A DNA stretch of 48,401 nucleotides from Nitratifractor sp. (GTDB lineage: Bacteria > Campylobacterota > Campylobacteria > Campylobacterales > Sulfurovaceae), in NCBI GenBank assembly GCA_015488535.1, contig WFNP01000028.1:1-48401 (forward strand). The letters are read 5' to 3'. Of this stretch, positions 1 through 48,401 are shown piece after piece. The position numbers and the translations under genes are program-made. The stretch's first letter is position 1, and each line of letters opens with the position of its first letter. Below the pieces are notes generated by a model, which was given only the letters and a program-made list of their open reading frames with translations, made no database searches and was not told the DNA's origin.

Positions 1-6
1 AGTTTA

Positions 7-345
7 TTATATTTTTTCAACTTTATCAATTGTAATATCAGATTTGATATTTCCTGTATTTATTGTGCTTATAGGTTCAAACATCATAACTAAAACTTCA
101 TCTTTTGCTACAGGTTTATGTTCTATTCCTTTTGGGATTATGAAAAATTAATTCTCTTTTAGCTTTATTGTTAGCTCTCCTTTGACAACAAAGAACATTT
201 CATCTTCATTGTCATGATGATGCCATATAAATTCACCCTTTAATTTTGCTATTTTCACCGCTTGGTTATTAAGCTCACCAATTAATCTTGGCGACCAATA
301 CTCATTTATTAAGTCAAATTTTTCTGATAAATTTACTGCTTCCAT
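7..345 (-). pseudogene. Cupin-domain protein gene interrupted by an in-frame stop
   Basis: A small single-domain cupin of about 112 codons. The first 65 residues carry the cupin metal-site motif WHHHDNEDEMF and the following strand VVKGELTIKL. The frame then meets TAA at 148-150 and continues, still in frame, with FFIIPKGIEHKPVAKDEVL, the second cupin motif, to a stop at 7-9. Homologous small cupins usually have some more residues between the KL strand and the FFI(V)PKG motif, so a short deletion may accompany the stop. The start at 345 has the ribosome binding site AAAGGAGC. The cupin identity is well supported; the gene is probably inactive, although a sequencing error or a split protein cannot be excluded. 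Confidence 0.75.
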
Positions 346-399
346 TTTTTATTGCTCCTTTAGTATAACTGGGGGCGGGTGCGAAGCAGCGGACAACAA

Positions 400-452
400 G
401 CGGGTGTTCAACCCGCCTCCCGTTGTCTCGGTCGCGAAGCGTCCGAGACAAC
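400..452. repeat. Pair of GC-rich perfect hairpins
   Basis: GCGGGT (400-405) pairs with ACCCGC (411-416) around a 5-base loop. GTTGTCTCGG (422-431) pairs with CCGAGACAAC (443-452) around TCGCGAAGCGT. A near copy of the second element's core, TCGGTYGCGAAGCGTCCGA, lies in inverse orientation near 47724-47742. The hairpins are read directly from the sequence; a role as terminator or small dispersed palindromic element is inference. Confidence 0.6.
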
Positions 453-753
453 TATTTATTCATGGAACATAATAGCGAAGTTAGCCTGATATTCTCCAAG
501 TGAAGGAACATTTAAAATGTCCTGTTATTTGTAAAAAATATAGCAAAGTAGCACTTTCTTAACTGATTTGAATACTTTTTCGTATAATATAATTATTACT
601 TATATCCTTTTTAGTAGCTATATAGCTTTTAACGGAACAAAAATGTTCTTTGATTTGTAAAATTCAGGCAATAATAGACATTTTGTTAAATTTTGTCCGT
701 TTAATGATGGAGTGAATATAATCAAAAGATGTATCATACATAGAGTAAATTGC

Positions 754-780
754 TAAACAGGTAGACAATCCACCTGTTTA
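754..780 (-). terminator. Probable terminator of the cyclophilin gene
   Basis: A 9-bp perfect inverted repeat, TAAACAGGT (754-762) and ACCTGTTTA (772-780), lies 10 bases beyond the cyclophilin stop. There is no clear U tract on the minus strand, so factor-independent termination is uncertain. Confidence 0.4.
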
Positions 781-790
781 CAAAGCACTA

Positions 791-1309
791 TCAATCAGTG
801 CTTTCTACTACCTCAATAGACTCTATATCATCATTTTGCTTGATAGAATCTAGCACTCTGAAACTCTCGATATCATCCTCTTCGATTCCACCAAATACGG
901 TATGTACACCGTCAAGGTGAGGGGTATCTACAAATGTGATGAAAAACTGGCTTCCGCCGGTATCTTTGCCGGCGTGAGCCATGGACAAAGCACCTCTTTT
1001 GTGTTTGATACCATTGTCTGTTTCACACTTGATAACCCATCCCGGACCGCCGGTTCCGGCTAATGCCGGATTGTCTTTGGAGTGAGGGCAACCGCCCTGA
1101 GCCATAAATCCGGGAATGACTCTGTGAAACTTCAAACCGTCATAAAATCCGCTGTTTGCCAGTGCGGCAAAGTTCGCCACTGTATTTGGTGCATCTTTGG
1201 GGTATAGTTTGATTTTGATATCCCCTTTGTTTGTCTTGACTATCGCATATTGTAGTTTATTCAACTCCTCTTCAGGGAGGTTATACTCTTTGAGTTCTTT
1301 TCTAAACAT
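791..1309 (-). CDS. ppi: Peptidyl-prolyl cis-trans isomerase, cyclophilin type
   Basis: A cytoplasmic cyclophilin of 172 aa that catalyses cis-trans isomerisation of peptidyl-proline bonds. The cyclophilin fold is visible in order: [19 protein letters not shown] near the N-terminus, [19 protein letters not shown] containing the catalytic Arg and the FHR motif, GALSMAHAG and GSQFFITF lining the active site, and [10 protein letters not shown]. The reading frame opens earlier at 1348, but the codon at 1309 is preceded by AAAAAGGATAGAT, a good ribosome binding site, and starts a typical cyclophilin N-terminus. There is no signal peptide. Divergent from pyrF with about 66 bases between the two starts. 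Confidence 0.93.
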
Positions 1310-1375
1310 ATCTATCCTTTTTGCTGATTTGGATAGAATTATACCCAAGCAAAATAACTAAAAAGGAAACTCAGT

Positions 1376-2083
1376 ATGCAATTGGTTGTAGCATTGGATA
1401 TGCCAAGCAGTGCTCAAAACACGGCTTTGGCAGAAAAATTGGCAATTTATGACAATATATGGCTCAAGGTGGGATTTAGGACATATATCAGAGACGGCAG
1501 ATACTTTATAGATACTCTCAAGCAAATTAATCCCAATTTTAAAATATTTCTTGATTTGAAGCTTTATGATATCCCAAATACTATGGCTGATGCTGCCCAA
1601 GAGATAGCAACACTCGGTATAGATATGTTTAATATACATGCATCCGCAGGAGAGGTGGCTATGAGAGCGGTGATGGAGAGATTGAGTCAATTTGAGCAAA
1701 GACCTCTGGTATTTGCAGTAACTGCTTTGACATCATTTGATAATAACAGTTTTCAAAATATTTACGGCTCATCTATAGATGAAAAAGCTACAGAGTTTGC
1801 CAAGATGAGCTATAAAAACGGTCTTGACGGGGTAGTATGCAGTGCTTATGAGAGCCTGTCTATCAAGGAGGCTACAAGCGATGATTTTATGACTCTAAGT
1901 CCGGGTATAAGACCCTTTGCCGAAGCTTCAAATGACCAACAAAGAGTAGCAGACTTGAAATTTGCCTGTGCTCAAAAGGTGGATTTCCCGGTAGTAGGCA
2001 GACCGATATACAAAGATGAAAAACCGGATGAAAAGGTCAAAATGATTTTGGATGAAATAGAGAGAGTGTGCAAAGTTTTATAA
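1376..2083 (+). CDS. pyrF: Orotidine 5'-phosphate decarboxylase
   Basis: Converts OMP to UMP, the last step of de novo pyrimidine synthesis. The 235-aa length is normal for bacterial PyrF. Visible family signatures are VVALDMP at the N-terminus, the catalytic FLDLKLYDIPNT (Asp-Lys-Asp charge network), FNIHASAG, LSPGIRP and the phosphate-binding end VVGRPIY. The ribosome binding site AAAAAGGAAACTCAGT precedes the ATG. The next gene starts 10 bases after the stop and could be cotranscribed although its function looks unrelated. Confidence 0.96.
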   Translation: MQLVVALDMPSSAQNTALAEKLAIYDNIWLKVGFRTYIRDGRYFIDTLKQINPNFKIFLDLKLYDIPNTMADAAQEIATLGIDMFNIHASAGEVAMRAVMERLSQFEQRPLVFAVTALTSFDNNSFQNIYGSSIDEKATEFAKMSYKNGLDGVVCSAYESLSIKEATSDDFMTLSPGIRPFAEASNDQQRVADLKFACAQKVDFPVVGRPIYKDEKPDEKVKMILDEIERVCKVL

Positions 2084-2093
2084 GGGAGGATAT

Positions 2094-2903
2094 ATGTTTG
2101 ACACACAAAATAGAGTGAGTGAAAGCACTCTAAGAGAGCTGACTAATATGATACAAGCCTCGGCAGGGTTTATATGGAGAGAGTTTGAATTTTTTGTAAG
2201 AAGAGCAATACTGCCATCTTCGGTATTTTTTATTTTACTTTTTATTGTAGATAATCTATATAATGATGGTAAATTATTCAATCAACTATATAAAATTTTT
2301 AATTCTCACTCATCATCACTCTTTATTTTCTTTTCTGTTTTGATAATTTTACTTAGCACCAATTATATATTGAAATTGTTATCTCAAATACTTTTTGACA
2401 ATTTTTTGAAAGTAGATTTTACACCGATTGTAACAATTTTACCTCATCAGAAAAAAGAGAAAAAGGATTTTTTAAAGTTGAGGAGCAAGGTTATAGAGAA
2501 ATTGAAAACCAATAATCCACTATTTGAAGATTTAAACTATAATGATCATATACTTTATCAAATATTGGGCAAACTTCTTGATAAACAACTTACAGATAAA
2601 TATGCTACTGATACAAAAAGATACGCAACAGATGCAAAAGAGGGCGGTGTTATTATCGTATCTATCATCGCTATATTGATATGGTATAGTATGCTTCAAT
2701 ATGATACACTAAAAGATGAGTGTTGTTTGGGAGGAGTGCCTATAGCAATCACTCTTTTATGGTTGATTGGTTTGTGCTATGTGAGAGGCAAATATCGCTC
2801 AAGAGCCTATAGGCTCTATATCAATTATCTACTAATGGATAAAAATGAAAATCAATCAAACACAGAGATAGAGCAGAATCAATCTGCTTTTAATGTAGGC
2901 TAA
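2094..2903 (+). CDS. Four-helix membrane protein of unknown function
   Basis: A 269-aa protein I do not recognise. It has a hydrophilic amphipathic N-terminus, two membrane segments (about residues 39-56 and 72-97), a charged cytoplasmic-looking stretch with the near-repeat YATDTKRYATDAK, then two more membrane segments (about residues 186-202 and 215-232) and a polar tail. It begins only 10 bases after pyrF with a strong GGGAGGATAT ribosome binding site, and its last 14 bases overlap the 3' end of the convergent ATPase-FGE gene. Its place beside a putative anti-phage island suggests a membrane accessory or effector, as membrane proteins accompany some RADAR loci, but no homology is visible to me. 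Confidence 0.75.
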   Translation: MFDTQNRVSESTLRELTNMIQASAGFIWREFEFFVRRAILPSSVFFILLFIVDNLYNDGKLFNQLYKIFNSHSSSLFIFFSVLIILLSTNYILKLLSQILFDNFLKVDFTPIVTILPHQKKEKKDFLKLRSKVIEKLKTNNPLFEDLNYNDHILYQILGKLLDKQLTDKYATDTKRYATDAKEGGVIIVSIIAILIWYSMLQYDTLKDECCLGGVPIAITLLWLIGLCYVRGKYRSRAYRLYINYLLMDKNENQSNTEIEQNQSAFNVG

Positions 2904-5010
2904 ATCCTTTTGGCTCTTTCACCAAACGAAAGCCTACATTATTGTAGCCTCTGTTTCTATTTGCAACCCCACGCACACTGGTATATGTATCATCAGCATA
3001 GCTGTCAAAGGCTCCTCCTTTGACGACTTTATTATCAGAGCTGTCATTGGAGCCGTCACTACTGCACCACTCCCATACATTGCCATATAGATCATATATT
3101 CCATACATATTTGGCTCCTTGGTTGCTACGGGATGTGTCCTGCCTTCACTATTTTTGATATACCATGCATAGTATCTGAGTTGGTTTTCATCATCACCGA
3201 AAAACCACTTTTTATCCACGCTTCCGCATATATGATTCCACTCTTCTTCAGTTGGGAGGCGATATTTTTCATTGGTTCTCTCAGATAGCCACTCTGCATA
3301 GGATACTGCATCTTCCCAACTGATATTAATTACAGGTCGCTCTCCTCTGCCCCACCCTTCATCAAATGGCGGTTCAATGCCGTTATTATCACAATAAAAA
3401 TCATATTCACTAAATGTTACCAATTTATCAGCGACTTCTATACTCATCCCCGGCACTTTGATTGTATTGGGTATATTAATCGAACAATCTATCTGCAAAT
3501 CATACCCTACTATTATATTCCTGTCATAGGTATATGGATTCAAATGTTTATCCTCACGATATGCTTCTATGATTTCACTCAGTGATGGATGGATAAAATA
3601 TCTGGCAGATTTAGGAAGTGTATGTCTTTTGCCGTATGAGGGTTGATATCCTGCCGATCTAAATTTGATTAAGCACTCATTATTAAGTGTATTTACATAC
3701 TCTATACCAAGCAATCCGTAATCATGCAGGGTGCAAAATATATGCTCATCTTCACACTGACTACAGATTCCATCTTTTTTATTATTATATGCACAGCATA
3801 CTCTTTTGGTATCTTCGGGATAGAGAATATTTTTCTCTATCAATCTGTATGTCTTTTCAAAATCTATATATATAAACTTAGAGATCTCTTTGATATACTG
3901 CTCACCATTCTCTTTTGCCATTTGATTAATTGCAATTCGAATAGTATTTTCATCTCTTTGCGGAGGGTCTATCTGAGATATGGCTCTACCCATTCTCATC
4001 AAATCTCTCGGTCTGCCAAGCGTATGACGATATACATATGAGAAGAGCTCCTCTTCCTGATTTTGAATCAAAAAACGGTTTGTTATATCTTTAAAGCCGA
4101 TAAAGGCTTCCATATAATCTTGAGTTGTATTTGCATAATGTATTAAATAAGGTATTTTCAATCTATCTTTTTTTTCCAATTTGATATTGTTTATAAATAT
4201 TTGCTCCAAATCTTTGCGTGTATATTTAAGCTCTACTATAAAATCTCTATACTGAGCATATAAGATATCATCATCTTTAAGTTTGTCCAAAGCCTTTTTT
4301 CTAATCGTGGCATATATATGGATATGACTATGCTGAGATGTAAATTTCCACACAGCTCTAAGCAGTGCTATTTGGGCACTATACCATATATCCTCATCAT
4401 ATATATATCCTGTAGTATCATAAAACTCATCTACATTATCTATAAATATATAAAACGGCTCAAGAGAGTTTCTTAGGGTGATTTCAAACTGTTTGATATA
4501 GTCATGGCTTCTTATATCTCTAAATAAAGAGTAGTTATCAAGTAGCATTATATAGATATCCTGGACTACCGGATAATCTATTTTAGATGGAAAAAGTTCT
4601 TTTGGATAGTTGATAGATTTACTGTTTACAATCTTATTAAAAAGATTTTCACTGTTTCTAATAATTGTAATAATAAAGCTATATCGCCACAGTAACTCAT
4701 GCTCATCTGTATCATTAAATTTAGAATATACTTCCATACTTAAAGAAGGAGTTTGCATAGAGCCTATTCTATCAACCAACTCATTTTTGGGTATAAATAC
4801 TGCTCCTGTTTTACTCTCTCTGATAGAGATACTCTTTAGTTTGAGCAGATATGTCTTGCCAAATCCTTTGGTGGCACAGATAAATCTTTTGCGGTCATCT
4901 TCCAAAAACTCTTTTACTTTACTGTTGGTATGTAGTGTGCCTTGCGGATTAGAGCTGTTTTTTGTGATATTGGCAGCATCGGCTATCCATGCTTCTCTCT
5001 CTCTACCCAT
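2890..5010 (-). CDS. P-loop ATPase fused to an FGE/C-type-lectin-like domain
   Basis: A 706-aa two-part protein. The N-terminal half is a P-loop NTPase: Walker A-like ATKGFGKT (residues 46-53), Walker B IFIDNVDE (188-195), and HTLGRPRDLMRMGRAI (329-344), whose RPRD motif resembles Sll1717-type P-loop ATPases. A cysteine cluster (C405, C406, C416, C419, C426) may bind zinc. Residues about 518-697 form an FGE-sulfatase (SUMF1-like) domain: NISWEDAVSYAEWLS, YRLPTEEEW, YDLYGNVWEW, KGGAF, NNVGFR. Formylglycine-generating enzymes have an active cysteine pair between the RGGSF and GFR motifs; here that segment has no cysteine, so this domain probably binds a ligand rather than oxidises one. FGE/C-type-lectin folds fused to signalling NTPases are known from bacterial conflict systems. 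Divergent from the RADAR-like operon with 289 bases between. Confidence 0.85.
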   Translation of the reverse strand: MGREREAWIADAANITKNSSNPQGTLHTNSKVKEFLEDDRKRFICATKGFGKTYLLKLKSISIRESKTGAVFIPKNELVDRIGSMQTPSLSMEVYSKFNDTDEHELLWRYSFIITIIRNSENLFNKIVNSKSINYPKELFPSKIDYPVVQDIYIMLLDNYSLFRDIRSHDYIKQFEITLRNSLEPFYIFIDNVDEFYDTTGYIYDEDIWYSAQIALLRAVWKFTSQHSHIHIYATIRKKALDKLKDDDILYAQYRDFIVELKYTRKDLEQIFINNIKLEKKDRLKIPYLIHYANTTQDYMEAFIGFKDITNRFLIQNQEEELFSYVYRHTLGRPRDLMRMGRAISQIDPPQRDENTIRIAINQMAKENGEQYIKEISKFIYIDFEKTYRLIEKNILYPEDTKRVCCAYNNKKDGICSQCEDEHIFCTLHDYGLLGIEYVNTLNNECLIKFRSAGYQPSYGKRHTLPKSARYFIHPSLSEIIEAYREDKHLNPYTYDRNIIVGYDLQIDCSINIPNTIKVPGMSIEVADKLVTFSEYDFYCDNNGIEPPFDEGWGRGERPVINISWEDAVSYAEWLSERTNEKYRLPTEEEWNHICGSVDKKWFFGDDENQLRYYAWYIKNSEGRTHPVATKEPNMYGIYDLYGNVWEWCSSDGSNDSSDNKVVKGGAFDSYADDTYTSVRGVANRNRGYNNVGFRLVKEPKGFSLH
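2892..2940. repeat. Inverted repeat spanning the convergent gene ends
   Basis: AATGTAGGCT (2892-2901) and AGCCTACATT (2931-2940) are perfect 10-bp complements around a 29-base loop. The left arm lies in the end of the membrane-protein gene, the right arm in the last FGE codons of the opposite gene. It could act as a bidirectional terminator; no U tract is present. Confidence 0.4.
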
Positions 5011-5094
5011 ATAAAGCTCCTCTTAAAATACTTATATTAACGCAAGTCTCGTTTAAGCCTAATCTTCTTAGAGAAGTAAATACTCTACTACATC

Positions 5095-5120
5095 GGGGGT
5101 GGGGCTAAAGCTTCACCCCC
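5095..5120. repeat. GC-rich hairpin
   Basis: GGGGGTG (5095-5101) pairs with CACCCCC (5114-5120), followed on the plus strand by an A run. It shares the 13-mer GTGGGGCTAAAGC with the hairpin at 13327-13342. Confidence 0.55.
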
Positions 5121-5140
5121 CCAAAAAAAGTAAATTGCAC

Positions 5141-5158
5141 TTAAACAAAGTTGTTTAA
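5141..5158. promoter_or_regulatory. Candidate operator palindrome
   Basis: Perfect 8-bp inverted repeat TTAAACAA / TTGTTTAA with a 2-base centre, midway between two divergent starts. Its symmetry and place suggest a dimeric regulator site; the regulator is unknown. Confidence 0.35.
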
Positions 5159-5299
5159 AGTTATATGCGTAACATTAGAGAGTAATATTTATCTCTTATC
5201 TGAGACTCGCATTATATTAAATAGTATTATATCGTATAATATCCTTTTTTTCATAAGATTATTCAAGCTATAATGCAACTGAAATCAAAAGGAGTAGAT

Positions 5300-7198
5300 A
5301 TGTCCAATAATAGCTCAATAACTATAGATATAAAAAGAATCGATCCTGAATCTGTGCAAAAATTCGGCACTGTTATTCAGCAAGAAGCCAAAGAGAGGCT
5401 CATGGAGATTTTAAAAAGTGACTTGAGCAAAAAGATAGAGCCTAATACTTCCATATACAAAAACAGACTGCACAATACTATATTTATCAACGGTAAAAGA
5501 GGTAGTGGTAAGACTCTGTTTCTTTTGAGTATAAAAAAAGAGTGCAAAAAAGTGAATGATTTGAAGCATAATTTATATTTTTTCCCTCCTATTGATCCTA
5601 CTCTTTTGCATACAAGTGAAAATTTTTTAACTATTATCATCGCACAGATTTTAAACAGAATAGAAGAGGAAAGAGTTGATGAAAAGCATAGAGATAAATT
5701 CTATAAAATCTTAAACGAATTGTCAGATGCTCTTGATGGTATCTTAAAAAGCAGTTACCAAAGCAGAGGCTCACTCGAAAATATCTCAAAAGACCAAACG
5801 AGTCTCAAACTTGAAGAGTATCTACACCGATTTTTTCGCCTGATTACAAAAATATTAAATAAAAAAAGACTTATTCTATTGATAGATGATGTAGATATGG
5901 CATTTGACAAAGGTTTCGATGTATTAGATATAGTGCGAAAATATCTATCCTCTCCATATATTATCCCTATCATTACAGGTGATTTGGAGCTGTATCAGAC
6001 CATCATAGAGAATAATTTCATCAAAAAAATTGACAAAACTCTACAAGAGGAGTATAGAGAAAAAAACAGAACTATCTCAAAGGATTATCTGGTCAAAGTG
6101 TTACCAGGTCACAGAAGAATTCCTCTAAAAAATCTCTATCAATTATCAAAAGATTATAGTATCAATTTCGTTTCTGATAAATATAGATACCGCATTGGTG
6201 CTTCAGATGAGTCTGACAATTTAGAAATTAAATACTTTAGAGATATTATATATGAGAGTGTAAAATCAAAAACAGCAACTAAAAAGCTTATAGAAAATCT
6301 CTTTTCAAATCCATTGAGAAATATAATACAATTTATTTATGGTGAGTATAGTCAGGGTAATGAGGATTTATCTTTGGGCAATAAAGATAAATATGAAGAA
6401 TTGGAGTATATGTATAATTTGGAATTTACAAACGGAGTATTTACCAATCAAACATATTTAGATGAAGGCAAAGCCCTGTTGGCAAAAAGCAATTATGACG
6501 AAGCTATCAAACATTTGAAAGAGAGTATCAAATTGGATAAAAATGCTGAAGCATTTTATTATTTGGGAAAAGGTTATATAGGAGCAAAAAATTACAAAGA
6601 GGCAATAAAATACTTCGAACAAGCTATTAAATACGGATTTAGAGAAGAGTCATATTTGGCTATAGCTAATATCCATATACAAAACGGTGATTACTCTCAA
6701 GCATTAGAATATTATAAAGGTATCATTTCATATATAGAGGATATAGAGGATGCACTATCATTATATAATATAGCTCTATCTTATGTGAATCTCGGAGATA
6801 GAAAAAACGCAAAAAAATATTATATGGATGCTATTAAATATGATAGAGAGTTTTACAAACCCTATATAGGTATAAGAGAGTTATATTTTTTAGACCATAT
6901 TAATGAAAAAGATATAGATGATTTCATCAGAGAGTTTGTTTTCAATCATCAAAACAGAGCAGTATTTGCACTATACTCTATGTATGATGTATTGGATACT
7001 CTTATAAAAGATACATCAAAATATGACAATGCTTTTGAGAGTTGGAAAGATAAGTATAAAGAGATAAAACCTATAGAGTGGAATTTTGACGCATTGGATA
7101 AATATTGTGAAGACAGTATAAAAAATGCGAATAAAAAGAGTCAAATGAAAGAGACTATAAAAATTTTCAAAGAATATACCGGCAATGATAAGAAATAG
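5300..7198 (+). CDS. KAP/AAA-type ATPase with TPR repeats, RdrA-like
   Basis: A 632-aa predicted cytoplasmic ATPase. Walker A is GKRGSGKT (residues 65-72), Walker B LILLIDDVD (about 191-199, D196/D197), with a likely sensor strand IPIITGD ending at D228. FFPPIDPT (about 94-101) and the spacing suit the KAP/AAA+ class seen in RdrA of RADAR. Residues about 383-525 form some four TPR-like helical pairs (for example YDEAIKHLKESIKLD and YKEAIKYFEQAIKYG), a protein-binding scaffold. I chose ATG 5300, preceded by AAAAGGAGTAGAT, over the upstream ATG at 5273. The deaminase-like gene overlaps its last 14 bases, so the two are almost certainly cotranslated. It is shorter than the roughly 900-aa RdrA proteins I know of, so it is a variant or a separate family. 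ATPase call firm, RADAR link inferred. Confidence 0.85.
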   Translation: MSNNSSITIDIKRIDPESVQKFGTVIQQEAKERLMEILKSDLSKKIEPNTSIYKNRLHNTIFINGKRGSGKTLFLLSIKKECKKVNDLKHNLYFFPPIDPTLLHTSENFLTIIIAQILNRIEEERVDEKHRDKFYKILNELSDALDGILKSSYQSRGSLENISKDQTSLKLEEYLHRFFRLITKILNKKRLILLIDDVDMAFDKGFDVLDIVRKYLSSPYIIPIITGDLELYQTIIENNFIKKIDKTLQEEYREKNRTISKDYLVKVLPGHRRIPLKNLYQLSKDYSINFVSDKYRYRIGASDESDNLEIKYFRDIIYESVKSKTATKKLIENLFSNPLRNIIQFIYGEYSQGNEDLSLGNKDKYEELEYMYNLEFTNGVFTNQTYLDEGKALLAKSNYDEAIKHLKESIKLDKNAEAFYYLGKGYIGAKNYKEAIKYFEQAIKYGFREESYLAIANIHIQNGDYSQALEYYKGIISYIEDIEDALSLYNIALSYVNLGDRKNAKKYYMDAIKYDREFYKPYIGIRELYFLDHINEKDIDDFIREFVFNHQNRAVFALYSMYDVLDTLIKDTSKYDNAFESWKDKYKEIKPIEWNFDALDKYCEDSIKNANKKSQMKETIKIFKEYTGNDKK

Positions 7199-9806
7199 AC
7201 TTACAGATATACCGCAGATATTACTTTTAAGAAGTGACAAGATTCTTTTTGCCACGATTGATAGCTTTTTGAAAGATATAGATTTTAATGACAGTTTTGA
7301 TGAGGTTTTTGACGGTATAAGAGATTTTTATCCCAACAACTATAGACTCGATGAGATGGAGTCGGCTCTTTCACAAGAGAGTATCAAACTAAGCGGGATA
7401 GATTCAGATTATGATTACAAATACTTTTACGGCAAAGATTACAATTTTACTTTTTTGGATGAGCTGTTTGATAGATTTTATGAGCAAAATGGAGTAAATA
7501 TACATGTCAAAGATACTCAGATAGAAGAGTATTTAGCCTTTATAAACAAAATATCTCCATTTTGTCTGGTCGGTTATTATCTATCCAAAGAGTATATCAA
7601 AGGCAATATCAATATATACAGTATCCTCTCATATGCAGATGCTTATACACCTCTTGCATTACATATAGACAAACTATCACCCTATGCAGAAAATCATCTA
7701 CATCTCAAAGGTGCAGGATATCTTGCATTCAATTTCCTCAATCTAATGAGCTATAAAACACCTGATATATTTTATAAAAAGACTTTTTTAAAAGAGCTAC
7801 CTCGTATCAATGAGTTTTCATATATCAACAATTACACTTTTTCGATAGGCCAAATAGTAGATATTTTGAAGTGGAGCCAAAAATATATTTTTTCTTATAT
7901 ATTAAGTGGAGATAATGAGTTATACCAAAATGGAAACGAATTAGAAAAGATAATCAAAATAAATAAAAATGTCACTTCTCACAAGGGTTTCAATCTTGAA
8001 CACTTCACTCAATTGATTAAAATTATGCCTTTGGGATACAAAGATGATATCCAAAAGCTATTTTATGAAATGGTGAAATATTATGAAAAAGATGAATACA
8101 ACAGAGCTTGTCTTATAGAGTCTATTATTATATTTTATCTGCATGAAACAAGTAACAATATATCACTAAAGAGAGTAATAAAAATTTTTATTCATACACT
8201 AAATATTTTAAGAACATATATGACTATGTCACAAAATTTGGGATTGGCTCATTTTAGTGAATATAACAGATCTCCCATAAGACAGATAGAAAAAAAAGAT
8301 ACATGCAACAGTGTCTCTAGTATCATTAAAAGTGGAACGACTCACCTAAATGCAAAGATAGGTATTTTAAACAGTGCCAATGAGATAGCCCAAAGAGTAG
8401 AGGAGTTTATAGATATTTTCGAGACTAAAATCTCAAAAGATGGAAAGTTGAAATTCAACTTCACCCTATCTGCTATAAAAGGCAGAGAAGAGGATATATC
8501 AGATAGATATCTAAACATTCTCAAACCAAGATTTTATCACAAACGGCTCTCTCTCAAAACCCAGACATTAGCTTTGGATAAATTTTTAAGAAGTATCCAA
8601 TATAAAATAATAAACCGCCATAAAATGAAACTAAAATATCATTTCCAAGACGCCTATATTAATAAAAAGCAAGATTTGAATATGTTTTATGACTTGAGTC
8701 GTTATATAGTAGCTATTGACGCTGTAGGTAAAGAGACACATACTCCACCTGAAGTATTTGCACCATATTTTCGTTATCTTAGAAATCCGCCTAGAATATT
8801 AAAAGATCATATCTATCCGTTTTATACAAAAATACCTCACCATCCAAATCTAATATTCAGTGTTCATGCAGGAGAGGATTTTAATCACATCGTTACAGGT
8901 ATGAGAAGAGTGGATGAAGTTCTCATATACTATGATATGAAACAAAGAGATAGATTGGGACATCTTCTAAGCTTAGGCATTACTCCTCAAAAATGGATTG
9001 AAAATACTCAACAGATAATTGTAACCAAGGGTGACTACCTTGATGATTTGGTTTGGCTTGTGATGAAACTAAAAGAGCTTCCAAGTGTAAATACAAATAT
9101 ATATAAATTTATCCATCTATATACAGATAGAATATGGGAGCTATTTAGAGAGATATACTCCAACTATAAATACAAACAGCCAAAATTAAAAGATCTGTAT
9201 GATGCATGGTTATACCGTAAAAATTGCCCTATCAACTACTTTAGAAGAGAAAGAGGTGAATATCTCATAAGTGAATATGACAAAAGAGTTTTGGATAAAA
9301 AGCCATCTAAAATTGTCCATAGGCTTTTTGAGCTATATCACACAGATGGAGCAGTCAGAAAAAAATATAATGAGCAATACAAATTTTTAAGCAGAGAGAT
9401 ACCAGATGATGAATTAGAAGTTTGGGAGATGGTGCAAGATCATCTAATAAACGATATTGGCAAAAGGGGTATAATTGTAGAAACTAACCCATCTTCTAAT
9501 CTGTTTATTTCCCGTATGAGGAGTTATACAGATCATCCGATATTTCGCTTCAATCCGCCAAAAGAGAAATATCTGCAAAAAGGTGAGTGTTTCAATAAAT
9601 ACGGTATCAGAGAGGGAAATATAGCTGTTACTATAAATAGTGATGATCCATCTATTTTTGTAACATCACTGCAAAATGAGTATCGTGCCATTCGCTCTAT
9701 CCTAAAAGAGAGATATTCATGCACAGATAAAGAAGCAGAAAGATATATCGAAGATATCAGAAAATTTAGTATAAAAATTTTTGAAGAGTGCTATTATCAA
9801 ACTTAA
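7185..9806 (+). CDS. Adenosine deaminase-fold protein, RdrB-like
   Basis: An 873-aa protein with the full metal and catalytic set of the adenosine deaminase family: ENHLHLKGA (H171, H173), VHAGED (H561, E564), RDRLGH (H593), ETNPSSN (766-772) with a following DHP (783-785), and INSDDPS (D820, D821). In ordinary adenosine deaminase of about 350 aa the first and third histidine groups are some 200 residues apart; here they are about 390 apart, so a large insertion splits the barrel and about 160 residues precede it. Large, split deaminases coupled to an ATPase are the hallmark of RdrB of RADAR, which converts adenosine to inosine in RNA or nucleotides on infection. Start ATG overlaps the ATPase end; its own ribosome binding site is weak, suggesting translational coupling. 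Catalysis is likely; substrate unknown. Confidence 0.88.
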   Translation: MIRNRLTDIPQILLLRSDKILFATIDSFLKDIDFNDSFDEVFDGIRDFYPNNYRLDEMESALSQESIKLSGIDSDYDYKYFYGKDYNFTFLDELFDRFYEQNGVNIHVKDTQIEEYLAFINKISPFCLVGYYLSKEYIKGNINIYSILSYADAYTPLALHIDKLSPYAENHLHLKGAGYLAFNFLNLMSYKTPDIFYKKTFLKELPRINEFSYINNYTFSIGQIVDILKWSQKYIFSYILSGDNELYQNGNELEKIIKINKNVTSHKGFNLEHFTQLIKIMPLGYKDDIQKLFYEMVKYYEKDEYNRACLIESIIIFYLHETSNNISLKRVIKIFIHTLNILRTYMTMSQNLGLAHFSEYNRSPIRQIEKKDTCNSVSSIIKSGTTHLNAKIGILNSANEIAQRVEEFIDIFETKISKDGKLKFNFTLSAIKGREEDISDRYLNILKPRFYHKRLSLKTQTLALDKFLRSIQYKIINRHKMKLKYHFQDAYINKKQDLNMFYDLSRYIVAIDAVGKETHTPPEVFAPYFRYLRNPPRILKDHIYPFYTKIPHHPNLIFSVHAGEDFNHIVTGMRRVDEVLIYYDMKQRDRLGHLLSLGITPQKWIENTQQIIVTKGDYLDDLVWLVMKLKELPSVNTNIYKFIHLYTDRIWELFREIYSNYKYKQPKLKDLYDAWLYRKNCPINYFRRERGEYLISEYDKRVLDKKPSKIVHRLFELYHTDGAVRKKYNEQYKFLSREIPDDELEVWEMVQDHLINDIGKRGIIVETNPSSNLFISRMRSYTDHPIFRFNPPKEKYLQKGECFNKYGIREGNIAVTINSDDPSIFVTSLQNEYRAIRSILKERYSCTDKEAERYIEDIRKFSIKIFEECYYQT

Positions 9807-9808
9807 TG

Positions 9809-9837
9809 GGGAGGATAAAATCCTCTATTATCCTCCC
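9809..9837. terminator. Convergent terminator hairpin
   Basis: GGGAGGATAA (9809-9818) pairs perfectly with TTATCCTCCC (9828-9837) between the deaminase-like gene and livF. The right arm includes the livF stop codon. It probably serves both directions; neither side has a long U tract. Confidence 0.55.
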
Positions 9838-10520
9838 AAATACTTGGCTCTAACTTCATCATTACCTATAAGCTCTTCGCCTTTGCCCTCTAATGAAATT
9901 CTGCCGTTTTCCAATACATATCCATAATCGGCGATTTTTAAAGCCGCAAAAGCGTTTTGCTCTATCAAAAGCACAGGCATCCGTCTCTTTAATTCTGTAA
10001 TAATCTCAAACAGCTCTCCCACTATTTTGGGGGCAAGTCCGAGACTTGGCTCATCAAGCATCAACATTTTTGGCTCACTCATCAATGCTCTGGCAATTGC
10101 CAACATTTGCTGTTCTCCTCCACTGAGTGTCCCACCTCTTTGCTCTTTTTTAGATGAGAGTCGAGGGAATAGATTATACATTTCATCTCTTAGCTTCTCA
10201 AAATTTTCATCATTATTAAATGCACCCATTCGCAAATTTTCATCTACACTAAGATTTATAAATACTCTTCTACCCTCCGGCACTAATGCCAACCCCTCTT
10301 TTACAATTTTGTGAGTCTTGTGTTTGGTTATATCTTTACCATCAAAAAATACTTGACCGGATTTTTTGACCAAATTTACAATAGCATTTAGTGTAGATGT
10401 TTTACCTGCTCCATTTGAACCAATCAGGGTAACTATGCTATTTTTATCTACTTGCATATCTATACCCCTAACAGCTGATATCACCCCATAATAGACTTGT
10501 AAATTTTTTAATTTAAGCAT
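9828..10520 (-). CDS. livF: Branched-chain amino-acid ABC transporter ATPase LivF
   Basis: One of two ATPases that power the Liv importer. Visible are Walker A GSNGAGKT, signature LSGGEQQMLAIARAL, Walker B LMLDEPSLGLAP and the switch region LLIEQN, with the LivF-typical LVPEGRRVF. I place the start at 10520 (MLKLKNLQVYYG); it overlaps the end of livG by 8 bases, whereas the longer frame to 10559 adds an untypical N-terminus inside livG. Last gene of the livK-H-M-G-F cluster. Confidence 0.95.
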   Translation of the reverse strand: MLKLKNLQVYYGVISAVRGIDMQVDKNSIVTLIGSNGAGKTSTLNAIVNLVKKSGQVFFDGKDITKHKTHKIVKEGLALVPEGRRVFINLSVDENLRMGAFNNDENFEKLRDEMYNLFPRLSSKKEQRGGTLSGGEQQMLAIARALMSEPKMLMLDEPSLGLAPKIVGELFEIITELKRRMPVLLIEQNAFAALKIADYGYVLENGRISLEGKGEELIGNDEVRAKYLGG

Positions 10521-11289
10521 TTGTAAAATCCCCCAAATATGCAGATACAACCTTTTCATCTACTATTGCATCAGATGGCTTACCATCAAAAATCTTTTCA
10601 CCATAATCCAATACTGTTACTCTATCGCACATATTATTTACAAATTTCATATCATGCTCAATCAGTAACACTGTCAAATCATAATCTTTTTTGATTTTGT
10701 GGATAATATTGGATAGCTCCTCTGTCTCAATAGGGTTCATTCCAGCCGCCGGTTCATCAAGTAGTAATAGTTTAGGTTTTGTAGCCAATGCTCTTGCTAT
10801 CTCTACCTTTCGCTGATTGCCATAGCTGAGTGCCGTTGCTTCACTATCGGCAAATTTGGATATACCAAACTCTTCGAGTATCTCCATAGCCTCTTTTTTA
10901 ATTTGCTTTTCATATTTGTGATATCGTGGGAGTCTGAAAATAGCTTCAAAATATGTATAATTCGTGCGGTCGTGAAATCCGATTAATATGTTATCCAATA
11001 CACTCATACTCTTGAAGAGTCTGATATTTTGGAAAGTTCGGGCAATTCCTTTAAATACTATCTTATTGGGTTTTGTGCCTGTGATATCTTCACCATCAAA
11101 TATCACCCTACCCTCTGTGGGCTTGTAATTGCCGGTAATGATATTAAATATCGTAGTCTTACCCGCTCCATTTGGACCAATAAGCCCATATATTTCACCC
11201 TTTTGGATAGAAAAGTTCAATCTATCTATGGCGGTAACTCCACCAAATTTCATAGTAACATCATCAATTTTTAGTATAGGCTCATTCAC
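10513..11289 (-). CDS. livG: Branched-chain amino-acid ABC transporter ATPase LivG
   Basis: Second ATPase of the Liv importer, 258 aa. Walker A GPNGAGKT, LivG-typical GIARTFQNIRLF, signature LSYGNQRKVEIARAL and Walker B LLLDEPAAGMNP followed by LLIEHDM are all present. The start is GTG at 11289, sharing a GTGA overlap with the livM stop, so translation is coupled. Pairs with LivF at the membrane under LivH-LivM. Confidence 0.95.
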   Translation of the reverse strand: MNEPILKIDDVTMKFGGVTAIDRLNFSIQKGEIYGLIGPNGAGKTTIFNIITGNYKPTEGRVIFDGEDITGTKPNKIVFKGIARTFQNIRLFKSMSVLDNILIGFHDRTNYTYFEAIFRLPRYHKYEKQIKKEAMEILEEFGISKFADSEATALSYGNQRKVEIARALATKPKLLLLDEPAAGMNPIETEELSNIIHKIKKDYDLTVLLIEHDMKFVNNMCDRVTVLDYGEKIFDGKPSDAIVDEKVVSAYLGDFTNA

Positions 11290-12314
11290 GATTTAAACCT
11301 TTGTTTGATTTTTGCAAATAGTTCCGGAAACTCTCTGTCTCCAAAGAGTCCTTTTCGAGCAAATAGCATCATAATAATTAAGAGTATTGCAAATATTACC
11401 ATTCTCATACCCGGATGGGCTCCTGTATGCATCCCAAAAATAACCATATCATCATCTAAAAATCTCAACCACTCCATACTACCCATTACCAAAATAGTAG
11501 CCAGTAGTGTGCCACTCATACTACCAAGCCCTCCAAGCACTATGATAATCAACAGTTGGAAGGTGAGTAAAAATGTAAATTGATCCGGTGAAATAGTAGT
11601 AAGAAATGATGCTAATAATCCTCCGCCGACTCCTTCAAAAAATGCACTTGTCATAAATGCTGTTGTTTTAATGGCAAATGTATTTATACCCATAGCCAAA
11701 GCAGCATCTTCATCATCTCTAACCGCTTTCATAGCTCTACCAAATTTTGAATATACAATATGAAGCATTACTATAAATGTAATTAAAGCTACTGACCCAA
11801 TCCATAAAAAGTTGGAATTATCTGGAATATCATTTAATCCCATTGCCCCATTTGTATATGCCGGATTATTCATAGCAAAAATTCTAATAATAAATCCAAA
11901 TCCAAGTGTTACAATCGCCAAATAATCCCCTCTTACTCTAAATACCGGAAAAGAGAGTAGCAGAGCAATAAATGAAGCAGTAACTCCACCTATAATAATA
12001 GCCGGTAAAAATGAGCTATGCATCGCCAAAATCACAGGAGCAGGATCAACCAGTGCAAACATATCTGTTTTGGTATCTGCCGGTATTAAAAATAGAGCCG
12101 TCATATATGCACCAATAGCTACAAAGCCGTTTGGTTCCAGTGAAAATTGTCCGGTTACTCCATTAATAAGATTGTAACTGAGGGCTAATATTGCAAATAT
12201 TCCAATATTATTGAGGATACTAAGCAGATATGAATCAAAATGGCTGTGAGCATAGATAATAAATCCAAGTGTAGCAAGAATAAGCGCTATTTTTATAATT
12301 GTATTTTTCATCAT
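11286..12314 (-). CDS. livM: Branched-chain amino-acid ABC transporter permease LivM
   Basis: Inner-membrane permease of 342 aa with about ten hydrophobic segments. The family motifs NLINGVTGQFSLEPNGFVAIGAY and GALLASFLTTISPDQF-like region, plus the coupling helix AVRDDEDAALAMGI, identify LivM. Two adjacent ATG codons (12314 and 12311) follow GGAGTCG; the second has the better spacing. Lies 6 bases after livH and overlaps livG. Confidence 0.94.
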   Translation of the reverse strand: MMKNTIIKIALILATLGFIIYAHSHFDSYLLSILNNIGIFAILALSYNLINGVTGQFSLEPNGFVAIGAYMTALFLIPADTKTDMFALVDPAPVILAMHSSFLPAIIIGGVTASFIALLLSFPVFRVRGDYLAIVTLGFGFIIRIFAMNNPAYTNGAMGLNDIPDNSNFLWIGSVALITFIVMLHIVYSKFGRAMKAVRDDEDAALAMGINTFAIKTTAFMTSAFFEGVGGGLLASFLTTISPDQFTFLLTFQLLIIIVLGGLGSMSGTLLATILVMGSMEWLRFLDDDMVIFGMHTGAHPGMRMVIFAILLIIMMLFARKGLFGDREFPELFAKIKQRFKS

Positions 12315-12320
12315 CGACTC

Positions 12321-13214
12321 CTAAAACCTACTTCTTTCCAAATCTTCACCCATAATTCCAGTGGGTCTAAACAGAAGCACAAGAATTAAGAAAAAGAAAG
12401 CAAAGGCATCTTTATATCCGCCAAGCTCCGGAAAGAGTGCTACAACTAAAATCTCTGTAAATCCCAAAATAAAGCCACCAATTACGGCTCCGGTTACACT
12501 TCCAATTCCTCCAAGCACCGCAGCTGCAAATGCTTTGAGTCCCACAATAACCCCCATCAATGGGTCGATAGATGGGTAACTGATAGCATAAAACACCCCT
12601 CCAATAGCAGCAAGTGCAGAACCAAGAGCAAATACTATGGAGATAATCGAATCGGCATTTACTCCCATCAGTTTGACAGTGGGTATATCAAAAGCCAAAG
12701 CTCTGATAGCCATACCGTATTTTGTGCGATAAAGCACCCACAATACAGAGCCAAGAATCAATACGGTAATAACAGGAATGATAATAACTGTAACAGGCAG
12801 ATAGATATTACCAAGATGTAATACTTTGGTCAGATAATCAGGAGCAGAAAATGCCTTTGGCACTCCTCCAAATAGGACATTAAAGAGATTTTCCAAAAAG
12901 AAACTGATACCAATTGCAGTAATCAATAGAGATATTTTTGGAGCATCTCTTAGAGGCTTATAGGCAATTTTGTCTGTAAGCATACCTACAAGCACAGATA
13001 TAACTACTCCAAACAATACAGCCACACCAAATGGCATACCCATAGAGGTAGCCAAGTATGTCATAAATGCACCAACCATCATAATATCGCCATGTGCGAA
13101 GTTGATAAGTCTTAATACTCCATAAACCATAGTATATCCAATGGCAATCAAAGCATACATACTCCCCAAACTCGCACCATTTACCAACTGTTGCAAAAAT
13201 GTAGTGAAATCCAT
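12321..13214 (-). CDS. livH: Branched-chain amino-acid ABC transporter permease LivH
   Basis: Partner permease to LivM, 297 aa, hydrophobic throughout. Signature stretches are LGSMYALIAIGYTMVYG, INFAHGDIMMVGAF near the N-terminus, the coupling region RALAFDIPTVKLMGVN and GGIGSVTGAVIGGFILG. Separated from livK by 157 bases that hold a hairpin, so the binding protein may be made in excess over the membrane parts, as is usual for such importers. Confidence 0.94.
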   Translation of the reverse strand: MDFTTFLQQLVNGASLGSMYALIAIGYTMVYGVLRLINFAHGDIMMVGAFMTYLATSMGMPFGVAVLFGVVISVLVGMLTDKIAYKPLRDAPKISLLITAIGISFFLENLFNVLFGGVPKAFSAPDYLTKVLHLGNIYLPVTVIIIPVITVLILGSVLWVLYRTKYGMAIRALAFDIPTVKLMGVNADSIISIVFALGSALAAIGGVFYAISYPSIDPLMGVIVGLKAFAAAVLGGIGSVTGAVIGGFILGFTEILVVALFPELGGYKDAFAFFFLILVLLFRPTGIMGEDLERSRF

Positions 13215-13371
13215 TCACACGCCTTTTTGGTAGAGATTTTTATATAAATTTGTGTCGGAGAAGATTATAGCATAAAGAGAGTATATTGATTGTTTGTATA
13301 TGCAAAATTTTAGGCTTTTTATTATGTGGGGCTAAAGCCCCAGCCTCATATTTAGCAAATGCTATAATATA
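13215..13371 (-). terminator. livK-livH spacer with a GC hairpin
   Basis: Within this spacer TGGGGCT (13327-13333) pairs with AGCCCCA (13336-13342), a perfect 7-bp stem with a 2-base loop, 30 bases past the livK stop. It may attenuate transcription into livHMGF or protect the livK mRNA end. It shares the 13-mer GTGGGGCTAAAGC with the hairpin near 5100. Confidence 0.4.
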
Positions 13372-14496
13372 TTATGGATTTACAGTAGTTTTATATGTAA
13401 ATTTGCCATCTTTTACTTCATTTACAACAGCAGATTTTACAGCATTACCATTTTTGTCAATATTGATAACACCAGTAATTCCTTTGTAATCTTTTGTATT
13501 TCTTAGATTTGTATTTATACACTCTTTATCTGTTGGTGCTTTGCCCTCATCAATACACTTATTCATAGCATTTAAAATCATACCGTAAGCATCAGCTGCC
13601 AATGCACCCATGGAGTCTGCTGCTTTATTGTATTTTTTGTGGAATGCCTTTACATAAGCTTTGGCTTCTGGAGATGTTGCTGCTGCTTCGTTGAAGTGGT
13701 CTGTATACATAAAGCCCTCAGCTGCTTTTCCACCGATTTTTACAAGCTCAGGGAATCCTACACCGTCAGCACCGATAAATGGAGCTTTTACTCCCATAGC
13801 ACGAGCCTGTTTTACCATCAACGCAGCTTCTGGATAGTATCCGGTAAATGCAATAATATCTGGATTTGACTGCTTAATAGTAGCAACTTGTGCATTAAAA
13901 TCTTTATCACCTGAATTGATTAAAACAGTTTTTAAAATTTTTCCACCATTTTTAGTATATGCTTTTTTGAATGCTTTTGATAAGCCTACAGAGTAATCCT
14001 GCTTAGCATCAGTTACTACCACAGCTTTTTTCATACCGTTATCAAGAGCATATTTAGCCATTACCGCACCCTGGAACGGGTCGATAAAACAGGCTCTTGT
14101 TACATACTTCTTACCTTTTGTTACTCTTGGGTTTGTAGAAGCGTGTGTAATCATTGGAGTCTTTGCTCTTTCTGCAACCGGAGCCATAGCCATAGAGTTA
14201 CTTGAAGCGACCTCTCCCAAAATTACAGATACACCGTCTTTATCCAACAGTCTCTTTACTGCTGTGGCAGCTTCTACCTTGTCGCCTCTATCATCAAGCA
14301 CTACCAATTTGACATCATCACCGTTTTTCAATTTGTGATTCTGCTCATAAGCAATATCCAAACCGCCTTTACTTGTCTGACCAAATGCCGCAATAGGACC
14401 TGTCAAAGGCAAGACTACACCTATTTTAACCTCTTTTGCAAATGCAATACCGCTCATCAATGCAGCAGCTGCGATAAAACTCAAACTCTTTTTCAC
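13372..14496 (-). CDS. livK: Branched-chain amino-acid-type ABC substrate-binding protein
   Basis: Periplasmic binding protein of the Peripla_BP_6 family, 374 aa. The start is GTG at 14496, directly after AAGGAGATAGAA; it begins KKSLSFIAAAALMSGIAFA, a clean signal peptide ending AFA before KEVKIGVVLPLTGP, the typical mature N-terminus. GEVASSNSMAMAPVAE and the DAKQDYSVG segment fit ligand-binding lobes. First gene of the liv cluster. The exact ligand (Leu/Ile/Val or another amino acid, or urea or amides) cannot be told from sequence alone. Confidence 0.9.
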   Translation of the reverse strand: MKKSLSFIAAAALMSGIAFAKEVKIGVVLPLTGPIAAFGQTSKGGLDIAYEQNHKLKNGDDVKLVVLDDRGDKVEAATAVKRLLDKDGVSVILGEVASSNSMAMAPVAERAKTPMITHASTNPRVTKGKKYVTRACFIDPFQGAVMAKYALDNGMKKAVVVTDAKQDYSVGLSKAFKKAYTKNGGKILKTVLINSGDKDFNAQVATIKQSNPDIIAFTGYYPEAALMVKQARAMGVKAPFIGADGVGFPELVKIGGKAAEGFMYTDHFNEAAATSPEAKAYVKAFHKKYNKAADSMGALAADAYGMILNAMNKCIDEGKAPTDKECINTNLRNTKDYKGITGVINIDKNGNAVKSAVVNEVKDGKFTYKTTVNP

Positions 14497-14651
14497 TTCT
14501 ATCTCCTTAATGGATTTAATTTTCACAGATATGTATATTACCAATCAAGCACTTAAAGAAAGATAGTATTGATAAATTAGTGCAAATGATAACTAATATA
14601 CCAATTACCAACATTTGGATAAAATTTCACAATTTAACTCAAGGATATAAA

Positions 14652-16703
14652 ATGGGTCAAAAGACATTGATAGAGATAGGTGTAGAGGAGCTTCCTGCTA
14701 TACCGTTGCTTAAAATTATAAACAATATCGAAAAATCCTGGAAAAGTATTTTAGCAAGCAGAGGTTTTGAGAGTAGTTTTGATTTTGAATATACCCCAAG
14801 AAGATTGGTGCTGATACATGAAGATTTGCCCAAGAGTCAGCCAGATAGAGTCGAAGAGCTTGTGGGTCCTCCAGAGAGTGTGGCACTCAAAGAGGGTGAG
14901 CCGACCAAAGCCGGAGAGGGTTTTGCCAAAAAGTGCGGTGTTTCATTTGATGAACTTGGCAGAATAGACAAAGGTGGCAGAGTATGTCTCTATTTCAAAA
15001 AAGAGATCAAAGGCGAAGAGACTGCAAAACTCTTGCCGGATATGATAAAAGAGTGGATAGACTCTATGAACTTTGGCAAAATGATGAGATGGGGGGATAG
15101 AAAAGAGGAGTTTATACGCCCTGTCAGATGGCTACAGGTGAGAATGGGAGATAAATCTATAGATATGGAGCTGTTTGGAGTCAAAAGTGATACCAAAACA
15201 TACCTGCACAGAATGGTATCGTTTGAGCCTGTAGAGGTGCCAACTATTGACTCATTCAAAGATATACTTAGTGACGGCAAAGTGATACTCTCTGAAAACG
15301 AAAGAAGAGAGATGATAAATGCCCAAATTGATGAGATAGAAAAGGGTAGTGGCTTGAGTGTAGAAAGAGATGAAGAGCTTCTAAGTGAAGTAGTGGCAAT
15401 TACAGAATACCCAAAAGCGTTGATCGGCTCGTTTGATGAGGGATTTTTAGAGTTACCTCCGGAGGTGATTGTAACATCTATGAAAGAGCATCAGAGATAT
15501 TTTGCAGTATATACCAAAGAGAGTAGATTGGCAAACAGATTTATAGTGGTATCAAATGCTGTAACTAATGACTACTCCAAAGTAATATCAGGTAATGAAA
15601 GGGTATTAAGACCAAGACTCTCTGATGCACTCTTTTTCTATCACAATGATTTAAAAAGAGGACTCGTTACAGACGGATTGGAAAAAATCCAGTTTATCGA
15701 TGGATTGGGGACTCTTGCCGACAAAGTAAACAGAGAGAGAAATATAGCACTGAGACTGTCTGGTATATATATGGATAAGTTGGAGGCTGATACTCAAAAG
15801 AGTGCCATGGAGATAGAAGAGCTTATGGATAGAGCCGTATCTATCGCAAAAGCTGATTTGCTAAGTGAAATGGTATATGAATTTACAGAGCTTCAGGGCT
15901 TGATGGGATACTATTATGCCAAAGCATTGGGAGAAGATATCCTGGTAGCCGAAGCTATAAGAGACCAGTATAAACCTGTAGGAGAAGGAGCTTCTTTGCC
16001 GGAATCTCTCTTTTCAGCAATTTTGGCAATATCTGTCAAACTCGATACTCTGCTGGGACTCTTTAGTGTCGGCAAAATCCCAAGCGGCTCCAGAGACCCG
16101 TTTGCTCTGAGAAGAGCTGTAAACGGAATAGTCAGAACAGTAGTAGAGTATGATTTGGCATTTGATATAGAAAAAATTATAGAGTTGCTAAAAGATCAAT
16201 ATAATGAGTTTGATACAGACAAACTGGAGGATTTCATTATTGAAAGAATCTACAAAAGTATCAAAGCCAATCCGTCTGTAATAAAAGCTGTCTTGTCTTC
16301 AGGCGAAAGAGATATCACAGAAATATACAAAAAAGTAGATGCACTCAATAGTATTGTAGCTTCTGCTGAAGCAAAAGATATATTTACTACATTTAAAAGA
16401 GTTGCCAATATCTCCAATGATATAGATATAGAGGGTGATTTGAGTATAGATGAATCACTGCTTCTCGAAGATGAAGAGAAGAGTCTGTATGAAGCATTTA
16501 GTGCTGTAACTAAAAAAGAGTACAGTAACTATACAGAGAAACTAGAATCCCTTTTTGGATTGAAAGCTCATCTTGACAAGTTTTTTGATAATGTATTGGT
16601 AAATACCGAAGATGAAAAACTGAAAGAAAACAGAAGAAGACTAATAGCATCTATATATAAAGCATTTAGAGATATTGCCGATATAAAAGAGATTTCAATA
16701 TAG
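14652..16703 (+). CDS. glyS: Glycyl-tRNA synthetase beta subunit
   Basis: The 683-aa beta subunit of the bacterial alpha2beta2 GlyRS, which binds tRNA-Gly. Recognisable are LIEIGVEELPA at the N-terminus, FEYTPRRLVL, FGKMMRWGD.....FIRPVRW, LPPEVIVTSMKEHQRYF and the C-terminal DPFALRRA before the DALR/HD-type region. The frame opens at 14580, but ATG 14652 follows CAAGGATATAAA and gives the family's standard N-terminus. The alpha subunit gene glyQ is not in this window, so the two are unlinked here. Confidence 0.95.
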   Translation: MGQKTLIEIGVEELPAIPLLKIINNIEKSWKSILASRGFESSFDFEYTPRRLVLIHEDLPKSQPDRVEELVGPPESVALKEGEPTKAGEGFAKKCGVSFDELGRIDKGGRVCLYFKKEIKGEETAKLLPDMIKEWIDSMNFGKMMRWGDRKEEFIRPVRWLQVRMGDKSIDMELFGVKSDTKTYLHRMVSFEPVEVPTIDSFKDILSDGKVILSENERREMINAQIDEIEKGSGLSVERDEELLSEVVAITEYPKALIGSFDEGFLELPPEVIVTSMKEHQRYFAVYTKESRLANRFIVVSNAVTNDYSKVISGNERVLRPRLSDALFFYHNDLKRGLVTDGLEKIQFIDGLGTLADKVNRERNIALRLSGIYMDKLEADTQKSAMEIEELMDRAVSIAKADLLSEMVYEFTELQGLMGYYYAKALGEDILVAEAIRDQYKPVGEGASLPESLFSAILAISVKLDTLLGLFSVGKIPSGSRDPFALRRAVNGIVRTVVEYDLAFDIEKIIELLKDQYNEFDTDKLEDFIIERIYKSIKANPSVIKAVLSSGERDITEIYKKVDALNSIVASAEAKDIFTTFKRVANISNDIDIEGDLSIDESLLLEDEEKSLYEAFSAVTKKEYSNYTEKLESLFGLKAHLDKFFDNVLVNTEDEKLKENRRRLIASIYKAFRDIADIKEISI

Positions 16704-16739
16704 TATATACCAAACACTAAATAAAAAGGAGAGAGCAGT

Positions 16740-17537
16740 ATGCAAAACAGAGAAATAGGTAATATAAAAGCACTAAAAGATGCCTGGGCTTTTATGCAGT
16801 CAAACTGGGCTCTATCACTGGGAGCCGTATCTATACTGGTAGTTTTGGGATTTATGCAGTATATTCCTGTCATAGGTTTTGCATTTGCATTGGCTTATTC
16901 TATTTTGAGCCTCTCAATACAGATATATATAGGCAAAGCTGTATATAGCGATGACAGAGAAGATTATATGCAAAGATTGGCAAAAGATACAACTCTGGGC
17001 AATCTTTTTACAAAGCATCTCGATATTGCAGCAGGCGGATTTTTGGGATTTTTTACATTGATGCTGATTTTCTTCTTTGTTTTTGCGATAATTGTCAGCT
17101 CCTCTATGGATATGTCTGCTATGCAAAGTATTATGCAAAACGGTATGAATCAACATAGTGAAGCTGTGGTTGTAAATATGATGATAAACAATGACAAGCT
17201 CAAAGTGGGATTGGGAATATATCTGCTTGTCGTATTGACACTCAGCTACTCATTCCCTGCTGTTATGGGTAGAGTAATATTGGCAGACAGTTTCAATTCG
17301 GCTCTAAAAAGAGTATTTTTGGTATTCTCCCCTACTCTGTGGAAGAGTCTGTTTAACGGCGGTTATTTCACACTGATATTTGTCTGGACTTTGATAATAT
17401 TTTTTGTATCCATATTCGTATCACAACTTTTTATGATAATATTTTTGATACCAGTGGCTCTGATTATACTCTATCTTCTGTCACTGTATAATGCAATAAT
17501 TTATATATATTCGGTATTGCTTACAGAAGAACAATAG
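16740..17537 (+). CDS. Multi-pass membrane protein of unknown function
   Basis: A 265-aa protein with about five or six hydrophobic segments; I do not recognise a named family. The first segments are near residues 20-62, then 100-120, 158-180, and a long hydrophobic C-terminal half. A methionine-rich loop (SSSMDMSAMQSIMQNGMNQ) lies between segments. Strong ribosome binding site AAAAAGGAGAGAG; 36 bases after glyS, so probably cotranscribed with it. General layout recalls glycerophosphoryl-type or YciC-like membrane proteins with repeated helices, but that is weak. Confidence 0.8.
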   Translation: MQNREIGNIKALKDAWAFMQSNWALSLGAVSILVVLGFMQYIPVIGFAFALAYSILSLSIQIYIGKAVYSDDREDYMQRLAKDTTLGNLFTKHLDIAAGGFLGFFTLMLIFFFVFAIIVSSSMDMSAMQSIMQNGMNQHSEAVVVNMMINNDKLKVGLGIYLLVVLTLSYSFPAVMGRVILADSFNSALKRVFLVFSPTLWKSLFNGGYFTLIFVWTLIIFFVSIFVSQLFMIIFLIPVALIILYLLSLYNAIIYIYSVLLTEEQ

Positions 17538-17551
17538 TATCTTCATACTCG

Positions 17552-17572
17552 TGCCAAAATCTGCTTTTGGCA
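17552..17572. terminator. Bidirectional terminator
   Basis: TGCCAAAA (17552-17559) and TTTTGGCA (17565-17572) form a perfect stem with a 5-base loop between two convergent genes. The stem supplies A/T runs in both directions. Confidence 0.6.
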
Positions 17573-17586
17573 TGGGAGTAAAACTC

Positions 17587-18225
17587 TTAACTTTTATTTT
17601 TTATATTCTTCACATGTTTGATATGTTCTCTTTTTGTTTTAAGTGACGGTTTTAGCTGTGTAGACTCTATTTTTGATATATACCGGGCTACTTTATACTT
17701 TGGAATGATTTTTTTTCGCTTCGATTTAATATAATTAATATATTTTATACCGTGAATTACATTTTCTGGCATATCTGTTTTAAATTCACTATCACCTGTA
17801 AAGACAATTACTGAAAAGATTTTATCTGCATCTATCTCTAAAAGATTTTGAACAGTTTTTATATGTTTATAGTTTTGTCGAAGTGGATTTTGAAATTTAT
17901 ATGTTTTATCAAATATCTTTTGAGTCCAACTAGCTTGATTTTCACTACCAAAAATCCAACCTTTGTAATTCTTGGTTTCAATTACAAAAATACCATACTC
18001 TGAAACAATAATATGGTCTATTTGGGTGGTTCCATCTTTTGTAGGCAGTGTAATATCATTCAACATTTTATATTTATCTCTGTCTAATAAAAATCTGGCA
18101 CTTAACCTTACAAGTAATTCACCAATCATCCCTTTTCCGACAGGAGACCTCAAAAATATTATAAGAAACAGTATCAGAAAAATAAACCAAAAATTAGAAA
18201 GTAGCGAAAAAACTATATTAGTCAT
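17587..18225 (-). CDS. NERD-domain membrane-anchored protein
   Basis: 212 aa: an N-terminal membrane helix (about residues 4-26) followed by a nuclease-related domain. NERD motifs are GMIGELLVRLSARFLL, the strand Y..LNDITLP, GTTQIDHIIVSEYGIFVIETKNYKGWIFG (with the D and E-x-K residues of the restriction-endonuclease-like core) and a following Q. The tail is lysine-rich. NERD proteins are thought to act on nucleic acid, but few have a known role. Convergent with the preceding membrane-protein gene. Confidence 0.88.
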   Translation of the reverse strand: MTNIVFSLLSNFWFIFLILFLIIFLRSPVGKGMIGELLVRLSARFLLDRDKYKMLNDITLPTKDGTTQIDHIIVSEYGIFVIETKNYKGWIFGSENQASWTQKIFDKTYKFQNPLRQNYKHIKTVQNLLEIDADKIFSVIVFTGDSEFKTDMPENVIHGIKYINYIKSKRKKIIPKYKVARYISKIESTQLKPSLKTKREHIKHVKNIKNKS

Positions 18226-18302
18226 TGATAATCTTTAAGTATGGGATTGAATATAATATCAAATATTATTGATGAATAAGTTGAAATTACTAAGACAGAT
18301 TT

Positions 18303-19271
18303 TTACAACCATGTGCCATTTTGAAATCTATATATCAATACTACCGCACTCACAGTAAATACAAAAACAGTAATCAATAGCAAACCATATATTTTACTCT
18401 TTGAAGTATCTACATTCAACACCTTTTTACAAAGAATTGAATCAGCTGTCAAAAATACACCTCCAAACAAAGAACCCCAGATTAAATAGCCTATATAGTG
18501 ATACTCTTTTTGAAACATACAAAACGGACACTTGTGTGTAGGCAATTCATATACATAAGTGCCAAAGAAATATACTACACTATAGTATGAGATATATAAA
18601 AACAGACCTGAAAATATCAAAGCTGTTATATCCTGTTTTGTAAGAATCAAAATAGCAAGTGTGACAAATATTGAATAAAAAAGTATCAACATTGTCTTTG
18701 TATCCAAACCAAAAGGCAGAGGATTAGCTCCTTCTAATTGACCAAAAAGTGCCGAACAGCAACTCACCGGCTGATGAATATCTATATTGCCAAAGTAGGC
18801 AAAATCAAGCCATAATTCCAATGTAATCAAAACAAAAACAGCTATATATAATCCATATTTTATTTTAAAAAAAGGATAATTTTTTGCTTGTAAATCATAA
18901 TAATTTATCATAAGCCACCATGAGAGGATAAAAACAACAAAAAGTTTGACAAAAAGAAGCTCCAATCCATAACTGTTTGCACTGATTACTCCCGCTGCAC
19001 ACATAGCTCCCGGCACCAAAGTATTGAGTGAGTCTATCGTAAATACAAAATATGGTAACAGCATAAATTTCACGGCAAATACAAAAAGCAAAATGGTAAT
19101 TACTAAATATGAGCGTCTCTCCAATCGATACTGCTCATCACTGAAACTATCAAAATCCCATTTTAAAAGAATATGCAAAGATATAATAAATGCCATTATC
19201 ATAAATATATACAGTATCGATTCACCAAAGAGATAAATTTGAACCTGAGTATTTAAAAGAATGGGATTCAC
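18303..19271 (-). CDS. Cysteine-motif multi-pass membrane protein of an ABC operon
   Basis: 322 aa with about eight hydrophobic segments. Conserved-looking cysteines lie at loops: PGAMCAAG (C91), SCCS (C171, C172) and HKCPFCMFQKEYHYIGY (C248, C251). A CPFC pair next to membrane helices recalls VKOR or DsbB-type thiol chemistry, or metal/heme handling, but the whole sequence is not a recognisable member of either. Its ATG overlaps the stop of the LolD-like ATPase gene (ATGA), so it is tied to the MacB/FtsX-like transporter and may be its substrate-specific partner. Confidence 0.8.
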   Translation of the reverse strand: MNPILLNTQVQIYLFGESILYIFMIMAFIISLHILLKWDFDSFSDEQYRLERRSYLVITILLFVFAVKFMLLPYFVFTIDSLNTLVPGAMCAAGVISANSYGLELLFVKLFVVFILSWWLMINYYDLQAKNYPFFKIKYGLYIAVFVLITLELWLDFAYFGNIDIHQPVSCCSALFGQLEGANPLPFGLDTKTMLILFYSIFVTLAILILTKQDITALIFSGLFLYISYYSVVYFFGTYVYELPTHKCPFCMFQKEYHYIGYLIWGSLFGGVFLTADSILCKKVLNVDTSKSKIYGLLLITVFVFTVSAVVLIYRFQNGTWL

Positions 19272-19960
19272 TCTATACTCTCCGATTTTTCAATCTCTCC
19301 ATCACTCATATATACAACAGTATGAGAGAAATTTAAAGATTCAAATATAGAATCATGAGTAGCTATTATGATAGTTTTGCCCATATTATGAAGATTTTTT
19401 AATATATCCAAAAACTTAATAGCATTTTCTCTGTCCAAATTTGCTGTAGGCTCATCACATATTACTATTTCGGGATTTGTTACTATAGCTCTAGCTATTG
19501 TACATCTTTGCTTTTCCCCGCCAGAGAGTCTTGCTGCCAACATATCAGACTTGTGTGATATATTTGCTTTTTTCATTGCATCTTCTACCCTTTGTCCTAC
19601 TTTTTGATATCTCAAATTCATAGGCACAAGAGGGACTGATACATTATCTTTGACACTAAAATGCTCTATCAAATTGTAATGCTGAAACACCATTCCTATA
19701 TGTCTGCCTCTAAAATGAGACAAATGATTATCAGGTAACTTTGCTATCGCTTCACCCTCTACCAAAACCTTGCCCTCAGAAGGTCTGTCAAGTCCGGCTA
19801 TAATACTGAGCAGTGTGGTTTTACCACTTCCACTGACACCTTTTAAAATAAGCGTCTCTCCCCTCTCAATAGACAAATTTATCCCTTTTAATACTTCTAC
19901 CCTTTCGGCAGGAGTATTATAAAAGCGTTTTAACCCCTCTATCTCAACTATTGGACTCAC
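19268..19960 (-). CDS. LolD/MacB-type ABC transporter ATPase
   Basis: 230-aa ATPase of the MacB/LolD/FtsE class, which drives mechanotransmission rather than ordinary transport. Walker A GVSGSGKT, Q-loop MVFQHYNL, signature LSGGEKQRCTIARAI, Walker B IVICDEPTANLD and the switch ATHD are all present. It overlaps both neighbours by 4 bases (ATGA) and so is translationally coupled to the FtsX-like permease before it and the cysteine-motif membrane protein after it. Confidence 0.93.
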   Translation of the reverse strand: MSPIVEIEGLKRFYNTPAERVEVLKGINLSIERGETLILKGVSGSGKTTLLSIIAGLDRPSEGKVLVEGEAIAKLPDNHLSHFRGRHIGMVFQHYNLIEHFSVKDNVSVPLVPMNLRYQKVGQRVEDAMKKANISHKSDMLAARLSGGEKQRCTIARAIVTNPEIVICDEPTANLDRENAIKFLDILKNLHNMGKTIIIATHDSIFESLNFSHTVVYMSDGEIEKSESIE

Positions 19961-21135
19961 AGCATAGCCTCCTTTGGGTCACTGACAGCAATCTTCCATA
20001 CAGGTATCAATACCGAAGCGACAAAAGGTATGGCATACAACAAAAATATAGATGAAAGAGCCGAAAAGTCTATAACCGGTATCAATACAACATCAGGACT
20101 AAAATTACCACTGCCAAGGAATATATCTCTCAATACAGGAGCATTTGCAATATATACAAATATATATGCCAATCCTACTCCTGTAACATATGAACCTAAT
20201 ATAATCACTACTATTTCATAGAATTTCAATGTGAGTATATCTTTGATACTCCACCCCAAAGCCCTGTATATACCTATCTGTCGCTTTTGGGTAGAATAGG
20301 ATTGGGTATATCTTTGATACAGTATCAGTGAAAATGTGGCCAAAAGTATCATAAACAGAGTCAAAAAAAATCCGTTTCTGAAATTAAAAGATTCATCATA
20401 TGCAGCCAAACTCTCCTTTTTTGACACTACTCTTATATCAAAATGAAGAGATGAGAGTTTATCTTCAATAAAAACCTTTTGGGCATCATTTGGCACATTC
20501 AAAACAAAATCTGTAACATATCCCTCTTTGATACCCAATATTTTCCTGGCATCATCTATAGGCATTATTATCACATCATTTGACAACAAATCACTGTTTT
20601 TTGGCAAAGTGGCATATATATTCATCTTGATAAACTCACCATCAGCAGATAAAAAACTGTAACTATCAGTATAAAATCTCTTTTTCATCCATGATTTTAC
20701 TTTTGCTGAGACCAACATATTATGAGCATTTAGAAATTTTTTTAAATCAGTAGAACCTACAATTTTTGAGAGTGCCTTATTTGCATTGCTATCTAAAAAA
20801 TCTACACCTATTATCAAAAAAGATTTACCTTTTGGTTTGGTAAAATATCTGCCCCACACTCTAGGACTCACACTGTCAATACCCCTGATATTGACAATAT
20901 CTTTTTCCCAACTCAAAGGCACCTGTGCCAACATTCCGCCCCTTACTCTTTGCACTGTCATATCAGCTTCATTTTCCAAAGCTGTAGTAACTGTGTATTT
21001 AATGGAAGAGGATATAAAAAGGACACTTGAGAGAATAAATATCACCAATACAGACAATAAAACAGTAGCCAAGTGCCTACTGCTCTCTCCAAATACCGAA
21101 AGAGCCAAAAAGTGCAGTTTTACTCTATTTAACAT
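19957..21135 (-). CDS. FtsX/MacB-like ABC permease
   Basis: 392 aa with the MacB topology: one N-terminal membrane helix (about residues 22-44), a large periplasmic domain (about 45-255), then three C-terminal helices. RQIGIYRALGWSIKDI is the coupling element common to FtsX-family permeases. The periplasmic segment GIDSVSPRVWGRYF resembles MacB_PCD domains. Its start overlaps the end of the 88-aa protein gene by 11 bases. MacB-type transporters handle lipoproteins, peptides, heme or metals; the substrate is unknown. Confidence 0.9.
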   Translation of the reverse strand: MLNRVKLHFLALSVFGESSRHLATVLLSVLVIFILSSVLFISSSIKYTVTTALENEADMTVQRVRGGMLAQVPLSWEKDIVNIRGIDSVSPRVWGRYFTKPKGKSFLIIGVDFLDSNANKALSKIVGSTDLKKFLNAHNMLVSAKVKSWMKKRFYTDSYSFLSADGEFIKMNIYATLPKNSDLLSNDVIIMPIDDARKILGIKEGYVTDFVLNVPNDAQKVFIEDKLSSLHFDIRVVSKKESLAAYDESFNFRNGFFLTLFMILLATFSLILYQRYTQSYSTQKRQIGIYRALGWSIKDILTLKFYEIVVIILGSYVTGVGLAYIFVYIANAPVLRDIFLGSGNFSPDVVLIPVIDFSALSSIFLLYAIPFVASVLIPVWKIAVSDPKEAML

Positions 21136-21391
21136 TCATATCACCATAAACAAAAGTCAATCTATCCTGAGATGGCAGTTGGGGGGTCTCTTTGTTGATA
21201 CTACTTTCAAATCTTCTGATTCTTGGCTCAAACCATAATACAGAATATGATAATGATGAAAGAGTACTCAATTTGGTATAGTTTTGGATATCTTGTATAT
21301 ATCTGTCTCTGTCAAATTGGATATAGTGAATGAGAGGAATAATCAAAGAGATTAGAATAACAGTTATAGAAAAAAACATTGAAATTTTCAT
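21125..21391 (-). CDS. Small membrane-anchored protein
   Basis: 88 aa: a single N-terminal hydrophobic helix (residues about 3-24) and a polar, periplasmic-looking tail containing SVLWFEPRIRRFESS and ending YGDMNVK. Not recognised. It overlaps the permease gene by 11 bases and is therefore probably part of the same transporter complex. Confidence 0.72.
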   Translation of the reverse strand: MKISMFFSITVILISLIIPLIHYIQFDRDRYIQDIQNYTKLSTLSSLSYSVLWFEPRIRRFESSINKETPQLPSQDRLTFVYGDMNVK

Positions 21392-21420
21392 AAACGACCC
21401 CTTGATTATTCAATATATAA

Positions 21421-22374
21421 TTAATTTTTTATTATTTTATCCACGCATGAGCATAGCTCATTGAAAGCTTTTTTAAATTTGACTATAAGGAAAAACAGTC
21501 TAAATTTGCTACCCTCCTCCCGTGCTGTAGTCTCCAACTCTTTTGCAATATCAAAAAGATACTTAGCAGATATATTTCCAGATGCTCCTTTTACACCATG
21601 TGCCAATGATGCCAACTCATCAAAATTCATCTCTTCAAGAGCCTGTTTCATTTTGACAGCAGTATCTTTATAGTATTGGCAAAAACCTTCCAACAACTCT
21701 TTGTAAAGCTCTTCATCTCCACCCATTCTAGTAATGCCGTCATCATGGTCAATCAAAGAGATGTTTTCTATTGAGTCACAAGAAGCAGTATTTGCTTTGT
21801 TATTTTCTATCAAGGCTTTGTTCATCAAATCTTCTATTATTTCCATAGAGTAATTTAAATCACTTCTCATCTCTTTAAGCTCTTTTTTTAAAAGCTCTAC
21901 CTCTCTATCTCTTTGCTGTAGTCTTTTCTGATCCCATTTTCTATGAAAAACAAATTCACTGGCTCTATATATTACATTGTTAAATTGTGCAAGTTCAAGA
22001 GGTTTGAGCATCATATATGCTATACCAACATCTATATAATTTGCCAAAAATTCTTTTTCTGAAAAATCAGATATTGCTATAATGACCTGATTTTTATTCT
22101 CTTGGAATATTTTTTGAAATATATTCATATTCTTTTTTTGCAATGCTATATCAGTGATGATGATATCCGGATACTTTTTTGTCTCTACAAAAATCTTATG
22201 GTAATCTTGCCAACCATTCTCCAAATGGGAAGATACATAGACTTTGCTAAATAATCTTTTCAAATCCAGCATCCTGTTGATATCAAGTGCCGGTGAATCA
22301 CTGTGTATATATTGAATGGTTAATTTAGAGCTAAAAACTGATATCTTTTCTATTATGTCCATGCTGTTTCTCAC
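21421..22374 (-). CDS. Two-component signalling protein with REC-like and Hpt domains
   Basis: 317 aa. Residues about 17-135 look like a receiver domain: strand YPDIIITDIAL carries the candidate phospho-Asp, and KPLE has the conserved Lys-Pro of the fifth strand. A coiled coil (about 140-190) follows. Residues about 215-310 are a histidine phosphotransfer domain with SLAHGVKGASGNISA, where the His is the expected phosphoryl acceptor. No DNA-binding output domain is present, so it is likely a relay. The frame starts GTG at 22374; ATG at 22362 is an equally good start. It precedes the ABC genes by 29 bases on the same strand. Confidence 0.82.
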   Translation of the reverse strand: MRNSMDIIEKISVFSSKLTIQYIHSDSPALDINRMLDLKRLFSKVYVSSHLENGWQDYHKIFVETKKYPDIIITDIALQKKNMNIFQKIFQENKNQVIIAISDFSEKEFLANYIDVGIAYMMLKPLELAQFNNVIYRASEFVFHRKWDQKRLQQRDREVELLKKELKEMRSDLNYSMEIIEDLMNKALIENNKANTASCDSIENISLIDHDDGITRMGGDEELYKELLEGFCQYYKDTAVKMKQALEEMNFDELASLAHGVKGASGNISAKYLFDIAKELETTAREEGSKFRLFFLIVKFKKAFNELCSCVDKIIKN

Positions 22375-22626
22375 TTTATCAAATCTTTTAAATAGATTAT
22401 CATTTCTACAATAATTATATCTTATATTCTATTTCAAACTAATAATCTAACAAGCTTGGCAAAATAAATACTTGATTTACACCTTGCAAAGCCTCTAAGT
22501 TCCATTTTTGATTGCTCTTGAGTTAATTGCACCTCTATTTAAAATTATCATAACTTACTTAATATTCAGTTAAATATTCTCTATTATAATTAGTTTTGAT
22601 AAAATCATCATAAAAGAGGAGAAGTT
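22375..22626 (+). promoter_or_regulatory. Divergent promoter region before the SQR-like gene
   Basis: 252 AT-rich bases between divergent starts. TATAAT at 22585-22590 and AAGAGGAGAAG before the ATG serve the SQR-like gene. I find no copy of the TATCAA-N6-TTGATA palindrome here, so this unit may not belong to the ArsR regulon of its downstream neighbours. Confidence 0.5.
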
Positions 22627-23862
22627 ATGAGTAATACTAAATTAAAAAAATTAATAATTGTAGGTGCAGGTTTTGCAGGTTTGAGGGCTTTGTATCGTCT
22701 TGATGAATTTAATTATCATTTTGAAGTTACAGTAATTGATAAAAATGATTACTCCCTGGAGCGTCCTGCTTTGCCAGAGGTAGCTATGGAGAATAAGCCG
22801 GTTGAGAGTGTGCATATTACTACTCCTCCACAATTCAGGAGATATAACGCAGGATTTATTCAAGCCCAAGTAAAACGAATTGATGCAAAAGAGAATAAAA
22901 TAGTCTTAGATGATGATACCAAACTAGAGTATGATTATCTTATTTTGGCAAGTGGAGCTGTAAAAGATTATGATGCAATCAAAGGATATCAAGAGTTTGG
23001 ATACTCTGTATGTGATGACAAAGAGGCTCCCAAATTACACGAAAGATTAAAAAGCTTTGAAGGTGGAAATATCGTTACAGGAGCTGCCAAAAGTGAATTT
23101 GGTCATCGTGTAGAAGCTCCCAATTTAAAAGCTCCGTGTGAAGGTCCAATAGGTGAAGTGATGTTTATGATGGATTATCGTCTCAAAAAAGAGGGCATTA
23201 GAGATAAAAGCACTATAAATGTCTTTTCACCGTCAAAAATATTTTTTGAAGATGTTGGAGAGAGTGCCAGAGAACCGGTAGCAAAACTGATGGAAGAAAA
23301 GGGTATCAAACTCACTACAAACAAAGAGCTTGTAGAGATTACAAAAGACAAAGTAATATTTTCAGACGGTAGCTCAATGGATTGTGATTTGGCTATTATC
23401 ATACCTCCATATAAAGCTCCTTCATATATCTCAGATAGTGGTCTAGGAGATGACAAAGGTTGGGTGCCGACAGATAAAAATATGAAACATTTGGATTTTG
23501 ATAATATCTATGCAATCGGTGATATCAATGCTTTGGCTCAACCAAAACTAGGACATGTGGCTATAAATCAGGCTGATGTGGCAATATCAGCTATCGCTCG
23601 TGCTGAGGGATTGAGTGATGAAGAGGTGAAATTCAATCCGGAAGTATTTTGTATTATGAATATGGGAGGTCATGATGCGGTTTTAATCTATTCAAATGCT
23701 CTATATAATGGAGAATATGATATGGCTTGGCACTCATCTTTGGCTAAATTTATGAAACTAAGCTTTGATGAAGAGTATCACTATACACACGGACATATGC
23801 CACCAGATTACACTGTAGAGATGCTAGAAGAGATACTTCATCACTTTGGAAAAAGGAAATAA
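22627..23862 (+). CDS. SQR/NDH-2-family FAD oxidoreductase, sulfide:quinone reductase-like
   Basis: 411 aa flavoprotein. IIVGAGFAGLRAL (residues 11-22) is the FAD-binding fold, YDYLILASG the middle motif and NIYAIGDINAL (about 293-303) the second flavin motif. Cysteines at 129, 171 (PCEGP) and 342 (VFCIMNMGG) match in number and spacing the three cysteines used by sulfide:quinone oxidoreductases, whereas plain type II NADH dehydrogenases lack them. No signal peptide; SQRs are monotopic membrane enzymes. It is followed after 3 bases by a TSUP permease, a sulfur-linked family. Sub-type cannot be told; flavocytochrome c flavin subunit or another persulfide enzyme is possible. Confidence 0.8.
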   Translation: MSNTKLKKLIIVGAGFAGLRALYRLDEFNYHFEVTVIDKNDYSLERPALPEVAMENKPVESVHITTPPQFRRYNAGFIQAQVKRIDAKENKIVLDDDTKLEYDYLILASGAVKDYDAIKGYQEFGYSVCDDKEAPKLHERLKSFEGGNIVTGAAKSEFGHRVEAPNLKAPCEGPIGEVMFMMDYRLKKEGIRDKSTINVFSPSKIFFEDVGESAREPVAKLMEEKGIKLTTNKELVEITKDKVIFSDGSSMDCDLAIIIPPYKAPSYISDSGLGDDKGWVPTDKNMKHLDFDNIYAIGDINALAQPKLGHVAINQADVAISAIARAEGLSDEEVKFNPEVFCIMNMGGHDAVLIYSNALYNGEYDMAWHSSLAKFMKLSFDEEYHYTHGHMPPDYTVEMLEEILHHFGKRK

Positions 23863-23865
23863 AGT

Positions 23866-24627
23866 ATGAGTACGCCTGAATTGATACATTATGGGATATA
23901 TTTTATATTGACATTGGGATTATCAACTCTATTTGCCATGGGTGGAGTAGGCTCAGCCATAGTATTGGTGCCTACTTTTAATATGATGGGAATGCCTCTG
24001 AATTTGGCAAAAGCAATTGGGCTTTTTATCAATAGCTCATCTACAATTACAGCTTCAGTAATGAACTTTTTCCGTGGAGTGCTTGATATCCGTTTTGCTC
24101 TACCTTTGGTAATTGCTATTTTAATCGCTACACCACTGGGAGCTTGGAGCTCTCAATATGTCCCTGTTGTAGTGGTCAAATGGATTTTGGTAGCATTTTT
24201 GATTACAGCTGCCATTTTATTACTATACACCAAAAGAGAGACAAAAGTGGTATATGACAAAGCTTGGATTCTGTTTTTGATTGGCTTTGTTGTGGGAATA
24301 ATCTCTGGTATGATTGGTGTTGGCGGTGGAGCTTTGATTATGCCACTTCTTATTTTACTTGGTTTTGATGCTAAAAAAGCTGCTTATGCTGTGAGCTTTA
24401 TTATCCCTTTTTCATCTCTTGGAGCCTTTTTTACATATCTAAGTTTTGTAAATATGGATTGGGTGTTATTAGGTGTAGTTAGCGTTGCGGCTATATTGGG
24501 TGGTTATTTGGGAGATTTTATTATGCACTATCGCCTCACTCCTGCTCAAGTCAAGAAGCTTATAGCCATATTATTACTACTTTTGGCAACCAAAATGGTA
24601 ATGGGTCTGCTTAAAATTCACTTTTAA
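23866..24627 (+). CDS. TSUP (TauE/SafE) family permease
   Basis: 253-aa membrane protein of the sulfite exporter TauE/SafE family, with eight or so helices in two repeats. Repeat motifs are MGGVGSAIVLVPTFNMMGMPLNLAKAIG and GIISGMIGVGGGALIMPLLILLGFDAKKAA, the glycine-rich G-x-G-G-G signature being in the second. TSUP proteins move sulfite, thiosulfate or small sulfur-containing anions. The gene begins 3 bases after the SQR-like gene, suggesting export or import of the enzyme's sulfur product or substrate. Confidence 0.9.
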   Translation: MSTPELIHYGIYFILTLGLSTLFAMGGVGSAIVLVPTFNMMGMPLNLAKAIGLFINSSSTITASVMNFFRGVLDIRFALPLVIAILIATPLGAWSSQYVPVVVVKWILVAFLITAAILLLYTKRETKVVYDKAWILFLIGFVVGIISGMIGVGGGALIMPLLILLGFDAKKAAYAVSFIIPFSSLGAFFTYLSFVNMDWVLLGVVSVAAILGGYLGDFIMHYRLTPAQVKKLIAILLLLLATKMVMGLLKIHF

Positions 24628-24634
24628 AGGATAA

Positions 24635-24886
24635 ATGATGCTACATATTATGAAAAAAATTGCTGATTGGATAATAGAACATGAAGAGAGCGAAGCTGAA
24701 AAGTGTACTATACCTGATGAAATAGTAGATGAGTGGTTAGATACTATTAAAGAGCATAAAAAACATATGGAAGAAAATCATCATACAAACTCTCAACAGT
24801 ATGAAATGCTGGATGATTTGTATAAAAGGGTTCGCCATATCAAAAAAATCCGTCAGCAAAAATGTGATACAGACAGGCAAAGATAA
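24635..24886 (+). CDS. Small charged protein of unknown function
   Basis: 83 aa, rich in Glu, Lys and His, mostly helical, with two cysteines (C23 in EKCTIPDE, and C77 near the end). No membrane segment or known motif. It starts 7 bases after the TSUP gene (AAAGGATAA ribosome binding site, ATG 24635 or 24638) and ends the SQR-TSUP unit. Confidence 0.7.
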   Translation: MMLHIMKKIADWIIEHEESEAEKCTIPDEIVDEWLDTIKEHKKHMEENHHTNSQQYEMLDDLYKRVRHIKKIRQQKCDTDRQR

Positions 24887-24893
24887 TTAAATA

Positions 24894-24911
24894 TATCAAG
24901 ATATTTTGATA
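24894..24911. promoter_or_regulatory. ArsR-type operator, copy 1
   Basis: TATCAA-GATATT-TTGATA, an 18-bp site with perfect 6-bp arms. The right arm abuts a -10-like TACAAT (24910-24915) in front of the ccdA-thioredoxin unit. The same 18 bases recur at 28978-28995 and, in reverse complement, at 27604-27621. ArsR/SmtB repressors bind such ATATCA-type palindromes and block the promoter. Confidence 0.75.
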
Positions 24912-24943
24912 CAATATATAAAATTTTAGAAAAGGGCAATATA

Positions 24944-24982
24944 ATGCAAAACCTGTTTTTGAGCTTTTGGATTAATCCATGA
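24944..24982 (+). CDS. Possible 12-residue leader peptide
   Basis: ATG at 24944, preceded by AAAAGGGCAATATA, opens MQNLFLSFWINP and stops with TGA at 24980-24982, forming an ATGA overlap with the ccdA-like start at 24979. The ccdA-like gene has no good ribosome binding site of its own, so the peptide may exist to couple translation. It could also be the remnant of a longer N-terminal gene. Confidence 0.4.
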   Translation: MQNLFLSFWINP

Positions 24983-25686
24983 TAGAGACACTTACTATAT
25001 GGCTCGGTACTCACGGATTACTCTCCATGCTTGGAGCTTTGGGTATTGGAGTCATTACGGCGATGGCACCCTGCTCTATCATCACTCTTCCTCTTCTGGT
25101 AGGCAGTGCCGTAGCTCTGAGTAGCGATATCAAAACTCCTGCCAAAAAGAAAAAGTTTGTCATACTCTTTTCATCTCTGTTTGTATCGGGATTGGTGATA
25201 AGTTTTTCTATTTTGATGCTAATTACGGCAAAAATAGGACTGTTGCTGTCTGTCGCTCCTGTATGGGCAAATCTTTTGGCTGCGATTGCCTCTTTTGCGG
25301 TAGCTGCTTATGCTTTTGGGTGGATAGATAGCGGTATAGACAAACAAAAAATAGCACAAAGACTGCTGAAATATCGTCTTTTTGGAGCGATTATTTTAGG
25401 GCTTATATTTGGTCTGGTCAGCACTCCTTGTGCTTCTGCTCCTTTGGTAGCGATTATCACTGTAGCTGAAACAACAGGTTGGCTACATGCATATTTTTTG
25501 GTATTGAGCTTTGCTATTGGTCATGCTTCATTGCTACTTTTAGCCGGTATTTCGGTAGGATTTGCGGAAAAAATAGCCGGTAACAGATTTGCCGGAACTA
25601 TAAGCCGTGTAGTAAATAGTGCTTTTAGTTTTTTACTCTTGGCTATTGGTTTTTATTTTCTGTATCGTATATGGCAAATGCTATAA
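24979..25686 (+). CDS. CcdA/DsbD-type thiol-disulfide transmembrane protein
   Basis: 235 aa with about six helices. The two redox cysteines are in the expected CcdA places: APCSIITLPLLVGSAVALS in helix 1 and STPCASAPLVAIITVAET in helix 4. CcdA proteins carry reducing power from cytoplasmic thioredoxin across the membrane to an extracytoplasmic thioredoxin; such a protein is encoded 20 bases downstream, making a complete relay pair. It lies directly under operator copy 1, so metal- or thiol-stress induction is likely. Confidence 0.88.
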   Translation: MIETLTIWLGTHGLLSMLGALGIGVITAMAPCSIITLPLLVGSAVALSSDIKTPAKKKKFVILFSSLFVSGLVISFSILMLITAKIGLLLSVAPVWANLLAAIASFAVAAYAFGWIDSGIDKQKIAQRLLKYRLFGAIILGLIFGLVSTPCASAPLVAIITVAETTGWLHAYFLVLSFAIGHASLLLLAGISVGFAEKIAGNRFAGTISRVVNSAFSFLLLAIGFYFLYRIWQML

Positions 25687-25706
25687 AATTAATAAAAAGG
25701 ATTACA

Positions 25707-26090
25707 ATGAACAAAATATTACAAATTTTTATGACTCTTTTGGTATCAGGTTTCATATCTTATGCCAATGGAGCAGGAATGTTGGCTCCAACACCATACT
25801 CACAGATTCCTGTAACAAAAGCCAAAATGATAGAGTTTGGTGCTACCAGTTGTAGAAGTTGTCAAACAATGGACAGATTACTGTATGATTTGAAAAAAGA
25901 GAAACCTTCACTACCTCTGTATTTCGTAAATGTAATGAAAGAGAGAGATGTAGCTATGCAGTTTAAAATCAGAATGATACCTACACAGATATTTTTTGAT
26001 AATAATGGTAAAGTTGTTTTCAGCCATATTGGTCTATTGAGTCGTGATGAATTGATTAAAAAACTCAAAGAGTATGGTATATATAAATGA
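25707..26090 (+). CDS. Periplasmic thioredoxin-family protein
   Basis: 127 aa from the ATG at 25707, which follows AAAAAGGATTACA; the longer frame to 25671 overlaps ccdA and lacks this site. The N-terminus NKILQIFMTLLVSGFISYANG is a signal peptide. The thioredoxin active site is GATSCRSCQTMD, a C-R-S-C pair, with the cis-proline region MIPTQIFFD later. Placed right after the CcdA-like gene, it is the expected extracytoplasmic acceptor of reducing equivalents. Confidence 0.88.
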   Translation: MNKILQIFMTLLVSGFISYANGAGMLAPTPYSQIPVTKAKMIEFGATSCRSCQTMDRLLYDLKKEKPSLPLYFVNVMKERDVAMQFKIRMIPTQIFFDNNGKVVFSHIGLLSRDELIKKLKEYGIYK

Positions 26091-26108
26091 TAAACAGGAT
26101 TAATTGAG

Positions 26109-26690
26109 ATGTTAAACAGATTTGTCGAGCGAAAAAATCGATATATCCGCAATGAAAATATAGCCTTTTTGATTTTGCCTATGGTGCTTTTGCCTCTGCT
26201 TCCTCAGCTTTGGCTTTTAAACAATTATCATAACTGGTTTTTCAAATACAGAGATACAATAATGTTTTTAAATATAGCCTATATTATTTTGGCTCGTGTC
26301 ATACTACTTGATACAGCCATTTATATATTTAGCCATTCAAAAAAGCATTTTCATGTAGCTTTGCTTCATGTGGTATTACTCTATATGGAAGTAACCATTA
26401 TTACCATATTTTTCTTTGCGGCTATATATTGGTTTTTTGACCCTTTTTATCTGTTTCATCTCAATTCTCAATTATCACCTCAAAATCTTGAGATGATTCA
26501 TAAACACAGCTTTATACTATCTATGTATATATCAGCAGTTACTTTTACAACGCTTGGCTCAGGTGATTGGATACCTCAAACTCTACCCTCTATGGTAGCT
26601 GTAATTTCAGAGGTTGTTTTAGGAGTGGTTCAAGGTGGCGTATTTGTAGCTATTATATTATATGCACATCAAAACAAGGAGATTAAATAA
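26109..26690 (+). CDS. Ion-channel-like membrane protein (two-helix pore type)
   Basis: 193 aa with about five hydrophobic segments. The segment SAVTFTTLGSGDWIPQT before the last helix matches the potassium-channel pore loop, but the selectivity filter reads TLGSGD rather than TVGYGD, so ion selectivity may differ. No RCK or other regulatory domain. The stop overlaps the start of the cation-efflux gene by one base (TAATG), so the two proteins are made together. Confidence 0.78.
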   Translation: MLNRFVERKNRYIRNENIAFLILPMVLLPLLPQLWLLNNYHNWFFKYRDTIMFLNIAYIILARVILLDTAIYIFSHSKKHFHVALLHVVLLYMEVTIITIFFFAAIYWFFDPFYLFHLNSQLSPQNLEMIHKHSFILSMYISAVTFTTLGSGDWIPQTLPSMVAVISEVVLGVVQGGVFVAIILYAHQNKEIK

Positions 26691-27586
26691 TGTCACATCA
26701 CCATCACCACGCTGTAAGTGGTAAAAAACTTTTTATTACAGTGATATTAAATGTAATTATTACACTATCACAAATTATTGGAGGAGTAATATCAGGCTCT
26801 TTGGCACTGCTTAGTGATGCAATGCACAATTTTAGCGATGTATTGGCTCTGCTTATTGCTTGGGGAGCTAATAATCTATCATCTCGCCCAAGCCAGGTAG
26901 ATAAAACTTTTGGTTTCAAAAGAGCTGAAATATTAGCCGCACTTTTTAATGCTGCGGTATTGATGGGGATAGCTATATTTTTAATAGTTGAATCTGTGCG
27001 AAAAATTTTACATCCGGAACCCGTGTCATCTGTATGGGTGATAGGATTGGGGGTTTTAAGTATTGTGCTAAATAGTGCCAGTGTTTTATTGATAAAAGAT
27101 GACTCCAGTGATAATATAAATATCAAAGCAGCATATTTGCATCTAATGACAGATGTTGGCACATCAATAGCTGTGGTAGTAGGTGGAATAGTCATATACT
27201 ACTTAGATATTTTTTGGATTGATTCAGTGATATCACTACTAATTGCAATATATTTAATATACGCTTCATATGATATTTTAAAAGAGTCTATTGCTATCTT
27301 GATGCAATTTTCTCCAAAAGATATAGATTTAAAGAAGTTATCAGATGAAGTATCCAATATTGCAGGTATTAAAAATATACACCATATTCATATATGGAGA
27401 CTAAATGACCATGATACTTTTTTGGAAGCTCATATAGATTTTGATAGTAATATTCATCTAAAAGAGGTTACTTCCAAACTTGAAAAAATAGAAAAACTAT
27501 TAAGAGATAAATTTCATATATCTCATATAACACTGCAACCGGAATATCAAAGAGGTGATGATAAAAGGCTTATTGTCGGTGAGTAA
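26690..27586 (+). CDS. CDF family cation efflux protein (CzcD/ZitB-like)
   Basis: 298 aa, six-helix cation diffusion facilitator, probably exporting Zn(II) or a similar ion by proton antiport. The metal site residues are visible: HNFSD after SDAM in helix 2 and HLMTD in helix 5, the H/D pattern typical of zinc transporters. The C-terminal cytoplasmic domain contains HHIHIWRLND, a metal-sensing element. The N-terminus is naturally histidine-rich (MSHHHHHAVSG). It ends the operon that begins under operator copy 1. Confidence 0.94.
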   Translation: MSHHHHHAVSGKKLFITVILNVIITLSQIIGGVISGSLALLSDAMHNFSDVLALLIAWGANNLSSRPSQVDKTFGFKRAEILAALFNAAVLMGIAIFLIVESVRKILHPEPVSSVWVIGLGVLSIVLNSASVLLIKDDSSDNINIKAAYLHLMTDVGTSIAVVVGGIVIYYLDIFWIDSVISLLIAIYLIYASYDILKESIAILMQFSPKDIDLKKLSDEVSNIAGIKNIHHIHIWRLNDHDTFLEAHIDFDSNIHLKEVTSKLEKIEKLLRDKFHISHITLQPEYQRGDDKRLIVGE

Positions 27587-27603
27587 TTTGAATCAATATG
27601 ATA

Positions 27604-27621
27604 TATCAAAATATCTTGATA
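27604..27621. promoter_or_regulatory. ArsR-type operator, copy 2
   Basis: TATCAA-AATATC-TTGATA, the exact reverse complement of copies 1 and 3. It overlaps the -10 box TATAAT (27620-27625) of the unit that encodes the MBL-fold protein and the ArsR repressor itself, so it would give autoregulation. Confidence 0.75.
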
Positions 27622-27650
27622 TAATTCTAAAATAATTAAAAAGGAATACA

Positions 27651-28574
27651 ATGAAAAAGAGTTTTATTACAGCTATTGGCATAGTTTTAAGTGTTGGATT
27701 ATATGCTAAACCCCTATATAATCTAAAGCCTGTCAAAGTGGCTGATGGGATATACTGCTCAATAGGTGATTTTAATCCACCTACAAAAGAAAATAAAGGC
27801 AATGTAAATAACACCTGCTGGATTGATATCGGTGATAGTTTAGTTATTATTGACCCAGGTCCTACATATAAATTTGCCAAAGAGTTTGCAGATATTGCGA
27901 CCAAAACTACACACAAACCAATTAAAGTAGCAGTAGTAACTAATTATCACGATGATAGATTATATGGAGCAAGTTATTATAGAGTAAAACATATCCCTGT
28001 AATTGCTCATAAAAGTATAGTAGATGATATTAAAAACAATCCAAATAAATTTAAAAGACTTCCAAATCTACTAAGCAAAGAAAATTTTAGTGGCACAAAA
28101 TTAATCACTCCTGATACCCTCTTTGATAAAAAATACACTATCAAAGGGAGCAAAAGGAGTGTAGAGCTACTTAAACTATCCCCTGTTAGCGAAGAGCATT
28201 CAGATATTGTTGTATGGGTGCCTGATGTGAAGTTTTTATTTGCTGGAAATATTGTATTTAATAATAGAGCATTAAACTATACAAAAAACAGCAATATGAA
28301 AGGCTGGATAGAGGCTCTAAATAAAATAAAAGCAATGAAGCCAAAAATAGTTTTAGGCGGACACGGTAGCACTTTTGGAAAAGATGCTTATAAAACCACA
28401 CTAAATTATCTATTAGATTTAAAAAGCCAAGTAAAAAAAGCTTATGATAGTGATGTAGATATGAGTGAATTAATGGAACATATTGATATGAGTAGATACA
28501 ATTATCTAAAACACGCCAAGCAGTTAAATCATCATAATGCAAATGATTACTATGAGCAGCTTGATTGGGAGTAA
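27651..28574 (+). CDS. Secreted MBL-fold protein with altered metal ligands
   Basis: 307 aa with a signal peptide (KKSFITAIGIVLSVGLYA) and a metallo-beta-lactamase fold: DIGDSLVIIDPGPT, the region equivalent to HxHxDH reading NYHDDRLYG, SEEHSDIVVWVPDVKFLFAGN, and GGHGSTFGK. Against the family pattern, the first His of HxHxDH is Asn, its last His is Arg, and the Asp of the GD strand is Asn, so the usual two-zinc site appears incomplete. It may bind one metal, a different metal, or act as a non-enzymatic binding protein. First gene of the operator-2 unit, 3 bases before arsR. Confidence 0.82.
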   Translation: MKKSFITAIGIVLSVGLYAKPLYNLKPVKVADGIYCSIGDFNPPTKENKGNVNNTCWIDIGDSLVIIDPGPTYKFAKEFADIATKTTHKPIKVAVVTNYHDDRLYGASYYRVKHIPVIAHKSIVDDIKNNPNKFKRLPNLLSKENFSGTKLITPDTLFDKKYTIKGSKRSVELLKLSPVSEEHSDIVVWVPDVKFLFAGNIVFNNRALNYTKNSNMKGWIEALNKIKAMKPKIVLGGHGSTFGKDAYKTTLNYLLDLKSQVKKAYDSDVDMSELMEHIDMSRYNYLKHAKQLNHHNANDYYEQLDWE

Positions 28575-28577
28575 TAT

Positions 28578-28928
28578 ATGAATAGTGAAGTAGCCTTAGA
28601 GGATTTTTTAGCTACTACCGGAGCTTTGTATGATGCCACAAGAGTAAAGCTCCTTAAATTTTTGGATTTGCACGGTGCTTTATGTGTGTGTGATATGCAA
28701 GAATCTTTTAATATGATTCAATCCCGCCTATCAAGACATCTCAAAATCTTAAAAGATGCCGGATTTTTGAGAGTTAAAAGAGATGGAAGATGGGCATACT
28801 ATGAGATTAGAAGCCCACTTGATAGCTTTAGACTCTCAGCTATAGAAGAGATTAGAGCCTTGCCTATTGAGTTGCCAGAGCTTAAAAGGCTCTCACAGAG
28901 TTGTGAAATACAAGATGCTAATGACTAA
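28578..28928 (+). CDS. ArsR-family metal/thiol-responsive repressor
   Basis: 116-aa winged-helix regulator. ALCVCDMQ (C36, C38) in the third helix is the canonical ELCVCD As(III)/Sb(III)-binding motif of ArsR, and QSRLSRHLKILKDAGFLRVKRDGRWAYYEI is the recognition helix and wing. A third cysteine, C109, near the C-terminus could complete a three-thiol site. It most likely binds the three 18-bp palindromes near 24894, 27604 and 28978 and releases them on arsenite, another soft metal, or thiol oxidation. Confidence 0.92.
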   Translation: MNSEVALEDFLATTGALYDATRVKLLKFLDLHGALCVCDMQESFNMIQSRLSRHLKILKDAGFLRVKRDGRWAYYEIRSPLDSFRLSAIEEIRALPIELPELKRLSQSCEIQDAND

Positions 28929-28977
28929 TATCTACTCTTAAATTCAAATTGTAAGCTAGAACTTTTATTAATTGATA

Positions 28978-28995
28978 TATCAAGATATTTTGATA
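28978..28995. promoter_or_regulatory. ArsR-type operator, copy 3
   Basis: TATCAA-GATATT-TTGATA, identical to copy 1, overlapping the -10 box TATAAT (28994-28999) in front of the mini-thioredoxin and permease genes. Confidence 0.75.
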
Positions 28996-29032
28996 TAATA
29001 CCCTATTCAATTCAAAATTTAAGGAGTCAATT

Positions 29033-29263
29033 ATGAAAATAGAGATTTTAGGAACAGGGTGTGCTAAGTGTAAGCAATTAGAAAAGAATGTATTGAGTGC
29101 TATTGCTAAGACAGGCAAATTTGCTGAGGTTGAGAAGGTAGAAGATATTCAAAAGATTATGGAGTATGGAGTTATGAGCACTCCTGCTCTTGTAATAGAT
29201 GGCAAGGTGGTAAGTGTAGGTAAACTATTAACTCCAGATGAGATAGCTCAATTAATTTCATAG
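29033..29263 (+). CDS. Small thioredoxin-family redox protein
   Basis: 76 aa, a glutaredoxin-sized protein of the TM0996 or 'small redox-active disulfide' type. GTGCAKCKQLE supplies a C-A-K-C active site (C10, C13) and STPALVIDGKV the cis-proline. No signal peptide. This family is very often encoded beside a DUF318 permease and an ArsR regulator, as here, which points to thiol handling of the transported arsenical or metal. Confidence 0.92.
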   Translation: MKIEILGTGCAKCKQLEKNVLSAIAKTGKFAEVEKVEDIQKIMEYGVMSTPALVIDGKVVSVGKLLTPDEIAQLIS

Positions 29264-29329
29264 GTAAAACAGTGAAGTTTTTTATAAAAATTAAAAAGAT
29301 AAATGCTTTGATAAAATTGGAGTTAAAAG

Positions 29330-30289
29330 ATGTTTGAATGGTGGCACAATATTGTTAGTCATTTTGTATTTGATATTTTAAAGCTAAATCCAAACAGTGC
29401 CTTAGGCTCAGCATTAGATTTTTTTCTATTTGATACAGTCAAAATTATTCTTTTACTAACTGTAATTATATTTATAATTACTTTTATTAGAAGCTATTTT
29501 CCTACTGAAAAGGTAAGAGACTATTTAGAAGGAAAGCACCCTCTTGTAGGTCATATTGCTGCAGCTGTTTTTGGGATAATTACCCCATTTTGCTCCTGCT
29601 CGGCAATTCCACTATTTTTGGGATTTATTCAAGCTAGAATTCCTCTTGGAGTAACATTTAGTTATCTAATATCAGCTCCAATGAATAATGAGATAGCTAT
29701 TGCTATGCTATTTTCACTATTTGGTTGGAAAGTTACAACCTTGTATATAGGATTTGGATTATTAGTAGCCATAGTTGCTGGTATAGTTATAGGCAAACTC
29801 AATTTAGAAGATGAGATTTTAATCAAGCCTCCAGCAGTAAAACCAGCTCATATAGATGAGATAAAAATTCCAGTCAAAGAGAGATTAAAAGAGGCATGGG
29901 ATTACACAATAGATTTGCTCAAAAAGGTAGGAGTTTATGTATTAGCCGGTGTTGGAGTTGGAGCTTTTATTCATGGATATGTGCCATCTGATTTGATAGT
30001 CAAATATGCCGGAGGAAATGCCTGGTATGCTGTGCCACTTGCTACAATCTTAGGAGTACCGATGTATTCCAATGCTGCTGGAGTTATGCCACTTATTGAA
30101 GTGCTTACTCAAAAGGGTATGATGTTAGGGACTGCTCTTAGCTTTATGATGGCAATTACAGCTCTAAGTCTGCCTGAAGCAATGATTCTTAAAAAGATAC
30201 TATCTACTAAACTTATTGCTATATTTTTTGGGATTGTAGCAGTTGGGATTATGTGTATAGGATTTATATTTAATTGGGTGTTAGGATAA
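29330..30289 (+). CDS. DUF318 / ArsP-like permease
   Basis: 319 aa with about eight helices in two repeats. The family signatures are ITPFCSCSAIPLFLGF in the first half and LGVPMYSNAAGVMPL in the second, with the SAPMNNE motif between. DUF318 permeases include ArsP, which exports methylated or aromatic arsenicals; others are of unknown substrate. Position under operator copy 3 with a mini-thioredoxin supports a role in arsenical or metal-thiol export. Confidence 0.88.
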   Translation: MFEWWHNIVSHFVFDILKLNPNSALGSALDFFLFDTVKIILLLTVIIFIITFIRSYFPTEKVRDYLEGKHPLVGHIAAAVFGIITPFCSCSAIPLFLGFIQARIPLGVTFSYLISAPMNNEIAIAMLFSLFGWKVTTLYIGFGLLVAIVAGIVIGKLNLEDEILIKPPAVKPAHIDEIKIPVKERLKEAWDYTIDLLKKVGVYVLAGVGVGAFIHGYVPSDLIVKYAGGNAWYAVPLATILGVPMYSNAAGVMPLIEVLTQKGMMLGTALSFMMAITALSLPEAMILKKILSTKLIAIFFGIVAVGIMCIGFIFNWVLG

Positions 30290-30304
30290 AAAAACTTCAC
30301 TAGC

Positions 30305-30333
30305 TTATCTCGGTCAAACACAGACCGAGATAA
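30305..30333. terminator. Terminator hairpin between permease and acs
   Basis: TTATCTCGGTC (30305-30315) and GACCGAGATAA (30323-30333) form an 11-bp perfect stem with loop AAACACA between convergent genes. The CTCGGTC arm resembles the hairpin at 422-452. Without a U tract, its terminator role rests on position. Confidence 0.6.
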
Positions 30334-30350
30334 CATACAATCAAGCTATA

Positions 30351-32315
30351 TTAACAGTTTGCACAACTGACTGCTTCTTGGATTTTAGCCACAATAGTAG
30401 GATCTTCAAGTGTAGATGTATCTTGTTTAATCTCTTCTCCTTTGGCGATAGCTCTAAGTATTCTTCTCATCACTTTACCAGAGCGAGTTTTTGGAAGTCC
30501 CGGAACTACTACAATAGCATCAGCTTTTGCAATATTACCAATTTCAGTAGCTATTACCTCATTTATCTCTTTTGTTAGTTCCACCTCTTCACCAAGAGTA
30601 TCATCAGTATCAGCTTTCAAGACAATATAGGCAAATATACTCTCACCTTTAATCTCATCTGGCTTACCAACTACGGCAACTTCGGCTACATGTGGGTGCT
30701 TTTTGATAGCTGATTCAATCTCTGCCGTTCCCATTCTATGACCCGATACATTTATTACATCATCTACTCTACCTGTAATTGTGATATAACCCTCTTCATC
30801 TTTGATAGCTCCATCACCTGAGAAATATACCGGTTTGCCATCCTTTACCACATCTGAAAAATATGACTTTTTAAATCTCTCATCATCTCCCCAAATGGTG
30901 CGTATCATACTAGGCCAAGGTTTGGTGATACATAGTAACCCTTGCTCATTTGGCTCTACGCTTGAACCATCTCTATTTAAAACATCAGCCATAATTCCTG
31001 GCAGAGGGAATGTAGCACATGCTGGTTTAACCGGTGTGGCACTTGGGATTGGAGATATCATATGCCCACCTGTTTCAGTCTGCCACCAAGTATCCACAAT
31101 AGAGCATTTTCCATTACCAACCACTTCATAATACCATTTCCACGCCGGTGGGTCTATTGGCTCTCCCACAGTCCCAAGCACTCTTAGAGAACTCAAATCA
31201 TACTTTTTAGGCTCATCTTCTCCTAATTTATGCAATACTCTGATAGCAGTTGGAGCTGTATAGAATTGATTGATTTTATACTCTTGAACCATTTTCCATG
31301 CTCTACCGGCATCTGGATAGGTTGGAACTCCCTCAAACATTACAGTTGTAGCTCCGGCAGCCAATGGTCCATATACTATATATGTATGTCCTGTAATCCA
31401 ACCAATATCAGCAGTACACCAATATGTATCATTCTCTTTGATATCAAATACCCACTCCATAGTCATTTGAGCCCACAAGATATATCCGGCTTGAGAGTGT
31501 TGCACCCCTTTTGGCTTACCTGTTGAGCCTGATGTATAAAGCAAAAACAGAGGGTCTTCACTATCCATAACTTCCGGCTCACAAACATCAGCTTGAGATT
31601 CAATCATCTCATTGTAACTGTAATCTCTACCGCCTATCCATACTACATCTTCAAAATTTCTTTGAACTACCAAAACTTTTTCTACACTTGGGCAACCACC
31701 ATCTAATGCTGCATCTACTACCGGTTTGAGCATATAAGGTTTGCCTTTTCTGTATGCTCCATCAGCAGTAATTACTACTTTGGCTTGGGCATCAAGTATT
31801 CTATCTCTTAGAGCTTCTGCACTAAATCCGCCAAATACCACAGAGTGAATTGCTCCAATTCTAGCACAAGCAAGCATCGCATAAGCAGCTTCTGGAATCA
31901 TTGGCATATACAGCACTACTCTATCACCTTTTTTGACACCAAACTCATTTTTGAGTAGATTTGCAAATCTATTTACATTACGATAAAGCTCTAAATATGT
32001 AATGATTTGCTTATCGCCTCTATCACCTTCAAATATAATAGCAGCTTTGTTTTTACGGCTATCTATATGTCTGTCTATACATTGAGCAGATACATTTATC
32101 TTACCGCCTACAAACCATTTGTAAAATGGGGCATTACTCTCATCTAAAACTTTTTCAAATGGCTCTATCCAGTTTAATTTCTCTTTTGCCCAATGTCCCC
32201 AATATCCTTCGTAATCCTCCTTTGCCCACTCTACCAAATCTTTATATTCACACATATTCTTAATTCGTGCATCTTTAAACAACTCTTTATTTGGATAATA
32301 TTTCTCTTCAAGCAT
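30351..32315 (-). CDS. acs: Acetyl-coenzyme A synthetase
   Basis: 654 aa, AMP-forming acetyl-CoA ligase: acetate + ATP + CoA to acetyl-CoA + AMP + PPi. The adenylation signature [15 protein letters not shown], the acetate-pocket region [42 protein letters not shown] and the C-terminal acylatable-lysine motif [11 protein letters not shown] are all present, and the length is that of Acs. The start follows AAAGGAGCTTGTT. It lets the cell assimilate acetate. Confidence 0.97.
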
Positions 32316-32510
32316 AACAAGCTCCTTTATCTTTTTATATAAGGTATAGCTATATAATATGGTATGAGATGGTTAAAATAATGGTAGCAGATTAAAATAT
32401 GAGTTTTATATTGGGAGTGTGTATCGTATAGTTACATAAATAGTTTAAATATAAAAAGGGGATAAAAATCTAACTTTATCCCCTTTAATAAAGAAAACAG
32501 TAAATATCTG
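32316..32510 (-). other. acs upstream region and tsf terminator
   Basis: 195 bases without a gene. They hold the tsf terminator at 32455-32486 and, nearer acs, an AT-rich region in which the acs promoter should lie. Confidence 0.5.
32455..32486 (-). terminator. Rho-independent terminator of rpsB-tsf
   Basis: AAAGGGGATAAA (32455-32466) and TTTATCCCCTTT (32475-32486) form a 12-bp perfect stem with an 8-base loop. On the minus strand the stem is followed by TTTTATATTT, a usable U-rich tract. Confidence 0.8.
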
Positions 32511-33425
32511 TTATTTCATCTGCTTGGCAACTTCAGCAGCAAAATCCTCTTCTACTTTTTCGATACCTTCACCAAGCTCAAATCTGATATAATCAATTAG
32601 CTTAGCATTACTTCCAGCCTCTTTTGCAATATTAGATACATACTGAGCTACACTGATTTTATCATCCATTACAAATTTTTGATTTTCAAGTGTATTATCT
32701 TGCAAGAATCTTTTGATTTTACCAGGAAGAATTTTTTCCAAAATATTCTCAGGCTTACCCTCTTTGATGAGTTGCTCTTTTGCAATCTCTTTCTCTTTCT
32801 CAATTACTTCAGCTGGAACAGCCTCTTCATTTAGATATTGAGGGTTCATAGCAGCTGCATGCATTGCTACATTTTTAAGAGCCTCTTTTACAGCATCACA
32901 AGCTTGAGCATCTTCACACTCAGCAGCCACTAAAACACCTACTCTACCATTGGCATGAACATAACCGTTAATTGCTACATTATCATTGCCTTCAATTACA
33001 GCTACTCTTCTAATTACAAGATTTTCACCAATTGTAGAGATTTGAAGAGCAAGATACTCGCTGAAATTTTCACCATTAAATTCACTCTCCAAAATCTCTT
33101 CTGCACTATTTAAACCATTATCAAAAGCATGATTTATTACTTCATTGGCAAAAGCTTGGAATTTATCATTCTTAGCCACAAAGTCAGTCTGAGAGTTAAT
33201 CTCTATCATGATACCTTTATGGTCTTCTATTTTCATAGAGATAGCACCCTCTGCTGCTACTTTATCAGCTTTTTTGGCGGCTGCTCCAAGTCCTTTTTTT
33301 CTAAGCCACTCAACAGCTGCTTCCATATCACCATCAGTAGCACTAAGAGCCTGTTTGCAATCCATCATACCGGCATCAGTCATCTCTCTTAGTTTTTTGA
33401 TATCTTTTGGTCCAAAGTTTGCCAT
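32511..33425 (-). CDS. tsf: Elongation factor Ts
   Basis: 304 aa nucleotide-exchange factor for EF-Tu. LREMTDAGMMDCKQAL and the WLRKKG motif of the N-terminal UBA-like domain, followed by INSQTDFVAKND and the later VAMHAAAMNPQYL, are signatures of EF-Ts. Ribosome binding site GAGGAG precedes the ATG. Cotranscribed with rpsB (2-base gap), the standard bacterial order. Confidence 0.96.
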   Translation of the reverse strand: MANFGPKDIKKLREMTDAGMMDCKQALSATDGDMEAAVEWLRKKGLGAAAKKADKVAAEGAISMKIEDHKGIMIEINSQTDFVAKNDKFQAFANEVINHAFDNGLNSAEEILESEFNGENFSEYLALQISTIGENLVIRRVAVIEGNDNVAINGYVHANGRVGVLVAAECEDAQACDAVKEALKNVAMHAAAMNPQYLNEEAVPAEVIEKEKEIAKEQLIKEGKPENILEKILPGKIKRFLQDNTLENQKFVMDDKISVAQYVSNIAKEAGSNAKLIDYIRFELGEGIEKVEEDFAAEVAKQMK

Positions 33426-33427
33426 AA

Positions 33428-34261
33428 TTAATTCTCCTCTTTTTTCTCTTCTGTTTCAGCAACAGCCTCTTCAGATTTTGCTTCTTCTACTATCTCTTTA
33501 ATCTCTTCTTCACTTACATTTGCTGCAGCTGCATCGATAGTCGCATTCTCTGCATTTGCTCCACCCTCTCCATTGTTCTCATCAAAGATAGCTTTACCTT
33601 CGATAATAGCATCAGCCATCTCTTTACAGAATAGATTGATAGAGCGAATTGCATCATCATTTCCAGGGATTGGATAATCAATTACATCCGGGTCACAGTT
33701 TGTATCAAGAGGAGCAATTACTTTCATACCTAATCTTCTAGCCTCTTTTACTGCGATATTCTCTTTTACTGCATCAATTACAAAGAGCATATCCGGAAGC
33801 TTTTTCATATTTCTATAACCCTCTAAATAGCTTAGAAGTTTCTCTTTCTTTCTTCTTAGCATCAATGCTTCTTTTTTAGTCAAAAGATTGATTTGACCAT
33901 TCTCTTCCATCTGCTCAATTACTTCAAGTTTTCTGATAGATTTTTTAATTGTAGGATAGTTTGTAAGCATACCGCCCAACCATCTAGTAGCAACAAATGG
34001 CATACCTGCTCTTTGAGCATGCTCTTTAATAGCACTTCTGGCTTGTTTTTTTGTTCCTACAAATAGAACAGTTTTACCCTCAGCAGCTGCATCTCTTACC
34101 ACATTATATGTATATTTAAAGTATCTTAGAGTCTTTTGAAGGTCTATGATATAGATATTTTTTCTTTCACTGAAGATGAATTTCTTCATCTTTGGATTCC
34201 ATCTTCTTGTCTGGTGTCCGAAGTGTACTCCACACTCCAAAAGGTCTTTCATTGTTACCAT
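33428..34261 (-). CDS. rpsB: Small ribosomal subunit protein S2
   Basis: 277 aa. [27 protein letters not shown] is the classic S2 N-terminus; [10 protein letters not shown] and PDMLFVIDA also match, and the tail carries a Glu/Ala-rich extension. ATG at 34261 follows GGAGATAAAACA, so the longer frame to 34303 is not used. Upstream partner of tsf. Confidence 0.96.
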
Positions 34262-34406
34262 TGTTTTATCTCCTTGGTATATAGCTAATTTATATTGAGT
34301 CAATATTGACCACCTCAGGTTTAAACCTCCACTGCCCTTAATGCCTCAATAGACACAACCTGTTCAAGGAATAACAGTGTGAGAAATTTTCCAGGACGCG
34401 ATTATA
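34262..34406 (-). promoter_or_regulatory. rpsB promoter and structured leader
   Basis: TATAAT on the minus strand at 34401-34406, then about 130 bases of untranslated leader containing the palindromes GGTTTAAACC and GTCAATATTGAC. In many bacteria S2 represses its own mRNA through leader structure; this leader is long enough, but no known consensus is recognised. Confidence 0.4.
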
Positions 34407-34424
34407 CAGATTTAATCTTAAAAA

Positions 34425-34754
34425 TTATTTTTTATACCATCTCTCATAAGCCATCCATATTATTATAATGATACCTATTGATAAATTGAACCAACTACCT
34501 CCATCTTCAAACAGTTTCTCTAATGCCCAATAAAAAGCTCTGGCAATCTCCAAACTCTCAGTAAGACTCTTATTATGTGCAAACTCTGCTATCTCTTTAC
34601 CCCAAATAAAACCAATAATCTCAGGAAGTATAAAAAATATAAATACTCCGATAAATCCCCAAAATGTAGGCTCTGGTTTTATTGATTTTGCACTCTCTTT
34701 TAATACCGGATTTGCTTTGACTCTTTGAGATATCACTTTAATTTTTTCTTTCAT
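34425..34754 (-). CDS. Small two-helix membrane protein
   Basis: 109 aa with helices near residues 32-50 and 90-104 separated by a charged region. Not recognised. The start is preceded by a weak AACAGGATATATAAA site. Orientation is the same as rpsB, but it sits upstream of the rpsB promoter and is probably a separate unit. Confidence 0.65.
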   Translation of the reverse strand: MKEKIKVISQRVKANPVLKESAKSIKPEPTFWGFIGVFIFFILPEIIGFIWGKEIAEFAHNKSLTESLEIARAFYWALEKLFEDGGSWFNLSIGIIIIIWMAYERWYKK

Positions 34755-34835
34755 TTTATATATCCTGTTATTTAAACTTTGATTAATAATTTTTGGTTAT
34801 ATTCCGCCAAATTTATAAATATAAGGAATAGTGTT

Positions 34836-35123
34836 ATGATGCCATTTTCAGATGAAGATTTATGTATAGCAATCAAAAATTACCTCCCATCTATAGAAGA
34901 GTATGTCAAATCCCATGAAGGGACAATGGGCTTTCAGGGTGTCAAAGACGGAGTTGCGTATATAGTGCTAGGAGGCACTTGTAACGGTTGCTCTATGAGT
35001 ACAATGACTACCAAAATGGTAGTGCAGAAAAAACTAAGAGAGTTAATTCACCCTGAATTGGTGGTAGAGAGTGTATTTCCTGACCAAATATCTCAACTAC
35101 CCGATGATTTGACAAAATGCTAA
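34836..35123 (+). CDS. NifU-like C-terminal (Nfu) iron-sulfur scaffold protein
   Basis: 95 aa with the Nfu domain: GTMGFQGVKDGVAYIVLGGTCNGCSMSTMTT. The C-N-G-C pair is the iron-sulfur ligand motif of Nfu/NifU C-terminal domains, followed by the usual S-x-x-T-M. ATG 34836 follows AAGGAATAGTGTT. It likely carries or delivers a [4Fe-4S] cluster. Confidence 0.88.
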   Translation: MMPFSDEDLCIAIKNYLPSIEEYVKSHEGTMGFQGVKDGVAYIVLGGTCNGCSMSTMTTKMVVQKKLRELIHPELVVESVFPDQISQLPDDLTKC

Positions 35124-35125
35124 AA

Positions 35126-35926
35126 CTACTTTTTATTTAAATTGCTCATAGAGTTGCGGTTTCGCTCCTCTTGAGCCTTTTTCCAGTAGTATGGATCAGT
35201 TTTTAGCCAATGCTCTACTGTATATTCCAAATCTCTCCAATCTCTTGCCAATCTGTTGTATAACCATACAAAATAACCCGGATCGATTTTGAATAACTCT
35301 TCAAATGTATAACCCTCATTCTTATATTTTCCAAATGTTACCTTTTCAAGCAATACAGGTGTATGGGTAAGCTCTACCAATTTATCCATATTGCCATCTA
35401 CCTTTTCAAGTAATAACTCTGTAAGCATATAGCACCATACAGCATCACTGAGAGCATCATGTGGATTAAGCTCCTCTATTCCAAGCTTTTTGGCAAACTC
35501 TTTCTCTTTTTTATACAATCCATACTGATATCTTAATGTTTGAAGTTTGTAACCTTCTGCATCTTTGAGCAGATGTCTTGAGCATACATCAGTATCTACA
35601 AGCTTCATCTTTAAATCCAACTCTTCATTTTTGAGCATAGCCACATCCAACTCATTTCCGTGTGTAATGAAGTAGTTTTGTGGTGAATTGTGTTTTTCAA
35701 GCTCCATAAAGGCATCTGTCTCATAAGGCCAGTATTTATCTTCAAGCATATCAGGAGTAATATGGTGTATCCCCATAGCTTCATAACTCATCTGCAAATC
35801 GGTATAACATAAATCATTGAAAATTTTGGTCTCACCGTTATTATCTTCAATCAGTGCAATTTGGATAATCCTGTCTTTATCCAAATCTATACCGGTAGCC
35901 TCTATATCTACAAAAAATCGTATCAT
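35126..35926 (-). CDS. DEDDh-type 3'-5' exonuclease (ExoX/DnaQ-like)
   Basis: 266 aa. Exonuclease motifs are FVDIEATGID (ExoI), THGNELDVAML (ExoII) and HDALSDAVW (ExoIII, with the DEDDh histidine), giving an apparently intact metal site. The C-terminal region VTFGKYKNEGYTFEEL...DPGYFVWLYN is a small domain often found on ExoX-like nucleases. Likely a DNA or RNA trimming or repair enzyme; not the replicative proofreader, which lacks this tail. Confidence 0.88.
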   Translation of the reverse strand: MIRFFVDIEATGIDLDKDRIIQIALIEDNNGETKIFNDLCYTDLQMSYEAMGIHHITPDMLEDKYWPYETDAFMELEKHNSPQNYFITHGNELDVAMLKNEELDLKMKLVDTDVCSRHLLKDAEGYKLQTLRYQYGLYKKEKEFAKKLGIEELNPHDALSDAVWCYMLTELLLEKVDGNMDKLVELTHTPVLLEKVTFGKYKNEGYTFEELFKIDPGYFVWLYNRLARDWRDLEYTVEHWLKTDPYYWKKAQEERNRNSMSNLNKK

Positions 35927-35985
35927 TAAAATATCCCTTTTATTTATAAATCATTTATAATTTTATCCAACTGAGCTTATTTGTC

Positions 35986-36870
35986 TTATACCTCTTCTCC
36001 CCACTGCAGTTTGTCTCTAAGCACTTCAAAATAGTTTCTCTCTACTCTGTGAAGCAATTTGGCTCCCACTTTTGCACCTCTAAGCCTGAGTATATCTCCA
36101 CGGTGCATCTCGTAAGAGTCTTGCCCATCTATCATAGCTACTACTGTATCCTTGGGAGAGGATATACCTATCTCAAAATCTGCGGGCATAAGCAGGGGTC
36201 TTTGAGTCAAAGAGTGGGCGCATATCGGAGTCATTATAAAGGCATCTGTAAGAGGATATACCACAGGACCACCTGCTGCCAAGTTATAGGCTGTTGAGCC
36301 TGTGGGAGTAGATAGTATCAATCCGTCTCCACGATAGATATTAAATAATTCATCATCTATATAGGCTTCTATATTCACCATCTTTGAGATTGTAGGGCGG
36401 GTTATGACTACATCATTAAAGGCATAAAATGACTCTTTTTTATCACCTCTTTGGATGTAGCCTTCCATCATCATTCTCTCATCTATTCTATACTCACCAC
36501 GCAAGAGTTTATCTAAAAAACTATCAACCTCATCTATTACAATATCAGCCAAAAAGCCCAAATTACCGGCATTGATACCAAGTATAGGCTTATGCCATTT
36601 GTAGCTTCTGCGAACTAATGACAAAAGTGTACCATCTCCACCAAGAGATACTAGTATATCACTCTTTTGACACATTTGCTCAAAATTTATACCACTGTTA
36701 TCAGATATCATATCAGCCGATTTATCAGCCAATAATACCTCTATGTCTCTATCTCTGAATTTTTGTTTGATATCCTGATATACTCCTTTTATAGAGGGGG
36801 TTTCAGGCTTCAATATAAAACCGGCTGTTTTTAGTCTCTCTAATCTGTGTTTGCTCATATATACCGCCAT
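35986..36870 (-). CDS. nadK: NAD kinase
   Basis: 294 aa, phosphorylates NAD to NADP. Motifs: LVSLGGDGTLL (active-site GGDG), GINAGNLGFLAD, FNDVVITR, and SPTGSTAYNLAAGGP. Start at 36870 or 36858 (second Met); the ribosome binding site is weak for either. Single-gene unit. Confidence 0.95.
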   Translation of the reverse strand: MAVYMSKHRLERLKTAGFILKPETPSIKGVYQDIKQKFRDRDIEVLLADKSADMISDNSGINFEQMCQKSDILVSLGGDGTLLSLVRRSYKWHKPILGINAGNLGFLADIVIDEVDSFLDKLLRGEYRIDERMMMEGYIQRGDKKESFYAFNDVVITRPTISKMVNIEAYIDDELFNIYRGDGLILSTPTGSTAYNLAAGGPVVYPLTDAFIMTPICAHSLTQRPLLMPADFEIGISSPKDTVVAMIDGQDSYEMHRGDILRLRGAKVGAKLLHRVERNYFEVLRDKLQWGEEV

Positions 36871-36975
36871 TATTTACCATTTGGCGTTACCATAACATAA
36901 GATTACTTCAATTTTAATACAATTAATTCTATATAGATGTTAAAATTACTTCAGATTAAACAAAAGGATATCCCA

Positions 36976-37437
36976 ATGAGAAAAGCTTTGATATTGGCAA
37001 TAATATTTACAATAAACATATTGGCTTATCAACCATCTCAATTATATGGAGAGTGGATTATAAACAGAGTCAAAAATGTATCAGGCACTATCAACAAAGA
37101 GGAGCAAATTGTCCGTTTTCAACCAGCTACTGTGCAGATTATACTAAATACTACTGTCAAAAGAGGCAACTATCTGATAAAAAATCTCAAAATCATAGCT
37201 GATGGGACTTGGAAATTGAATAATAATATGCTTGTATTGGTGCTTCAACAGGTGAGAGTGCCAGAAGTAGGTGATGTAAAGGGCTTCAATCAAAATGATA
37301 TCAATACATTGGCTTCAAAGCTGAGAAAGAAATTTTTAGATGACTCTATAAAGATGTTTAAAATCACTACACTTGATGGCACAAGATTGATACTTCTTGA
37401 TGAAGATGCTGTTTTAGAGACATACAAAAGGAGATAG
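36976..37437 (+). CDS. Secreted protein of unknown function
   Basis: 153 aa from ATG 36976, preceded by AAAAGGATATCCCA. A signal peptide (RKALILAIIFTINILA) precedes YQPSQLYGEWIINRVKN, a beginning like lipocalin/META-type small beta proteins that report a 'remaining' or test value, followed by alternating beta strands. No firm family. The lipoprotein gene begins 2 bases later, so they form a pair. Confidence 0.75.
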   Translation: MRKALILAIIFTINILAYQPSQLYGEWIINRVKNVSGTINKEEQIVRFQPATVQIILNTTVKRGNYLIKNLKIIADGTWKLNNNMLVLVLQQVRVPEVGDVKGFNQNDINTLASKLRKKFLDDSIKMFKITTLDGTRLILLDEDAVLETYKRR

Positions 37438-37439
37438 CT

Positions 37440-37616
37440 TTGAAAGCACTAATAGCTATTTTAATATCACTAATAATTATAAATGGATGCACCACGCTTG
37501 TAACTGCTCCAATTGAAGTAACAGGAGCAGTAGTAAGCACCACTTTAAATATGGCAGGAGCAGCAGGTGGAGCGATAGTCAATACTGTAACAGGTGGCTC
37601 AAAAGATGATGACTAA
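37440..37616 (+). CDS. Small lipoprotein
   Basis: 58 codons starting with TTG at 37440, after AAAGGAGATAGC. KALIAILISLIIINGC is a lipoprotein signal with Cys 17 as the acylation site; the mature part is a short Gly/Ala/Val/Thr-rich segment, TTLVTAPIEVTGAVVSTTLN, ending in SKDDD. The TTG start and short length make it easy to overlook. Function unknown. Confidence 0.7.
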   Translation: MKALIAILISLIIINGCTTLVTAPIEVTGAVVSTTLNMAGAAGGAIVNTVTGGSKDDD

Positions 37617-37655
37617 CAGTTTGGATATAATTGCCAAAAAATTATCGGAGGCTAT

Positions 37656-38972
37656 ATGTTAAGATTTGCTCCATCTCCAACAGGAGATATGCACATAGGC
37701 AATTTAAGAGTAGCATTAATGAATTATATTGTTGCAAAACAGAAAAATGACGGCTTTATATTGCGTATAGAAGATACTGACAAAGAGCGAAATATAGAAG
37801 GCAAAGAGAAAGAGATAGAAGAGATTCTCAAAAAGTTTGCCATTGTCGCTGATCAGACATTTTATCAAAGCGAAGGCTTGGGCAGACATCAAAAATTTGC
37901 AGTAGATTTGGTAGAAAAAGGTCAAGCTTTTATATGCACCTGCACTCCGGATGAGTTGGAAGCTGACAGAGAAAAAGCCAAATCTCAAAAAAGAGCATAC
38001 AGATACAGCGGTAAATGTCTATCTATGAGCAAAGAAGAGATTGAAAGAGTAAAAAAAGACAATATCCCCTTTGTAATCAGAATAAAAAAGTCCAAGAGTG
38101 ATATCAGCTTTACAGATAAGATAAAGGGTGAAATCACTATGAGTCCTGATGATATTGACAGTTTTGTAATACTCAGAGCAGACGGCACACCTACATATAA
38201 CTTTGCCTGTGCCTGTGATGATATGACAATGGGGGTAGATTTTGTAATCAGAGGCGAAGACCATCTAAGCAATACTCCAAAACAAATCCATATCAGAAAA
38301 TCTCTTGGATATGAAAGTGATATAAAATATGCACATTTGCCAATAATTTTGAATGAAGATGGCAAAAAGATGAGCAAAAGAGATGATGCCAGTAGTGTCA
38401 AATGGCTCTTGGAACAAGGATTTTTACCAGATGCCATTATCAACTATCTACTGCTTCTTGGAAATAAAACACCGACAGAGGTATTCAATCTACCGGAGGC
38501 AATAGAGTGGTTTGATATCAAAAATATATCCAAATCACCGGCAAAATTTGATTTGAATATGTTAAGACACTTAAACAGAGAGCATCTTGCAAGAATAGAT
38601 GACAAAGAGTTATCCAAAATATTTGGTTTTGCTGATAGTGAGATAGGTAAATTGGCTAAACTCTATCTTGAAGAGGCAAGCATCATAAATGAGCTTGATA
38701 GCAAAATCAAAGCAATTTTTTCACCAAAAGATTGCAGTGGCGAATGGGGTGAAGAGATGAAAATAATTGCTGATGTCATACCAAATGCACCAATCACAAA
38801 AGATTTCAATGAATTTAAAAGTTATATCATGAAAGAGACCGGCTTAAAGGGCAAAAAACTCTTCAAGCCTCTTAGAATTTTGATGAGTGGTGCAGAACAT
38901 GGTCCGGAATTGAGTGATTTATATCCACTGATTTCATCATACATTACGGAGGTAGCAAAATGTCAGCACTGA
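37656..38972 (+). CDS. gltX: Glutamyl-tRNA synthetase (one of the two Campylobacterota-type GltX)
   Basis: 438 aa class I synthetase. HIGH motif FAPSPTGDMHIGNLR and KMSKS motif KKMSKRDDASS are present, with the GluRS-typical LRIEDTD and GVDFVIRGEDHLSNT. Campylobacterota commonly have two GltX proteins, one charging tRNA-Glu and one tRNA-Gln; which this is cannot be read off. Ribosome binding site CGGAGG. The yggT start overlaps its end by 13 bases. Confidence 0.94.
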   Translation: MLRFAPSPTGDMHIGNLRVALMNYIVAKQKNDGFILRIEDTDKERNIEGKEKEIEEILKKFAIVADQTFYQSEGLGRHQKFAVDLVEKGQAFICTCTPDELEADREKAKSQKRAYRYSGKCLSMSKEEIERVKKDNIPFVIRIKKSKSDISFTDKIKGEITMSPDDIDSFVILRADGTPTYNFACACDDMTMGVDFVIRGEDHLSNTPKQIHIRKSLGYESDIKYAHLPIILNEDGKKMSKRDDASSVKWLLEQGFLPDAIINYLLLLGNKTPTEVFNLPEAIEWFDIKNISKSPAKFDLNMLRHLNREHLARIDDKELSKIFGFADSEIGKLAKLYLEEASIINELDSKIKAIFSPKDCSGEWGEEMKIIADVIPNAPITKDFNEFKSYIMKETGLKGKKLFKPLRILMSGAEHGPELSDLYPLISSYITEVAKCQH

Positions 38973-39235
38973 TATATCTGATACATTCTGTTATAAGTCT
39001 ATATATATGGCTCATAGTAATAGCTGCTATTTTAAGTTTTGTCCAACCAAACCCGACAAATCCAAATGTCAGAAATTTGATTATAGTCATATATAAACTA
39101 ACAGAGCCGGTATTTAAGTGGGTTAGAGAAAAGATGCCTTTTTTGATGATAAACGGTATAGACTTATCCCCAATTGTAGTAATATTGGCACTGCAATTTT
39201 TGGATAATCTGTTTATAGGAATGTTGATTAGATGA
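38960..39235 (+). CDS. YggT-family membrane protein
   Basis: 91 aa with two membrane helices. The YggT signature ILSFVQPNPTNPNVRNL....LTEPVFKWVREKMP and the second-helix DLSPIVVILALQFL are clear. YggT proteins are linked to cell division, turgor or membrane-protein assembly, without a firm role. Overlaps gltX and slt (ATGA), forming a tight operon. Confidence 0.9.
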   Translation: MSALIYLIHSVISLYIWLIVIAAILSFVQPNPTNPNVRNLIIVIYKLTEPVFKWVREKMPFLMINGIDLSPIVVILALQFLDNLFIGMLIR

Positions 39236-40809
39236 ATTTAAGCAGACTACCGTCAAGCTTTACCGTCTTGACGGCGGTTGTTTTTGCAATAATATTAGCT
39301 ACAGGCAAAGCAGATGCTACATATCTGCACCCACATTTAAATCTCCAAGAGATATCATCAATGCCAAAAGGTATCGAAAAAGATTACTATATATGGAGAT
39401 TTCTCAAGCAGAAAAACACTACAGCCGGTGAAGCCAAAAGAGTAGCCTCTCAAATCTATTATCCAAATGCCAAACTGAAAAAAGCCTATTATCATAAAAC
39501 CAGACAGAGATTGTATGTCAAAAAGAGAAGAAGAAAACTGACAGACAAACAGAAAAAAGCACTCAAAGCCAAACAGGCAACAGCCAAAAAAATTATTCAC
39601 ACTCAAAACCCAATAAGAGAGTGGAAAAAGTTATCTCCAAAGATGAAGCTGTTTGTATATAACAATGTAGGTAGAAGCGGACGCAAAAAACTGGATCATA
39701 CACCTACCCCAAAAGAGTGGAGGAAGCTTACCGCCACATGGGGTATAGATGGAATGATAAATAGAATTTTAAGAGAAAGACACCCCAAATTTACTAAAGC
39801 TTTGTATATGTTACCGGCAAAAAATAATAAAATCGGCTATAAGACAGAGTTTAAACTCGCTCTTTATTTGGTGCAAAGAGGATATATAAAAGTAGCATCA
39901 GCTCTGTTTAATGATTCAATCCACAAAGCCAGAGTTAGAGATGAGCTTGATAAATCTCTGTTTTGGACATGGCTTACTACCAAAGACAAAAGATATCTCA
40001 GTAAATTGACTCAAAGTTATGAAATAAATATATACACTTTGGCAGCAAGAGATATATTGAAATTGAGATACCCCAGAATTATAGTGCCAAAACTGCCAAA
40101 TGCACGAATAAACAAAAAAATTATTCAAGACCCTATTGAGTGGGCAAAAATCAAAAGAAAAATAAGACAAAACAGAAAAAATCTTGCACACTTGGCAAAT
40201 AGATATGCTTCGGCAAAAAGTGTAGGAATATACAGTTATATTCTTACAAAAGCAAGTAGAGACAAAAAACAGTTTTTTCCTATTCCATATAGAGAATATA
40301 TGAAAAAACTGCCTGTCAAGAGAGAAGCTATGCTATATGCAATAGCCAGACAGGAGAGTAAATTTATTCCTTCGGCTGTATCTTCATCTTTTGCTTTGGG
40401 TATGATGCAACTGATGCCCTTTTTGATAGATGATATAGCAAAAAAAAGAAAAGAGAGAGTCGATTATGATGAGATGTTTGAGCCTCGTAAATCTTTGATA
40501 TATGCAAATTATCATTTAAATTATCTCTTCAAATGGCTAAAACACCCTCTGTTTGTAGCTTATGCTTACAATGCCGGAATCGGATTTACAAAAAGAATGC
40601 TAAAAAGAGGAAAATTATTCAAAAAACATAACAGATTTGAGCCTTGGCTGAGTATAGAGCTTTTAAATAATAACCAAGCCAGAGAGTATGGTAAAAAAGT
40701 CTTGACAAATTATGTGATATATATGAGACTGCTTGGAAGAAGTGCCACAATGATGGATATGCTGAAAGATTTGCATATACCATCAAAGACAGACAGATTT
40801 AGAAAGTGA
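39232..40809 (+). CDS. slt: Soluble lytic murein transglycosylase
   Basis: 525 aa. A signal-like N-terminal helix (about residues 10-28), a very basic low-complexity section (about 80-125, with KKRRRKLTDKQKKALK), a helical superhelix region, and the C-terminal Slt domain: AIARQESKFIPSAVS with catalytic Glu375, GMMQLMP, and YAYNAGIGFTKRML. It cleaves peptidoglycan to 1,6-anhydro products in the periplasm. Last gene of the gltX-yggT-slt operon. Confidence 0.93.
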   Translation: MNLSRLPSSFTVLTAVVFAIILATGKADATYLHPHLNLQEISSMPKGIEKDYYIWRFLKQKNTTAGEAKRVASQIYYPNAKLKKAYYHKTRQRLYVKKRRRKLTDKQKKALKAKQATAKKIIHTQNPIREWKKLSPKMKLFVYNNVGRSGRKKLDHTPTPKEWRKLTATWGIDGMINRILRERHPKFTKALYMLPAKNNKIGYKTEFKLALYLVQRGYIKVASALFNDSIHKARVRDELDKSLFWTWLTTKDKRYLSKLTQSYEINIYTLAARDILKLRYPRIIVPKLPNARINKKIIQDPIEWAKIKRKIRQNRKNLAHLANRYASAKSVGIYSYILTKASRDKKQFFPIPYREYMKKLPVKREAMLYAIARQESKFIPSAVSSSFALGMMQLMPFLIDDIAKKRKERVDYDEMFEPRKSLIYANYHLNYLFKWLKHPLFVAYAYNAGIGFTKRMLKRGKLFKKHNRFEPWLSIELLNNNQAREYGKKVLTNYVIYMRLLGRSATMMDMLKDLHIPSKTDRFRK

Positions 40810-40832
40810 ATTTCAAATATCTGTCTGTCTTT
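40785..40832 (+). terminator. Terminator of gltX-yggT-slt
   Basis: AAAGACAGACAGAT (40785-40798) and ATCTGTCTGTCTTT (40819-40832) are 14-bp perfect complements with a 20-base loop. The left arm lies in the last slt codons and the loop holds its stop. A short U-rich end follows. Confidence 0.6.
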
Positions 40833-40870
40833 ATATAGTCAAACTAAGGTCTGATATAGGAATAACCCTT

Positions 40871-41338
40871 TTACAGTATATCCCGCATCACAATAGCATA
40901 GTGCATCACAAAAAGATTGAGAAAGAATATCAGCATGGATGAACTTCGGGAGAGTATCTGTTCTGTCCTTGTCCTCTCTTTGCCGTTGGTCTTGTAAGCT
41001 ATGACAAAGTGTATAACCGTAGCTACAGTCAGAACAGATACCAACATCACTTTCATTCTGAGAGCGTGAACGATTTTGGTATCTCCGCCATTCATCAGTA
41101 CTTCAAAGAGATTGTAATGAAATCCGAGTATAAAACCTGAACTTAGCAAAGCAATAAGTGCTACCACCTCAAACCAGCCAAATATCGGTCCAATATGGGG
41201 ATAAACCTCTTGTTGAGCCTTTTTATCTCTCAAAGTTATCCCCAAAACAAACATAAAAATTGAGCCTCCAATCCACGATATTGCCATAATCAAATGGATA
41301 TGAAATGCCCACTCATTTACCATATTGGATATATTCAC
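40871..41338 (-). CDS. CopD-like four-helix membrane protein
   Basis: 155 aa with four hydrophobic segments and histidines in the helices (HIHLIMAISWIGGSIFMF, HFVIAYKT, MHYAIVM). The first-helix pattern H-x(5)-WxGG is typical of the CopD/DUF2269 superfamily, which includes heme or copper binding members. Lies 9 bases after lepA on the same strand. Confidence 0.72.
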   Translation of the reverse strand: MNISNMVNEWAFHIHLIMAISWIGGSIFMFVLGITLRDKKAQQEVYPHIGPIFGWFEVVALIALLSSGFILGFHYNLFEVLMNGGDTKIVHALRMKVMLVSVLTVATVIHFVIAYKTNGKERTRTEQILSRSSSMLIFFLNLFVMHYAIVMRDIL

Positions 41339-41347
41339 ATCTATACC

Positions 41348-43159
41348 TTAATTATCAATCTTCAATACTGCCATAAATGCCTCTTGTGGCACTTGCACTT
41401 TTCCAATAGCTTTCATTCGCTTTTTACCAGCTTTTTGCTTCTCAAGAAGTTTTCTTTTTCTTGTGATATCTCCACCGTAACATTTGGCTGTTACATTCTT
41501 GCCTACTGATTTGACATTGGTTCTGGCTATGATTTGATTACCGATACTTGCTTGAATAGCCACTTCAAAGAGTTGTCTTGGTATTAACTCTTTTAGTTGA
41601 TTTACAAATGCCAAACCTCTTGTCCTGGCTTTATCTTTAGGGACAATTATACTAAGAGCATCTACAACCTCTCCTGCTACTCTGATATCAAGCTTTACCA
41701 AATCTCCGGGTCTGAAACCAATAGGCTCATAATCAAAACTTGCATAACCTTTGGTTGTGCTTTTGAGTTTGTCATAAAAATCCATTACTATCTCATTCAT
41801 AGGAATATCATACTCAAGCAAGACTCTGTTTTCATTTAGATAATCCATCTTTACCTGTATGCCTCTTCTATCATTTAGAAGCTTGATAATATTTCCTACA
41901 AACTCATTCGGTGTTAAAATTGTAGCTTTTACATAAGGCTCAAATATGGTATCTATCTTGGATGGGTCTGGTAATTCACTCGGATTTTGTATCTCAATCT
42001 CTTGACCGTCAGTCTGCAATACTCTATATACAACAGTTGGAGCAGTAGCAATTAAATCAAGATTAAACTCTCTCTCAAGTCTCTCTTTGACCACCTCCAT
42101 ATGAAGCATTCCCAAAAATCCGACTCTAAATCCACTCCCCAATGCCAATGAGCTTTCCGGCTCAAAAGTAAGGGCTGCATCATTTAATTTAAGCTTATTA
42201 AGTGCATCTCTTAAATCTTCAAATTTGTCTGTCTCTATCGGATAAATACCGGCAAATACAAACGGCTTGGCAGGTTCAAATCCCGGCACCGGCTCCGCAG
42301 TCGGATTTTTGGCATCTGTGATTGTATCACCTACTTTAAGTCCCTCTACTGTCTTGAGACCCATTACCACAATACCTATCTCACCCGTGGCTATCATATC
42401 TGTCTTGATTGGTGCAATGGGATTTGGATACATCAAATCCAGCACTTGATGCTCCTCATTTGTCCCCATAATTTTGACCATTTGACCCTTTTTGATTGAG
42501 CCATCAAATACTCTCACCAGTGCCAAAGCACCCAGATAGTTATCAAACCAGCTATCATATATCAAAGCTTTTGTAGGAGCATTCTCATCACCATTTGGAG
42601 CAGGTATTCTATCCACAATGGCATCTATTAGCTCTGGGACCCCTTGACCAGTTTTAGCAGATATCAAATTATGCTCTGTGCAATCAAGTCCAATAGCCTC
42701 TTCAACCTCTGTCAAGACTCTATCCGGATCAGCACTTGGTAAATCTATCTTATTTACCACCGGCAAAAGTTCCAAATCATTTTCAAGTGCTATATATACA
42801 TTGGCTATCGTTTGAGCCTCTACCCCCTGAGCAGCATCCACTATCAGTAAAGCCCCCTCTGATGAAGCCAAAGAGCGACTCACTTCATAAGAGAAATCGA
42901 CATGCCCCGGAGTGTCTATCAGATTGAGGATATAATGCTCACCATCTTTGTAATAATCGAGTCTCACACTTTGGGCTTTGATAGTAATGCCTCTTTCTTT
43001 TTCTATATCCATAGTATCCATTACTTGCGCACTCATTTTTCGCTCACTGACTGCTCCACACTCTTGTATAATTCTATCTGCAAGTGTAGATTTACCGTGG
43101 TCAATGTGTGCTATGATAGAGAAGTTTCTGATATTTGACTGTGGCACTCTTTTGGACAC
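41348..43159 (-). CDS. lepA: Elongation factor 4 (LepA)
   Basis: 603 aa ribosome-associated GTPase. G1 [10 protein letters not shown]3 DTPGHVDF, G4 NKID, and the LepA-only C-terminal region [24 protein letters not shown] are present. Start is GTG at 43159, after AAAGGAAATAAT. Lies 16 bases downstream of prs on the same strand. Confidence 0.97.
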
Positions 43160-43175
43160 ATTATTTCCTTTAATT

Positions 43176-44111
43176 TTATTTCAATTCAAAAAGTGAATTT
43201 ACACTCTCATTATTTTGCACTCTTCTGATGACTTCACCCAGCATTGAAGCGGTGCTTATTACCTTGATTTTTTCACAATCATTACATACCGGTATAGTAT
43301 CAGATACCACCAATTCATCTATTTCACCGTTTTTCAGTCTCTCAATAGCCGGACCGGATAAAACAGGGTGTGTGCAACATGCCATTACACTGGTAGCCCC
43401 CTGCTCTTTTAGAGCTTTGGCTCCTTGCACCATAGTCCCTGCTGTATCAATCATATCATCAATCAAAATTACATCTTTGCCATTTACATCACCTATGATA
43501 TTCATCACCTCTGATACATTTGCTTTTTCTCTTCTTTTATCTACAATCACCATATCAAGCCCTAATTTATTGGCAAAATATCTGGCTCTTGCCACCCCTC
43601 CGATATCTGGAGAAGCTATTACAGGATTTGCAAAATTTTTGGATTTGATATAATCAATAAAGAGTAATGCCCCATAAAGATTATCTACTGGAATATTGAA
43701 AAATCCTTGAATTTGAGAAGCGTGCAGATCGACTGTAACAACCCTCGTGATACCTGCTGTCTCCATCATATCTGCTACCAATTTCGCACTGATTGGCACT
43801 CGTGGAGCTGCTTTTCTATCTTGTCTAGCATATCCGTAATATGGCACAACTGCTGTGATAGATTTGGCTGATGAGCGTTTTAGAGCATCTGTCATAATGA
43901 GTAGCTCCATCAAATTGGCATTAGCTGGAGCGCAGGTAGGCTGGATAATAAATACATCTTTACCCCTTACACTCTCAGAGATTTGCACATTAATCTCTCC
44001 ATCACTAAATCTATTGATTGTAGCACCGGTTAGGGGCATATCCAAATACTTTGCTATATCTTGTGCCAATTTAGGGTTTGCTGTTCCACTAAAGAGCATA
44101 TAATGACTCAT
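43176..44111 (-). CDS. prs: Ribose-phosphate pyrophosphokinase
   Basis: 311 aa; makes PRPP from ribose 5-phosphate and ATP for nucleotide, His and Trp synthesis. Motifs: [32 protein letters not shown] and the PRPP loop [14 protein letters not shown]. Full length. First gene of the prs-lepA unit; divergent from corA with 130 bases between. Confidence 0.97.
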
Positions 44112-44241
44112 AATAAACCTCTCTTTATTATTAATATAAAATTTGTCGTATTTTACTGTAAAGTTTATTGGTTATTGGTTATAATTCTCCTCATTGTCCG
44201 ATATTATCATCGTTCACTATCTCCAAATAAAGGCGGACACC

Positions 44242-45177
44242 ATGTATCTATTTTCAGACAGACTCTATCACCAGGAAGAAATCAAACTTGATGACAATAC
44301 AAAGCAGGTAATATTTAGCACCATAGATAATCAAGAGATAATTGATTGGCTAAAAGAACACAATTTTCCGGAAAGCTTCATAGAAGATATTCAAAATGAA
44401 GACCAGAGTATCACTTATGAAGAGAATGAGAAATTTAAGCTTATTGTTCTTAAATACTTCATATCAGATGAAGAAGATGAGATGTATTATAATGATGAGA
44501 ATATTGTAATTATTGTAATGGAAAACAAATTTCTCTTTCTTGGCAGGAATAAAAGCACAATCAAAGGTATAACCACCAAACTATATAAAAGATATAAACA
44601 TAATGATACACTTGAATATGTTACATATACAGTAATTGATATTATGATAGACCATACTATGTGGTTGCTTGACAGGATAGATGATAAGCTCGAAGAGATA
44701 GAAGACCATATATTTGCCGAAGATTTAGATGAGCAAGATGTCCAAAAGAGTCTATATTTTGCCAGACGCACTCTCAATAGAATATCAAAGCTATCTATTC
44801 AGACTAATGATGTGGTAAATAAGGTATTTAACCACTTCCCGACTGCTACAAAAAAGCGACTCAAATATGAATTTATTGACCTTAAAGAGCATTTATCTTT
44901 TTCTATAAATGAATCAAAAAGTTATCTTGAACGCACAGGCTATTTACAAAACTTGCTGATGGGATTTTTAAGTAACAGAATGAATCAGGCTATGCAAAGA
45001 CTTGCTGCCATTTCACTCATCTTTTTGCCTTTGACATTTATCGTAGGTAATTATGGAATGAATTTCAAATATATGCCGGAACTTGATTGGAAATATGGAT
45101 ATTTGTTGGTTTGGATACTCAATATATTGATTGGCTGGTTTATTTTCAAGTGGCTCAAAAAGAATAAATGGATATGA
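44242..45177 (+). CDS. corA: CorA-family Mg2+/divalent cation channel
   Basis: 311 aa. A large cytoplasmic N-terminal domain and long helix lead to two C-terminal membrane helices with the diagnostic loop NYGMNFKYMPE (GMN motif) and a basic tail KWLKKNKWI. The frame opens at 44194, but ATG 44242 follows AAAGGCGGACACC and is preferred. Imports Mg2+ or related ions. Confidence 0.94.
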   Translation: MYLFSDRLYHQEEIKLDDNTKQVIFSTIDNQEIIDWLKEHNFPESFIEDIQNEDQSITYEENEKFKLIVLKYFISDEEDEMYYNDENIVIIVMENKFLFLGRNKSTIKGITTKLYKRYKHNDTLEYVTYTVIDIMIDHTMWLLDRIDDKLEEIEDHIFAEDLDEQDVQKSLYFARRTLNRISKLSIQTNDVVNKVFNHFPTATKKRLKYEFIDLKEHLSFSINESKSYLERTGYLQNLLMGFLSNRMNQAMQRLAAISLIFLPLTFIVGNYGMNFKYMPELDWKYGYLLVWILNILIGWFIFKWLKKNKWI

Positions 45178-45193
45178 ATTAGCTAAAATCTGT

Positions 45194-45199
45194 TATAAT
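45194..45199 (+). promoter_or_regulatory. aspS -10 box
   Basis: TATAAT followed by CGCG, the same TATAATCGCG text as at the rpsB promoter (minus strand, 34401-34406), 28 bases before the aspS start. No strong -35 box, as is common in Campylobacterota. Confidence 0.55.
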
Positions 45200-45227
45200 C
45201 GCGCAAAATTAAAAGATAGGATTTGCA

Positions 45228-47006
45228 GTGAGAACTCATTATTGTGCAGATATAAATGAAAATTTAATTGGAAAAAGAGTAACCGTAGCCGGTTGGGTCA
45301 ATAGCCGAAGGGACCACGGTGGAGTTATATTTATAGATTTAAGAGACAAAGATGAGGTAGTGCAGTTGGTATGCGATCCCGCAGACAGTGCCACAGCACA
45401 CAAAGTAGCCGAAGATATCAGAGATCAATTTGTAATAATCGCTTCCGGTGTGGTTAGAGCCAGAGGCGAAGGCTTGGAAAATCCAAATCTAAAAACCGGA
45501 AAAATTGAGATAGTAGTAGATGATATCAAAATTGAAAATCGCTCAAAGCCTATGCCGTTTGATTTGGGTGATGATAAGGTAAATGAAGAGATTAGATTAA
45601 AATATAGATATCTTGATCTTAGAACTCCAAAATCATACAATATCTTCAAACTCCGCTCAAAAGCAGCAATTGCTACAAGAAACTCTCTTGATGAGCAGGG
45701 ATTTTTGGAGGTAGAGACTCCTGTTTTAACCAAATCCACACCGGAGGGTGCCAGAGATTATCTAGTCCCTAGCCGTGTATGGCCAGGTGAATTTTATGCT
45801 CTACCTCAATCACCACAGCTATTTAAACAGCTTTTAATGGTAGGTGGATTTGATAGATATTTCCAGATAGCAAAATGTTTCAGAGATGAAGACCTCAGAG
45901 CCGATAGACAGCCTGAATTTACTCAAATAGATGTAGAGATGAGTTTCTGCACACAAGATGATGTAATGTCAGTAGCAGAAAAGTTAATCAGAGATATCTT
46001 CACAGCTTGTGGTATGGGTGATAAAGTGCCTGAAACATTCCAAAGAATGAGACATTCAGAGGCTATGGAGAAGTATGGCTCAGATAAGCCGGATTTGAGA
46101 TTTGGTTTGGAGATGGTAGATGTAATTGATATCTTTGCAAAGTGTGATAATGAGATATTTAGCAATATTGCCAAAACTCCAAAGAAAAACAGAATAAAAG
46201 CTCTAAAAGTGCCAAATGGAGATAATATATTCTCAAAAAGACAGATGAAGGGCTTTGAGGATTATGTTCGTAAATTTGGAGCTCAGGGACTTGGATACTT
46301 CCAGATGAAAGAAGAAGGGTTAAAAGGACCTCTTACCAAATTCTTCTCTGAAAATGAGCTTCAAGAGATAATTGACAGATGTGAATTAGAAGTTGGTGAT
46401 GTAGTATTCTTTGGTGCCGGAGAGAAAAAGACAGTTTTAGATTATATGGGAAGATTTAGACTATATTTAGCTGAATTGATGGATATCATAGATAAAGATG
46501 ATTACAAATTTGTATGGGTAGTAGATTTCCCAATGTTTGAGGTAGAAGAAGGCAAACTAAAAGCACTTCACCACCCATTCACTATGCCAAAACTCAATGA
46601 AAATGGAGCTTTGGATTATGATGATATTGAAGAGCTTGAATCTGTTGCTTATGATATCGTCCTAAATGGTGTAGAGCTTGGAGGAGGCTCTATTCGTATC
46701 CATAAAGAGGATATCCAGGAAGAGATATTTAAACTTCTTGGTATTGAAGAAGAAGAAGCCAATGAAAAATTTGGCTTCTTGCTTGAAGCTTTGAAGTTTG
46801 GTGCCCCACCACACGGCGGATTTGCAATGGGATTTGACAGACTCATTATGCTACTTGCAAAAACTGAGAGTATCAGAGATGTAATAGCATTCCCAAAAAC
46901 TCAAAGAGCCCAGTGTCTGCTCACTTCTGCTCCTAGTGAAGTGGATAATGAGCAACTCAAAGAATTAAATATCAGAATTAGAAAAACAGCAACACAAGCT
47001 GAATAA
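45228..47006 (+). CDS. aspS: Aspartyl-tRNA synthetase
   Basis: 592 aa class IIb synthetase starting with GTG at 45228, after AAAGATAGGA. N-terminal OB fold ([21 protein letters not shown]), motif 2 [20 protein letters not shown] and motif 3 [13 protein letters not shown] are intact, with the bacterial GAD insert between them. In related Campylobacterota this enzyme is non-discriminating and also loads tRNA-Asn, in partnership with GatCAB; not provable here. adk follows 17 bases later. Confidence 0.96.
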
Positions 47007-47023
47007 TTAAAAAGGATAAAATC

Positions 47024-47611
47024 ATGGCAAAAAAACTATTTTTAATCATCGGAGCCCCAGGCTCAGGCAAAACAACAGATGCTCAAATCATAGCTGAAAG
47101 AAACAGCGATAAAATAGCTCACTACTCAACTGGCGAAATGCTTAGAGAAGAGGTAGCCAGTGGCAGTGATTTAGGCAAAGAGATAGATAGCTACATCTCA
47201 AAAGGTAAATTGGTTCCTCTAAATATCGTAATAGATACGATTGTAAATGCAATTAAAAACTCTGATAAAGATGTGATTTTAATAGATGGTTTCCCACGAA
47301 GTGTAGAGCAGATGAAAAAGCTTGATGAGATTTTGGCAAATGAGAGTGAAATTGAGTTAGCTTCTGTTATTGAAGTAAAAGTTAGCCAAGATGTAGCCAA
47401 AGAGAGAATCTTAGGCAGAGCCGAAGAGGCAGAAGTAAAAAGAAGCGATGACAGCGAAGAGGTATTTTATGAAAGAATGAAAATCTTTACTGAGCCTTTG
47501 GCTGAGATAGAAGATTTTTATACCCAAAAGGGACTTTTAAAAGTCATCAACGGTGAAAGAACCATTCAAGAGATTGTAGATGAGATGGAAGAGTTTATAA
47601 AGAGTAAATAA
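47024..47611 (+). CDS. adk: Adenylate kinase
   Basis: 195 aa, interconverts ATP + AMP and 2 ADP. P-loop GAPGSGKT, AMP-binding HYSTGEMLR, and DGFPRSVEQ are present. The lid region is short (ILGRAEEAEVKRSDDSEEVF) and lacks the four-cysteine zinc site. Cotranscribed with aspS. Confidence 0.95.
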   Translation: MAKKLFLIIGAPGSGKTTDAQIIAERNSDKIAHYSTGEMLREEVASGSDLGKEIDSYISKGKLVPLNIVIDTIVNAIKNSDKDVILIDGFPRSVEQMKKLDEILANESEIELASVIEVKVSQDVAKERILGRAEEAEVKRSDDSEEVFYERMKIFTEPLAEIEDFYTQKGLLKVINGERTIQEIVDEMEEFIKSK

Positions 47612-47620
47612 GAATTTTGT

Positions 47621-47645
47621 GTGCCTAAGAGAGGATTTTAGGCAC
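47621..47645 (+). terminator. Possible terminator after adk
   Basis: GTGCCTAA (47621-47628) and TTAGGCAC (47638-47645) pair perfectly, 9 bases past the adk stop. The following ATAAAAGAG is not U-rich. Confidence 0.45.
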
Positions 47646-47723
47646 ATAAAAGAGTTGTCAGTTACTGCCTTCAAATATCAAGATAATTTCGCTATTATGT
47701 TACTTAAATAAATAGTTATTTCG

Positions 47724-47742
47724 GACGCTTCGCAACCGAATA
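47724..47742. repeat. GC-rich palindromic element
   Basis: TCGGACGCTTCGCAACCGA is the reverse complement of TCGGTTGCGAAGCGTCCGA, one base off the loop-stem core at 429-446. It sits in the otherwise AT-rich leader of the DUF2202 lipoprotein gene. Confidence 0.5.
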
Positions 47743-47765
47743 AATTTAAAATAGGAGTTATTATT

Positions 47766-48401
47766 ATGGTTAAAAAAAGTACAACAGTTATATTGTCTAT
47801 AATCACAGCAGGTGTATTATTAATAGGATGTGGTAGCAGTTCATCAGGTGGTAGTTCAGCAAGTGGCAGTTCATCAGGTGGTAGTTCAGCAAGTGGCAAT
47901 TCAGCAGGTGGTGATAAAGGCTGTGAGTTTAATGTAAATGACTATTCTAAAACAGAAAATTTAACTCAGGAAGTTAAAGATTCACTATCACATATGGGAA
48001 ATGAGGAGCGTTTAGCTCACGATGTTTATATGAATCTTTACAATTACTATAAAGAACAAGGTATTGAGATAAAACAGTTTTATAATATTGCTACTAACTC
48101 AGAGGTTAAGCATATCGCTACTGTGCAAGATTTAGTTAAAAAATATAATTTAAGTGTAACGGATTTTACAAATGTAAATGAAACTGTTGTAAATCAGAAT
48201 AATATGTCACCTAATAATATGCCAAGCGGGGTTTATGATATTCCTGAAACTCAAGAACTTTACGATACTCTTTATGCATTAGGACAAGAATCACAAGAGG
48301 ATGCTCTAAAGGTTGGTTGTATGGTAGAGGTAACAGATGTGAATGATTTAGATAAGTATATAAAACAAGCACAAGACTCTAATGCACAAGATGTAGTTTC
48401 A
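47766..48401 (+). CDS. DUF2202-type lipoprotein (cut by the window end)
   Basis: 212 codons to the window edge without a stop. KKSTTVILSIITAGVLLIGC is a lipoprotein signal (Cys 22). A Ser/Gly linker built of a 30-bp tandem repeat follows, then a helical ferritin-like region with NEERLAHDVYMNLYNYY, HIATVQDLVKKY, and ESQEDALKVGCMVEVTDVNDL, typical of DUF2202. AAAATAGGAGTTATTATT precedes the start. A minus-strand frame at 47678-47899 is only the shadow of the repeat. Confidence 0.85.
   Translation, partial: MVKKSTTVILSIITAGVLLIGCGSSSSGGSSASGSSSGGSSASGNSAGGDKGCEFNVNDYSKTENLTQEVKDSLSHMGNEERLAHDVYMNLYNYYKEQGIEIKQFYNIATNSEVKHIATVQDLVKKYNLSVTDFTNVNETVVNQNNMSPNNMPSGVYDIPETQELYDTLYALGQESQEDALKVGCMVEVTDVNDLDKYIKQAQDSNAQDVVS
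47838..47912 (+). repeat. 30-bp tandem repeat in lipoprotein linker
   Basis: Two exact 30-base units (47838-47867, 47868-47897) and a partial third (47898-47912), encoding SSSGGSSASG-type linker. Units are multiples of three, so copy number can vary without shifting the frame. Confidence 0.75.

Follow-up and report, generated by a model that had tools for sequence, protein, structure and literature searches.

A Divergent RADAR Locus of Nitratifractor in Which RdrA Carries a TPR Array in Place of the C-Terminal Lobe

RADAR and Related Systems

The closest described systems are the RADAR systems of E. coli, Citrobacter rodentium, and Streptococcus suis (PDB 8fnt, 8fnu, 8fnv, 8fnw, 8hr7, 8hr8), in which an AAA+ ATPase, RdrA, and an adenosine deaminase, RdrB, are encoded in tandem. 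In the solved complex, the crown, the RdrB-binding part of RdrA, attaches heptamers of RdrA to a dodecamer of RdrB, and the active sites of both proteins are required (PMC9994260). Infection sets off a massive conversion of ATP and dATP to ITP and dITP by RADAR, and the C-terminus of RdrA has been proposed as a sensing domain (PMC9994260). The long helical lobe found there is a trait of the solved RdrAs and has no role in defining RADAR. Known RADAR subtypes also encode Csx27 or SLATT membrane proteins (PMC7699616). Cad1, a CARF-adenosine deaminase of type III CRISPR systems solved with bound ATP, likewise places an adenosine-deaminase core in a defence setting.

Here we describe a RADAR-type locus in a window of 48,401 nucleotides, one whole contig (C28) of a Nitratifractor genome. 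It shares with the solved systems the tandem rdrA-rdrB order, an AAA+ module with a crown, and an RdrB fold with its insertions and zinc and catalytic residues. It differs in its RdrA, which at 632 aa bears four TPRs and a tail instead of the helical lobe, and in that R162 of RdrA and E595-597 of RdrB are not conserved. Compared with Cad1, the deaminase is without a CARF domain, has RdrB-type insertions, and is partnered by an AAA+ ATPase.

The rdrA-rdrB Locus

The two genes lie on the + strand, rdrA at 5300-7198 and rdrB at 7185-9806, sharing 14 nt (7185-7198). The rdrA start at 5300 has AGGAG just 5′ of it and aligns with the starts of its relatives (MSNNSSI / MSDKESI), giving a protein of 632 aa that ends at the stop at 7198; an alternative in-frame ATG lies at 5273. 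The product can be divided into an AAA+ module with the crown (residues 1 to ~357), a linker, four TPRs (384-518), and a C-terminal tail (~520-632). The reading frames, the overlap, and the ATPase motifs were thus as a sequence-only reading of this DNA had described them. That reading had overlooked two upstream genes, one encoding a membrane protein of 269 aa (2094-2903, + strand) and the other, inverted, a P-loop ATPase with a C-terminal FGE-sulfatase domain (2890-5010, - strand). A promoter scan of the locus gave scores at best equal to those of shuffled sequences, no terminator-like site was found, and an Rfam search of positions 1-16000 returned zero matches.

An RdrB-Type Deaminase

The rdrB gene encodes a split adenosine deaminase of 873 aa, which scored 419 bits (E 6e-125) against the NCBIfam RdrB model, below its curated cut-off of 800, and at most 34 bits against the NCBIfam models of metabolic adenosine deaminases (ADAs; cut-off 426). 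It reaches the Pfam A_deaminase superfamily with 31.1 bits (cut-off 27), and a PADLOC profile search also assigns it to RdrB. Scores under the NCBIfam curated cut-offs are shared by the Campylobacterota relatives of both RADAR proteins. The AlphaFold model of the deaminase (mean pLDDT 82) matched the solved RdrB 8hr7_E with a Z-score of 35.1 over 702 residues, and ordinary ADAs and Cad1 with Z-scores of about 25 or less (about 24 for Cad1) over about 300-360 residues. Since the match to solved RdrB is far longer and stronger than that to ADAs, the shell-forming insertions of RdrB, absent from ADAs, appear in the model to have been kept.

The proposed deaminase ligands H171, H173, H561, E564, H593, D820, and D821 are all there; in an alignment of 21 RdrB sequences D821 is nearly invariant and the other six are fully so. 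By alignment, H152, H154, H498, H530, and E501, the zinc and catalytic residues of E. coli RdrB (PMC9994260), correspond to H171, H173, H561, H593, and E564 of the window protein. The glutamates of the three-fold interface, E595-E597, were not conserved in the alignment, where their region is variable and its alignment uncertain, and they characterise E. coli RdrB, not the whole family.

A quick PMSF tree of RdrB with SH-aLRT supports and an ADA outgroup placed the window protein with that of locus L031 (support 97), joined to this window branch the RdrB of L032 as its sister (100), and nested all three in a Campylobacterota clade (98). This clade joins the RADAR of an Aliivibrio plasmid, annotated as rdrA/rdrB, and that of a Salmonella plasmid, with the ADA outgroup distant. 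Membership in RADAR, one of the claims made from the sequence, is therefore borne out by profiles, predicted structures, and the tree, which agree that the window deaminase is a true RdrB, far from metabolic adenosine deaminase.

An RdrA With a Conserved AAA+ Module and Crown

The likeness of the window ATPase to other RdrAs is confined to its N-terminal part. The NCBIfam RdrA model matched residues 23-301 only, with 244 bits (curated cut-off 600), and the PADLOC RdrA model matched with an E-value of 7e-47. The predicted structure superposed on the solved RdrA 8hr8 with a Z-score of 26.2 and a deviation of 3.0 Å for 314 of the roughly 352 residues of the module, spanning residues 6 to 357, and structural alignments of this RdrA stop at residue 357 or 376-380. 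In an alignment of 20 RdrAs, G65, R67, G68, G70, and K71 of Walker A (GKRGSGKT, residues 65-72; 5492-5515) and D196 and D197 of Walker B (LLIDDVD, residues 193-199; 5876-5896) are invariant, and the positions of D228 and R340 are conserved; likeness to other RdrAs stops after R340.

The crown region is predicted to form helices spanning residues 109-185, and the models indicate that the insertion that contacts RdrB is present in the window RdrA. Charge swaps at the crown residues K150, E151, or R162 of E. coli RADAR were reported to harm defence (PMC9994260). These contacts are partly kept, as R131 and D132 are conservative counterparts of K150 and E151, and D143 stands at the position of R162.

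A TPR Array in Place of the C-Terminal Lobe

Beyond the AAA+ module, other RdrAs continue into a long helical lobe at the C-terminus, which is absent from both the sequence and the model of the window RdrA. Profiles and models instead place a TPR array there (residues 384-518; 6449-6853). What had been called TPR-like repeats are true TPRs: Pfam TPR_2 matched in four stretches (E 5e-19), and a repeat profile found four TPRs, each with an E-value of about 1e-11 to 1e-14. They are followed by a tail of about 110 aa, and the RdrA model is of low confidence after about residue 548.

For comparison, 47 RdrB-positive loci were drawn from a species-level genome collection and their RdrA partners were then read. 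Intact partners are mostly 756-1262 aa long, which agrees with the earlier remark that a 632-aa ATPase is shorter than known RdrAs. A sensitive repeat profile found no TPRs in about 40 other RdrAs except that of L032, in which a frameshift puts the TPRs and a related tail into the next reading frame. The close outgroup L033 keeps the usual lobe, with RdrA profile positions 3-717 of 742 aligned. L031, which has the closest relative of the window RdrB, could not be scored for TPRs because its contig starts at rdrB, and its rdrA was sought in the rest of that genome and not found. Because the one other locus with TPRs, L032, is by its RdrB the sister of the window branch, the replacement of the lobe by TPRs is a derived change within RADAR. 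The close outgroups keep the lobe and the window clade is nested in Campylobacterota RADAR, so the sequences are most simply explained by one exchange on the stem of the clade of the window, L031, and L032. The suggestion of a distinct RADAR branch thus holds, a TPR-bearing RdrA having been found in one other lineage only, and no paper describing such an RdrA turned up in the literature collection searched.

A second RdrA-like ATPase is encoded in the same genome (G000:C78:12714-14252; L149, L018; 125 bits against NCBIfam RdrA) and is truncated by the contig end; its visible part has no TPRs and resembles by eye the RdrAs of L043 and L047. A second rdrB was not found in this genome assembly.

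A different explanation for the missing lobe is that the window holds a degraded or inactive remnant of RADAR in a decaying locus. Decay does occur among the relatives. The rdrA of L032 (6187-8000), on a contig with a stated coverage of about 1131x, is frameshifted inside the first TPR, so that the sole confirmed TPR-bearing sibling has a broken rdrA as assembled, and the rdrB of L039 is interrupted by a stop. The window genes, against this, are whole and overlapping and retain every catalytic residue, and the tail past the TPRs is conserved with that of L032 above the level of shuffled sequences (score 99; shuffle maximum 77). We consider a remnant quite improbable.

Distribution and Evidence for Defence

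Among 399 genomes of the order, 15 had a match to a RADAR-type deaminase, and none of 12 congeners did. Such a patchy, accessory spread fits a defence role, and the assignment to defence, a putative one, draws on it together with homology. An association with defence across genomes, as the sequence-only reading had expected, is accordingly supported only weakly: the scattered occurrence speaks for it, whereas defence profiles detected few known defence genes among 20 immediate neighbours checked around related loci. RADAR was not found in viral contigs and phage records. One genome (G139) has three differing RADAR-type deaminase loci (C53, C36, C14).

The scarcity of defence neighbours, together with the metabolic genes near RADAR in the window (pyrF and liv transport), would suit a purine deaminase that is coupled to an ATPase, serves in housekeeping or stress, and has no antiviral function. 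That reading seems very improbable given a gene missing from every congener and present in so few genomes of the order, and an RdrB nested among those of RADAR. The liv operon is kept in ten congeners and pyrF adjoins it in none of the congener stretches taken, and therefore no clean empty site was obtained.

A Membrane Protein Linked to RADAR

The protein encoded at 2094-2903 has about four transmembrane segments by hydropathy and conserved motifs around NDYxLYQ and RYxxRxxRLYINYL. Relatives of its gene adjoin RADAR in seven other loci, where they overlap the rdrA start (L034, L035), lie just upstream of rdrA (L039), overlap the rdrB end (L031, L042), or are divergent from rdrA (L043, L047). 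Strong matches occurred in 4 of 399 genomes of the order, all among the 15 with a RADAR-type deaminase match, and in no RADAR-less genome of the order; the hypergeometric probability of this co-occurrence is 1.3e-6, for a profile itself built from RADAR-adjacent members. The protein probably works together with RdrA-RdrB. Although the encoding of a membrane protein with rdrAB recalls the Csx27 and SLATT subtypes, the window protein fits no Pfam SLATT model at E-values up to 10, had no convincing match to PADLOC models in the same range, and resembled no solved structure significantly; it may still be distant kin of Csx27 or SLATT.

Two overlapping fragments of the membrane gene lie just upstream of rdrA in another genome (G367:C11:120588-120809), probably a decayed copy. 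In Acidobacteriota RADAR, another small membrane protein overlaps the rdrA start (L053:826-1500, L054:2553-3218), with no detectable kinship to that of the window.

A Proposed Exchange of the Trigger Module

The locus is probably a divergent RADAR in which an RdrA-RdrB assembly would deaminate (d)ATP to (d)ITP when triggered by phage, its trigger module having been exchanged. The machinery of docking and catalysis is conserved here, and it is the proposed sensor that has been replaced. We therefore infer that the effector chemistry is unchanged and the trigger different; the deaminase activity and its substrate, the ring and shell assembly, sensing by the lobe or the TPRs, and the anti-phage function are all likewise inferred. 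Upon infection, the AAA+ ring of RdrA would dock by its crown on the RdrB shell and turn RdrB on, and the activated RdrB would convert ATP and dATP to ITP and dITP and so poison the nucleotide pool. Engine and effector would be retained, and the TPR array with its conserved tail would be the new receiver of the trigger, which might be a protein of the phage or a partner from the host held in the TPR groove; the RADAR-linked membrane protein is a probable partner.

The TPRs might instead serve assembly or anchoring, by holding RdrA rings in a stack or by binding to the membrane protein, with sensing left to the AAA+ ring or to RdrB. The lobe of S. suis RdrA makes a ring-stacking interface with its last helices (PMC9994260), and the membrane gene accompanies both the window and L031, as anchoring would have it. 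However, the membrane protein is also found beside TPR-less RdrAs (L034, L035, L039), and TPRs are therefore unnecessary for that link. An assembly or anchoring role is unlikely in our view, and both it and a decaying locus are less likely than an exchange of the sensor.

The proposed exchange of the sensor raises the wider idea, which we hold tentatively and at somewhat under an even chance, that RADAR has a modular build like that of NLR-type sensors, with the RdrA ring and RdrB constant and the C-terminal domain an exchangeable receptor; the TPR receptor would here serve a different phage or host signal, perhaps at the membrane via the four-TM protein. A natural RdrA with the ATPase and crown but an unrelated C-terminal module amounts to a ready-made domain-swap experiment on the role of the lobe, which would be dispensable if the window RdrA is active. 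TPRs are a well-understood peptide-binding fold that could be used as bait for the trigger, and the linked membrane protein offers an extra component for the study of RADAR.

The Inverted ATPase-FGE Gene

The gene at 2890-5010 separates the membrane gene from rdrA and lies on the opposite strand. Its product is Sll1717-like by profile, below the cut-off. No full-length relative was found beside other RADAR loci, and the gene is probably a passenger outside RADAR. Its FGE part recurs widely in the family, where the open frames that contain it range from about 185 to 880 aa, and looks like an exchangeable module. A diversity-generating element (DGR) at this gene was considered and rejected, as the genome holds no second copy of the 3′ end of the gene and the one reverse transcriptase detected (G000:C11:660-1223; L030) belongs to the defence-associated UG13a class (PADLOC RT_UG13a, 642 bits).
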